Shown here: positions 1 through 64,000 of the stretch, piece by piece
Layout: each line of letters starts with the position of its first letter
Position numbering within the stretch: the stretch's first letter is position 1
Assembly (NCBI GenBank): GCA_019633425.1
Contig: WSUB01000027.1
Coordinates: 1 to 64,000 of the forward strand
Reading direction: 5' to 3'
DNA length: 64,000 nucleotides
From: Tulasnella sp. 424
Lineage: Eukaryota > Basidiomycota > Agaricomycetes > Cantharellales > Tulasnellaceae
Program-made: the position numbers and the translations under genes
Notes under the pieces: model-generated
What the model was told of the DNA's origin: nothing
What the model saw: the letters and a program-made list of their open reading frames with translations, nothing else
The model's database searches: none

Positions 1-1584
1 CCCGAGTTGCTGAAGCCGGTGATACCGCTGTAGTTGATCGTGCCAGCCTTTCCACCGGTAGCAGTCAAGCCAGACCAGTTCCAAGTGCCAGTGCAAGAGC
101 CAGAGCCGCAGTTGACGGCAACACGAGTGGCACTGGAGTCGACTGAGACGGTATTGCCCGAGATGAATTGAACGTCCTGCAAGCGTGATGGCGTTGATAC
201 ACAGCTAAACCGCGCTCAAAGTGGGAGAAGCTTACGCTGAGGATAACACCAGTTCCGGGAGTGCCGAGGGTATCGGGGTAGCTCTGGTCGATGAGAACAC
301 CGTACTCGTGAATGGTGGAGAGGGTGTTGCCTATCGCAAGAGGTGAGTGGCAAAGCCTCCCCCAAACCCAAGTGGCTATCCCTTTTCAACTCACCAGTAT
401 AGTAGACACCAGAGACGGTAGCACCTGTAGCATCAGACTTGGTCTTGATACGGAGACCGTTGTCGGAGTCGGTGACAGTGTTGCCGATGATGTACACGTC
501 GCTGACAGTGACGTCGCTTGAGATGGAGCCAACGGAAATACCGTGACCACCGCTGCACTTGTTGTTTTGGAAAGTGATGTTGGAGCCTGAGTTGATGGCA
601 AGACAGTCGTCTTGGTTCATAATGACGCTGAAACGAAGACGCCCGAACAAATCAGCGTTCAGTAAGTCAAATGTGGGCCGACCTCTCCCACCTGTCCTTG
701 ATGATGACGTTGCTCGCCGAGACGTCGAAACCGTCAGTGTTGTGACCAGCTGGGTCGCTACCAGAGGCGGCGTTGGGTGCGTCACCAGCAGCTATGTCAC
801 AGATTGTGAGATCCTCGTCATCAGGGAGCAGTGGAGGTTCGCCTACAGTCATCAATAGTGATGCTCGAGATGGTCAAACCTCCGGTGCCGCCGACAGAGA
901 AAACGTGAACAGGGGAATTGAGGATCTTCAGGTTCTACGCTCAGCGAAAGGTGGAAGTTAGCCAATGTCCCGAGCGATTGCAGCCTCCCAACGCACGGTG
1001 AAAGTACCAGAGTTCTTGACCTTCATAAACTTGGGCTTCGTGACACCACCGTTTCCACCTTGACCGTCCTAAAAGATCGACGTCGTCAGATCCATTATAG
1101 GGTCGTCTTCGGAACAGCGTTGAACCTACCCAGTAGGAAGGACCGTTGCCGTTGAAGGTGTGGCCATTGCCGTTGACTGGACATCCAACCCAATAAGCCT
1201 TCACTCGGGTGGCATGCTTTTCACGCTACTCACAAACAACGTTGGTACCACTAAAGTCGGAGAATGGATCAGTCATTCCCAAGTTCGACTGCGATTCGCA
1301 ACTACTCACGCAATTTGGAACAAAGGGCCCGCCCAGTTAGAGACGCCGAAAGTGATGTCTCCCAAGAGGTTGACAGTGGTTCCGGACGCCAGTTCCAAGT
1401 CAAAGGTCGAGCCGCCGGGGACGGTGAAGGAGCTGATGTTGATGGTTGTGCACTTGATAGCGGCCGCAACGTCATCCAAGCTGGCAATGGTGCCAGTGCA
1501 TCGCTTGGACGCGGGAGAAGCCGTAGCGGAGACGGTGAGAGCCAAGAAAGTCGCGAAAAGGAGTGAAGAGGGAGTCGAATGCAT
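1..1584 (-). CDS. Endopolygalacturonase PG1 (GH28), 3' end off the window
   Basis: Secreted enzyme that would hydrolyse the alpha-1,4-galacturonan backbone of pectin. The ATG at 1582-1584 opens a signal peptide (MHSTPSSLLFATFLALTVSA) followed by a KR pair before CTGT, as in fungal prepro-polygalacturonases. Exon 1 ends at 1310 (FQIA, donor GTGAGT); a 17-nt exon follows at 1234-1250, then the exon encoding NGNGHTFNGNGPSYW. Family motifs are visible: NTDGFDV near 722-744, NQDD near 605-620, GHG near 540-550 and RIK near 441-450. These hold the catalytic aspartates and histidine of GH28. The last codons seen read GITGFSNSG and are still open, so the C-terminus lies beyond base 1. It diverges there from the GIINYP of PG2 and PG3, and its upstream region is mostly unlike theirs. 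It is therefore an older paralogue than the PG2/PG3 pair. Confidence 0.9.
1234..1250 (-). other. 17-nt microexon of PG1
   Basis: On the minus strand this exon lies between CTTTAG and GTGAGT. It joins GC of exon 1 to TC of the next exon and gives A-G-T-N-V-V-F-N-G in frame. Without it the exons on either side do not join in frame. PG2 and PG3 have an exon of the same size at the same place. Confidence 0.75.
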
Positions 1585-2570
1585 GGTTGATGGATGTATA
1601 CAGGTCTCCGGTCTGAAAGATTTGCTTGACTGGCTAGCTAGCTGGCTTGCAAGGTTGAGGATGGAATAGTTTTTGATCCCTACCCAGCTGCTTTTATGCT
1701 GCGCTTTTATCAAGACTGCTACAGCGTCCGGAAGTGGTGGGCCGCCCCGCTCCGCTGCGTGGCATGACGACAGCGATATTATACCGGAGGTGTTGTGTGC
1801 TGCGTCCCCAATCAGTCCCTGTGAGGGTTGGGTAAAGTGGCGACCAGCGAGGGCGGTGTGCTAAATTTAGAACGGCTAGGTGCGCCGCCGGTTGAATCTC
1901 GCGACGCTAAGAAGACGACGCCCCTCACGGTTTCCAGAGTGTGACCTGCAGCATATTGGGTAGCAATTCTTGCCACAGAGCTTCTTGGTGCTTCCTGGAG
2001 CCTACAAGGCTATTTTGAGGGCATGAAACGCGGTGGAAACGGCCTGCAAACGGGCCGGATATGGTCTGCCATGACCGGGGGAAGCGCTGCTGAAGGCGGG
2101 TCTTCACTAGTCTGATTGGCTGGAGACTAGGCTAAAGCCATCGAAATTTATGTGGCGGCGGCATTTTGGCTTCAGAGCGCGAGGGTCGGGTTAGATGCTC
2201 TGGGCCGTCGTCTCATGCGTAAACGTCAAGGAAGGGGTTTACGTCTTGGCGTCAACGATTACCCGCTGAGCAGATGTGCATGCAAGCAACCAATGAGTCT
2301 GATGTCGTCGCAGCATAGACGGACCGGTATCTAAATAAAGCAGTGAGAAGGGAGTGCGCGAAGGTGTTTCTCGGAAGATCGGTCTTACTTTACGGCCCAT
2401 CGACGACTCCCATAGAGGTACGCAACTCTAGAAGCAACAACGGCTGAAGTTTACGCTCTCATGAGCATTCAACGTAGCAGATAGAATTATACGCCGAGGG
2501 TCTGAGCAAATATACCGGCGAATCTAGCCCTCCGAAAAAGGTGGAGATTGGCCTCGCGGACTCGGCCGAA
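1585..2570. other. Region upstream of PG1, no gene seen
   Basis: About 1 kb between the start of PG1 and the left edge of the PG2 duplication unit. It presumably holds the PG1 promoter, including the conserved block at 1861-1906. The ORFs here are short and unlike any family I recognise. Confidence 0.5.
1861..1906. promoter_or_regulatory. Conserved PG upstream block (copy 1)
   Basis: Palindrome CTAAATTTAG, then about ten variable bases, then a GC-rich core GCCGCCGGTTGAATCTCGC. The same arrangement occurs upstream of PG2 and PG3, although the rest of the PG1 upstream region does not align with theirs. It lies about 277 bp upstream of the PG1 start. A role as an activator-binding site for pectinase induction is inference. 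Confidence 0.45.
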
Positions 2571-2972
2571 CACTGAGGCAACAAACCTCTCCTATGCAAT
2601 AAGATCCCGTTCTAGGTGTTGCAGGCATTTTTCAATTTGGAGCGCACATATATAGCGCCCCTATGATCTGCAACTGAAGACTGCGACGTCTTAATATGGC
2701 AAGCGTGTCTTGGATGGTCAGATCACGACAGGAACACACGGTACCACAAAGAAACCTAGGCGTGGAAGGCGCCCGCCATACCTTCTTTCGCCCCTTTATT
2801 AAGTTCTACAGCCTACGAGGGTTCGTGATGTGCTGGTTTTCCCGAAGTGGAACCACTCGGCGCGGCCAAGGCAAGCATCATCTTCGGCAATTGAAAAAGA
2901 GAGTGTATATTCCACATTATTGGATAATCCATGTGCCTAGCGAGTAAAGAGCCGACTGCGCTTATCCTGCGC

Positions 2973-3158
2973 TTAAGCTGCCACGCATTGGCTGTACGGA
3001 AGGAAGGAGAGGTAAGTGGCCGAAATGTCGAGAGAGGGGAGAGGAGCATCCTGACCTATACCAATTGTTGCTGTAGACGCTGTGAATGGTCAGGAGATGT
3101 CAGCACAATGCAAGAATCATGCTTCGCAGCTATGTTCAGTCAGCCTACCATTGACATC
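2973..3158 (-). pseudogene. Fossil CBM1 3' exons downstream of PG2
   Basis: Two former exons survive behind the PG2 stop: 3056-3079 and 2973-2991. They are separated by an intron with GTCAGG donor and TACAG acceptor. Joined, they would read VYSNNWYSQCVAA and then stop, which is the end of a CBM1 (C...N.WYSQC). The preceding acceptor (CATTCACAG) and the donor ATG/GTAGGC are also intact. The PG2 reading frame stops at 3157-3159, so this is untranslated. The equivalent exons in PG3 are live. Confidence 0.85.
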
Positions 3159-4768
3159 ATGGGTAGTTGATAATGCCGCTGTAATTGATAGTGCCAGTCT
3201 TGCCACCAGTGGCCGTCAAACCGGCCCAGTTCCATGTTCCCGTGCAGGAGCCAGAGCCACAGTTGACTGCGACACGAGTGGCGCTTGAATCTACAGAGAC
3301 GGTGTTGCCGGAGATGAATTGGACGTCCTAAAGGGATAAAGCAATGAGTAAAAGGGAAGAGAAGGCAACTTCGGCCTGCTTTGAAGAGCCGACTTACGGT
3401 AACAATGACGCCAGTGCCAGGCGTGCCGAGAGTGGAAGGATAGCTTTGGTCAATGAGCACCCCGTATTTATGAATGGTATTGACAGTGTTGCCTGCAGAC
3501 ATCCACGGTCAGAACGCGCTTTAGGGTTTCTGAAACGCACACTTACCGGTATAGTGGATACCGGAAACGGTGGCACCGGTAGCATCGGCCTTGGTCTTGA
3601 TTCTCAGACCGTTATCCGAGTCGGTGACGGTGTTACCGGTGATATATACACCATTAACAACGGCGTCGGAGGAGATGGATCCGATCGAGATGCCGTGTCC
3701 ACCACTGCACTTGTTGTTTTGGAAGGTGATGTTGGTTCCCTTGTTCACAGCCAAGCAATCGTCTTGATTCATGACTACGCTGCACATATACGACAGGATC
3801 AGGTAAGCGGAAGAATTTCTACACCCAGTCTTCGTTGACAGCTACGTACCAATCCGTGATCAGAAGGTTATGGGAGCCAACGTCGAAACCATCCGTATTG
3901 TGTCCCGCGGCTTTGCCGGCCGAGTTGCTGTTAGGTTGATCACCGAGGGCTGCGGGGGTTTCTGACTTCATAAATCGCCCTAGGGAGGGTGTCTAGTGCT
4001 AACTCACAGTCATCGATGGTAACCTTGGAGATGGTCAACGGTCCGTCGGTGCCAACCGAGAACGTGTTGATGGGCGAGTTTAAAACTTTCAGGTTCTGTG
4101 AATGGTAGAGACGTCAAGGAGTTCTTAAGGTCAAGCGGGGTTGCAGAGAATTTCCTTAGAACTGAAGGCCAACGAACCGTGAATGTGCCCGTCATCGTGA
4201 CCCTCAGGAACTTTGGTTTAGTGGTGCCGGTTCCACCTAGTCCATCCTACAAAAAACTCTCTTGAGTCCATTTCCTCGCCGTATCTGAGAGCGACTGTGC
4301 CATACCCAATATGAAGGGCCCTGGCCGTTGAAGGTATGGCCGTTTCCATTGACTATCGGTGTCCAAGTTAGTAAATAACGCTTCCGTACATGGAGAGGAA
4401 TTCAAAGCCTACATTTGATGTTGCTTCCACTGATAGAGTGTTCGAGATAATCACTAAACCGCTCGAAGCTGGGTAACTAGACAATCTTATACTTACGCGA
4501 TTTGGAAAAGAGGTCCTGCCCAGTTGGATACACCAAAAGTAACGTCACCTAAGACGTTGACAGTTGTGCCACTTGCGAGGTTCAAGAGGAAGGTCTTCCC
4601 AGCGTCGACTGTGAAAGAATTGATGTTGATAGTAGTGCATTGAATGGCGGCCGCGACATCAGCAAGACTGGAGATGGTGCCAGTGCATCGCTTTCCGATA
4701 GGTGCCGGAGTTGCAGAGGCAGTAATCGCCAAAAAGGCAGCAATTATTGCGATTGGTCTCGAATACAT
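3157..4768 (-). CDS. Endopolygalacturonase PG2 (GH28), catalytic domain only
   Basis: Secreted pectin-backbone hydrolase, read leftward from the ATG at 4766-4768. N-terminus: signal peptide MYSRPIAIIAAFLAITASA, then PIGKRCTGT with a KR processing site. Exon 1 ends at FQIA near 4496, followed by a 17-nt exon at 4413-4429. Later exons carry NTDGFDV, NQDDCLAVN, GGHGISIGS and RIKTK, the GH28 active-site motifs. The protein ends GTINYSGIINYP and then TGA at 3157-3159. That stop is created at the junction of a deletion that removed the Thr-rich linker and half of a CBM1 still present in PG3. The mature enzyme should thus be a compact pectinase without a cellulose anchor. The divergent partner upstream is the RGP1 remnant. 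Confidence 0.9.
4413..4429 (-). other. 17-nt microexon of PG2
   Basis: Flanked by CTATCAG and GTAGGC on the minus strand. It joins GC of exon 1 to TC of the exon NGNGHTFNG, giving A-G-S-N-I-K-F-N-G. Confidence 0.75.
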
Positions 4769-5778
4769 GTTTGGTCGAGTCTAGGTTAATCTTGGGGCTG
4801 AGCGAAAGGAGGTTTCGATTTCTCTCTGTCGGTATGGCTTTGGCATTTATCCCTCAGACGACAATTGGACCGGATCCAGCTGGACCGCTCGTGCCGCCAT
4901 TTGGCTACCTCAATAGCGACATTGCACCGGTTCCGCAGTGGGTGCATTGCCAAGCAATTCTCTTGGTGAGAAATTGGGAGCGGGCTGGTCTAAATTTAGT
5001 GCTTCGGTTGCCGCCGGTGGAACCTCGCATTGTCGAGAAGGGAGATATTCCAAGGAGCTCAGCGACCGGCCACCAAAGAAGTGACATCGAAGGGCGTGAC
5101 GAAGCGTTGCCAAGACCTTCTGGACGTGAATCGCTCAAAAGTGACCTTGTAAGACGGGCCGCGCGAGGCTGGAATGAGACGAGAGGCGTCCGGGCGAATA
5201 GAAAGAAAGGCCGAGGGGAGAAAGATCAACAGGATGACAGCAGCCTACAAAAATAGCTACAGTATTGCTTCGGTGTCTTCGTTGGCTTCTTGGGGGGGGG
5301 GAGGGAGTGGGGTTGGGCGTCGATCATATCATCAAATCCGTCGTGAAGAGGGACCGGCCCGTGGGCGCAAGGCTTGGCTCTGCAAAGAGAAAAAAGTTCA
5401 TGGAGAAAACGACTCGACAAGTGAAAGCACAGAATAAATACGTGTTGGAGTATTCCAAGCCTTTTTGGGGGGGTGGTTGTTGACGTCGATCGCTCGACGG
5501 CATCCTGAAAATCCCAATGGAGGTATACGGTCGTTTAGACCGCAAGGAAATGAGTCTCTAAATACCTTTTCAGCTCTCGATGTTTTCCTGGTGATGTGGC
5601 TTGCTTCAACAGAGTGCACTGGCTCGGCCTGGCTGGTGAGGGTTGCGGAGAGGGTGGCGTTTTGACCGCAGGCGTTCGCCCTGACGGAGTGACGTGAAGG
5701 GGATGAGTTCAATTCCTCCGACAGCCACCACCGACGCTGCATCCAATCTGAAGGACAGCAAGACGGCACCCAACAGAC
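4769..5778. other. PG2 / RGP1-remnant intergenic region
   Basis: Copy of the divergent promoter region between PG3 and RGP1 (8595-9432). It has the conserved CTAAATTTAG block, two homopolymeric G runs (near 5293 and 5467), and about 150 bp at 5352-5504 that is absent from the other copy. I see no gene in it. Confidence 0.5.
4990..5034. promoter_or_regulatory. Conserved PG upstream block (copy 2)
   Basis: CTAAATTTAG, a short spacer, then TGCCGCCGGTGGAACCTCGC, about 222 bp upstream of the PG2 start. It is shared with PG3 by duplication and, more tellingly, with the diverged PG1 upstream region. Confidence 0.45.
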
Positions 5779-6006
5779 TCCCTTCCGCGACGGCGAGGAT
5801 GGGAGAGGCGGCAGTAGCAATCATCCATCAAGGGCATCGTTATCCACGTCGAGCCATTGCAGGCCGCTTTCTTCGCCGGCGATACGTTTTCCGCCAAAAT
5901 TACATTCACCAATACTCATCTCCCATCAACACTTTCATCGGCAACCCAACACCTCAGACTGCTATCCCAGACAGACCTGATACTACCGCCAATGTCGTAT
6001 TCAAGC
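5779..6006 (+). pseudogene. Truncated RGP1 5' fragment
   Basis: Copy of the first ~230 bp of the RGP1 gene at 9433, created by the tandem duplication. It is dead for two reasons. A 7-bp deletion between two CTC repeats removed the start codon (CAGACTCCCTTCC against CAGACTCATGGCTCCCTTCC). The copy also stops at the duplication edge after GTCGTATTCAAG, losing about 90 percent of the gene. The residues IHVEPLQAAFFAGDTFSAKI can still be read in one frame. Confidence 0.85.
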
Positions 6007-6406
6007 AATACCGAGGCAACGAACCTCGTCTATGCAATAAGATCCCGTTCTAGGCATTGCAGGCATTTTCCAATCTGGAACGCACGTATATAACGCCCCT
6101 GGTGATCTGCAACTGAAGACTGCGACGTCCAAATATGGCAAGCGTATCTTGGATGGTCAGATCACGGCAGGAACACACGGTACCACAAAGAAACCTAGGC
6201 GTGGAAGGCGCCCGCCATACCTTCTTTCTCCCCTTGATTAAGTTCTACAACAGGGTTCGTGATGTGCGGGTTTTCCCGAAGTGGAACCACTCGGCGCAGC
6301 CAGGACAAGCATCATTTTCGGTAATTTAAAAAGAGAGTGTATAGTCCACATTATCAGATAATCCATGTGCCTAGCGAGTAAAGAGCCAACTGCGATTATC
6401 CTGCAC

Positions 6407-8594
6407 TTAAGCTGCCACGCATTGGCTGTACGGAAGGAAGGAGAGGTAAGTGACCGAAATGTCCCGAGAGGGGGAGGGGAGCATCCTGACCTGTAAAAAT
6501 CGTTGCTGTAGACGCTGTGAGCGGTCAAAAGATGTCAGCACAATGTAAAGATCATGCTTCGCGACTATGTCCAATCGGCCTACCATTTATATCCAGAGAC
6601 GCAAGTAGTTGGGCCAGCTGAACGAAGGTATCAGCACTCAACTTTCTCTAGAGATATCAGCGAGATGAAGCTCACTGTAACCGCTGCCACCGCATTGACC
6701 GTAGGCAGGAACGGTGCCGGTAGACTGAGATTAAAGACCAGGATGTTTAGCAAACTAGACCTATCGACGTATTACACTAAGCCGACTCACAGCAGCGCTC
6801 GAAGTGGTCGTGGTTGTGGTGGATTTAGTGCTGATAATCAGGAGTCGTGGTTTAGTACAAGTTGGTTTTTGGTGGCTCGTTATAGGGCTCACGTGGTGGT
6901 GGAGGACTTCGTAGTGGTGGTCGACGTTTTGGTTGTGGTGGTCGTCTTCGAGGTTGTAGAGGTAGCAGTGACAGATGGGTAGTTGATGATGCCGCTGTAA
7001 TTGATGGTGCCAGTCTTGCCACCAGTGGCCGTCAAGCCAGCCCAATTCCATGTTCCCGTGCAGGAGCCAGAGCCACAGTTGACTGCGACACGAGTGGCGC
7101 TTGAATCGACAGAGACGGTGTTGCCAGAGATGAATTGGACGTCCTAAAGGGATAAAGCAATGAGCAAAAGGGAAGAGAAGGCAAGTTTGGCCTGCTTTTG
7201 AAGAGCCGACTTACGGTAACAAGGACGCCAGTGCCAGGCGTGCCGAGAGTGGAAGGATAGCTTTGGTCGATGAGCACACCGTATTTATGAATGGTATTGA
7301 CAGTGTTGCCTGCAGGCATTCACGGTCAAAACGCGCGTTAGGGGTTTCTGAAATGCACGCTTACCGGTATAGTGGATACCGGAAACGGTGGCACCGGTAG
7401 CATCGGCCTTGGTCTTGATTCTCAGACCGTTATCCGAGTCGGTGACGGTGTTACCGATGATATATACACCATCGACAACAGCGTCGGAGGAAATGGATCC
7501 GATCGAGATGCCGTGTCCACCACTGCACTTGTTGTTTTGGAAGGTAATGTTGGATCCCTTGTTTACAGCCAAGCAATCGTCTTGATTCATGACAACGCTG
7601 CACATATGCGACAGGATCAGGTAAGCGGAATAATTTCTACACCCAGTCCTCTTTGACAACTACGTACCAGTCCGTGATCAGAAGGTTATGGGAGCCAACG
7701 TCGAAACCATCCGTATTGTGTCCCGCGGCTTTGCCGGCCGAGTTGCTGTTAGGTTGATCACCGAGGGCTGCGGGGGTTTCTGACTTCATAAATCGCCCTA
7801 GGGAGGGTGTCTATTGCTAACTCACAGTCATCGATGGTAACCTTGGAGATGGTCAACGGTCCGTCGGTGCCAACCGAGAACGTGTTTATGGGCGAGTTTA
7901 GAACCTTCAGGTTCTGTGAATATTAGAGCGGTCAAGGAGCGCTTAAGGTTAGGCGGGGTTGCAGAGAGCTTCCTTAGAACTGAAGGCCAACGAACCGTGA
8001 ATGTGCCCGTCATCGTGACCCTCAGGAACTTTGGTTTAGTGGTTCCAGTGCCACCTAGTCCATCCTAACGAAAAACTCCCTTAAGTCCGTTTCCTCGTCG
8101 TATCTGAGAGCGACTGTGCCATACCCAGTACGAGGGGCCCTGACCATTGAAGGTATGGCCGTTTCCATTGACTATCGGTGGTCAAGTTAGTAAGTAAAGC
8201 TTCCGTACGTGAGGTGGGATTCAAAGCCTACAGTTGATATTGCTTCCACTGATAGAGTGTTCGAAGATAATCACTAAACCGCTCGAAGCTGGGTACTTGG
8301 ACAATCTTATACTTACGCGATTTGGAAAAGAGGTCCTGCCCAGTTTGATACACCAAAAGTAACGTCACCTAAGACGTTGACAGTTGTACCACTTGCGAGG
8401 TTTAAGAGGAAGGTCTTCCCAGCGTCGACTGTGAAAGAATTGATGTTGACAGTAGTGCATTGAATGGCGGCCGCGACATCAGCAAGACTGGAGATGGTGC
8501 CAGTGCATCGCTTTCCGATGGGTGCCGGATCCTGAGTTGCAGAGGCAGTAAAGGCCAAAAAGGCAGCAATTATTACGCTGGATCTCGAATACAT
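6407..8594 (-). CDS. Endopolygalacturonase PG3 (GH28) with Thr-rich linker and C-terminal CBM1
   Basis: Secreted pectinase with a cellulose-binding tail. The ATG at 8592-8594 opens signal peptide MYSRSSVIIAAFLAFTASA, then PIGKRC. Exon 1 ends at 8317; a 17-nt exon is at 8232-8248. GH28 motifs NTDGFDV, NQDDCLAVN, GGHGISIGS and RIKTK are present. After GIINYP the frame continues into SVTATSTTSKTTTTT and a second Thr/Ser block, then CBM1. The CBM1 is built from four exons, 6676-6724, 6584-6617, 6491-6514 and 6407-6425. Together they give YGQCGGSGY, TGPTTCVSGYK and CVYSNDFYSQCVAA, with the usual aromatic residues and cysteines. The short CBM1 exons break simple ORF reading, but all donors and acceptors are canonical. 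The module would hold the enzyme on cellulose while it cuts adjacent pectin (family knowledge). Confidence 0.88.
8232..8248 (-). other. 17-nt microexon of PG3
   Basis: Lies between CTATCAG and GTAGGC on the minus strand. It completes A-G-S-N-I-N-F-N-G across the junction in frame. Confidence 0.75.
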
Positions 8595-9432
8595 GTTGGG
8601 TCGCGTCTAGGTTAACCTGGGGGCTGAGCGAAAGGAGGATTCGATTTCTCTCTGCCGGTTTGGCTTTGGCATTTATCCCTGAGACGACAATTGGACCGGA
8701 TCCAGCTGGACCGCTCGTGCCGCCATTTGGCTACCTCAATAGCGACATTGCACCGGTTCCGCGGTGGGCGCATTGCCAAGCAATTCTCTTGGGAGCGGGC
8801 TGGACTAAATTTAGTGCTTTGGTTGCCGCCGGTGGAACCTCGCAATGTCGAGAAGTGAGATATTCCAAGGATGCTCGGCAACCGACCAGCAATGAAGTGA
8901 CATCGAAGGGCGTGACAAAGCGTTGCCAAGGCCTTCTGGACGTGGATCGCTCAAAAGTGACCTTGTAGGACGGGCCGCGCGAGGCTGGAATGAGACGAGA
9001 GGCGTCCGGGCGAATAGAAAGAAAGGCCGAGGGGAGAAAGATCAACATGATGACAGCAGCCCACGGAAATAACTACAATATTGCTTCGGCGATCCTCGTT
9101 GGCTTCTTCGGGGGGTTGGGCGTCGATCATATCATTAAATCCGTTGTGAAGAGGCTGAAAATTCAATGGAATATACGATCGTTAGAAAATGAGTTTCTAC
9201 ATCCTTTTTCAGCTCTCAAGATTTTTCCTGGTGATGTGGCTTGCTTTAACAGAGTGCACTGGCTCGGCCTGGCTGGATTCAGTGGTGAGGGTTGCGGAGA
9301 GGGTGGCGTTTGACCGCAGGCGTTCGCCCCTGACGGAGTGACGTGAAGGGGATGAGTTCAATTCCTGACCGACAGCCACCACCGACGCTGCATCCAATCT
9401 GAAGGACAGCGAGAACGGCACCCAACAGACTC
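8595..9432. promoter_or_regulatory. Divergent intergenic region PG3 / RGP1
   Basis: 838 bp between two divergently transcribed starts, so it must hold both promoters. Besides the conserved PG block I see no clear TATA box on either side. Confidence 0.5.
8805..8849. promoter_or_regulatory. Conserved PG upstream block (copy 3)
   Basis: CTAAATTTAG, spacer, TTGCCGCCGGTGGAACCTCGC, about 211 bp upstream of the PG3 start and inside the 838-bp divergent region shared with RGP1. Confidence 0.45.
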
Positions 9433-12400
9433 ATGGCTCCCTTCCGCGACGTTGAGGATGGGAGAGGCAGCAGCAGCAATCCATCAGGAGGCATCGTTAT
9501 CCACGTCGAGCCATTGCAGGCTGCTTTCTTCGCCGGCGAGACGTTTTCCGCCAAAATTACTTTCACCAATACTCATCTCCCGTCAACGCTTTCATCGGCA
9601 ACCCAACACCCTCAGACTGCCATCCCAGACAGACCTGCTACTACCACCGGTGTCGTATTCAAGCATAAGCGCGGAGCTCATTCCATCGCATATGGCTCAG
9701 CGCCTCTGGCAAACCCACCCACCTCTCCAGGCACTCCAAATTACCTCAGCCAGTTCTCAATGTCCACTTCAAACCTACATGGTCCCGCTACCGCTAAACC
9801 GACTTCCGGAACAAATGCTATCGGTCCAACTATCACGCGCAAGGGGCTCATTGGCGCGGGCGGCATCAGTAAAGCTAAGAGCACGCTGCCGCCCGACGTT
9901 AACGAAAGGATGAGAGCGGTCTCGAAGCGTTCTCTCTCCGTGGACGTCAGTCCTGTACTCTCAAGGGCTGCGGGAGGTTCTCCTATGCTGCGCGACGAAA
10001 GTAGATTTGGTTGTGAGTTTGCCGCCGCCGAACCAGGGTTCCTTCCCATCGACGCTGTGCTGACGATTCCGCATAAACAGCGCCGCGGATACATCCACCA
10101 TCTCCACTATCCCGCTCCAGAGTGCCCTCAGCATCATCTGATGCAGGTTCGAATACCGTCACGCCAAACTCCCGAAATCCCACTGCGGCAATTCCCAAAT
10201 CCCACCCGCATGCCAGAAAAATGTCCGTGATGGACGGTTCTATGAGCGACCAAGGCTTCACGCCGAACGGATTGACCAGCAGCGCATCGTATCCTCCCTC
10301 TGGCCCCTCTTCTTCCTCATCCTCGTCGGTTCCCCAGACACCATCGTCCGCCAACCCCTTTTTATCCTCTCTAGATCCGATCACCGAGGCTCCTACTATC
10401 GCGGTTACTAACGGGACCCCACCCGCGTCTGAAGGACCGATGTCCGCTCGAGAACGGGCCTCCAGCACACCTGGACCGATATCGTCAGTGGGAGCGGTGC
10501 TTTACAGTCCCAAACCAACGCGACCGCACGAATCCAACGAAATCCTAAACGGATCCCGAGCCCGAGGGGGGAGTCACTCGGGCCACCCCGTACCAAATAT
10601 CGGACTGGGCAAACCATCAGTATCCAGCAAGCTGACTCTACAATCCGACGCTCAGCCCGGTCCAACGGAAGCCGCCCCAAACGCGAACGCTAAATCCGTA
10701 CCTCCGCGGGCTGCTTTCTCTTCTTCCTTTGCACCGCCCAATACCGAAGTCCTTCTCTGGTCATACGCACAACTCGTCGGGACAGTTGAACTCGACGAGT
10801 CAAATGGGATGGTTTCACCGGACGGAATGGCCGGTCTGCGGTCCCAACTAAACGCACTTCGAAGCGATCGAGTTATTGGAGGGGGTCGGATGGACATTGG
10901 TGCCCCAGTAACACCGAGTCCGCTAACAGGAGGTGGTTCTCGCACTCGGAGAGGGTTAATATCGAGTTTTCTTAGTGTAGGGATGGGGGGAGGCTCAACC
11001 GGACCTAGTCCAGTCAGTCCAGGAGGGGCGCTCGGGTTCGGGCTTACCGCAATCTCATCGTTTTGGAGCACTCCTGCACCATCGCCTATTGCATCCGGAT
11101 TTGGTGCGAGGTCGGCTAGTGCTGCGGTTGCCTCGCCAATGGCAGGCGTGTCAGGGGGTCTTCCGGAAACGGCCTTGCCGACGTTCGAGACCCAACCCAG
11201 TATGCTCGCGATTGATCTCAACTTAGGGCCTGGAGAGAGCAGAACTTGTGAGCCACTCTTGTAGTCGGCTAAGCTCGTTGCAGACTGACAGGAGGGATCA
11301 TTCTACTCAGACACATACTCCCTTCCACTCCCAGCCGTTTTGCCACCAACCTTCCGAGGCAAAGCAATGAAGTTTTCATATCACCTGGTTATTGGCTCCT
11401 CCCGCGCCCCATCCTCTTCCCATAATCTAACGCCACATTTTGGCGGAGATAACGCCCCCCAAAGTAAAATCATGCGCGTGCCAGTTCGCATTTACAACCA
11501 TGTCTCGGGTCAGTGCCCTTCTTCTACTGATCGTAACCATTCTGGCGCAGTCACTCACAACTATGGGCTTAAACATCGCAGTGGAAAGACCTCCATCGTC
11601 TTATGATCTCCTGTGGCCACTGACTCGGCGAAAGGCCGGTCCTGTTAAAAGTACTGTCTCTGAAGACCAGTCGCTCGTTCCCCTAAAACCTTTCGGTGCG
11701 TTGGACTGCAGTGCCCATAGCTTGAGGACTAAGCCCGGACTTACGTCGGCCACCACCTTTAGGCCCTGGAAGCGTAAAACGACCGACTCCGCGAGGAAAC
11801 GCCCTGCAGTTCGAAGAATACGCCAACCGACTGCTTATTTTGTCTCATAGAGAAGAAAGGCAACACCAACCCCACCTTGACGCCGAAGAAGACAGCAGGA
11901 GTATCGCTAACACAGTCCGTGAACATGGCGAGCGGACTGCTGGGCCCCTAATGTCCCCGCTGGCGACTCTTGGCGACCCTGAAGAGGAAATGGGTGGTGC
12001 ACTCAGTGGATGCAGGGAGAACGTGGAAATTTTAACGCGAGTTTCGAGGAAGAGTACGTGGTCCGCCCAGTTCGTTTCCTTCTACCCCACTGACGAATGC
12101 TCGTTCAGTGTCGTACGATATCAGCAAGGATGGAGTCAAGGTTGCTGTGCTTACCTTCGTCAAGACCGCATTTCGACTAGGAGAAACTGTCACGGGTGTG
12201 GTAGAGTTCAACGGTCTACAGACGCGAGGTCGTGTCCTCAAGGTGAATGAACTCGATTCACTGTTAACGGGCAACAGAATCGCTAAATAATGGGGCACAC
12301 TTGTGTTTAGTTCTCTGCTGTCCTTGAGACTCAGGAAATGCTCCCGCCGCACCTAGCGGAGCCCTCTTCCCAAGTCAGGAGCCGAGCTCTTAAGCGGGTT

Positions 12401-12931
12401 CACGCCGAGCATCATTCTGCCATGGTCATCGACTGCCTACGAGCTCCGTTCATGCTCGACATACCTTCCGATGCCTCACCTGGCTTCCGCGTTGCTGTCG
12501 ATCCATCCGGCGATCCCCGCCACCAAGGAACAGGAGGGTTAGAATGGCGTGTCCGCATGTGCTTCCTCGTCGCAGTCGGTTCACCGCCTACTCCGTCCGA
12601 TAACGGCTTTGTGAAAGCAAGTACACGTCATCTTATTCGGGACGGTCCAATAGGAGACTGGGGCTCTTCTTGGAAAGCCACGCCAACACTGGCTCCGCTT
12701 ACCGTAGGGGACGGAGCGGGTGTTGCCATCAACAGTCATCCATATTATCGAACTGCAGCGGGGTCGTCATCGTCCTGGTCATTCTTCTCTTCTTCACGCA
12801 ACTTGGATCACCAGCGCGATATGGAAGGCTGGACAGAGTGTGTTGCCGAGACGGTAGAGTGTGAGATCGGGATTACTGTATGGCCAGGCAACACGCTCTA
12901 CCGCCCGACCCCGCTTGATTTTGAAGTCTGA
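9433..12931 (+). CDS. RGP1: RGP1-family protein (Ric1-Rgp1 Rab6/Ypt6 exchange factor subunit)
   Basis: Rgp1 with Ric1 forms the guanine nucleotide exchange factor for Ypt6/Rab6 at the Golgi (family knowledge). The ATG at 9433 gives MAPFRDVEDGRG, then the family start VEPLQAAFFAGETFSAKITF and KRGAHSIAYGSAPLANPPTS. Introns read from the sequence: 10013-10080, 11248-11310 (after GPGESRT), 11509-11581 (after RVPVRIYNHVS), 12054-12108 and 12243-12310. One further intron must end near 11804, because the frame changes before FEEYANRLLILSHREE; its donor is not certain. Conserved blocks follow: GCRENVEILTR, SYDISKDGVKVAVLTF, HAEHHSAM, FMLDIPSDASPGF, GGLEWRVRMCFLVAV and HLIRDGPIGDWGSSW. The end is VWPGNTLYRPTPLDFEV. 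A long Ser/Pro-rich insert lies in the middle. A truncated copy of its start lies at 5779. Confidence 0.88.
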
Positions 12932-13234
12932 ATATCCTTTTTACGCTCTTCGCACCTTTCGGTTTTGGGGGTCCTTTGTATCCCCAACCGTACCCGTATC
13001 ATTATTATCTTGAATTTCGTGCTATCTTCCTTAGAGAGGTTCACTATTGTCAAATTAAGGTTTATTATTGGGATGCCTGGAACGAGTGGGACAGATAAGC
13101 GGGATAATTGGCTTCGTAGATAGTCTCGGCCGGAGTAAGGATATGCACAAATCGAATCGTTAATTAATAGCCCTCGCGCATCTACTCTACTAATAGCATC
13201 CGAATAGACAGCAATTATGGTTTCGTAAAAGGTT
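12932..13234. other. Convergent 3' region RGP1 / oxysterol-binding protein gene
   Basis: About 300 bp between two convergent stop codons, AT-rich, with TTAATTAATAG near 13160. It probably serves both 3' ends. I see no gene in it. Confidence 0.5.
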
Positions 13235-16200
13235 CTAGTTGATCTCACCAAAGATTCGCTCCACTCGATCCCATTCAGCTTCACCTTTCGATTTCCAGGA
13301 TTTCTCCCTCTCGATCCAGTATTCCAGCTGATCACCGACACGTGCAGGAGTCCACACTCGTTCCCCCGTGTCAGCTTCTGTCGTGGCTTCAAACCATCGA
13401 GGTCGATGAGGTGGCAATTCGCCGGCCTCCCGTTTCCGACGAGTCGCTCGCTGGAATTCCTCTAGCTCGATCTTGAGCCCGTTCGCTCGGTCGTACTGCC
13501 CGTTTTCGAAGGCACGCTGGTCTGGCCGTAGGCGGCAGTCGGTAGGAGGGAGATACGGCTTCAACGTGGTTTCGGGGCAGTCGTTAAGAGTAATGGCGAA
13601 CGGGGTGAGGTTGAATGGCATTTTCGGCTTCTCGGTATTTCGCCACAAGAGGAGGTATTCTGGCTGACCGGCGGCCGTAATGGTGCTTCGCGGCATAGTG
13701 TCGTCTGGCCCCAAGCCTTCTCTCCCAGTTCCGCAGCGCCTCGCAAGAAGCTGGGTGCTCCACCGGCCAGCAATCTCCCAGATCCGCCGGCCCGACGCAT
13801 CCTCGACATATCCGGTAATCTCACATGCGGTGCTTGCTTTCCATCCGCGCGGCTTGAACGTCAGGACACAGCGGTCTCCAGTACGGTGGTTGACAACCTT
13901 AGTGTGTCACCGCAGATGGTTAGCTGACTTTCAAGGACGAAAGCAGGGTCTTACATACCGTCATATCTCCATAATGATCAATAGTCGGACTTCCCATAAT
14001 AAATCCGGAGACGTTGGTAGTAACTTTCTTCCAACTGTAGTGCTCAATGACTTTCCCTTTTCCAAGCTTTCCGGGCGCACTAGGATACGACGATGCGTGC
14101 TTCGAGTCGGCCACAAAGTCGGCAGGGATCTTCAGATCTGTGTGAGCAACGCCGGTGGGTCTAATCTCGAAAGATTTGCCCATGAACTTGTTCTTGGCGT
14201 CAACCTATCATGAAAAACGTCAAGCCTTCCGTCTAACTATCAGCTGGGATATCAAGCGCACCTCGCCATAGTAGCTCCAGGAAGGTGACTCCGCCCAGCA
14301 GGCACTGATCGGCGGGTGGTGAGATACTTGTTCAGAAACGTAGCGGTATTGGCGGTCAATCCGGCAGTATTCGAACGTCTCTCCCTTTTCGGTGAAATGG
14401 GTTAGGTTAGCAAGGCTCCAGGCAGCAGACTCCTCAGACACCCACCAGCATGGGGTTGAATGGCTTCGCTATTCTCCCGATTGTACTTGAATAATTGGAC
14501 ATGGCGAAGGCAGCAACGAACGCGATTCGCTTGTGGGGGTCTCGATCAGCGACCGCGGCATCAAGGCATTCCGTAAACTCCATGTCCTCTGCCATTCGCT
14601 GAAGCATGGATGTCGGTTCGTTGAAGAATACAGGGAAACTGATCTTGGTGAGATCCTTCCCTATGGATCCTTTGAGAACAGCCCAGAGGCTCACTGGAGG
14701 ACGATTGTCGTTGGCCAGGGGCAGTCGTTCTCGAGGATGAGCGTATCCCGCATATTGAACAAGATCTAATATTTTCTCCGTGATTTCCTCCATCGGTGGC
14801 GGAGACATGAGTGGGGCGGCAATGACCATGGAAGCGGTCGTGCCCGCATCAACGGCATCGAAGAATTCGTCTGTGTCTGAATCGTCGTCCTCGTCTTTCA
14901 TCGGTGTTGCAATGACCTTTGGCAGTGGAGCACGTTCAGAGGGAGGAGAGGACACGATGACTGCTGGAGGAGGTGGGTGGGCTGCTGCCGGTACAGGCGC
15001 AGTAGGTCTCGGCGTTGGCGGTTCTTGCTCGTCTTCAGGTGCTAAAGGAAGAGCTCGATCAGGTTTCTTCGTGCCGCGGATCGTCTTGTAGTCCTGCTCG
15101 TCCACCAGGACCATCGACGCCCTTAAGGCTCTTCGCATATCCTTCCTCTCCTCCCTCAGCCTAAGCAAATCCTTCTCCAGCTCCTCGCTTTGGCCAACCA
15201 CCGCACCCAGCGAATCCTCCCACATCGCATTCTTCTCCCTCTCCCGTTCATATTTCCGTTGATACCATTCCTCCCGCTCCTTGACCATCTTCGTATACTC
15301 GGCAAACATCGAGTTGACCAGATCCAGAGACGAATGTAGGGCGGTCTTGATTTCTGACGCGCGATTGGAAGGAGAGGCTCCAGGGGAAGGTGACAGAACG
15401 AGTGAGGCCAGGAGTTGAGTTGTCAATTCAATTTGAGTTGCGGTTGAATTCGCTTGTAGCATGAACTTGTCGGAATGAGGAGGGGTTATTTCCTCCGACT
15501 GCGCGCTGGCAGCCGAGGACTGCACGGAGGCGGCATCATCTAGCATTCCACCGCCTTCAATTCCACTCTCCTCGGCCGCCGTGGATTTCGATTCGATGCT
15601 CTCGCGACTTGGTGACTTCCCGTGTCGAAGTGTGTGTGTGCGCTTCTTCCTTGGGCTTTTCCATGAGCTGGCGTAGATGCTTCTTGTATCCGATGGTCGG
15701 GTCGCTTTCATACTACCCGAATCGCTTCCTCCGCTCCCTACTGAGTTCGTCATTTGCAGGGACGCTCGGGACGGACTGGTCTTCGAGATTGTTACCGCGG
15801 TAAAATCTCCGAGGGATGACGTCAACGACGGACCCGACGGACCAGCCGAAGTCTGGGATGACTGATTCCAGAAATCAATGCTCCGGGTGATGGCTTGGGT
15901 CCATCGTGCCACCTCGACGGGGTGCTCGGCACGGAGGTACCACTTTTGTGCCGAGGAGCCGGCTCTTGTCGGATTTGATGAAACCTCAAATCGCAACCGG
16001 TCGCTGGTAGACACCTTAAGTTTCGCATTGCGCATTGATATGGAACCGCGACAGGCTAAGTTCTCGTCGTCTTGATGGCGATAGTCTACAAGTGGTAGGA
16101 GATTGATTAGAACTTTCGGTTCTCTGAAATCACCACCAAGATGCACTAACATGACAGCATGTCGTCCTTTAGGACAAACCAACGATCATTGTAGCCCTTA

Positions 16201-17483
16201 GCTACATTTGTATATTTATTCTTTTGTAAAAGGAGAAATCGAGGTGAGTTTCTCCAACAGCTCTCGGTAAAAGAACTACTTACTAGATGACCCTTTAAAC
16301 TTGGTGGACCAGTTGTGGATGAGTCGATGAGTGTGGTGTCTCGATTGGTAACTGGAAAACGACGATCATGTCAGTGCGAAGCCGACAGCCCGTTGGCACC
16401 CAAGGCAAGGCAACATACACTGCCGTAAGAAAACCTTAACTCGCTCGTAATCCTTGCCGCTACCCTTCTCTGCTTCGGTTACTTGCTTGCCTCTCCTGTC
16501 ACGGACAAAGACATCCGCACCGCCTCGTATGGCTAATTCGATGAGACGCAAGTCGCTCCTCCGAGCGGCTTCATGCAGCAACGTTGTCCCTGTGTTGGCG
16601 TCGAGAGCTGATAGATCAATCGACCGTACTCGCGGAGAATCAAGCAGTTGATTAAGTGCTTCTGGTGGTGGACTGGTGCGAGGCGAAGACACGTAGGTGC
16701 TGAGTAGAGTGAGAAATTGGTTCCGGAGGACATCGTGCGATTCTTGGAAAGCGAACGCAAGCGCACAGGTTAGTCGAGTTCAACGAGAGCAAAAATAGCA
16801 GCAATAGTCGGCGCTGTCTAAATTTACCTTGCAAAACCTCCCTAACCTCCTTTGTGGCGACGTCCGACACGGTCCGGCCTTGTGCATCCTTGACGCTGTC
16901 GTCAGTCTCGGCTTGTTCAAGAAGGAGTTGTACTATTTCAGCTCTTCCGAGGGAGGCTGCCAGGTGGAGCGCGGAAATCTTTGACTCTGGTGGGTATACG
17001 GCGTTAGGAGAGATCGAACGGTGACCCAGCAGGATCACAATGGTTTCATCTATTTGCAGAATCGAGTTCAGTAGGCAGAGTCAAGAAAGCCCTTCGCAAG
17101 CCAAAGGTCGAGCTGAGGAAAACGACTTACATGAAGCACATCGAATTGCAAGGTGCAGCGTCAACGCAGCCAGATCGGGTCGCTCCTCGCCCTTTGCGGT
17201 CTTTGCTTTGCTAATCTCAGCAAGGAAAGGGTGAAGAGCAGACGGGTCGCCTGTATCAACATAGTAGGCACATTCAGGACGCGGTCTTGGCCAAGGGGGA
17301 TCCAAAGACCCTCACCACTACGCAACGCTGCCAACAGTCTAACTTGGAACAAAGCGTCCGCTGGGGTGAAGTTCAGTAAAACGCGTTAGAAAAGGTAGTT
17401 ATATCCATTAGAGTCATCCGGCGCTACTTACAGCGTTCAACGCTGCGGACACTTGGCGTGTTCGAGTTCGCAGGGGAAGCCAT
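13235..17483 (-). CDS. OSH1: Oxysterol-binding protein, ankyrin-PH-ORD type (Osh1/Swh1-like)
   Basis: Sterol/PI4P transfer protein of membrane contact sites. Read leftward from the ATG at 17481-17483 (MASPANSNTPSVRSVERC, then GTAAGT). Ankyrin repeats follow at about 17300-16380: PDLAALTLHLAIRCAS, ISALHLAASLGRAEIVQLLL, TTLLHEAARRSDLRLIELAI and GGADVFVRDRRGK. A PH domain lies near 16150-15850 (DYRHQDDENLACRGSISM to WYLRAEHPVEVARWTQAI). A Ser-rich and then coiled-coil/Pro-rich region precedes the ORD. The ORD signature is intact once the intron at KPFNPML is removed: KPFNPMLGETFEYCRIDRQY, then SEQVSHHPPISACWAESP. The domain continues FMGKSFEIRPTG, KVTTNVSGFIMG, DRCVLTFKPRGW and DQRAFENGQYDRANGLKIEL. 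It stops after IFGEIN at 13235. The order ANK-PH-ORD matches yeast Osh1/Osh2 rather than the short Osh proteins. Confidence 0.93.
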
Positions 17484-17917
17484 GACGGGAAAGGGTGCAG
17501 AGAAAGAGACGCGAAATTGGAGCTGACGGAGAAACGGCGAAGTCTCGGACCAACGTCACGGCCACCGATCACAAGCACCAACCAAGAAAGGCTCCGCTGT
17601 GCGAATCAGCAAACGCTCATCACGTCAACGCACAAAGGCCCCGACACATGCAGAAAACGACCCGTTGAAGCTCGGAGGATCTATTGTTGGAACTCTAGCT
17701 GCTCGGCATTACAAGAACTGGAGGATAGCATGACTGGAGGAGGCATATCTGTTATGTGGAATATACAGAGGATGATGACAAAATGAACAAAATGACGATA
17801 GCGATAGCAGGTTCGATAACAAATAATGAACAAGTCCAAGAGAGGAAGCATAAGAAACCATAAGCGAGAAAACCGTATAAAAACAATGCAAGCAATGCGC
17901 AGTCGAACCAAGACCAA
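17484..17917. other. Intergenic region upstream of OSH1 and downstream of INCENP
   Basis: About 430 bp holding the OSH1 promoter and the INCENP 3' end. No conserved ORF seen. Confidence 0.5.
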
Positions 17918-20900
17918 TTACTCGGCAATGTTACCCATGTATCCCATCTTCTCGTTGTATTTGACCTGCTCTTCCTTCGACAAGGCATGGCCCTCCCAGT
18001 TGGCAGAGCTGGAACGTGGTCGGAATTTACGCTGAGGGAACATTTCACCCATATCCAGCTGGGGAATCGGCCCAAAGATGAGGTCGGGATTAAACTGTGC
18101 TTGCTCTTCAAGAGCTTGTCGAAGGTTAGGTGACTGGGTCCAGGAGGGACGACCTTTGTTTCTTCCTTCATCTTCCGAATCGGAATACCTAAAATCGCCC
18201 GCGTTAATTAGCAAAGGTTTTTTTTTCTGAGACAAGGCGCTGAGTGAGACACGTACTCGCTATTAGGTTCCTCGAGAACAATATCTTCACTGGCGACAAC
18301 ATTCTTTAGCGCGATCTGCATTGCTGGCGGCGGGCGAGCCTTTCCAGCGGCACTCTTCAAGGCGGATGGAGCGCTGAACTCGGGCGCCTTTCCTTTGACC
18401 GGGCCAGTAAAGGTCTTGGTCGGTTTTGAGGGACCGGCCTCGGATGTCTGAACATTGCCGAAGGTCTTGCTGGCGCCGACAGGCGGGAGCTTGCCGAAAG
18501 AGGGACCACGCATGGCAGATTGGGTGTAAGGATTTGACGTAGAGCCCAAGTTCCCGCTAGGCTTCTTCACCAAAGTCTTTCCGACAGGCTGTGACGAAGG
18601 CTGGGCTACCTGCTGAGGAGGTCGAGCCGCGTTGAACCGAGGCAGACCACTGGAACCAGCGGCTTGGAACGACGTATTAAGCTTGTCTTTGGAAGGCTGT
18701 TTCTTGAGTTCAGGCTTTCGCTCAACTTCGGCGGTGATCTTCCTCTTCTTAGCTTCGGGTTCATCCATCTAAGCGGACCTTAAGTCAGAAGGGACCGGGT
18801 AATGCCGCGCCTCAATTATACACGAACCTTTTTCGCCTTAGCACCGAGCTTCGAAGCGTTCATCTCTTCACGTTCTCGCTTGCGGCGCTCAATCTCCTCC
18901 TTCACCTTCTTCTCATGTTCGAGTTGGCGGGCCCGATCCTCTTCTTGCTTCTTCTGTGAAACGGCAAGCCGGCGAGCTTCCATCACCTCTTTCCTCTCCA
19001 CCTTCTTCTTTTCCTTCTCTTCTTGCTCCTGCAAGTTAGTCGACACCCCTTAGCTTCGGATATACCAATCACAGGTCTAGAACAGCGTACCTTCTTCGCG
19101 GCCGCAGCATTCTCGAACACCTTGATAGGGCCATCCGCCTTGGGGGGTTTTTTCGCTGAACCTGCGCCGAAGGCCTTGCTCACGAAATGGGAAGCATAAG
19201 CAAACAAGCCTGCGCTGCCTCCAGCCCCTAAATCGCTCTGCGACGAACCAGCCTAGTCCAAATTTCCATATAAACACAAAGATTCGGTGAAAGAGATTGT
19301 AGATTACTTACGTCGTCGCTCGAGAAGGCAGGCGTCGACGCGCGGCTATCCTCGTCCATGGCAGACTCGGGCCTGATAAAAGGCTTTGGCGCTGGGGGCG
19401 CAGCCGGTTGCTCGGGCTTCGCCATGGCCTTAACCTCGGCCGGGGTTGGCAAAACTTCCTGGGATAAGCCATAATCGGTCGGCTGGGTGTCGGCAACACC
19501 ATGGCTGCCTTGGGTACTGAAGATAGAGTCGGTATAGCTAGCCTGGGTCGAGATGGTCGTCACGCTTGACTGCCGGGTGGCTGGAACTGGCGCCGGTGGT
19601 TGGAGTTGAGCATCTCGTGAAGGCCCCATGAAGAGGTCGGCTGGGATTTCGGTAAAGTTGCGAGCGGCAGCGGCGGGCTTGGTGACCGCGGCCTCTTTCG
19701 AGAACGGTTTCGAGGCCAGCGCATGCGCAGCGATGGGCGAGGAAGGATTGACCTTCAAGGAAACAAGCGCAGCAGCCGGAGTGGGTTCGGCCATTGGAGC
19801 GGCCGCGGGGTTTGGCTTCACACCAAGCATAGTTGCCTCCCATTGGGACAGCGTGGCATTTGCCGCGCTGGCATTGGCAGCCGGTCGTGGGGCAGAAGGT
19901 TTAATACCCGATGCTGAGTCCTTGGCAGGAGGCTGAGGAGCGGCGGGAGGCAGCGACGAGGGTGGAGGTGAGTTGGGTGGTGTAGTGCTGGTATTCGAAC
20001 TGGCCATGAGCAGGGTGAATTCTTTCTTGGCAAGTGCTGCTGCAGCGGCTTTGGCAGCTTTGGCCGAGGGTTGAGAATCCTTTCCGGATAACGGCGCCTG
20101 AACGACTTCCGCCTTTCGTTGCTCCGTAGAACTCATGAGCTCACTGATGCTGAGCCTCTCGTGAGAGCGAGAGTGCCTTTCTGCTGCAGGCTGAGTAGCG
20201 GTAGAGCTCTCAGCACTAGTTGAACCACGGCTCGGCACGATGGGAGAAGCGGATTCGATAGCTGCGGGAGGTGGTGGGATTTTGACATTCAGGCGAGTAG
20301 TGATGTCAATGTCGACGAGGTGCAAACTCTTTTGACGCTTGAGATTGCCGACGGTCTCCCGGAGCTTCATGAACTCGTCTCCTTCGTATTCGTCGTCATC
20401 CGAGTCGAATTCCTGGGCTGCCGCACGCGAAGGAGCACCATGACTGGACTTGAGAATCTTGCTCTTCCTCATGGCATGACCTAAACGCAACCAGGACAGG
20501 CAATTAGAGAGCGTTCTCCTACAGAAAACGACTGAGAGCACATACCAGAGTTCTCCTCGTCGTCGACTTCGCTCTTCCTCTTGCGCTGAAGAACTGCGAC
20601 AGACTCCCGTTCATACGTCGATTTGGTGGGTTTGAATCCCTTCTCCGCACTTTCAACAAGCTCCAAATCTGCCTTCCATTTCGTAACAGTCGAACCTGCC
20701 GTACTCGTTAGGAGAGCACCAGCGCCTGCGACACTCTTCTTGGCAACAAGGGCGCCACCCATGCTCTTCTTTCCACCGCCCAACAGCGAGGGTCCATCAT
20801 GAGGCTGTCTCTGGAGGAAGGAGCTCCTGACTTTAGGAGCTGGAGGAAGAGCACCTTCTCCGGCATTGCTAGGTCGAATCGAGGCTGCTGGGTTGGACGT

Positions 20901-22098
20901 TCCGACTGAGCTAAAGTTTGTAACTTCGGGGCCGCTCAATGCCAGGTCCTTTCGGAGTGCTAGAGGCGATCGAGGGGGGTTTGGCAAGGGGGCGGAGCCA
21001 ACTTGGAATCCAAGCTTTGGTGAACGCGGGATCCTAGTGACAAATGCTGGAGACCCAGGAGTCCCTTTCATAACCTTTGTTGGCGAAGGAGAACGAAGTC
21101 CATTGATGCTGCTCCCAAGCCGTGATGCCAGGGGCGAGGTAGCCCTTGCTAGAGGCGAGGTAGCCCTTGTCACAGGGCTTCTGATCGGCGTGGAAGGTCG
21201 AACGGTGGGTTCAGCCGTTGAGATGGGTTTGGGAGTGGGGATTTGTGAAGGAGCGACCTTCCCATTGGCACGGGCGGTCACGGCTGATTGTAAGGGTGTT
21301 GCTGAAATGGGCTCGTCCTCTGTAATCTTCGCCGACGCCGCCACAGGGACATCAGGCTCCGACACGTTCTCCTTTGCCGGGGTTGGGAGGGGAGGGGATA
21401 CTGCTCGGCGGTCTGCTTCCTCTTCCCGCTCAGTGATGCTTGGCAGGCTTTGAGGAGTAGGTTCGGCAATGGGGAGGTGATGAGTTGCTGGAGTTTGCTG
21501 AGGTGGGGCTGGGGAGTGTCCTTCACTCTGAGAAGGAACAACAATAGAGACGGTGAGCGGGTTTCGCTTCTTTGGCGAAGGTTGTATTCTGTCATCGTTG
21601 TCGTCCATTCCGTTGGCCTTGTCCTTCTGAGCATTGAGCAAGGCCTGCTGCAAAGTGACGGCTGTGTTTGCAGGGACTTGGTTCTCCTTGTCATTCTGTA
21701 CGTCAAGGAGAGCAGTCAGAATTTGAACATCCGTTCCAGGTTCGAATGGCATACACTGCTGGCTATCCTCAGCTTCCTGGCTGAAGCAGCTGCTACTGCT
21801 GCTCTTGTCTTCTTAGGAAGGTCCTTCTTCCTTCCTGGAGTCTTAGCGATTTCAACGACGGCACTTTGAAGGCAGATCCCAAGGCGTTAGCAAACCTGCA
21901 CAAGACAACGTTGCCGTGCATCACTCACGATTGCGTGGGCCCTCTTTGTACTTCTTCTAGATATTCTTCTAGGAAAAGGAAGCCTTGGACTTGAACGAGC
22001 TCCTTGAAAGCGTTTCGTGTAGAGTCGTTAGCGAGTCGTGTCTTGATGTTTGCTGCCCATTTAACAATGCCCTTCGAGCTTTCAAACGTCCCTGCCAT
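17918..22098 (-). CDS. INCENP: Inner centromere protein INCENP / Sli15 (Aurora B scaffold)
   Basis: Chromosomal passenger complex scaffold that binds and activates Aurora kinase. Start chosen at the ATG 22096-22098 (MAGTFESSKGIVKWAANIK); there is no in-frame ATG further upstream. The N-terminal segment FKELVQVQGFLFLEEYLEEV resembles the Survivin/Borealin-binding N-terminus. Introns follow after RGPTQ (donor near 21927), after KLRIASS (GTATGC, acceptor before NDKENQVP) and near 20545. The middle is Ser/Pro-rich and probably disordered, with RATSPLARATSPLA duplicated. Near 19050-18800 there is a highly charged single alpha-helix-like run (EKEKKKVERKEVMEARR, KKVKEEIERRKREREEM). The C-terminus is the IN-box: VVASEDIVLEEPNSEY, then SDSEDE, RPSWTQSPNLRQALEEQ, FNPDLIFGPIP and LDMGEMFP, ending MGYMGNIAE. 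That IN-box identifies the gene. Confidence 0.9.
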
Positions 22099-23491
22099 TG
22101 GAGCGGTCTGGACGTCACGGGATGAGATACGTGAGGTGGTGAGGGATCCCGCGGATGTTGTAGAGGGGGATGTGGATGTCGCGGAGAGGGTGATGAGGGA
22201 GGAACGGAGCGTGACGGTGGTTGATTGACTTTGGTCGAAAAACAAAACAACCGAACAACATCACGTGACCCAGGTGCATCTCAGCCGCGCAAGTCACGAG
22301 GCGTTGTCCGCAAAGTATCCCACACCAGAAGTCGCTGGATTCGTAATCACCAACGGGAGTAGGCCGGATAGAGCTCTCATTAATGCATCCGCGCCCCTTG
22401 AAAGTGTTCCCAAGAATGTAGTTATTTGCAGGCTATCTCCGATAATGCTTCCGGGACTTGTCTTGGATGCCACGACCCGTTCAAGGCCTAGAAATTAAAA
22501 TCCGATGAGGGATTTGATTTTAACGAACATATTCAATTCATATTACGCAAGCTTGCACTACTTTTTTGCTCACTGTGGTTGGTTACAAGAACGTACGTGC
22601 TACAGGCCAGATGAAGCATGTGCAATGTCTCGCCTGAACCAGGCGACCGTTCCCGGCGAATGCGATATGTGGCTCGGATATTGCTCTTTATTTGAAATCA
22701 TTAACTCTGCCATTGCTAACCTTGATACCTGCTCGTTAAGACCGGTCGTTTGCGCTCGGTCAGAACTTTCATTGGCCGACCCCTGCGAGGAGGGTATCAA
22801 GCTTTCAGTAATCGCTGGATGGTTAAACAGATTATCCATCATTCGAGCCACGGCCTCCGAGATCAGCGGTCCTCTGCGATGTGAGGTTGCATGGCCTTGC
22901 AAACGCCGCTGCCCAACCAATCTTGAGGGCTGCTTGGTGCTTGCCTGGGGCATTCCTTATCTCATTCATCGTTGAACCCACGGGATTGCGCTCTGACCAT
23001 CTGGTCAAGCCAAGACCGGATCCTCGGGCTCTATTCATGACGGCCCAAGATTGATCCCGTTGCTTACCACCTTGCAGGTCTAACTGGATCCAGGTGTGCG
23101 GTGCTCGAACATTTTCAGACGCCCCCGGCCCTTTAGCATTACACACCCTATTTTTAAGTTCGGCGAGCTGCGGGTGGGACATATCACCATATTTGGTCAG
23201 CTTCTTTCGCTGCTACCCCCGACGATACTTCTAGCTCTTCAGAGCGTGGTGGGAAGAGAGCTAGGCACACATGCCCCTCCTACCTTCTTGGATTCTTAAA
23301 GGGATTTTATTAGAATTCATCTGAGCCCAAGCCTCGCGCGTGCCGCGCGTTCTTACCGCCATCACCGGCACTCATTCGACCTAGGAGGTTGAACCAAGAA
23401 AAGCACATACGGTTAGATCTACCGAACATACTTATTGATCTAAATATTACCTGGTGCCTTGGGATTTCTTCTCTCCACCCCTCGCCGCTGC
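22099..23491. other. Divergent intergenic region INCENP / C2H2 gene
   Basis: About 1.4 kb between divergent starts. A 117-codon ATG ORF on the minus strand at 22600-22953 has no family features I recognise. I see no tRNA, repeat or conserved element. Confidence 0.45.
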
Positions 23492-24940
23492 ATGCATCCC
23501 GCTGGAAATCGAGATGACGGCCTTCCACCAATGACGCCTACCAACGACGACCCAGAGTCCGACGATCTTACGAACAACTTCTTGAATGGGTCTGGTGGAG
23601 GTACATCCGAAGAAGAATGTAAGACCACGCGTCTAGTGGTCTTGCAGCGGACCGCGGATGTCTGACAGCTATCTTTCCAGCCAGTACACAGTCCAGCCCA
23701 CCACCAACTCGTCGCAAAAAGCCCAAGCAAAAACATGAGTGTCCGTATTGCAACATGAAGTTCGATAGGCCCAGTGCACGGACGCTGGTACGAGCTTTTG
23801 GATATCATCTGACCCGTGCTTATCGTTTCTGCTGCCTTCCGTAGCACATTCGATCCCACACAGGAGAGAAACGTCAGTGTATCTTTCACAGAGTCTTCCG
23901 TGCAATCATACTGAAGCCTTTGCTGCGAAGCCTTCTTATGCGACGCCTGTCGCCGAGGGTTCTCCACCAATTCCAACATGAGACGCCATATTCCCTCATG
24001 CCCAGTTCGGCGAAGACGACACGCGGATTCCCGGGCTTCTTCTAGGTCTAACCTGGATGGTCATTCCGGCTTCACTCCCTCCCGACGTGGGTGGTCTCCC
24101 TCTTCGAGTGGTCAGGCTCAGGCGTTCCATTACGGCTGGCCGGCTTCAAATGGGACAGGATCAAGCCATGAACGCGGTGATAGTGGTTCCCCCTCTTCCG
24201 GGTGGCAGAGGACGTACACAAGCACGCCAGCAGCACGATCCCCGCTCCCCTTCCTTCACGCGCAATCCGACAGCCACGCCTCGAGGTACACGAGCGCCTC
24301 CCCCGACATTCAACGGGAGGCCTCGTTCCAGCCCTCAATGCCTGTGCTCGAACCAAGCTACTCGCCTCATCCACCGAACTCGTGGCCAAGCGCCCAACGA
24401 GCAACTTATGACCCCGGCATGCTGCCGAGGGCATCTACGGCGAGCACCATCTACCCTCTGGACAATTCATCAATACGAGGGTCACCCGCTTCGACAGTTG
24501 CGAGAGATAGCCAATCTAGGTTTGGATCCACGGATGGCATCCGTCTCGCTTCAACTCCAGTGCCATTGCAGCAATATACTTCGGCCGTCCCCAGCCAATG
24601 GGATCTGCGGGGCTCTCAAGGTTCGCGAAGCCAGGTGTTGTCCTCCGCCACTGGCATCCCCCCGTCAGCCGGAACCCTCTCGCTAAATGGTGGAGCATTG
24701 CCACCAATACAAGAAGCTGCTCAGCCACGATCAGAATCATCCTATGACCGAATGGAGTACCCTACGAGAGGCGAACCCATGTTCCGCCGGCTTCGTCCTC
24801 ATGTGCAGTCGTCGCCAGGACAGGGTGCAGGATATTGGTCTTCGCTTTCTCAACTCTCACTGTCTGATCACAAGAGACCGGGCGAGCCTGGGACATCGGA
24901 TAGAGGGGGGAGCAACGAGGATCACGAACATCCTGGATAG
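23492..24940 (+). CDS. C2H2 zinc finger transcription factor
   Basis: Probable DNA-binding regulator. The first ATG in frame is 23492 (MHPAGNRDDGLPPM). Exons 23492-23618, 23681-23787, 23845-23872 and 23931-24940 join in frame. They give KHECPYCNMKFDRPSARTL, HIRSHTGEK and PFLCDACRRGFSTNSNMRRH, then IPSCPVRRRR. Finger 1 is C-X2-C-X12-H-X3-H. Finger 2 is C-X2-C-X12-H-X3-C, ending in Cys instead of His. The linker HTGEKPF is canonical, and a basic patch (TRRKKPKQKH) precedes finger 1. Two introns interrupt the zinc-finger region, one inside finger 1 and one in the linker between the fingers. The remaining 320 residues are Ser/Pro/Gly-rich with no further domain. Target genes cannot be told from the sequence. 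Confidence 0.85.
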
Positions 24941-25130
24941 TAGCCACGTAAGCTTTTCGTGTTCGCTGATCAGGGATTGTAAGCCTCAAAGCCCCTTGCG
25001 CTTAGGGTGACAGGAAAAAAGAGCCATCTGCACCGACTCGAGTCTACGGTAGTATACGGGAAGAGGGAGTCTGCAGAGAGTATATATAGCTGTGGCGTAC
25101 ATTTCCCGATAAATACAACACCGTCAAGTG

Positions 25131-28100
25131 TCACGAGGCTGTCGGATTAGCTGCAGGGTTCCATACTTGGGCGTCGTTCCAGTCGGCGATCTGCCTCAAT
25201 GCCGAATTATATATGAAGTCCTTGCCATAGACTGGAATCTTCAAATTCGGCAGGCTGCTCCATTGGGAGCTATCTTCCTTGCATGATACAACATGACGCT
25301 TATCACTCTGGCCCCCTTGCAGGTACCTAACCTTGACCTGCTCCGTCGTGGCCTAAGAGCGCGCGATTGAGACAAGAACGAAAACGAACATGTTAAACAA
25401 CACGTACCTCTCCACCACAGGCTTCAATAACAGTACTTAGATCGTCGGAGTCCAAAGATTTGGTAATCCAAAATTTATGCCCTTTGAAAAGCCTTTTCTC
25501 TCGGGCTCGCTCTAGGGCCTCTCCAAGCTTGAAACCATACTTCTTTTCCCCCGCAGAATCCTTGGGAAGATAAGGGCCAGGATCTATATAAATAATGTGG
25601 CTCTATCAGACATGTTTCAAGCATGATCGAGTCTTTACATACCGACGAAGGCATTAGCCTTCAGGGAGGCCTTGATCCACTCGGGTGTCACGACTTGCAC
25701 TCCACGGGCTACTGCCGCCACAAACTTGACCGTCCTCAATATACCCTTCCCGGCAACCAAGTGCGTGCACTTGGATATGTCTTCAGCCTTCTTTGCGCCC
25801 ATCTTTATCAATTTCTAGGTGGTGATTGGATGAAAATTAGTAGACTCGTTCGCGCAGTGTGAAGGGGACCCACCGCTTCGTCTTTGGGCGGCAAATCGTA
25901 AGACGTTGTCATGATCCATGGCATCTTCCCCTTCTTCTTTACGGTTCCTGACGCCGAGTCGGACATGTCATCATCATCATCGATGTCTATGACAAAGGCT
26001 TTCTTCCGTGGCTTCGAGGTCGGAGCATTTGACGTCGACCTCGTACTTTCAATCTCCTCGTCATCATCGTCTACTGCTCTCGCCTTCCCCTTCCCTTTCG
26101 AAGTCTTGGCACTAGGCTTGGAAGGTGCAGGTCCATCTACCTTCCTTCTCCGAGAACTCGGACGGTCGTCATCACTCTCCTCGCCATCCGACTCTGCCTC
26201 CCGAATTCTCCCTCTTTTTCGTGACGAGGATGGAGCTTCTGCAATATGCAGTTTTCGCACATCTCCCTGACTGGATTTGAGGTCCTTCTCATGCCGCAAC
26301 ACATCAGGCATTATATGGTCACGTAACTGGGCCTCTGCTCTGGCAGCGGCTCCTCGCTTCAAGCGTCCGGGGACGGCAGATATCGGATCTGTCATAGCCG
26401 ATTCGGTTTCCGACACCGAGGCGCCTCGAGAAGATTGCACCGAAGAGACCACCTCAGCGGGAGCTGCCTTGGTCGCCTTGCGCTTCTTCGGCGACTTCTT
26501 TTTCGTGGGTGTCGGCTTGTTGTTTTCGTCGTCCGTGGTCAGAATCAACAAGTTGGGGTCGGTTTCAGACCGCTTCAAACCGGCCAGTTCGGGAGGTAAA
26601 GGTTGTTGGAGGCCCCTGGGACTCGGAGGGTCATCAGGCACCGTGCCACTGAACGTAGGATTAGAGGCTGCTTTCCCGACACGACGAGACGAACTGGGTC
26701 CATCGGTAGCATCCGCTGCATGTTTTGATTTCGATGGCGGTTTGTTGGTTTTGGTTGACTGTTTGCTTTGGGGTTTTGGGAAAGGCGCAAGGCCGGCTTT
26801 TTGTATGCGTTCCAGATCGTCATCCTCCGAAACTGGACGGCGGTGCTTCGATGCAAGCTTGGTGTTCGACGGACCAGCCTCTGGCACAGCGCCCGATTGA
26901 TCGTCAGGGTCATCCGGATTTTCAAACGGATTTCCCAAGTCTGGAAGAGTGTCAAGGTCCATGGCGTCGGGAGGAGGGAGGGGGGCAGGCTTCTTTTTAG
27001 AAGCTGATAATGGTTTCACCCCTTTCGGAGTGGGGGTCTCGCCACGTCCTGGTCTCCGTGGTGGCGTGTTATCCGCCGCATTGCTGGCTCGTTTGTAGGT
27101 CGGAGTTTTCCCATTGACATCGGGTCCCCGAAGGCCTCTAGAAGGACCCCCAGACTCGGAGACGGGGGCATGTTCTTGGTTACTCTTTGCGGAAGGAGGA
27201 GGCCGAGATGGTCCAGAGGACGTGCTGATTTCGCCGGCTGGTTGCCGAGCCTGGGGCGTGTTTTCGCCAGAACCAGTCGCAACTTGTTCCAGTCGGGGTC
27301 TTTTTGCGTGTTTCCCGTTCGAAACGGAGGACGAGGCGACATCCGTAGGCTCCCCCAAGATCTTTCTTGGGTCAGTGTCATGAAATCCGACGAACCCTCG
27401 CTCTCCTAGGAGCGACATGAAGTTGATTCCAGTCGGAAACTTGTTGTACTTCGAGCCTACGACGCCTCCTATGGGGATATTCTTCCATTCCAGGAAGCAG
27501 TCTTCGAGCCAGGTATGATTGACAATCGGAATATTCCAATGCATAGCCCGCTCGGCCTTTTGGCCACCAAGACTGGACGGGACCACCGGCGGTGAGCACG
27601 TGAACGAGCAAAAGTTTCTTCGCCGCCACTTACTGGGCCGCAATAACATGCGTATTCGCTTTGCTCATCGTAGCCGAGAACTTTGCTCCAACGGCATCAA
27701 TGAGGTTCTTGAGGTAGTCGCGAGCGTCCCCCGTATAATTCGTTACCGTAATTTCCTATAGCGAAAAGGTATTTAGCGCTGTATCCCTCGGTCCCGAATG
27801 TATCGGGAGACGTACGTATTTATCAAAATCCTTGATCTTATGGATTGGTATAGGGAAGTGACAAAGTTGGTCCATGGGACGCGTGAGTCTTCCGACTTGC
27901 TCGCAGTGAAAGACCCAAGCGACCGTCCCGATGGTAATATCACGTGTAACGGCCTGGTAAATTGTTAGGTTAATGTTGTGAATGGACCGAAATAAATCAT
28001 GCCGACATACCCGCTGAAAGGTCTCGCCAGCCCTGTGTCTACAAACATACACATCGACGTCCTCGATTTTATCCTCGTCATGGCATGGAAAGCCTCCATT

Positions 28101-29160
28101 CCGCTCTATGCTAGCCTCGACCGCCTTCAGCAGGTTATCCTGCAGGTTCAGGTCCTTCCCGAGCAGTACGATTCTGGTTTGCCATACGTTAGCGTACCGG
28201 AACTTTTCCGGTTTTTGCTGCTTCCCTTCCGCTTCCGAGACTGTACGGAACAGGATGTGCTTCTCTGTGGTGCTCGACACGGATTTTAGCTTAGAATCGA
28301 TACTCTCAGCAGGGTGGTTAACTGCTCCAATAGGGTCCAAAGACGCAAGAGGCTTATACCGCGCCGGGTTTGGGAACGAATATGGTCCTGTAGGAAGGCG
28401 CTGTTGCAGCTGCACGCAGTCTTGAAACCAGGCAGGGATGAGAACCTCGAGGCCCATTTTGTCTTTGTGGTGCATCGCTGTATTGTATTTATCCTGCACA
28501 GACGGGTTGATCAATGAACAGAGCAGAATTCTTCGGGAAAACGAATGCTTACGCCTTCGGGAGCTAAACAAAATAAGTGGGTCACGTCTTTCGTGAATGC
28601 GTGTCTCCATTGACCTCCATACGCGATAACGCCGGCACAGAGCGCTTCTACGTCGTTCCGTGGAAGCTAAAGCAAAAAGACCCAGCTGTGAGGATATGCG
28701 CCCACACACAGCGTAAAGAATGACGAACATCACTGCTAGTGGCGATAACGCCAGACATGATCTTTCCCGGGTGAGGGGAGTAGTACTTTGGGCTAGTATC
28801 CGGGCAAGTCAGCTTGACGACGGCGCATTCAAAGCCGCGAAACGCACGTACTCTTGCAGCCTCTGATGTTCGACGCAACGCTTCACCCAAAGTGGCTTGA
28901 AGATTGGTCAGTTCGGTTTCTCTCGTCCTGACAGGTAAGAAGTAACCTACAGTAACCTGTACAGTCTTCCCCTGGTCAAATTCATGATGGTCCTCGAAAT
29001 CGAGTGTGTTGGTAATAACGTGTGTTGCATCGAAGACCCGCATGGCGGAATGACCGCCTTGAGCCAACAATTCGTCGCGAAGCTCATCTCGTGTAGGCTC
29101 TGCTATTCCCGTGTCTATAAAGAACTTGACGGTGCCAAAGAGAGGCTCTTCGTGCGCCAT
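25131..29160 (-). CDS. RTT107: Multi-BRCT DNA damage protein (Rtt107/Brc1-like)
   Basis: Scaffold that binds phosphorylated H2A at stalled replication forks (function of the yeast families). Start at ATG 29158-29160 (MAHEEPLFGTVKFFIDTG). Several BRCT-type segments can be seen: the N-terminal one (TVKFFIDTG to HVITNTLDFEDH); a second (GVIAYGGQWRHAF to LEVLIPAWFQDCVQL); a third (RIVLLGKDLNLQDN to TIGTVAWVFHC); a fourth (EITVTNYTGDARDYLKNL to NIPIVNHTWLEDCFLEWKNI, with YNKFPTGINF); and two at the C-terminus (KFVAAVARGVQVVTPEWIKA and RLFKGHKFWITK with VIEACGGE). The end is DWNDAQVWNPAANPTAS. Between the fourth and fifth lies a ~500-residue Lys/Ser/Asp-rich disordered region with acidic runs and several Ser-Gln or SD-type sites. 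Four N-terminal and two C-terminal BRCTs match the Rtt107/Brc1 plan. About ten introns; not all junctions were resolved. Confidence 0.87.
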
Positions 29161-30453
29161 TTGGCGAAAGTGTATGTTTTTGGTGGTTGCGTACCGGACT
29201 GGATGAAAGTGGAGAAGTGACAAACAACCGTCACTAACGAACCGTCACGCGTTCCAATCTCCGAGAGACTCATTTCGAAGCCCGCTCTCTTCCTTTCTGA
29301 GACTCCTCCGTTCGGCAAGCCTTCACATCAAACAATTCATGAACAACTAAGTATGTAAAAGTTCGTGTTCCTTGAGTTGAGGGTTGCAAAACGCCCTTTG
29401 CCTCGGGGGCGTTGTATCACGGCGAGCGTTTTACTCGTTCGACAATGTGGCGCCGAACCCGTTAGCATTATAACTATAACTATTGTCTCTTCGTGAGGGC
29501 AACCGAATCGGGTGAGGCGGTGAAGGCCGGACTTGTCCTGGATATCCAGGACAAGTCCGGATGCAATCGTTTCGCGCAACCAGACAGTGTCTCAAGCTGT
29601 CAAGGCCGCAAGCACAAATTCCTCGTTATTGTTAATAATCCAGTCTCAGACTCTAGTTTCGTTTCTATCGAGAGAGCAACTAGCGCTGGCGAAAACATTG
29701 ACCGACACCTAACCAGAATGCCGCGCCCATAATAGCAGGTCTTTGTATCTACGGTGGCAGCCCTCCCAGGCCGGCGACTAATGCTGCGTTGGGACACTCG
29801 TCGCCTGAGTCTCGAGCTTGAAGAACCACATATCTGCATGCGATGTACATGGTATCTCGGCGTGACGAGAACCAAAGACGTATAAGAACGCGATAAATGC
29901 TGTTTTGGAGATCTTAAGGTGGTCACGGAGTACGGGGCACAAGTATGGGGAGGTGTACGTTGTCGCCCGACGCGAAAGTGGCGATGTAGTGGATGTCTAC
30001 AAGGCTTCATGAGCGCTCTGTATCTTTGGATCTCTTGTATAAATAGACATTTTCCCGAGATATTGCATGTATTAGAGTGGCCACGCGTGCCGAGGAACGA
30101 GCCTGACGCTATACTGGATTTGTCTGCCGAACTGAAGCCCATGGACTAGACCAAGCAAACCGTAATCTTGGATCGATCAATGGATAAAACGAACAAAATT
30201 GGCCCTTGACGCGCTTCATTGTGTTGTAACGCAACGTGGCGTGGCGTCACTCCCTTGAAATGCTCACCTGCTGTGACGCGTCGACAAAGAAGGAAAGAAC
30301 AAAGACAAAGGCACCAGCTTTCCTTCCACCACTATAACTACACACCCTCGTTTCGCTTTCAGAATCAATCACCATCTCTCAGCGCGAGTCGCTGTCCTTC
30401 TTACTCGACAACCTCTAATCTTCACTCTCACTTACTTCCTCACCTAATTTCGC
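29161..30453. other. Intergenic region with a 34-bp palindrome
   Basis: About 1.3 kb between the divergent BRCT gene and the small membrane protein gene. The 3' part is CT-rich before the ATG at 30454, typical of active fungal promoters. An ATG ORF of 180 codons on the minus strand (29600-30142) is Arg/Ser-rich with no recognisable domain and is probably chance. Confidence 0.5.
29527..29560. repeat. Perfect 34-bp palindrome
   Basis: The 17-base arm CCGGACTTGTCCTGGAT is followed immediately by its exact reverse complement, with no spacer and no mismatch. The flanks do not continue the symmetry. It can form a cruciform or hairpin, or act as a two-fold binding site. Confidence 0.95.
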
Positions 30454-30882
30454 ATGTGCGGCACATTCTCATTGAAGAACTACGACGGAGAACTAACTTA
30501 CGGAGACGGGAAGCAAGTCACCCCTCTCACCACCCGGCTGTGGAATATGACCGATGACATCGTGCAACTGCTGATGGCAGTCAATGGGGCGCTGTTGACG
30601 CTGCTCCGGTTCCTAGTCAATTGCTTGGTGAGCGGATGAAATTGCAAAGCGTTAACAAGCTCATTTCGTGACATTCACCACCCGAATTTAGATGATCCTG
30701 TTTATCATCCTCTTCATTCAAGTGGCCATGGGGCATCAAAGACAACAGCATTCCTTCTACTGCCCATACGAAAAGTGTGTAGTCGTTCCCTTGGGGCCCA
30801 TCACGCTCTGACCAATGAATTTGCTTGTTTCAGGAGTAGCAACAGCACCGGTCTTGCATCTCAAACCTCCGTACACATTTAG
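30454..30882 (+). CDS. Small single-pass membrane protein, function unknown
   Basis: Three exons, 30454-30627, 30692-30774 and 30834-30882, with canonical GTGAGC/TTTAG and GTGTGT/TTTCAG signals, join in frame to 101 codons. The protein starts MCGTFSLKNYDGELTYGDG. A long hydrophobic stretch crosses the first junction (LLTLLRFLVNCL then MILFIILFIQVAMG). The polar tail is RQQHSFYCPYEKSSNSTG and the end is SVHI. The 5' flank has a long CT-rich leader. I do not recognise the family. The case for a gene rests on two well-formed introns and the promoter-like leader; it could still be chance. Confidence 0.5.
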
Positions 30883-31248
30883 ACCCCCATTATTCTCTTT
30901 TACATACAATTTCCTTTCCTAATACGCTCCTTTTTGTCGGCTTCCTACCTTACACATGTGTTTCTCTTTGTCTTCAATTAATCGATCAAGCGGCTTTTGA
31001 CCACCGTTCCGGAAACCCACTAGTACCAGGTTTCATCTCTGACCTAGCTCTAGTCCTCTCCTCGATATGTGAACGGCGCGATTATGATCCCCACCGACCG
31101 TGCAATACCACGTGATGCCATTTTGGCGACCAAACACGTGCCTGACTCTTCACCGCCTTCTCGAACAGTGATATCACTGTCCACCACCAACCACTCAGGA
31201 AGCCTCCAGTACCCTTCCAGCTGCTCCTAGCTCTACTGCGATCAAAAA
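30883..31248. other. Promoter region of the DUF4139 gene
   Basis: About 365 bp between two genes on the same strand. It holds the 3' end of the small gene and the upstream region of the next. No gene seen. Confidence 0.5.
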
Positions 31249-33252
31249 ATGTCTAACACCGTTGAAATTGACGTCACCGACAACACAATCGATGCAGTCT
31301 GCGTTTACCAGGCAGACCGCGCAGAAATCAAACGGACTTTTCAAGTTGAACTAACGGTCGGGTTTTCATGCACATATCTCGCTTCGATCAATGAACTCAC
31401 ATAATCTTTTTCTGAGCACAGACCGGCCAAAACGAAGTTTGCGTTACGAAGCTCCCAAGCTGTCTCGACGGCGAATCCATCCGGGTTGAAGGAGTCGGCA
31501 ATGCCGTTATTTTCGACGTCATCTACAGCCCTCCGCCCAAGGACAGTAAACCCAAAGGTACAGAGGAAACGAAAGCTCTAAGAGATGAGATCTCGAAGCT
31601 CGAATCCGATCGCGCGATCTTGCAAGAGCAAAGTGGTTTGTTGGAGGGCTATTCCAAGAGTCTGAAATCGGACAAATCAGACATCGGAGCACTCAATCAA
31701 TTCTTCAGCACGTACACGGAACAGAAAAGAGACATCAACTCTGGACTGGTGAAAGTGAACGAGGAGCTCGACGCGGCGCAGAAGAAGTTGGACGAAAAGC
31801 TGAGAGAGTTACGAGCCGACGACGAGGAATCCAAACGTAGCGCCAAAGTCACTATCATCGTTCTGGCCGAAAAGGGCGGCAAGGCGGAGCTATCTCTGTG
31901 GTACAGTACGTCCGATAGATTCACTTTACGGTAACCTTTTCAGCTCTAACAAATTCTGTAGTCGTCTCAGGAGCATCGTGGAGCCCGCTTTACGACCTTC
32001 GCGCCAAGATATCCAACGACAAGCAGGAGAAACCCTCCGTCTCGCTGCACTATCGGGGATCGATTTCACAATCAACTGGGGAAGACTGGTCAGATGTTGC
32101 TCTGACTCTCAGCACCGCCTCACCTCTACGCGGTACCGATATTCCGACCCTGGCCCCGTACCGCATCGGGTTCGAGCGGCCAGTGGCGTATACCATGAGT
32201 TTCAAGTCTGCAGGTTTTGGTGGCGCGGGTAGAGATAGAGAGCGATCCAGGTCAAGCCGGCCCGCGGCGAGGTCAGGCACGTTTGCGCTTCCAAACGCCA
32301 AAGTAACGGAGGGCGCGACTAGCAGTACCTTCTCGATTGAAGGGCAGTCGAACATACCGAGCAGCGATCTGGGTTCGAGCAAAGCCCATAAGGTCACGAT
32401 TGCTGTCATTGACCTGGTAGCGAAACTGGAATGGATCGCAGTGCCAAAGGAACAAACAAGTGCATTCCTTAGGGTGAGGGCGATCCATTGAACCCACCTT
32501 TATCGGTTTCAAGCTGATAAATCGGAGTATAGTGCCAAGTTAAAAACACTTCGCAATATCCTCTTCTCGATGGTCCCTCAAGCGTATTCATGGACAACAA
32601 CTTCGTTTGCAAGTCGCGAATCCCGGTATGAGTGATGATATGGCGTTATTATCTAGGTACTCAGAGCTATGGTTCTTAACAGGATGTGTCTCCGCAAGAA
32701 ACCTTTTCCACGTCGCTTGGTGCGGACCCTTCGATCCGGATTACTTATCATCCACTCTCCAAAGTCGCCCGAAACTCCTCGGGCGGTCTGCTTTCCAGCA
32801 AGCACGACATCTCGTCCTTTGTCCAACGTATCACGGTGAAGAACACCCGAACGACTGCCGTGTCTCCTCTCTTCATAAAGGATCAAATCCCAGTCAGCGT
32901 CAATTCAGCGTACAAGGTTACTCTAAACGAGCCACAGGAACTCGGAGTGCCAAAAGACAGAAAGGAAGTACAGGTGGCTACCGGGGTAAAGGCAAGATGG
33001 GCACGAAAGGGAGCGAGTGATGCAGACATAGACGCAGAGGAGAAGGAGAAAGAGGCCGGAGGATCCAAGTTTGGAACCATAGCTTCAAGGAAAGAACCAA
33101 GTGATTCGGTCTCGGACCCCGGAGTATCGGGCGTTGAGGAGGAGGGTGTGCTGGAATGGGTTTGCAATATCGATGGAGGGAAAGGAGTCGACCTGACGTT
33201 GTCTTGGGACATTGTTTCTCCTGCTGGACAACCATGGGTCAGAGGTGCTTAA
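31249..33252 (+). CDS. DUF4140/DUF4139 domain protein (mucoidy inhibitor A-like)
   Basis: Conserved cytoplasmic-type protein of unknown biochemical role, found in bacteria and fungi. Start ATG 31249. Exon 1 (31249-31356) encodes 36 residues with VCVYQADRAEIKRTF, the N-terminal DUF4140 strand. Exon 2 continues TGQNEVCVTKLPSCLDGESI and RVEGVGNAVIFDVIY. A coiled coil follows (ALRDEISKLESDRAILQEQ ... ELDAAQKKLDEKLRELRADD). DUF4139 begins at VSGASWSPLYDLRAKIS and includes GEDWSDVALTLSTASP and MDNNFVCKSRIP, preceded by CQVKNTSQYPLLDGPSSVF. Late exons carry GADPSIRITYHPLSK, TVKNTRTTAVSPLFI and DQIPVSVNSAYKVTL. The end is WDIVSPAGQPWVRGA. Introns lie after VELT, LSLWY, SAFLR and SRIP. Length is normal for the family. 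Confidence 0.88.
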
Positions 33253-33360
33253 TGCACGGCTTTCAGATATGTAAAAAAATTTAGCAATTGAGCTCCATCT
33301 CTTTCGTACGAAATTGTATATGGCAGAACCGGACGGGATTTGGAGTGCTGTGACGTACCT

Positions 33361-33615
33361 CTACATAATGCTCTCGACCTCGGCCTTAACTACCCATCGC
33401 CAGGGTATCATTACCAGTCCAACATATCGGCCTTTTGACTCGTTGGGTCGATATTCTTCCGTGTTCGATAGGATCATGTTCTTTTGCTTGTCAATGCAAG
33501 CCAAGCTCCCAAGGAAGATCCGACCATCTTGAATAGTGATCCGATAGGCGAAGCGGAGAGTCGACTTGAGGAACTCAAAGGCTTGTTCGGGGTCAATTTG
33601 TTGCGTCGTGTCCAT
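33361..33615 (-). CDS. NAA38: NatC auxiliary subunit NAA38 (Lsm-like)
   Basis: Single-exon, 84-codon protein with an Lsm fold: FLKSTLRFAYRITIQDGRIF, LGSLACIDKQKNMIL, SNTEEYRP and GRYVGLVMIPWRWVVKAEVE. The QDGRIFLGSLACIDKQKN and NTEEYR segments are the Sm1 motif and following strand of the LSMD1/NAA38 family, which assists the NatC N-terminal acetyltransferase with Naa30 and Naa35. Start at ATG 33613-33615. It converges on the DUF4139 gene with about 110 bp between stop codons. Another Lsm-type protein is possible, but the short length and the EEYR motif favour NAA38. Confidence 0.8.
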   Translation of the reverse strand: MDTTQQIDPEQAFEFLKSTLRFAYRITIQDGRIFLGSLACIDKQKNMILSNTEEYRPNESKGRYVGLVMIPWRWVVKAEVESIM

Positions 33616-33854
33616 CAGGAAGTGGGTGAAGCGGAATGGAAGCGAACAAGTCAGGCGTATGACAAACTCGCGGCAAACAACACTATCATCCCATTAATGC
33701 GCGAGACTCACACCCGAAGCAAATGCAGTACAAAGTGACACGCTATATAAAAAAGATTCGTTCTACGTCGTGGGAGTAATGCTGGTATATGGATACAGAG
33801 ATGAATTCGAAGGGCGTGATTAAGCTGCGGTTCCAACCACTGCTCATTAGGTCG

Positions 33855-36605
33855 TCATCGTGTTTGATCCGGTCGTAAGGTGGTGGAGCTACGATTATCT
33901 TGAGAGTCTGAAGCGTCCAGCGCTGCATTGGGAACCATATCGGAATGTCGGAAGTCCTCGTCGGGAAGGGTTGGGATCTCGCTCGGTATTGGTGGTCGCT
34001 GAGACGTGGGAGACGCAAGGTTGAAGTACTCGGATCTTGACTCTTGTGCTGGACTTTCCAATATCTCCGGAGGCGACTGAGGATCCGAGGTTGTAGCGGG
34101 CGTTGTACCATCGGTAGGACTTGTTGTGAATGGCTGTGCAAGAATACTGGGTATTGGGGGATGTTCAGAGATGGGCCGGCCGGCAACTGGGGGACGAACA
34201 GTCGCGTCTTGCGACTCGTCTTGAAACCTGATATGCGGGATGTTCTTTCCTTTCGATTCTTCTTCAGTCTCTTGCAAAGCAAGAAGTCTGCGCATACTCG
34301 GCTCAGTTTCCTCGCTCTGCCGCGGCTTCCCCAGCCCGAGCTCTAAATTCTCTGGCTCCTCCGCAACCGACTCCCCTGCTAGAGATCGCCCATCGGTCGG
34401 GGGACCTGTTGCACTTCCGCTACGCATCCGTTTGAATCTATCATGCAAGGGCGTGGTCAAAGTCATGGGAATATTTTCCCTCGACGTTTCTGATGGCGGA
34501 GTGCTATCTGCCGAATTGACCTTCGTCTTCCTTGGTCCACTGCCAGTACGCCGCTGCCAAAAACTGGTCAGAGGGCGATGACTTGATTGCGGAGACGGAG
34601 GCGGTTGTAGATGTCCATTCGACTTCCCCCCGCCCAACGGCGGAGCAGTGTTTGATCTGCTGAGCCCCGCTCCTGGAGGATGTAGGTTACCATTTGGAGG
34701 ATGTAGGTTACCATTCGGCGGTTGGGGGGGACTTGAAAGTGGACTGCCAAGAGTCGAAGAACTTCCTCGAGTCCTCCTAGGTATCGATGACTGCCTCCCG
34801 AGACCAGGGATGTAAATAGATCGAACGGGTTCGCCGTCATTGAAGATCGTTTCACGTCTACGATTCCGAGCGAGAGTGCCTGCCAGGCCATTGAAGCCAC
34901 GAAGAGCCTGTATAGATCGCGCGTCAGTAGTGTCTCCAATGATGACAACGGGCAACATGTGTTGGCATACATCGACGCCAGGTTCTTCTTCCCTGACAAT
35001 TTCGGCAGTGGTTTCGTCCTGATTGTGTGGCTTTTCGATCTCCTCATTGGCAACCTTGAGTAGAAGCATGCTTTTCCGGTCGAGGTTATGTTCCTTCTGA
35101 AGCTTGGAGGGGTCGACCTTGCTCATCTGTAAGAGGATGATTCCAGAGCCTGCGTTTACCGTTAACAACATAGTCCTCGGAGTTTTGGGAACCTCACTCA
35201 CATATAACAAGGAAGCCAAGAACGACGGTCAAAATTTGAGTGACTGTTGATTTGAGACCTTGATATAGAATCTTTTGGAACGTGAGCGGTGCAGTGATAC
35301 AGGATGGGTCACACATATGCTTACCACCGAGGTGACAAGGGTGCAGAACGTAAAAATAACGTAATATGTGGGCGTGACTGAGGGGGGGGGAGGTGATTAG
35401 CAGGATTCTTAGGGGAGCAGTCCAGTGTGCTTACCCATTGCGGTATTGAAGAGAGCGAGAGCGACGTTCAAAAAATATATTTCCGTTAAAAGCGTGATAA
35501 CGACAAAACCGAGGAGGAAATACGTAAACCAGTTTTTGAACTATACACAAAATTGCAGTCCAGTGGATCAGCGCACGGCGAATGGCAAAGAACTGTGTTG
35601 CCGTACCTGATTATAGCCTCTGATGGAGGTCACGATAGCCGATCCCAACCCTTGAGTGCAGCTGACGCTTAATCCTCCAATTAGCGAGCAAACGAGGATG
35701 TACCATATCATGTGTGTAGTCCCCCATCTATACGTGAACGTCAGCTGCGGTTTACTGGACGGAGGGCTTGAAGCGAACAGGAACGTACTTTGGTGCAACG
35801 AAGAGAACAATAATTACGGATGCTGCAATTACTACACCAGCAAAGGATAAAAATCCTGGAGCAAGGAAAAGATGCTTGAACTCTTCGATCGTTGAAACAG
35901 ATTGTTCTTTAGGACCGTTGAGCTGGGCAAATAGTCGATCCCTGTCAGTGATGTCATACGGCTTCCGAAGGATACCCACTCACAGCAATGATGATCGAGC
36001 CGACAATACATTGGAAGCAGCCAATCCATCCGAAGAACGATAGCTTCTCGTTCAAGAAGATGGAGGAAAGCATGGCGCAGATAACAACTGACAATGCACC
36101 AAGTGGAGTAACAATAATGGCCTCGACGAAGGCATATGCACCGAAGTTGCAGAGTTCTCCGCATATCATCATTATCATTCCGGTCCACCATAGAGGCTAA
36201 ATCATTCAGGAGTGGAAGAGTTAGCGGACGAAAATGGGCAGGAACCCATGTTTTAACGCAAGCTCACACTCTTAAGATACGCGACACCAACGCCAGCTTC
36301 GCCTCCACCTAGTGGAATGAATGGGTTGAGGAAGGGAAGTGATCAGTCACTGCTCCCTTGCCTGCAGGACACCGGCGATTGTAATCCCGACTGAACATAC
36401 GTTGACTGGCAATAAGCCCTTTTTTCTTGAATACAAATGACGAGCCGATGAGAAGGCCCGATCCTATAGCGAGCAGTATTCCTACACTGCGAAGAGGATT
36501 CGTCAGACAAAACAACAGGGCGAGTGGTGAATGTGCGGCAGGTGGAGCGTACATCCGGTAATTATACGGCTGGCCTTGCGGTTCGGACGCGGCTGCGGTT
36601 GACAT
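33855..36605 (-). CDS. NIPA-type magnesium transporter (DUF803)
   Basis: Polytopic membrane protein of the NIPA/DUF803 drug-metabolite-transporter relatives, thought to carry Mg2+. ATG 36603-36605 gives MSTAAASEPQGQPYNYRMYA. Transmembrane segments include SVGILLAIGSGLLIGSSFVF with KKKGL, the exon CGELCNFGAYAFVEAIIVTP with LGALSVVICAMLSSIFLNE, GCFQCIVGSIIIAVSG, FLAPGFLSFAGVVIAASVII and WYILVCSLIGGLSVSCTQGL. These blocks are typical of the family. After the last membrane segment a cytoplasmic tail of over 400 residues is Ser/Pro-rich: RSIQALRGFNGLAGTLARNR, then GRQSSIPRRTRGSSS. It contains a 21-bp direct repeat encoding PPNGNLH twice (near 34673-34718). About seven introns. NAA38 lies downstream on the same strand. 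Confidence 0.88.
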
Positions 36606-37279
36606 CTTCAAGAAAAGGGGACGGCCGTTGTGCTTAAATGGCTCCTTTCCGCTGCGTACGGGAGCTCTGCAGGGATCCAGGCAGTTGGGGGGGAGGGGGG
36701 AGGGGGAAAAGCAACAGTAGAACTCGCTCGTGCAATGATCGTGCGAAAGTCCAAGCTTTTCCGGAGAATAGGGGCCTCAGTCCAAAATGGCATCCCTGGT
36801 ATCTCGAGCCCCAGCAAGGGCCAACAGAAGGTGCCTCCTATCAATGATCCCTTGGCAGCTCAATAGTACTTGCTTGTGTTCTTTCACCGAGTTTTAGGCG
36901 GGTTCCAACTCGTCAGCGGCACGAGCGCGTCATAACCCGTGTTTCCATGACATACGAGGTGGTAATCTATCGGCTACAACCTATAGTTAGCCTTCCATGT
37001 GCTGCACGAAACCGTCTATTTGAATGACCTCTCCGCGTCGAAGTGGTTTAAGCCCCCCGGAGCCATTTAAACGCCGATCGTAGCTTATTTGGCAGTCTGC
37101 ACGGGGATGTCGGTGATCATCCCAATTCCGAAAGGTGAGTCTACTTTAGTTGCTCGGAAATCTCTGCGGCTTGAATCCGGCAACTAATCGATAGCATCGA
37201 TAGATCGCCCTAGAGAAAACACTGAACAGTTCATATCCTATATTTACAGTAACGCTCGCTTCTCCAGCAGGGATTCGGT
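36606..37279. other. Divergent intergenic region NIPA / calpain 1
   Basis: Contains a G-rich purine tract at 36688-36710. At 37107 there is an ATG (MSVIIPIPK) followed by a strong GTGAGT donor. That looks like a short first exon, but none of the acceptors before 37280 joins it in frame to calpain 1. Confidence 0.4.
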
Positions 37280-40200
37280 ATGGCATCCTTCCTCCCCCCT
37301 CTCGGATGCTGGCCAGGCCAGCGTCGCAAAACTCTTCTCAAAGATCAAGCTGGCATCCTTGTTACAGAGGGACTAAACGTCGCAATTGAGCGCTGCCGTG
37401 ACAAGGTCAAGAGGTTGGGATACGAGTGCCGCCAACGCAAGCGGAAATATAGGCATGTGTTTTATCGACACGCGAGTGACAAACACCCCTGATACCCATT
37501 TCCTGAAGGGACTTGGAATTTGATCTCCTCGAAGACCGAGACCGTTGTCTCTATCGCTTGGGCTATGACGCGTCCAACCCTAAATACACTCCGGCGGATG
37601 TTCGACGCATTCCAGATATTGTCGAGAAGCCCCAATTCGTAGTCGACGGCGCTACTGCCGGTGACATTTGCCAAGGCGCCCTCGGGAACTGCTGGTACCT
37701 CTCAGCATTGGCCGTGGTTGCTACAGCTCGATTGATTGATGAGATTTGCGTCCAGGCAAGCTGGTGGTCACCATCTGCGAGCTCAGATCCATTTGACTGA
37801 CCTCGTTCTTCAACAGCGAGACGAGGACATGGGCATATACGGCTTCATTTTTTGGCGCGACTCTGGCTGGGCAGAGGTTATTGTCGATGAGTTAGAAATG
37901 GTCACATTCCCCGTCCGGCGCTTCTTAACACCACTTCTCAAACAGCCTTGTTTTCACAAAAGTGAGGCCATGGGAAGCGCTATCCTCAGGGGAAAGGGAG
38001 GTCTACCGTAACGATCGACGAACCTACGACAATACGGCTCGGAGAGGTTTGTTCACAAATCTTTACTTTGCGAAGTCTAGAACGAACAACGAGACGTGGG
38101 TGCCCTTGATTGAGAAAGCCTACGCTAAGTTGCACGGAGGTACTATTAAACCTAAACCGCTTGTCAAGCACTAATACAACTTCACTCCAGATTACGAGAG
38201 CCTCGAGGGCGGATTCACATCCGAGGGAGTTGAGGATTTGACTGGGTGAGCATCCGCCCCTCTCGTCGCCTAAGCCTCCTAACACCGGTCTGCGCAGCGG
38301 CGTTTCCACGCTCATCTATAGAGGGGACATTCCTAGCGTCGACGACTTTTGGGATGAAGAGCTATCGAAGGTGGGAAAGACTCGGCTTTTCGCTTGCTTC
38401 ACGCCTGGAAGCACGCCCGGTGGAGCAGACCTCGACCTTCAACCCCTGGGTGCTATTGAAATCGAGGGACTCTTAACCAATCACGCATACTCCATAACCA
38501 AGGCCATTAAATTTACCGGTAGAGATGGTGTGTATCGGGGACGGTTCCTCAGGTGAGTTTGGACGTAGCGACAGTATGATATCTAAACTATATACGTTGC
38601 CTTAGGATCCGGAATCCATGGGGTAGGAAGGAATGGTCGGGTCGGTGGAGCGACGGGAGCGAAGAGTGGAACGATAAATGGACGGAAGAGTTACGTGAAG
38701 CCCTGGGGAATTACCGATTTGGGGATGATGGCGAGTTCGTTCAGGAATGTGAGGAAATTTACTATCATTTTAATATGACAGACGAGACCTCTGAACCGTA
38801 TGTTATAGATTCGGATTTTCTGGATTGCTGGGGGATCATAGAACGCTCGAGACTCTTTGGTGACGGGTGGATCATGAGCTCTCAGTGGTTGCAAATGCCT
38901 CCTGACACCCACCTAAGACCTTGGTCACTTGGAGAGGTATCATGTACGTGCGTCGTTTCAGCCCGTCGAACATATGGACTGAACCGTTATCAAGTTACAA
39001 TCGATATCACTGGCCCCATTGGTGCTGAAGGGCCTTCAGAGACGATAATTGTTCTAGCGCAACGCGACACCCGATATTTCCGGGAGCTAGCCGGTCCGTA
39101 CCGATGGAGCTTGGACTTCTTACTGTATGTTCGCGGTAAAGACCTTCCCATTGCACGATCTGTGCATTCCACTATGTGGGACCGTTCCGTGAAATTGGAA
39201 ATCGACCTTCCTCCTGGCCAATACGTCGTTCACGTGAGTGAATTCGCACCCGTTCTTCCGAAGACCCCAACAACCCATTTTTCCGCAATAGGCTCGGCTT
39301 GACTGTAAGCGAAAGACGTTGGATACATCCCCCGCTCCTGGCGACTGGCGGAAAAGACATCGAAAGCAGATGGAACAAACCGCGAGCGCTATGGTTGCCG
39401 CAAGTGAGTCTGGCACAACTTCTCCTGTGTCTAGAATCCGACTCAATTTGCAACGTAGATTGTAACCATGCTTTATTGCCCTTTCAATACTTATCGGTGC
39501 CTGCTGTTGCATTCGCCGGCCGGGATCTGAACGAGATAGAGCTCCAGCTGAACTACGAAACGCTTGAAACCAGAATCAGATCGCAGCAACTATCCGACTC
39601 ACCTGCGCAGAGATCACCAGAACTGAAAGCACACGCACCAAACGCTCCGGTTTCTGACTCTGAACAAACGCCCATAGATTCGCAGTCGAATTACGGGACC
39701 TCTATATCGGATGGATTGAGCCCCATTACTACCAGAGTTGCCTCCAGCGCCTCGTCACTCCGGGATCGTCGAATTCCTTCGCCGGCCCAACCGCAGCCTG
39801 AACGAGCTATGCATCAGCGATTTGTTGACAGTCCCCCTCAGACGCTCCACGAATTCCACACACCCACGCTAACTAAAGAAGCGAGAAAGTCCAGTAAACC
39901 CCGGCCAGTCCCCGGTCGATGGCCTACTTTGCAATCCGAGCGGACGGCTTCTAGCATGCTTGTATCGCCAGGCGAAAACGATGATACAGTCCCAAGTCCA
40001 GTGAACTCCTTCTTATGGGAGGACGTCGCAAAGAAGAAACTCGATTATGCTAAGACCGACAACCAGAAATACAAGCACGAGGGATTCTTATGTAAAGAGT
40101 GTCAGGTTGGTGATTTGCCTCCCTGTGTCTTTCTATGGCGGGCCTAACGATTAAATACCTCCAGCACGCGATCATTGGTCCTATGATACGGTGCCTAGAA

Positions 40201-40677
40201 GTCATGTGCCACGGCTGCCATCTGTGCATACGATGCATGGAGCATAGTCTGGTTCACCAAGATCACAAGTTCATTGTCTGCACCAGCGCCGAGGACGATA
40301 AAGCACTTACACCACAGTATCAAACAAATGCTGCATGCGTGAGTAGCTTATGCGATCGGTCGGACCCATTTTTGACATCAACGGCACCTAGGATCCCTTG
40401 CACGAGTGTGGAACTCAGGCCGTTGAGAAGGACGTCCAACCTGCAAGCGACTTGGTCTTGGGCCTTCGAGTTTACACCAGAAAACCCGCGCAAGCTACTG
40501 TCAAGGGTCAACTCCGGTCAGTGAAATAACGTTCCCTAGCATATCGGTGTCCCAAGAAGACTAATACCACCTCGTAGAACGGGCTCCATCTTGAGGAGCC
40601 ATTATTTCACGCCAAACCCCCTAGAAGACCGAAGTGAGACTTGGATCCATATCATATTCCTGACGCAGAGCAGCTGA
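37280..40677 (+). CDS. Calpain-like cysteine protease with ZZ zinc finger, copy 1
   Basis: Family C2 protease. Start ATG 37280 (MASFLPPLGCWPGQRRKTLL), then LVTEGLNVAIERCRDKVKRL and DLEFDLLEDRDRCLYRLGYD. Catalytic Cys in DICQGALGNCWYLSALAVVA; catalytic His in GLLTNHAYSITKAIKF; catalytic Asn in RIRNPWGRKEWSGRW. A calpain D3-like beta domain follows (DFLDCWGIIERSRLFGDGW; ETIIVLAQRDTRYFRELAG; VKLEIDLPPGQYVVH). Next come a ~200-residue Ser/Pro-rich linker, then a ZZ-type finger split by an intron (HEGFLCKECQ; GPMIRCLEVMCHGCHLCIRC, ending HQDHKF), and a short tail SDLVLGLRVYTRKPAQATVK, RTGSILRSHYFTPNP. Two introns, 37453-37508 and 37756-37816, start with GC instead of GT and are required to keep the frame. 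The start is less certain than the rest. The oxyanion neighbour is Asn where calpains usually have Asp (GDCW). Confidence 0.85.
37453..37508 (+). other. GC-AG intron 1 of calpain 1
   Basis: Donor AG/GCATGT, acceptor CTGAAG/G. Calpain 2 has AG/GTGAGC and calpain 3 has AG/GTATGT at the same codon (R before DLEFD). The nearby GT at 37457 would put a stop codon in frame. Confidence 0.75.
37756..37816 (+). other. GC-AG intron 2 of calpain 1
   Basis: Donor CAG/GCAAGC, acceptor CAACAG/CGA. Calpain 2 has GTAAGT at the same position (after ICVA). The junction restores ICVQ-RDEDMGIYGF. Confidence 0.75.
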
Positions 40678-41679
40678 CAGACTGCACTGGGAATTCGATA
40701 GGATAAGGGTCTACCTTTTTCCAGCCAGGACCGCCATTTTGGCTTGCCGAAATCGGTTTTGTGACTTTAGCCGGTGAGAACTTATGGGTATGTGCCCCTA
40801 ATTCTAGAGATATACTATTATGTCCCCCGTCTGTGTGGTTTCGATCAAAGGAACGCAGTCAGATTCCGAATCATCAGGTTGCCTCGTGCGTTGCATCCTG
40901 GCTCTCAGGGAAATTGGCGGTATCATACGGTGCCTGGGTCCCTAGGAACTCTTGCTCCCTTGCGTGTCATATTTTACGTTTGAGAGAAGCCCTCGTAAAG
41001 GATATGGACTTCCCGAAACGCTCAGGGACGGTTACAGACGGGCATTAGAGAGTGACGTTGATGCTTTTGATATCACCGTTTACCAGCTTTACGAGGTCAG
41101 AGTAACTGAAACAAGTCAATGTAGGCTGGGGTTGTTCGTCTGCGTGGGCTCCTACGCAATATGGAAGGTTTAGTTCCATTAATTTTAATGTCGCAGCCGG
41201 AGGAGAAATCGGTGAAATGGAGAGGGAGAGCATCAGCAGTCAAAGGCCCGTCGGAGCTATACAACTATCGCAGATTGTCGAGGAAGGGGGGATGCTGCCC
41301 GTGCGAAAGGAGCGCCACGGGAAAAGAGAGCAGTCCAGTCCAGAATGGTGGCATTCAGCGATCGCGGTCACTGCCAAGAGCCAATGTATTTTCTCGATCT
41401 GGCACCTCCTAGGCAAGCTTCAATGTTAATTTAGCCCAGCATGACGACGTGGTCCATCGGAGTGACGAATATGCCGGTGGAACTTTTCTTCTTTCGAAGA
41501 TTTGGACTTTCCACTCCCTCTTTCCGAGCTTCGAGAGTTGTGGCTTTGGCCCAGATGTCTCGTATAACGGTCCCCATTGTTTCCGAATCACATATTTCGA
41601 TCGATGGAATCGATGGATCCTTCTCTAAGGAAGGCACTGGCGTGGATGTATTTATACGACAGGATCTTGGTAACCGTTC
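40678..41679. other. Intergenic region calpain 1 / calpain 2
   Basis: About 1 kb between two genes on the same strand. Short ORFs on both strands have no recognisable domain and overlap each other. It presumably holds the calpain 2 promoter. Confidence 0.5.
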
Positions 41680-44600
41680 ATGCAAACCACAATGCAGTCT
41701 AGATTTCCTGTCCCCGGATCCAAGGAGCGACGCGACAGCCTTTTGAAGTGTCAAGCTGGTATCTTGGTCACTGAGGACCTCGAACAAGCGGTCAAACATT
41801 GTCGAGACAGGGTCGAGAGATTAGCGAGAGAGTGTCTCGAGGGAAATCGCAAATTCAGGTGAGCCCCGCGGCACCGTAGGTGCAGCTAGGCATCGTCGCT
41901 CACCAAAGAATTACCTAGGGATTTGGAATTCGACCTCCTCGAAGACAAAGCGAGCTGTCTTCATCGACTGGGATATGACCCTCAGAACCCGCGCTACAAA
42001 CCCGCCGACGTCCGCCGTGTTACGGAAATGGTCAAGGATCCCAGATTCTTCGTCGACGATGCCACAGCTAGTGACATATGTCAAGGATACATAAACAACT
42101 GCTGGTTCTTATCTGCTTTAGCTGTGGTAGCGACTACGACCCGTGTCATTGACAGGATTTGCGTCGCGGTAAGTGCACGTGGCCTCTTAAGGCAGCACGG
42201 CTTGCTGAGTATACCCTCATTAGAGAGATGAAAAGGTCGGGATCTATGGCTTCATTTTCTGGCGCGACTCGGGCTGGGCCGAAGTCATCATCGACGAGTT
42301 AGCAAATTGACACTATTCGGCGTACGATGTATCTGACGAGGCCTTCCGTTAGTCTGCTCTGCACAAAAATCCCGCCATGGAATCACCTATCAACGACCGA
42401 CCGGGCCATGTTCAGAAATGATAAGTGGACCTACAACAACCGAGCCCGCCAAGGCCTTTTCGAAAATCTGTATTTTGCCAAATCAAAAACCGATAACGAG
42501 ACCTGGGTCCCTTTAATTGAAAAGGCCTATGCCAAGCTGCACGGAGGTAATGTCTGATATTCTCGATAAGAATTGCATTTAAATTCCGTTTAATTAGACT
42601 ATGAAAGCCTAGAGAACGGATTCACATCCGAGGGTGTCGAAGACTTGACTGGGTGGGTGGCAGAGCTCCTACCTATCCTAACATCTTCTGATGCGGTTGT
42701 CTTACAGCGGTGTATCCACAATCATATACACAAGAGATATCCTCGACACGGATAAGTTTTGGAATGAGGAACTTCTGAACGTGGGCAAAGACCATCTTTT
42801 CGCATGTTTTACACCTGGAACGATTCCGGGTACCTCTGGGAAGGATTTGGCGGCTATGGGCGGTGAAGAATACGAAGGTCTCATAACCGGCCACGCATAC
42901 TCTGTAACAAGGGCCGTAGATTTTGTCAGCGAGGATGGAAAGCATGAAGGACGATTTCTCAGGTCAGTGTAAAGACGTTGGTCATGTGGTCTGGTGGGCT
43001 TACATTACAACAGGATCCGCAATCCGTGGGGCAGGAAGGAATGGTCTGGTCGATGGGCTGATGGTAGCGAGCAGTGGAATGAAGAGTGGACAGACCAGCT
43101 TCGCAAGAAGCTAGGGGATGACGAGTCTCATCCCTACAAGTTTGGAGATGATGGAGAATTCGTGCAAGAATGTGAGTGTGTCCCCCAAGGGGGAAGTGAC
43201 TTAGTAATGACTCTTTATGAATTGGCATCTTCAGACACGGACTTTTTGGACTGTTGGGAAATTATCGAGCGCTCAAGGCTTTTTGACGATGGTTGGAAAA
43301 TGAGTTCCCAGTGGTTGACAATGCCCCCGGATGCCCATCTAACACCTTGGTCCATGGGAGACTTATCATGTGAGTATGTGAACTTTCCTTTTACGAGCAA
43401 AAGCGCTCACCTTCGACTAAGTTACGGTTGATATCGATACCGCGTCCGAAACCAATGCCGAAGAGGCAAAGGAGACGGTTATCGTCTTAGCCCAGCGCGA
43501 CGAGCGGTACTTTAAGGAGCTTGCTGGCGTGTATCGATGGAGCATGGATTTTTTGCTTTATCGCAGAGACGAGAAAGTGCCCATTGCGCGATCGGTGCAC
43601 TCTACTTTATGGGATCGTTCGGTCAAGTTGGAAGTGAAGCTGGTTCCCGGCAGATATATCATTCATGTGAGTGGATGAGCCTTGTCAATGCTGTTTCCCA
43701 TTCAGTATCTAAAGGGTACTCTTAATATCCAGGCTCGATTAGACTGCAGGCTGAAAGATAATCCTGCGGATCTGCCAGATTGGCGTAAGCGAAACCGGAA
43801 GCAGATGGCGCTTGCTGCAAGCGCGATTATTGCGACAAGTAAGCGCTAATGTCATTCGGCGAAACATTACATTCACGCACCCTTCGCAGACTGCCACGAC
43901 CACTCTTTGCTTTCTCAGCACCTCACTTTACCTCCGCGTGAATTGGCCGGTTCAGACCTCGGTGAAATCGAACTTCGCGCGCATTTGGATGCCATCAAGT
44001 TCAGGAGGGACACCGAGAGGCTACTCGCTGGAGAGGACCGCGCGGATGACGCCTCCGGTCGACAGCCTCACGGCATTTCGCCCACATTCCCACCAAGCCC
44101 TCGACCGGGCACTGTTTCCGATAAGCTGACTCTTGCCACAAACCACAGTATTTCGAAATCGGGATCACTAGATACACGCTACAGCCTTATCACACCCGCA
44201 ACCGACGCTCCTGTACAGGAGTTGACTGTGCTCTATGACGGGGAAATGCGTCGAATGGAGAGCCCAACCTCGGAGGAGCTCCCAATCAATACAGACCTTC
44301 CTCCCCCAAGAAAAGGATCTCGTAGCTCTCGCATTCTTAATCACGAGCCCACTCGCTTCTGCACAGCACCGACGTCGTTTGGGACTAGCATAGACGCCGT
44401 TGTCGAGGGCCGCTCACAAGGTGGCTCACGTATAACTTGGCAAGGAGACTCAACACCCAGGCTTGGAGGATCCGCTTCAAACGCCAGAAGCCCCTCTCCT
44501 TCGGATACGGCGGGATATCCTGCTGCTGAAGGTGAGCAGGCTGAAAGGGAGCAGGTTCCTCAAGTCAGTGCCCGTCAATCGGGTCGACAGGACCCCACCA

Positions 44601-45400
44601 GCAAGAATTCAGCTCCTATGAACTCTCACCAGGTACGCTACACCAAGTTTGGTAATATTCTATGCCTTGATCTATTGACAACTGTTGCTCCAGCCTTCGA
44701 GCGGTCCGCCTCCCCCATCCAGGGCGGATGAATTCCGAACAGAGCAACTCCAAATTCCGTCTGGGAAGTGTCATTCGTATTGCCACGATGGTTTCATTTG
44801 CAGGGGATGCCAGGTCGGTACACGTCCGTTTGATCCCATTACCGCAACTTAAGCTATCGCATCTGTTTCAGAAAGCAATAACAGGACCGATGATCCACTG
44901 CATCGATATTGCCTGTCACGATCTCAATCTCTGTGTTCACTGCAAGGACCTCCGCATACACCCGGATGACCACCACGTCATGGTATCGATGTGCAAAGAG
45001 GACGACATCGCCATCCGTCATAAATACAGTTCACCGAATATTTCGGTTCGTCGATTCGGATGCATAAATAGCGGCGCTAGGCTGATATTTTGAACGCTTC
45101 CTGTTCTTTCAGGATGCTACGTCTTCAACTGACTCGGACGGCAAGGCACGCTCCTACGATCTCCCTCCCAGTGATCTTCTTCTGGGACTTCGCGTCTATA
45201 CTCGACTCCCCTTCAAGGCGAAAGTGAAGGGGCAACTCCGGTAAGTACAAGATCTCGAAACGTATGGATAACCCTGACAAACAAAACAAATGCTCTTCAG
45301 GACGGGATCAGTTCTGAGGAACCATTATTTCACTCCGAAGCCCAGCGGAATACTCGACGGCCATCACCAGAATGAATCAGAAATCAACTCTACAGGGTAA
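41680..45400 (+). CDS. Calpain-like cysteine protease with ZZ zinc finger, copy 2
   Basis: Tandem paralogue of the preceding gene with the same domain order and intron positions, but GT donors throughout. Start ATG 41680, or 41692 (MQSRFPVPGSKERRDSLLK). N-terminal helix EDLEQAVKHCRDRVERLARE, then DLEFDLLEDKASCLHRLGYD. Catalytic Cys in CQGYINNCWFLSALAVVATT; His in LITGHAYSVTRAVDF; Asn in IRNPWGRKEWSGRWADGSEQ. Intron removal at 42296 gives DDLLCTKIPPWNHL. D3-like domain: IERSRLFDDGWKMSSQWLTM, RYFKELAGVYRWSMDFLLY. Then a ~270-residue disordered linker, ZZ finger (YCHDGFICRGCQ; CIDIACHDLNLCVHCKDLRI, with HPDDHH) and tail LLLGLRVYTRLPFKAKVKGQ, RTGSVLRNHYFTPKP. The Cys motif is N-N-C-W where the third paralogue has G-D-C-W. 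Its stop lies 35 bp from the stop of the convergent calpain 3. Confidence 0.87.
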
Positions 45401-45435
45401 CCAAAATACATATTAAAATGTCATGTCCCGTCCTT

Positions 45436-48400
45436 TCACTTCTTCCAAGCCATGAGCTTCCCGTGCCGAAGTTGTGCAGTGACTTGAGCAGGCGAGCTCT
45501 TATGCGTGTACACTCTTAGGCCCAAAATAATGCTATTGTCTTCTCCTTGGATTATCTGCATCATTTGAATCGAAAGTCAGACTCGAAAACGTCTAGGAAT
45601 TATCGAGCATTTCTCAATCAACTCACCCGATCGTAGAGCTTCGCGCTATCATGTGGTGCCTCGATCTCCAAGAACTTGTGCTCCTTGTCGTGCACTTCCT
45701 CGAGCTTGACGCAATTCTCGCAAAGATCGTAGTCGGGGCACGAGGACCTGATAGCAATCGAGAGCGGTGATCAGTTGAGGCTCCACTTGCCCGGTCGAAC
45801 GGGACGAAAGGGAAAACTCACTCGAGACATTTGTACCGCTTTCCAACAAGAGGCGACAAGCCGCATCCATCACAAGCGACACCCTCGTGGACAGCCTTCT
45901 CGTCATCATCGTCTTCTACGGTGATGATGGGACGTTGACCCGGCGTAGGACTTGATGGAGGGGACGGGTTCTCGGATGGAACAGGCTTCTCCTCTTTCTT
46001 CTCCTCGGATCCCTTCTTCTCCTTGTCAGAATCTTTCTTCTCCTTCTCCGAATCTTTCTTCTCCTTGTCAGTTTCCTTCTTCGCGTCCTTGTCAGCTTCA
46101 TCTTTCTTCTCCGACTCAGTCGTTGAGGATGAGATGGAAGGGTTGGCTAGAGGATCGGAAGGTTCGTTCAACGCGGGGGTGAGGAGGCCCGTGGCGCTTG
46201 CCCCCGCCATGACGCCCGGAGCTTTGGGTTTCGATGGCGGAGCGGGTGTGACGACAGGTTTCGAGTCGTCTTCCTTGGTCTTGACCTCGACAACGTCGGA
46301 CGAATCGTCGGTCTTGACCACGGTAACTCCATCATCTGACGAAGCCGAGGACTCGACCTTCTCCACAGTGACACCGGGTTTGTCCTCCGAACTCCCAGCA
46401 CCTGCCTTCTCCTCCACAACTACAACAGTCTTCTCCGAGGATTCCACGACTACGGTGACTTCTTCTTTCTCCTCTTTGATCTCTTTCTCCTTCTTCACCG
46501 CTCCGTCTTCTCCCTTCTCAGTCTCGGTTGTGGTTGTGGTGGTGTTGACAACCTCCACCCGAGAGGAAAGGCGTTTAGCTTTAGCAGCTTTCTTCTTCTC
46601 CCGGGCTTCACGGTCTTTCTCAGCGGCTTTACGGTAGGCTTCGGTTTCGAGTTCCGTTAGGGATTTGCCAATGTAGTTTTCTACGGGGACTGGGAGAACG
46701 TTCGAGTACATGCTGTGAGATGAAATAAAATGGAGGCAATTAGCGTTTTCGATTCTCTGAACGCTCTAGAGGAACGACATCAAACGGACCTTGGCTCAAA
46801 GTCTGGAAGGGAACAAGCAAAATCATTCAGTCATCCACTGTTCCAGCAACGATCAGAACAACCTCTCTAAAGCACTCACTGCAAGCGACGCTCCCACTAG
46901 TAGCCTTCTCCGTCCAAACTTTGCTCAACTTCCTCTGATTCCAATTCGGGTATCCACTCTCGAAGTAATCCTTCTCCCTAACAATGCTTCGATCCAACCT
47001 CACATGAACCACATATTCACCCGCGTCCAATTCCGTCTCCAATTGAACCGATCGACCCCAGAACCTGTTGTGCTGAGCCGTAGCGCAAGGTTCGGATTCG
47101 CCTTTTTTGAAGACGGAGAAATCGAGCGACCAGAGCGCGTAGCCGCTGATGGCTGCGAAGTAGCGGGTGTCTTGTTGCTGAAGGACGATTACGGCAAAGG
47201 TTTTTTCTGGGATGGTGATTGTGACTAGAGGTGAAAGGAAGGCGAGCGTGGTGAGCGACGAGGTAGGCTGTCAGGGAGAGGATCTTTGGAGGGGTGCTCA
47301 CAAGAAACGTCGCCGTAGCTGAAAGCGCAAGGGAACGTTCGACTTTGGACCCTAATCCAATTCTGGGATAGCACCCAAGAAGAGTTGAACACCCTCGACC
47401 GACCAATCATCGTGAAGAGGTTGACAAAGTCACCGTCTGTTGGCAAATTCAAGTGGGGTCATGAGCATCAACCCCAGCGGAGATCCACAGAATGCAAATA
47501 TGGAAAACTCACATTCCATCAAAAACTCTCCATCTTCACCAAACTTGTGATCCATAACATCCAACACGTCCATCCACTCTGAGGTCCATTCTTTGCTTCC
47601 GTCGCTCCAAGGACCCGTGTACTCTCCTTTGCCCCACGGGTTCCTCAGCATCAGGAACCTCTTGCCCCTGATTTCGGCCGCTCTCAAAATCGAGTAGGCG
47701 TGGCCCGGATATAAACCTTGAACGCTTTCGGCGGCGGTTTCATCTGCGGAGGGTGGGTTCAAGCCGAACATGTAGCATGCGAAAAGGCGGTCCTCGGCCA
47801 TGATTTCTTCTTCCCAGAACTTATCGGGGTCCATGATGTCGTTGAGGTGGATGACATGGGAGACGGCCCTATTGGTGGAATGGATCCCGATCGTGAAAGT
47901 GTAAGCATAAGCTGATCGCCCTTTTTTCATATGTGACCAGCACGCACCCAGTCAAGTCTTCGATCGCTTCAGTCGTAGCACCTCCTGCGAGGGACATGTA
48001 ATCACCGTGTAGCTTGGCATAGGCTTTTTCGACGAGAGGGCTGTGAAGGAGGAGGATGTGTCAGGTACCGAAGACCCATCGCGCTGGGGCTGTGCAAGGG
48101 GAAAGGAGTCGGCGCTTACACCCAAGTCTCGTTCTCCGCGGCACTACGGGCAAAGTACAAGCTCTTGCCACCTTTGCGTGCGTAGCGATTGTACTAAAAA
48201 TAGGGACAAGATGAGTTAGTACGTGGGCAGTGACTGCGTAAAGAGGCAGAACACGGCATACCTTTTCCTTATCTTCGTGGTACAAGAGCTTCTCCCTTGC
48301 TGTCAGTTCTTCGTACTTGGGCGCAGCAGTGTACAAAAGGTCATCGATGATAACGTCGACCCAACCAGAGTCACGGAAAAAGATGAAACCGTAAACGCCA

Positions 48401-49079
48401 ACTTGCTCGTCCCGCTAGCGTTGCCAAGAAAACGCAAAAGGGTCAGCTGGAGGTTCGGTGGTTCTATCCCGTCACGCGTGGTAGGGTGGGACGATTCTAA
48501 ACTTGTACTCACGGCAACGCAGAACTTCTCGACCAATCCGTCAAGCGTGGATATGTTGCTCAACGCGGAAAGGAACCAGCAGTCTCCGCAAGCGCCCTGA
48601 ATGATTCCGCTGGCATTGGGGCCTTGTTCGTTGAAGAATTGGGGTTTGGAGAAAATCTGGTTGCAACGAAGGACGTCTGCTGGTTTGTAACCTCCACCAT
48701 CAGTGGAGGAGTTGTTGAGGTTTTCGAGGCATCGTTTGCGGTCTTCTTCGAGATCGAATTCGAGGTCCCTATTTTTTTTGGTGGGGTTGGCGTTAGTGGG
48801 ATGATGGAGGGTATTGGTCTTTATCAAGACATACCTGAATTTACGATTGCGTGCTCTACATTCGGTAGCGATGCGCTTTACTTTAGCCTTGCATCGCTCG
48901 ATGGCCTTTGCTAGTTCGTCAGTAACGAGTAGACTAGGCTGCTCTTGCTCAAAAGTGGTGCTACTGGGACCATCAACGGGCATGCCGCCCGGTGGTGCAG
49001 GTTCTGGGGTAACTGGTTTTGGTTTCCCCTTTCGCCTGACTTCGTGGGATGTGTTTGGTTTGTTGGTGATGTGGTTCAT
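45436..49079 (-). CDS. Calpain-like cysteine protease with ZZ zinc finger, copy 3 (canonical active site)
   Basis: Third paralogue, convergent with copy 2. Start ATG 49077-49079 ([19 protein letters not shown]). [20 protein letters not shown] aligns with the other two. Catalytic Cys in [20 protein letters not shown], the standard calpain motif; His in [14 protein letters not shown]; Asn in [22 protein letters not shown]3-like domain lies near 47450-46820. Its linker (about 46711-45900) is very different from those of copies 1 and 2: Lys/Glu-rich, with KKAAKAKR, long Thr and Val/Glu runs, and repeats of [12 protein letters not shown]. The ZZ finger is [20 protein letters not shown] then [24 protein letters not shown]. 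After a last intron the tail reads [20 protein letters not shown] and stops at MAWKK. This tail shows it is the same family as copies 1 and 2 despite the divergence. Confidence 0.88.
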
Positions 49080-50367
49080 GGCAAGAGTGGATGGGGGGGA
49101 TGTGGGATGGGAGGAGGGAGTGAAAAAACCGAGGATTGATGAAAAGGAGAAGGAGCTTATATCTATCAGTGAAGTGAACCCTAAATATTTGGGCTAGCGG
49201 CCACAGCGGGCAATAAGAAGTCGGAGGGGGGGCAACACGTTCCCTTGCGATGCACAACTGCATGCTATCGTGTGTTCAAGCGCTCATGTTGCCAGCAAAA
49301 AATGATTAGATTACGTGTCCCCAACCTCCTCCGCTTCTCCCATGACTCAAGCGGTATTCAGTACGACTGCTTCGGCGATGCTCTCGACACTGCCCGAGGG
49401 CCTCAAGGCTGTGCTAAAATGCGGTTTTCGGCTTAACTCGTTCATTTTTCTGGTACCGCCGGCAGCTTCTCATGGTGGAGCTGGAGGGATCTTCCAATTC
49501 CGTCCAATGGTCTTTCCTTGGCTTGTAATCGATGCAAAAATAACGCGAGTGCCTTGGAGCGGTTTGATAGGAGGGCTTTGAATGCCGGGATTTTCCTCTA
49601 CGTCCGATAACTCCGTTTATTTTACCCGAGTTGTTCCGGACATGGACAAGTGATTGACGCGTCCTCCGGCCCATCACTATAAAGAACATTACTATATTTG
49701 ATATATCGCGAGTGCCGCGTTATTAGCTTGGCAATAATACTCGTTGTCGTCATCCTGCGGCATCTAACCGGGGCGACGCTCGGGGCCGAACTCTCGGGAG
49801 CGATCGACGCGTCCCCCCTGAGCCGGTCTCACAATGATACTGCCACGGTTTTGGCAGTAGTTCATCTCAAAGCAGGTGGAGGGGGAGTTGGCTGTCATGA
49901 AAGTTCATGAAAGTTATGATTTTACACAACCGCACTTGGTAAGACAAAACAAAGACATTTCAAACAACAGCATACGTTCTCCGTCCTCAGTTGAACTGAA
50001 CCATCATATCGTATAATGAGCAACAGTGTACGTATGTGGTCTCGCAGCCCGATCGAGTGCTCCCGGGACTTACCGTGAAGGAGGTCCAGAAAGTAAGCAT
50101 CACCATAATAGCGTGGTCCAGGAGGGCCAAAGACCAACAAACCTCGGGCTCATTTCGCCTGGCTCGTCCGAAACTCTAGCCTCTTCGGGCCTTCCGCTTT
50201 TCCGCTGAAGCTTCCTAGGCCCAGCGCTAGGCGTTTGTAATCAGGTAGCCACAGGCTCAGCTTGAAATCGCTCCGCATCACACGCTTCGAAATTCATAAA
50301 GCTACCACGCTACAACATATGAATGGAGAAAAGCGGTAGTTTCGGCGATGTGAAGATAAGCCGAACT
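49080..50367. other. Intergenic region calpain 3 / kinase-TPR gene
   Basis: About 1.3 kb holding the calpain 3 promoter and the 3' end of the kinase gene. No ORF here resembles a known family. Confidence 0.5.
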
Positions 50368-52963
50368 TTAACTGTACGGCGGCAAAGGAAACAGGAAAGG
50401 CATCAGTCTGTCCAACGAGCGGAACAACAATCCAACGGTACTAATACCAAGATCAAATAGTCTCCACTGTTTAACTTCGAGTGGTGGTTCCTCGGGTCGG
50501 TCCTCGGGCTGCCATCCAAGAGGACTCAATTCCAAACGAACCAGCGGAGACCCCGGCCTCCTTGGTGCGTCCTCAACGCGCTCCAGGAGGAAGCGAGCCA
50601 GTTCTTCACCTCGCTCGTTTCCAATCTTAGCGTGAACATCTTGCGCTTGCATGAAGCATGTCCGCGCTTTTTCACGGTCCGAACGAGCGACGAAGATTCG
50701 CCCAAGGGATAACAGCGCCGTCCCTTTGCCAAGCTCGTACCCAACGCGCGTAGACACCTCCAGCGCTTCTGTATAACACTCCTCGGCTTTAGAGGTCTCT
50801 GACCGTGAGTTGTGAATGCTGGCCATGGAAAGTAAGATGTTCGTCCGGCCGAGTTCATCACCGATGGATTTGTACACTCCCAACGCCTCGGTGTAATGCG
50901 TCTCTGCTTCTGAAGGTTCTGAAAGAGCAAGATGAACGTCTCCCATCCCACACAAGGCGTTTGCTCTTCCCAACTCGTCCCCAACGACAACGCAGATGTC
51001 CAGCACCTGAGCGTACGAGTCGCGCGCTTCCGTGTACCTGCATTGTAGCATGTACAAGTCGCCTAGGCCATCCAAAACGTTCGCCCTTCCAGCATCTACC
51101 CCCAACTCGGTATAAATCTCCAATGCCTGAGAATAGCATTCCTGCGCCTCGAGGAATTTTTCTTGGGCTCGGTAGACCTCTGCCAACCGGTCCAAAGCAT
51201 TGGCTCGTGGTCCTTTCGCACCGTCGATCTGATTGTAAATCCCGAGCGCCTCGCTGTAGTTTGACTCCGCTTCGAGGTAATTGGACCGAGCGCGGTGGAT
51301 ATCTCCTACTCCAAGCAAAGCTGCACCAAGTTCTCGACTCTGATCGGGGAGTCGAGCGGTCCCCACAGCTTCTTGGAACAAAAGCAGCGCTTCTTCGAGT
51401 CGCCCTTGCTTGCGGTGCATCTCGCCGAGTTGACAGAGAAGGTCGACTGACCGACGGCCGGAAGCGGCCCCTCCCGAAAGCTTTGGCGGGACGCTCGAGG
51501 GCTAGATGAGAGCAATTCAGATACAGACAACGTTAAATTATCCAGATAAAAACTCACCATCCATGTAAGTAAAGCATCGCAACGGGCCGCAGTGGGCCTT
51601 TCCTGCGCGTTTCGCCTCCAACACTCTGTCATTAAACCGCAGAGAATCAATATTTGGGACATTTGGGTCTCCTCACGGATCGGGGGTAGTGTTCCTTTCA
51701 CGATCGTCATCGTTACATGGAACCTGGTCTCAAGTCCTGGAAAAGGAACGCTCCCAGTCATAACCTATTGTCCCAGGCACTCAGGAATAAGCCACTTTGA
51801 CTGCGGTTTCTTAAAGGGCTCAACCTACTCACCTCCCAGCAAATCCAGGCGAACGCCCAAATATCGCTTGGCAAGTCGATGTTGCTTTCCAAGAGAACTT
51901 CCGGAGCAGCCCAACGGAGAGTGTATTGTGGGCCCGTTAGCGTCAAGGTAGCAGTGGCAGCACAGTATTGAACTTCAGGCGAAGTTTGATTGCCTTCACT
52001 TGAGGCCGATTCTGTAGCCGGTTCCTGGACGAGTCTCGTGGCTTCCGTGCTCTGGATGGCATGAGCCTTGCGCACTCGCGCAGAGCCGAAATCCGTAAGG
52101 ACCGCACAGTTTTCGGAGTCGATTAAGATGTTTAACTGTTGTTGTTTTTTTTTTTTTTTTTTTTTTTCACAATAAGGGCTATTACCAAAGGCTCTGGACA
52201 TGTGTCCTCGAACTTATCAGCCAACCTACCGACTTGAGATCGCCATGGCAGATAGGCGGTTGCCGAGTGTGAAGGTACTCAATCCCCGACATTACATCCT
52301 TGATCTGTTGCAAACCATTTACAGTGTCAGGGCTCGTCGTCGGGCCGTTCTCCATAATTCCACTCACCAAGGATAGACGGTGAGGAATTTCCAATTCTCG
52401 TGATAGGACAAAGTCGCGCATGTTCCCATTTTCTTCCCAAGGCAACACCATCCAAGCTATGTCTTTCTTTTCGTCTTCAACGAACCCAACTAATTCGATG
52501 ATGTTCGGGTGAGAAAGCTCGCTGAGGATGAGGACTTCGTTGGCAAAGGCCTGTGAAAGGATCGGTAAGCGAGAGACGGCCGGAAGGGAGGACAGAAAAG
52601 CCTCTAAGCTCTGTACATTCAATAATCGCTCTCTGTTGTTCCCCATAATGAAGTAGAGTTTCTTCACAACGACTTTCGTGTCCAAGTTCTCCGTCACGGA
52701 CTTGTCTCCTTCCGGAATAAGGTGCGCAACTATCACCTCACTGCTACCTCCATGCCAACCCGGGTCACCTGTAGGTTGGACAACGTCGGGGTTAATACGA
52801 AGACGCGGACTGAGGGCGTCAAGAATGCCGCGCTAAATTGAGGAGCTCAGAATCAGAATCTTGCAGAAGCCGCGCCCAGCCTTGCACATCAGTAAATCAG
52901 ACATACCGCTGATATGTTCGTTGTTTTAAATCCATCGCTTGCGTCCCCCGGAGAAGCGCTCAT
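50368..52963 (-). CDS. Protein kinase (TKL-like) with C-terminal TPR repeats
   Basis: Start ATG 52961-52963 (MSASPGDASDGFKTTNISA), then an intron. Kinase lobe: candidate ATP lysine in DTKVVVKKLYF; helix C in FANEVLILSELSHPNIIELV; hinge VLPWEENGNMRDFVL; catalytic loop PPICHGDLKSLNILID (His-Gly-Asp in place of His-Arg-Asp); DFG in AVLTDFGSARV; APE in YTLRWAAPEVLLE; then IWAFAWICWE, VMTGSVPFPGLE and MTECWRRNAQERPTA. From 51430 to 50550 about seven 40-residue TPR repeats follow (LEEALLLFQEAVGTARL; YLEAESNYSEALGIYNQIDG; EARDSYAQVLDICVVVGDE; AEECYTEALEVSTRVGYE). A hydrophobic end LLFRSLDRLMPFLFPLPPY may touch membrane. The intron before LNILID has a 23-base A tract beside its acceptor. Kinases of this tyrosine-kinase-like type are expanded in Agaricomycetes; substrate unknown. 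Confidence 0.87.
52145..52167. repeat. Homopolymer T23 (A23 on the coding strand) inside a kinase intron
   Basis: Uninterrupted run of 23 T. On the coding strand it is 23 A followed by CAACAACAG, the acceptor of the intron 52136-52229. Confidence 0.95.
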
Positions 52964-53691
52964 TTTCGCGTCAGCAATGATTAAAAAAGTGGTCCTGGGG
53001 GATTTAGTTTGAGCCCTTGGTCGTAAAATCAACCTCAGTAAGAGCAAAATCGCGTCCTAGATGAATGCTGTGGGTGTTGCAGATCGAACAGAAGGCTTCA
53101 GGGAATATGCAAGAGACGTTGGTGGTAGTGTTGAGGATTGATGAGGCGTTATTTGTTCTTACGTAAGCTAATGAGCCCATCCGCTCGAATTTGCCTTCTG
53201 TGGAACAGATTCGAGTCTCCCGCGCATCGACTATATGGGTGCAACCGATGAAAGTGACTACATTCCAGTCCAAACCACCTAGATGGTTCCTCCGCATTAT
53301 CCAGGATGAATGGCTCTTCTATCAGAGATGCCATGACTTCATCGACTACATCGAAATGTCTCACAAGTAGAGGAGATATTTCCAAAATTTAAATATAATT
53401 CCTTAGTGCGTCATGTCGTGTAGAAACTCAGCCAACGCGAAGAGCAGATGATTAGACAAGTCGGTCCGATTATCTCTCAGTTCAGGCTTTTGAAGAAGCC
53501 CTCGAACACAGCACAGTGTGTGGAAATAACAAGGACTCGACGGCGCCAGGCGGTCCCGATTTAAGTAGAGCTTACCCCTCGTTTGCTCAGACCTTGATTG
53601 CTACCACGATAACGAAGAACGAGGAGTAAATAAATGGTATCTATCTTCTCTGCCATATTCTACGCGACATGGACATGTAAAGATAAGCGCT
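52964..53691. other. Intergenic region kinase-TPR / GH43-A 3' end
   Basis: Contains overlapping short minus-strand ORFs at 53004-53385 in two frames. No intron joins them convincingly and no domain is visible. It may be a gene remnant or chance. The kinase promoter should lie at its left end. Confidence 0.4.
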
Positions 53692-53711
53692 ACAGACACA
53701 CTTCGAATAGG
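53692..53711 (-). pseudogene. Fossil last CBM1 exon downstream of GH43-A
   Basis: Follows an intact intron-like segment (GTGAGTTTC ... GTCAAACAG). It reads Y-S-K-C-V where the live exon of GH43-B reads Y-Y-S-Q-C-V-stop. The stop codon has mutated (TAA to TGT), which fits loss of constraint. Confidence 0.8.
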
Positions 53712-53778
53712 CTGTTTGACAAAAGGCGTGAATTCAGACTTCATCGATATATGGCAGCGCACCGGGAGAAACTCACAG

Positions 53779-55610
53779 TTATTCTGGGGTACCAGAATCG
53801 AGCTGGAACAGTGGAACATTGACGGATCCACCAAGAGCTGAAGTGGCGTAGTTGAAGATTCCGAACCGATAGCCCATGAAAAACTCCCAACTAGTAATCA
53901 TTGTGAAGGCCGAACCGATCGGGTTGAAGTTGGTTCCATCAGTACTGTAGTGGAAGGTTGCTTGCTTTGTACCACCTGGTTGAATGTCTGCCGTAACACG
54001 TAACCAAATCGATCCTCCAGTAATGGAAACGCTGGCAGTGGTTGTTCCGGTGTTAGCAGTGCTCCAATCTGAGTTCATGGTGATGTTCGTGGCGTAACGG
54101 ACGGTGTAAGCGCCACTGTCCCGTTGAACTCCAACCCAAGCTGAGGAGTCACGAAGCAGAACAAGACCAGCACGGTCACCGTCTGTCATGTTGCTGTAGT
54201 TGAGCTTGATTGTGGCGGTGGACACTGGGCCAAGAATGCGGTGGGTGATTGTGTTACGGGCCGCGTAGAGGTCGTCCGTGACGGTTGCGGTATAGAGGGT
54301 GAGACCGTTCCTGCCGGTGGAGAATTTGGAGGTATCTGGATTGTGGTTCCATTCCCAGTGGGGGCCGATGGACCTGAAGCGGTCGGATCCGGTCGGCGAT
54401 GCGACGGATACCGCGGGGAGCGAGCTTGTGTACGAACTACCCCACGCGCCATCGACAAGCTGTTGATCGACATAATGTAAATGAATAATGCGGTGGGGGG
54501 TAACAGTACGGGGAAGGAATGACACCGCTTACAGTGAGAGCAGGGAAATCGTCAGAACCCCAAGTGATCGGTGCCATAACCGGCATTCGGCCCCCAGGAT
54601 AAGCGTCAACAAAGGCCATATAATACCATTGACCACTAGGTGTATCAATAAGACCACCTTGATGAGGATTACCAGCGCCTGAGATTGGTGGCGAGAGACT
54701 CGAAGCGAGAGCCTTGATGGTGTAATTTCCGAAGACGCTGCTGGACTTCAGGACATATTCACTCGTAGCGGGATGTGTGACCAGGATGTAATACACTCCA
54801 TTTCGCTTGTAGAACCTCGCGCCTTCGATGTATCCTGTATATGAGACGGGCTTCCACTGAGATTGGAAATGACAAATGTGACAGCTAACGCTTCACGCAC
54901 CGACGTCTAAAGGAGGACTGTAAACCTGCTGGGACACGACCTCGCTCTTGGCATCTGATGCGAGCTGGGCGACCCAGATTGTACTGTTATAAACGTACGA
55001 GACGTACATAGTCCCGCCATCGTCTACGAGCAGACCACAATCGTAGTAACACTGCAATAGTTACATCAGAAACATAGCCACAGAGCCGGTCATGGTATGC
55101 AAGGTTTTACCTTGTTGATCGTGGCGAGGCGGGACCAAGGACCAGTAACCGACGAAGCAGAATAGATATAGGACGTTGAGAAATCAATACAGCCTCCCCA
55201 ATACCAAGTGTTCTGGGTCGAGTGATAACCGAAGAACGAGGCCCAAATTCCCCGGACGTAGGCCTCACCACCAGTCAGAGAGTAGGCACTCCCAAAGTCC
55301 AAAGTTGGAACCGAGTGACCAATGTATTCCCAATTCTGCAAGTCGTAAGACCGGAGGATGGGGGCACCTGGAGAGTAGTGCATGGTAGAGGCCGAGTAGT
55401 AGTAAGTGTGGCCGACTCGGCGAATGTCGAGGTCTGCGAGATCCTCCCAGAAAACGGGATTGGTAAAGGCGCTAGTGAATGTGGATAGGACGCCGAGTCC
55501 ACTCCAAAGCATAGACAGCTTTCCTGTGGGGTCACGGAACGGGCCATGCAAGGGTGAGCCCAAGTCCCATCAAAGGCGGGCAAGCAGAAGAACGCACCGA
55601 GGCTAAGCAT
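53779..55610 (-). CDS. Secreted GH43 glycosidase A, without CBM1
   Basis: Five-bladed propeller glycosidase of family 43, active on xylan or arabinan side chains (exact specificity not readable). Start ATG 55608-55610. Exon 1 is only MLSLG; an intron near 55512-55594 follows; then LSMLWSGLGVLSTFTSA completes the signal peptide. Propeller: TNPVFWEDLADLDIRRVG (likely catalytic Asp), SYDLQNWEYIGHSVPTLDFG, FFGYHSTQNTWYWGGCIDFS, CYYDCGLLVDDGGTMYVSYV, IEGARFYKRNGVYYILVTHP (candidate acid Glu) and HQGGLIDTPSGQWYYMAFVD. A C-terminal beta-sandwich follows (HWEWNHNPDTSKFSTGRNGL; DGDRAGLVLLRDSSAWVGVQ; FFMGYRFGIFNYATSALGG). The protein ends PLFQLDSGTPE and TAA at 53779-53781, exactly where the sister gene continues into a linker and CBM1. 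Confidence 0.9.
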
Positions 55611-55666
55611 TGCTACAAGTCTTACAAGAGGTGATAGCGTGTATGGATGAACGCGCCGTTCAAGAG

Positions 55667-55675
55667 CCTTTTATA
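55667..55675 (-). promoter_or_regulatory. TATA box of GH43-A
   Basis: TATAAAAGG on the minus strand, 57 bp upstream of the ATG. The GH43-B promoter has the same box at the same distance. Confidence 0.65.
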
Positions 55676-56639
55676 GAGCACCTTGCGCTCTGACCATCGG
55701 CTTACAGCTCGAGAGCCAGATTTAGTGCATCTTTTGCTCTCCCGAGCATCACCCAATAAAATTGTTAGGCAAATAGTTTCTAGCTGCGGTGGGTATAAAG
55801 AAATCACTTTTAAGTCTCAAAGGAGTAATGGGCCCTTCGTCGGAGGGCCAAGAAGGATGTGCATGAATACTTGCGCTTAATGGGGCTTCGGGATTGTTCC
55901 CGTATTTCGGGAAGAAGGCTTCGTTCCCGATTAGTGGATGTACCGCCGGAGTTCTGAAGGAGCATCCCGTGTCCGGAGCAAGAGAAAACCAGATGGAAGC
56001 ATTTAATTATATTGAAGGAGTCGTCATGATACCCAAAGCATGCTTCCCGTAAGCTCTCAGGGGGAAGATTCTTGCCAACCTGGGAAGCGACCAGAAAGGC
56101 GATGCCCAAGGGGAAACGCAGAGCTCCATTTGAGCAATCTCCTAAAAATATGTATGCGGTGTTCGTGGAAGTAGGCGACAACGTGAAAGTTTGATGTGGT
56201 CAGTCTATGGGAGGTTTCGGGTTCGAGTTGACTAACCTCTCGTAACCTGCTGAGGAGAGTTTTCCTACGCCTGTATGTCCTCCACAATGTCTAGGACCTC
56301 CATTGCTCTGATTTTATCACTGAAATGATCTTTGAGCAGGAATGAGCCTTAGTACAGGTGGTTCTGGGAGGGGTAATAGCTGGTTCGCAGAGACTGGGAA
56401 ACTTGCGAAAGTAGCCTGAGAGGGTTCGTAGAATAAGCCACGCCACCTAAGGCTGTTCCGATTCCGAGCCGAATTGAGACCTGTATCGGGCTCAGGGTAT
56501 GCCTCGCGTTGTCGCGAGCCACCGGGAAACGTTATATGTGACTTATTGATCGAGACTTCATTCGTCCGGGCTCCGGGATTGCTCCCTGCAGTGACGAAGC
56601 GCGAGAGAAAACAACGAGATTTAATTCCTTTGCTTTGTT
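55676..56639. other. Upstream region of GH43-A and spacer to unit B
   Basis: The first ~470 bp aligns with the region upstream of GH43-B; the rest (56150-56640) is unique spacer. No gene seen. Confidence 0.5.
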
Positions 56640-56671
56640 TTACGTGGAATGGACAGATCAGGATAACCGCT

Positions 56672-58922
56672 TTAGACACACTGCGAATAATCTGTTTGAC
56701 AAGAATGGGCGGATTCAGACACCATCGATATACAGCCAACCCAGAGAGACTCACAGTCATTCTGGTACGTGCAGGTCGTTCCCGATTCGCAGGATGTACA
56801 GCCAGTATAACCTACAGAGAGCATTTAGTGACGGGCACCAGAGTCAGAATATTTACTAGGGTGGGGCTTAGTACTTACCGATGCCACCGCACTGAGCGTA
56901 ATGCGTTGCAGTGCTACGAAAGCAGAATCGATGAGAAAGGGTGGCAATTTGTGGGTGGTGGAAGTAACTTACCATCCACCAGCAGTGGTGGTAGTGGTAG
57001 CCTTGCTGGTGGTCGTGGATGCTTTGCTGGTGAAGGTCGTGGTTGTAGTGGAAGTCTTGGTAGTGGTGGTACTGACACTGGATGGTGTGGTACCGGTACC
57101 AGAGTCGAGTTGGAACAGCGGAACATTGACGTATCCACCGAGAGTTGAGGTGGCATAGTTGAAGATACCGAACCGATAGCCCATGAAAAACTCCCAGCTA
57201 GTAATCATTGTGAAGGCCGACCCGATCGAGTTGAAGTTGGTTCCATCAGTACTGTAGTAGAAGGTTGCTTGCTTTGTACCACCTGGTTGAATGTCTGCCG
57301 TAACACGCAGCCAAATCGATCCACCGCTAATTGAAACGCTTGAGGTGGTTGTTCCGGTGTTAGCGGTGCTCCAATCCGAATTCATGGTCAGGCCCGTGGT
57401 GTAGCCGACAGTGTAAGCGCCACCGTCCCGCTTAACTCCAACCCAAGCTGACGAGTCACGAAGCAGAACGAGACCAGCACGGTCACCGTCTTTCATGTTG
57501 CTATAGTTGAGCTTGATCGTGGCGGTGGACTTGGGGCCAAGAATACGGTGCGTGATCGTGTTACGAGCCGCGTAGAGATCGTACGTAATGGTTGCAGTAT
57601 AAAGGGTGAGGCCGCTGCTGCCAGTGGAGAATTTGGAGGTATCTGGATTGTGGTTCCATTCCCAGTTAGGGCCGATGGACGTAAAGTAGTCGGCTCCGGT
57701 AGGAGATGCGACGGATACCGTGGAGAGCGTGCTTGTGTATGAACTGCCCCACGCGCCATTGACAAGCTGTTGATCGACATGATGTAAATGAAGGATGTAG
57801 TGAGGAGTAGTGGAAGAGAAAGGAATTGCATCACTTACAGTGAGAGTAGGGAAACCGTCAGAACCCCAAGTGATCGGTGCCATAACCGGGATACGGCCTC
57901 CAGGATAAGCGTCAATGAAAGCCATATAATACCATTGACCACTAGGAGTATCAACGAGACCACCCTGATGAGGATTTCCTGCAACCGAAATCGGTGGCGA
58001 GAGACTTGAAGCGAGAGCCTTGATGGTGTAAGTTCCAAAGACGCTGCTGGACTTGAGGACATATTCACTCGTTGCGGGGTGAGTGGCCAGAATGTAATAC
58101 ACTCCGTTTCGTTTGTAGAATCGTGTGCCCTCGAGGTATCCTGATTGTGATGTAGGCTGCCGGTCAGACCGCTAATGGAGAATATAACAGCGCAAGTTTC
58201 ACGCACCGATGTCTGAAGGAGGACTGTAAACTTGCTGGGACTTGACCTCGCTCTTGGCATCTGACGCAAGTTGGGCGACCCAGATGTTGTTATTATAGAC
58301 GTACGAGACGTACATAGTTCCGTCATCATCTACGAGCAGACCGCAATCGTAGTAACACTGCACAACAGTTACATTAGTGATATGACCCCAGTGCCTGCTA
58401 CCGGCATGAACGGCCTTACCTTGTTAATCGTGGCGAGGCGAGACCACGGTCCAGTTACCGACGAAGCAGAATAGATATAGGACGTTGCGAAATCAATACA
58501 GCCTCCCCAATACCAAGTATTCTTGGTGGAGTGATAGCCAAAGAACGAGGCCCAAATTCCCTGGACGTAGGCTTGCCCACCGGTCAGGGAGTAGGTGCTA
58601 CCAAAGTCCAGAGTGGGAACCGAGTGAGCAATGTACTCCCAATTCTGCAAGTCGTATGACCGGAGAATGGGGGCACCGGGAGAGTAATGCATGGTAGAGG
58701 ACGAATAATAGTAAGTGGTGCCGACTCGGCGAATATCCAGGTCTGCCAAGTCCTCCCAAAAGATGGGATTGGTAAACGCGTTAACGAAGATGGGTAGGAC
58801 GATAAGTCCACCCAAGAGCGTAGAAGGTGTTCCTGTGGCTCAAAGAATCGGGAAGGAGGGGGTTAGCTCGGTGTCGCATTTCAAGTGCACAGACCGGAGA
58901 ACACACCGAAGTTAAGCATCAT
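56672..58922 (-). CDS. Secreted GH43 glycosidase B with Thr-rich linker and C-terminal CBM1
   Basis: Paralogue of the previous gene with the same catalytic and beta-sandwich domains (FTNPIFWEDLADLDIRRVG; GHSVPT replaced by AHSVPT; HQGGLVDTPSGQWYYMAFID). Start ATG 58920-58922, exon 1 MMLNF, intron, then GTPSTLLGGLIVLPIFVNA as the signal region. After PLFQLDSGT the frame continues GTTPSSVSTTTTKTSTTTTT, FTSKASTTTSKATTTTTAGG. CBM1 exons: 56879-56913 (TATHYAQCGGI), 56755-56811 (GYTGCTSCESGTTCTYQND) and 56672-56691 (YYSQCV, stop). All introns are canonical. The six-Cys-like pattern and the Y...N.YY residues are those of a working fungal cellulose-binding module, which would tether the enzyme to cellulose. 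Confidence 0.9.
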
Positions 58923-58979
58923 AGTAAAATCCGGTAAAAGTGTGAGTGGATATGGGCAAACACTCTCTGATTCCTAGTT

Positions 58980-58988
58980 CCTTTTATA
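58980..58988 (-). promoter_or_regulatory. TATA box of GH43-B
   Basis: TATAAAAGG on the minus strand, 58 bp upstream of the ATG, conserved with GH43-A. Confidence 0.65.
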
Positions 58989-59597
58989 CTGCACCTTGCG
59001 ATCCGATTACCGCGCCCAGAGCCAGATTCCAACGGTGTCGCGGTATTTGCTCTCCCGAGCACCATCCAATGGCATCGCTTGGCAAATAGTTTTGAGTCTT
59101 GGTGGGTATTAGGAAGCTATCTCTGGGTCCCCGAGGGCTCATCGGTCTTGAGTCGGGGAGCCAAGAGCGACCGACGCAAGTAGTTGCGCTTAATGGTGCA
59201 CCGGGATTACTCCCTTACTTCGGAAAAGATGGCTTCGTTTCCTATTAGCGTATGTTGTTGCAGCGGCTAAAAGATCGTCATGTCTCAGGGATGAGGGAAA
59301 GTCTTATAGAAGCCTTCAAGAAGTCATTATAATTCCCAAAGTGTGCACCAGTACCCTCCAGTGACCGAGCCTCTTGCTAATCTAGGAACCGACCCAGAAA
59401 GGCGATGCCCAAGGGAAAAAATAGAGACTCCATTTGAGAAATCCTTAGGAAAATAATTGACCCGGGCTTGTGAGAGTTCAACTTGACGTCGTCGGTCTAT
59501 GGGTGATTTGGAGGCGGTTTTGGGGTTTCGCAGATTTTCTCACAGAGCCCACGTTTATTTGCCATTATATAAATTACTGTGGGCTGGCTGTCAGCAA
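58989..59597. other. Upstream region of GH43-B to tRNA
   Basis: Promoter-side sequence homologous to the GH43-A upstream region as far as about 59460, then unique sequence up to the tRNA. No gene seen. Confidence 0.5.
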
Positions 59598-59689
59598 GCC
59601 CTTATAGCTCAGTGGTAGAGCGCAGCACTCGTAAAAGCACAGCAACGTGCGATATGCTGAGGTCCATAGTTCGATCCTGTGTGGGGGCA
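59598..59689 (+). tRNA. tRNA-Thr(CGT) with 20-nt intron
   Basis: Acceptor stem GCCCTTA pairs with TGGGGGC (with G-T pairs). D arm GCTC/GAGC; anticodon stem CAGCA/TGCTG; T arm CATAG/CTGTG with loop TTCGATC. The anticodon loop is CTCGTAA once a 20-nt intron after position 37 is removed. Anticodon CGT reads ACG (Thr). Discriminator A at 59689. Internal boxes TAGCTCAGTGG and GTTCGATCC are good, and a TTTT pol III stop follows at about 59694. Confidence 0.92.
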
Positions 59690-59868
59690 CATCTTTTGTC
59701 TCGGCCGGTATATTTTGCATGCGCCGAATTCTCTCTTGCAACGTCTCAGCGCGGACGCTTTAGGCTGTCTACTCCACTCAAGTCGTTTAAAGGCTTAACA
59801 AGTGCTACATTGCCTCTGGTACAACCAATAACTAATCCAAGGTTCCAATATGGTCACCTGAAATGCCA

Positions 59869-62800
59869 CTATAACTTGAAGGATGCTCCTCCTTCGCGTG
59901 CTTTGTCCTTCCCATTCACGCTCTTCCCGACATGCGGTTTGCCCACTACAGTAACACCTTTACCCGTTTTCACCAGACTGTCCAAGGCCGCATCTTTCGC
60001 TTCCCTCGCGTTCCTCGGGTGCTTTCCATTCTTCAAGCCTGCAGCTGCTGTTGCACTGCCCCCAGCGCTGTTGCTGAATTTGACAACAGCGCCGTTGATC
60101 GCCTGGCCCTGAGCTTTCCTCTCGTGCTTGACCTTTGCGCGCAGTGCTTTCTTCTCTCCCGGTGACATTTCAGTCTTTGACGTCGCTGCCCTTGGATCGA
60201 AAGCAAACGTCTCCTCAGGAGCCAAGAGTGTCGAGGTCGACATGGAAGTTGGTAAAGCTGATTCGAGCGATGTTGAGGCAACGTTGGACAGTGTGCTAAT
60301 AGTGGCCTTTGGCTGTTCGTGCAATATAGAAAGGAAGCACCGTTCAGGCACGTCCCCTTGTTCGAAATCGTCTCGAGTTCCGTACCTGCTTGGGCGTAAA
60401 GTGGGCATTGGAAAGCGCGTCCAGCTTATAACTAATATCTCCCCAGGTCTTCTCGATGTCCTTGTGTTCTTGTATAAGGCGATCGTCCTTCCGCCCCTCA
60501 CCAGACGCAGCAGCTGTGTATTCGTCCTCATAGATTTCCGCAAGGGACTTCTGCCCTTCCTTGTCCGAGATCTCGAGGACCTTTGACGGTAGGAATGCCT
60601 TGTCGTCTACTGGCCGTTGTCGGATGACATCGTCGAACCGGTTCTAAGGACTTTTGTTCAGGACAATGGCGCGGGATGTTAAGCAAAAAAAGACCAACCT
60701 CCAGAATACGAGCTTTTATTAAATCCTCTAGTGACTTGGTGACCTCCTCGGTAATAATCGGTGCTTGTTTTGCAGCAGCTTCGAATTCGAGGTCGGTCTC
60801 CAACAAGCTGTTCTCTGGTCGTCGTTTGGCGTTCGCTTCACCCATCAGCGTCCAAGACTTCTCGGCGACATTCTGGTCTTCGAGAATAGCGATCTCTTGT
60901 GCTATGGCTCGCTGGCGTTTCTCATGAGTCGAGAGCTCTTCAGCTGCGAGAGAAATGAGAAAATGCGGTCAGACCGCGGAAGTGGTACGCGGCAGTCGAA
61001 GTTCGAAAAAACGTACGGGGTCGGTAGTCCTCTTCAGGTTCCGCAAAGATATCGTTCTTCAACCGCTCTATAGCCTCCTGACCTTCGTCCATGTCGTAGT
61101 CACCCTCGCCATCGTCATCCTCCTCGTCTTCATCCTCCCCCTCCTCATCGTCGTCCTCATCGTCCATCTCATCCTCGTGGTCCTCTTCTTCATAATCCTC
61201 CTCGTCACTATCCTCTCTATCCGCATCATCAATTCCCGCAAATGGGTCGCTTCCGTTCAAGGTCGGTCCATTTTGGTTCCCTTCTCCCTCTGTAGGTGCC
61301 ACGACCGGTTGCCTGGGAGCAAATCCACCGAATCCACCTGGACCAGTCAGTTGCCTGGGAGCAAATCCACCAAATCCACCTGGACCAGTCATGTTCATGA
61401 ACGGGTTCATGAATGCTCCGCCAGCTCCGTTCATTCCCATGAGGTCGTCGTAGTCATCGTCGTCATCGTCATTCAGACTTCGGCCTTTACCCCGGGCCCT
61501 GATTGTCTTGACGCGGACATCTTCAGCGAAACGAACCAACCCCTTGGCTTTGGCTTTTCCTTTCCCCTTTGGCGAGGCTGATGCGGCTTTTGGACCAGAG
61601 GATGGTTTTGAGGTGGTGGCTGAGTCTGCGAACTTGTATGGTGGACGGAAGAAGTCGTTGTACATGATATCTGGATGATGCCATAAAATGAGTTTCGAGG
61701 ATAATAAAGGGGACCTGGGCTACTCACCGTCCATGCCTTCGGTCTTGAACGCGCCGTTCAACATGCTTTGCTTGCTAGGAATGCCTTCTTCGTCTTCCTC
61801 ATCTTCCTCATCACTCTCTTCCTCCTCGTCCTCGTCCTCATCCTCTTCGTCTACATCCATCTCTTCTTCTTCGTCTTCATCGATAGGGGCAAACAAATCA
61901 ATCTCCTCTTCCTCTTCCGAATCGTCCTCATCCCCGCCTAAACGCCCCCCGCTCTTGGACTTGGCCTCCATAAGCTCCGTGTTGCGATTGAATTTGTCGA
62001 TGCTGAAGAAGCCGTCGTCGAGAGTTGGGTGCCGAGGCCCTGACCACACCGGTTGTTGAGAGCGAGGGCGTTGCCGGCTGTGCCCAACCACAGGCGGTCG
62101 CTCTTCCTCCCCGTGATCTCGTAACTTCACGATGTCCTCTCCCATGTCACTTTCATCGCTGTCTTCATCACTATCTTCTTCCTCTGATTCTTCCTCGTCA
62201 TCAAGCCCAAAACGCCGACTGGCGCCATTTAAGCCAGAAGGTCCAGGGTCTCCATCAACATCCATGTGGTCTCCTTCAACTTCTTCGCCCTCGGTCTCAT
62301 CGTCGTCCGGCTCGCGGTCAATGATCGAGTCCAAGACTTTGCAAATCTATTCGGTTGAGAACGATAGTGCGTCAGAACGTAGTGGCAGGACAGAAGATAG
62401 CGAGCGAGAATGTGGGGGTTGGCATACGTTTTTCGCTCTTAGCTCCAGCTGCGCCCATATCTGGTCGGCGCCCATGCCATCCAAAATTAGTGAGTCCAGC
62501 GGTGTTAGGTCAAAGGTTAACGACTCCTTCGGTGGAGGTGCGCCGGCAGCCTTCTGCTTCGCGACTTGTGAGCGGGTGACCGGAGCCTGAGGTACGTCTA
62601 TGGACCTGAGCAGTTCATCCATTGCTGGTGCTGCATCGACCTCGGAGAGAACTCCTGTACCCAGTGCAAGTTATAATTGAGCGTTTCGCCAGGTAACGCG
62701 CGCAAAAGAGTGCGAACCTCGATCAAAAAGGAACTTGGCCGCCCTCAATGCCGCTGCTTGGATCTCGTTGTCACCGTGAACCAAGGATTCGGGCTTCCTA

Positions 62801-62889
62801 GCTGTTAGGTCGCATAGCTCCGAGAGCTGTGTTGGGAGCTCTACAGGCTCTGGTGACGGAGACCTTGATGAGCTTGAAATGGAGGACAT
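59869..62889 (-). CDS. MPP10: U3 snoRNP protein MPP10
   Basis: Nucleolar component of the small-subunit processome needed for 18S rRNA cleavages. Start ATG 62887-62889 (MSSISSSSRSPSPEPVELP). N-terminal region PPKESLTFDLTPLDSLILDG; then TLDDGFFSIDKFNRNTELME; long acidic Glu/Asp runs (EEESEEEDSDEDSDESDMGE; EDEEEEMDVDEEDED); MYNDFFRPPYKFADSATTSK; and a 13-residue tandem repeat with GGFGGFAPRQ twice near 61310-61390. The conserved C-terminal block is intact: SLLETDLEFEAAAKQAP, ITEEVTKSLEDLIKARILE, FDDVIRQRPVDDKAFLPSK, then SLAEIYEDEYTAAASGEGRK and KLDALSNAHFTPKQV. The end is a basic tail (EKKALRAKVKHERKAQGQAI). FDDVI, SLAEIYEDEY and KLDALSNAHFTPK are family signatures. Confidence 0.93.
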
Positions 62890-63661
62890 GAGGTGGAGAG
62901 TCCTGATTGAAATTTCCAGTGCTCAGATGTTTGTTCGTGCTTTGAACGTCGTTGAATCACCGAAGAAAGGGGATGAAAGGAAGGGCGATGGTCTGCGACT
63001 GGATTTTCGATAATTAGCATTTATTCGTGCTTTTTTTAGTGGGTCAAAGCGTCAGTAAAATTTGGTGGGAGGCGCGACATAGCAGGTTACCGAAGAGTTG
63101 GACATGATGCGACGGTTTAGTGCAGAGCAACTTGCACTCCTCCCCAAGGGTTCTAGCACACGCCACACACGAATTGCCACGAATACTGAACTCCTGACCC
63201 TAGAGAGCTCTAAGCTCGCCGATCATCAGGACGACGTGACGAGGATATTGATTGAGTGTGCAAAGTCTAAATGAAATAGCAAAGCGCTGGCGCACCTCTT
63301 GCTTATATCCTGTGATTCCTCATTTGATATTCCACTACAAGCAGTAAAAACTAACTCAGGACTTTCTTAGTCGTGAAGTAATCACCGTAGTGGCATATTC
63401 ATATGGGAGTTGTTCGGCCCAAGCCCGAGTGCATCGGTTATTGGGATTGCCGGTGCCAGACGCAGACGGGGCTATAGGCGATGATGCCCGGCCACCCACT
63501 GTATAATGCGTCGCCTACCTTACGACCAACTTGATCTCTACTCCTCCCCTTCTTCCCTCCCGGTCGGATTCACTGTCGCTTCGACGGGGTACTGGCAAGA
63601 TAAAACGTTAACAAAGCTCGACAAAGAGATTCCAAGGACCCTGCAAGTTTGAACCTCTCCC
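62890..63661. promoter_or_regulatory. Divergent promoter region MPP10 / dienoyl-CoA reductase
   Basis: 772 bp between two divergent starts. Includes GATAAT/TTAGCATTTATT AT-rich elements, and CT-rich runs (CTCCTCCCCTTCTTCCCTCC) before the right-hand gene. No other gene seen. Confidence 0.5.
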
Positions 63662-64000
63662 ATGTCACGGACGGAACCCGTTATTGCGGCCCCGCCGCCT
63701 CTCTCAACTGCTATTTTCCGAGATGACATATTCAAAAATAAAGTCCTCTTCTGCACTGGAGGCGGCAGTGGAATATGCAAGTCCATGACTGAAGCTATTG
63801 TGAGGATTGTTCATTTTGTAGAGCAACGTCATCGCCGCTGACGTGAGAGTGCTCGGAAAGATGCGACACGGAGCTTCAGCGACTATTGTTGGTCGAAAGT
63901 AAGGTTATTTTGATTGGCATATAGTACTAATAAAGCTGACCCTTTGGTGATTAGGTTAGATCGACTGGAAGCCACCGCCAAGGAACTGTCTAATGCCACC
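63662..64000 (+). CDS. SPS19: Peroxisomal 2,4-dienoyl-CoA reductase (SDR), 3' end off the window
   Basis: NADPH-dependent reductase that allows beta-oxidation of unsaturated fatty acids with even-position double bonds. Start ATG 63662. Exons 63662-63799, 63861-63898 and 63955-64000+ join in frame: MSRTEPVIAAPPPLSTAIFR, DDIFKNKVLFCTGGGSGICK, SMTEAI, MRHGASATIVGRK and LDRLEATAKELSNAT. TGGGSGI is the SDR dinucleotide-binding glycine motif. The GRK..R.. after the second strand fits an NADPH-binding enzyme. The combination IFKNKVLFCTGGGSGIC is typical of DECR2/Sps19 proteins. Both introns have canonical ends. The catalytic Tyr-Lys and any C-terminal peroxisomal signal lie beyond the window. Confidence 0.85.

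What the first reader, a model, noticed from the sequence alone, without database searches (positions are those of the whole stretch)
2973..3170. PG2 has lost its CBM1 by internal deletion and keeps the last two CBM1 exons as a fossil
PG2 and PG3 are tandem duplicates. PG3 runs from GIINYP into a Thr-rich linker and full CBM1. PG2 jumps from AACTACCCA directly to a piece of the CBM1 exon (ATGTCAATG/GTAGGC), and the junction itself creates the TGA stop. Behind it, exons 3056-3079 and 2973-2991 still encode VYSNNWYSQCVAA with intact splice sites. This polarity, a relic left behind, argues for loss in PG2, not gain in PG3. About 380 bp of PG3 (6594-6974) is missing. The result is a pair of pectinases differing by one domain, caught soon after the event.
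Basis: seen in the sequence. Interest (0 to 1): 0.75.

Follow-up and report, generated by a model that had tools for sequence, protein, structure and literature searches.

The report
Pectinase copy that lost its CBM1
In an orchid-root fungus, one of two neighbouring copies of a pectin-cutting enzyme gene has lost the part that grips cellulose and still carries the remains of it behind its stop codon, and other wall-degrading enzymes in the same genome show similar losses.

Summary
PG2 (4768..3157, minus) and PG3 (8594..6407) are tandem GH28 copies. 381 bases of PG3 (6594-6974) are absent from PG2 at 3158/3159, the stop TGA (3159-3157) spans the join, and the last two CBM1 exons persist behind it. 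Loss in PG2 holds without the relic: PG4 on contig C68 has the same split CBM1, and the nearest proteins of two other Tulasnella isolates keep the linker. PG2's catalytic domain stays constrained (dN/dS 0.09): a domain died, not the gene. 'Caught soon after' is not supported: the relic diverged like introns (6/51 versus 41/448 sites) and more than catalytic exons (44/1077). The genome is almost certainly Tulasnella sp. 424. New: PG2 is not alone. A GH43 tandem copy in this window lost linker and first CBM1 part by a similar deletion, and 8 of 19 aligned GH11 copies end at or shortly after the catalytic domain with CBM1 remains behind; 11 of 19 stay open. Recurrent CBM1 shedding is the interesting part; selection is untested.

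The parts
3157..4768 (-). PG2: GH28 polygalacturonase gene, 9 exons, 363 aa, ends ..SGIINYP + TGA; no linker, no CBM1
   Evidence: the public protein FRC04_005840 (P0002) also ends at INYP
3157..3159 (-). TGA stop spanning the deletion join (3158/3159; 381 bp of PG3, 6594-6974, absent)
3149..3156 (-). last 8 nt of the second CBM1 exon (PG3 exon 12), followed by donor GTAGGC
3056..3079 (-). relic third CBM1 exon (24 nt, VYSNNWYS part), acceptor CAG and donor GTCAGG intact
2973..2991 (-). relic last CBM1 exon (19 nt, ..QCVAA + TAA), identical to PG3
6407..8594 (-). PG3: GH28 + Thr-rich linker + CBM1, 14 exons, 447 aa
6594..6974 (-). stretch of PG3 with no counterpart in PG2: linker, introns 9-11, first CBM1 exon and most of the second
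2569..6006 (.). first unit of the tandem duplication (holds PG2)
6007..9665 (.). second unit of the tandem duplication (holds PG3)
1..1584 (-). PG1: more distant GH28 copy, cut by the contig start at the border to its linker
53779..54525 (-). GH43 copy A, 3' coding part ending LDSGTPE*; second case of linker + first CBM1 part missing (break 53787/53788, about 330 bp of copy B absent)
56672..58102 (-). GH43 copy B, 3' part: GH43_C2 domain, Thr linker, CBM1 exons (exon ends read by eye)

Best explanation
A GH28-linker-CBM1 endopolygalacturonase gene was duplicated in tandem (unit about 3.4 kb). In one copy, PG2, an internal deletion joined the end of the catalytic domain to the second CBM1 exon. 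The join put a stop codon right after the catalytic domain. PG2 is now a plain, untethered GH28 enzyme, still under purifying selection. The last CBM1 exons are a relic in its 3' UTR, drifting at about the intron rate. PG3 keeps the tethered form. The two relic splice junctions lie 8 and 32 nt behind the stop, so by the usual 50-nt rule (recalled) the transcript should escape nonsense-mediated decay. Shown here: the deletion, its polarity, and constraint on the catalytic domain. Supported but on few sites: loss of constraint on the relic. Inferred: secretion as a diffusible pectinase, stable mRNA. The event is one of several of this kind in the genome (GH43, GH11).
For: Single 381-bp gap between otherwise collinear copies. 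CBM1 and linker in PG3 and PG4, linker in the 408 and UAMH 9824 proteins. dN/dS 0.0124/0.14 = 0.09 over 359 codons, bootstrap 0.04-0.16; a second method gives 0.0134/0.1148. PG2-side and PG3-side amino-acid changes are about equal in number. Relic 6/51 differences, 5 PG2-derived, versus catalytic 44/1077 (p 0.02) and introns 41/448 (p 0.61). Junctions 8 and 32 nt after the stop. Parallel losses: GH43 copy A with dN/dS 0.16; 8 of 19 aligned GH11 copies.
Against: No reads or transcripts were available, so a misassembly cannot be excluded. The Thr linker is a place where assemblies break: C190 itself starts at PG1's linker border, and the partial 408 and 427 proteins end inside theirs. The relic is only 51 nt, so its rate is imprecise; leaving out the 8-nt piece, 4/43 against 44/1077 gives p 0.11. 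The UAMH 9824 orthologue is annotated as ending inside the linker and the 408 record is cut there, so neither shows a CBM1 itself. A 143-bp identical tract (3853-3995) hints at gene conversion, which would lower the apparent age and dN/dS.
Confidence: 0.88

Rival explanations
1. PG2 shows the ancestral single-domain state and PG3 gained linker and CBM1.
For: Most GH28 relatives listed lack CBM1: 4 of the 120 listed (of 782 found) carry both Pfam domains.
Against: PG2 keeps CBM1 exons behind its stop; PG4 has the same split CBM1; 408 and UAMH 9824 proteins have the linker.
Confidence: 0.02
2. Assembly artefact: the repetitive linker was collapsed in PG2.
For: The contig starts at PG1's linker border and related partial proteins end in their linker.
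Against: The join is not between repeat copies, and bases that distinguish PG2 from PG3 lie within about 20 nt on both sides of it. The missing piece includes non-repetitive CBM1 exons and introns.
Confidence: 0.06
3. PG2 as a whole is a young pseudogene and the CBM1 deletion is just its first visible lesion.
For: PG2 lost a domain; the units are only 6.7% diverged.
Against: Nine exons with GT-AG introns, no stop before the terminal one, dN/dS 0.09, no excess of changes on the PG2 side.
Confidence: 0.05
4. The relic exons are still used, as an alternative C-terminal tail through splicing or stop read-through.
For: Splice sites intact, frame open in the relic.
Against: The stop lies in the same exon upstream of the donor; relic changes are intron-like; openness is expected in 34-58% of neutral simulations at 10-5% change; the part of the domain with two of its four cysteines is gone.
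Confidence: 0.04

Closest known systems
Serendipita indica chitinases SiCHIT / SiCHIT2 (PMC13039781; abstract and passages seen)
   Same: Close paralogues in a root-associated basidiomycete, one without its carbohydrate-binding module; the authors find this consistent with duplication followed by domain loss, with specialised roles
   Different: GH18 and CBM5, not GH28 and CBM1; functions were tested there; here a DNA relic and breakpoints are seen, but no function was tested
GH28+CBM1 polygalacturonases of Tulasnella (P0004 T. calospora, P0005 UAMH 9824, P0006 sp. 424, P0015 sp. 332)
   Same: GH28, Thr-rich linker and C-terminal CBM1, as in PG3 and PG4 (P0006 is the PG4 protein)
   Different: PG2 has lost linker and CBM1
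Single-domain GH28 endopolygalacturonases, many from Rhizoctonia, Ceratobasidium and polypores (116 of the 120 relatives listed, some Tulasnella among them, show no Pfam CBM1)
   Same: PG2's present architecture
   Different: PG2 reached it by loss and still carries CBM1 exons
Loss of CBM1 and wall-degrading enzymes in ectomycorrhizal fungi (PMC7550596, passages seen)
   Same: Loss of CBM1 in symbionts
   Different: That is reduction of gene sets between species, and T. calospora is said there to keep large sets; here single domains are lost between tandem copies

Membership tests
GH28 polygalacturonase (PG2) | Pfam Glyco_hydro_28 above cut-off | tested here: met
   224 bits, E 3.3e-66, profile 1-311/324
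GH28 polygalacturonase (PG2) | Catalytic motifs NTD, DD, GHG, RIK (recalled) | tested here: met
   NTDGFDV, NQDDC, GGHGIS, LRIKT in the translation
GH28 polygalacturonase (PG2) | Enzyme activity on polygalacturonate | not testable with these tools
   no assay
CBM1-bearing enzyme | Complete CBM_1 domain, in PG3 and PG4 | tested here: met
   29/29 positions, 52.3 and 51.9 bits; four cysteines each in the translations
CBM1-bearing enzyme | Complete CBM_1 domain in PG2 | tested here: not met
   no PF00734 in PG2; first part of the domain deleted, rest behind the stop
Domain loss after tandem duplication | Copies in tandem with collinear flanks | tested here: met
   units 2569-6006 and 6007-9665
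Domain loss after tandem duplication | Outgroup has the domain | tested here: met
   PG4; linker in 408 and UAMH 9824
Domain loss after tandem duplication | Remaining domain still constrained | tested here: met
   dN/dS 0.09, bootstrap 0.04-0.16
Domain loss after tandem duplication | Relic no longer constrained | tested here: inconclusive
   6/51 vs 44/1077, p 0.02; without the 8-nt piece p 0.11
Specialised untethered enzyme (as SiCHIT2) | Different expression or role of the two copies | not testable with these tools
   no RNA or protein data

The most novel reading that the evidence does not exclude
In Tulasnella sp. 424, tandem duplication of wall-degrading enzyme genes is repeatedly followed by loss of the cellulose-binding CBM1 at or near the same place, the end of the catalytic domain, by independent mutations in at least three enzyme families (GH28 deletion; GH43 deletion; GH11 nonsense of two kinds plus deletions). 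The result is sets of tethered and untethered enzymes, and the parallel losses are selected, for instance because an orchid symbiont gains from diffusible pectinases and hemicellulases that do not stay on host cellulose. The recurrence is seen here; selection is conjecture.
Probability: 0.25. Interest if true: 0.6.

Novelty: new member of a known kind. Interest (0 to 1): 0.36.

Why it matters
PG2/PG3 is a clean natural pair differing mainly by one binding domain, with breakpoints, polarity and a relic. With the GH43 and GH11 cases it offers several parallel CBM1 losses in one genome, a way to ask whether symbiotic fungi shed cellulose tethering by drift or by selection. Catalogues that count CBM1 domains can miss such relics and split-exon CBM1s: the exon-wise Pfam scan of the genome (150 of 278 candidates scored, list cut) did not list PG3's or PG4's CBM1.

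Tried and rejected
Gain in PG3: rejected by PG4, the related proteins and the relic. Relic as evidence of recency: rejected, since openness is expected under neutrality and divergence is intron-like. Microhomology: PG3 has TCTG on both sides of the break, and GH43 copy B has GTACC on both sides, but neither derived join is a simple join at those words; left as a weak hint of end joining. Retention of PG3/PG4 intron 9 would give an immediate stop and a CBM1-less form, but other phase-2 introns of these genes do the same, so it carries no weight. C426:150-170 kb, a CBM1-rich stretch, showed no tandem pair of this kind by BLAST. GH11: dN/dS of the catalytic part is 0.60 in truncated and 0.55 in CBM1-bearing copies, and of the CBM1 exon 0.70 and 0.51 (28 and 55 pairs). 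So constraint on the truncated GH11 enzymes is not strongly shown and the difference in the CBM1 exon is modest. One of the 8 truncated copies has a stop in the catalytic exons and one a 2-nt length difference at its edge. Two of five GH43 copies (L025, L026) are broken in the catalytic part as well and were not counted as domain loss. Sampling: the GH28 case was given, GH43 was met because it lies in the window, and C417 was picked because one search flagged stops in its CBM1 frames; this is not an unbiased survey and no rate can be drawn from it. Of the 27 rows, 19 loci were aligned; 8 (second pieces or short fragments) were left out. The automatic alignment of the GH43 3' ends misplaced the deletion; the BLAST pieces and reading by eye were used instead. 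Paper searches; none of their listings showed a report of CBM1 loss in Tulasnella polygalacturonases, but beyond two papers only titles and starts of abstracts were seen.

Full report
WHAT IS THERE. The window is bases 1-64000 of contig C190 (328,593 bp) of a 46.8-Mb assembly. The predicted protein P0010 (FRC04_005839, Tulasnella sp. 424) lies on a contig of exactly 328,593 bp and matches PG1. P0002 (FRC04_005840) matches PG2 and ends, like my model, at INYP; it is 10 residues longer through one other intron boundary and is listed on two contigs, the longest 331,352 bp. So the genome is almost certainly Tulasnella sp. 424 (Cantharellales). T. calospora is named as an orchid symbiont in PMC7550596 (passages); that sp. 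424 lives so too is assumed from the genus.

PG2 (4768..3157, minus) and PG3 (8594..6407, minus) lie in tandem units 2569-6006 and 6007-9665, with 216 differences in 3241 aligned sites. PG3 is a 14-exon gene, all introns GT-AG and 55-82 nt: GH28, a Thr-rich linker, and a CBM1 split over four exons. PG2 has nine exons and GH28 only. The alignment shows one long gap, 381 bp of PG3 (6594-6974) absent at PG2 3158/3159: the linker, introns 9-11, the first CBM1 exon and most of the second. PG2's TGA (3159-3157) spans the join. Behind it lie 8 nt of the second CBM1 exon (3156-3149) and the last two exons (3079-3056, 2991-2973; VYSNNWYSQCVAA) with intact GT and AG ends.

POLARITY. PG4 on contig C68 (L009 7860..5641), 92% identical to PG1 over 2.3 kb, carries linker and CBM1 in the same exon pattern. 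The closest outside proteins are P0001 (sp. 408) and P0003 (UAMH 9824), 94-95% identical to PG2. Both run through INYP into the same SVTATSTTSK linker, though neither record reaches a CBM1: one is cut, the other's model stops inside the linker. Of the four PG2/PG3-type sequences whose record reaches this point (PG2, PG3, 408, UAMH 9824), only PG2 lacks the linker; the 427 record stops earlier. Of 120 relatives listed (782 found), 4 carry both Pfam domains, all Tulasnella. Loss in PG2 is secure. The tree puts PG2 with PG3, but with support of only 0.49, so whether the duplication followed the split from 408 and UAMH 9824 is open.

A DOMAIN DIED, NOT THE GENE. Over 359 codons dN is 0.0124 and dS 0.14 between PG2 and PG3, ratio 0.09 (bootstrap 0.04-0.16, 300 draws; a second method gives 0.0134 and 0.1148). 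Read against 408 and UAMH 9824, three substitutions and one two-residue gap fall on the PG2 side, three substitutions on the PG3 side, and four are undecided (my reading). PG2 shows no speeding up.

AGE. The relic differs from PG3 at 6 of 51 sites: with PG4 as outgroup 5 are PG2-derived, 1 undecided, none PG3-derived. That is more than the catalytic exons (44/1077, p 0.02) and like introns 1-8 (41/448, p 0.61). Without the 8-nt piece it is 4/43 (p 0.11 against the catalytic exons). Intact splice sites and frame are no sign of youth: neutral simulations kept them in 58% of runs at 5% change and 34% at 10%. The loss is therefore probably about as old as the duplication, on few sites. A 143-bp identical tract at 3853-3995 may reflect gene conversion and would blur dates.

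HOW IT WORKS. PG2 should be secreted as a plain endopolygalacturonase and PG3 as one tethered to cellulose (CBM1 function recalled, not tested). PG2's relic junctions lie 8 and 32 nt after the stop, inside the 50-nt limit usually given for nonsense-mediated decay (recalled), so a normal transcript level is expected.

NOT ALONE. In the same window a GH43 tandem pair shows the same kind of event. Copy B has Thr linker and CBM1. Copy A (86% identical over 1752 aligned positions) lacks about 330 bp at 53787/53788, ends LDSGTPE*, and keeps a decayed last CBM1 exon behind (exon ends by eye). Two coding pieces of it have dN/dS 0.16 against copy B (0.11-0.25, 312 codons). A further copy on C24 (L024) keeps an intact-looking CBM1, so A is the derived one; two others on C24 (L025, L026) are broken more widely. 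On C417 a GH11-like array (named from its sequence, by eye) has seven copies. With other loci, 19 copies were aligned (of 27 rows). In 11 of 19 the linker is open and the CBM1 frame has no stop. In 8 of 19 (seven on C417, one on C27) it is cut: TAG in two, TGA in five, and in one a deletion over that place, its frame ending after a shortened linker. Of these 8 relics one still reads as a full CBM1, the rest are decayed, and the C27 copy has also lost linker and first CBM1 part. Catalytic exons are open in 6 of the 8, but dN/dS is high in both groups (0.60 truncated, 0.55 open), and that of the CBM1 exon differs only modestly (0.70 and 0.51), so continued function is less certain there. C417 was chosen because its CBM1 frames held stops, so this is a set of cases, not a rate; a second stretch looked at, C426:150-170 kb, gave none.

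WHAT IS KNOWN. The closest published case seen is the Serendipita indica chitinase pair, where a paralogue without its CBM5 has a host-related role (PMC13039781, abstract and passages). PMC7550596 (passages) reports that T. calospora keeps large wall-degrading sets while two ectomycorrhizal Cantharellales have reduced sets, CBM1 included. PG2 is thus a new, well-resolved member of a known kind; the recurrence across three families in one genome is the part worth following.

Noticed in passing
53779-54525 and 56672-58102 (-), break at 53787/53788: GH43 tandem pair in which copy A lost linker and first CBM1 part by a deletion of about 330 bp and keeps a decayed last CBM1 exon; parallel to PG2
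   Followed up: yes
G000 C417:150000-169999 (L028, L029) and C27:89892-90711 (L046): GH11-like copies cut at or shortly after the end of the catalytic domain with linker and/or CBM1 remains behind; 8 of 19 aligned copies truncated, 11 of 19 open
   Followed up: partly
C24 loci L025 and L026: Two GH43-CBM1 copies broken in the catalytic part and, in L026, in the CBM1
   Followed up: partly
window 1; proteins P0001 and P0008: Records of several Tulasnella isolates break at or in the Thr linker of these polygalacturonases, a warning for domain counts
   Followed up: no
3853-3995: 143-bp stretch identical between PG2 and PG3 in a 6.7% diverged unit; possible gene conversion
   Followed up: no
P0028 (Pleurotus djamor): GH28 protein ending in an incomplete CBM1-like stretch (YGQCGGSGWTGATDGVG), perhaps another partial case
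   Followed up: no
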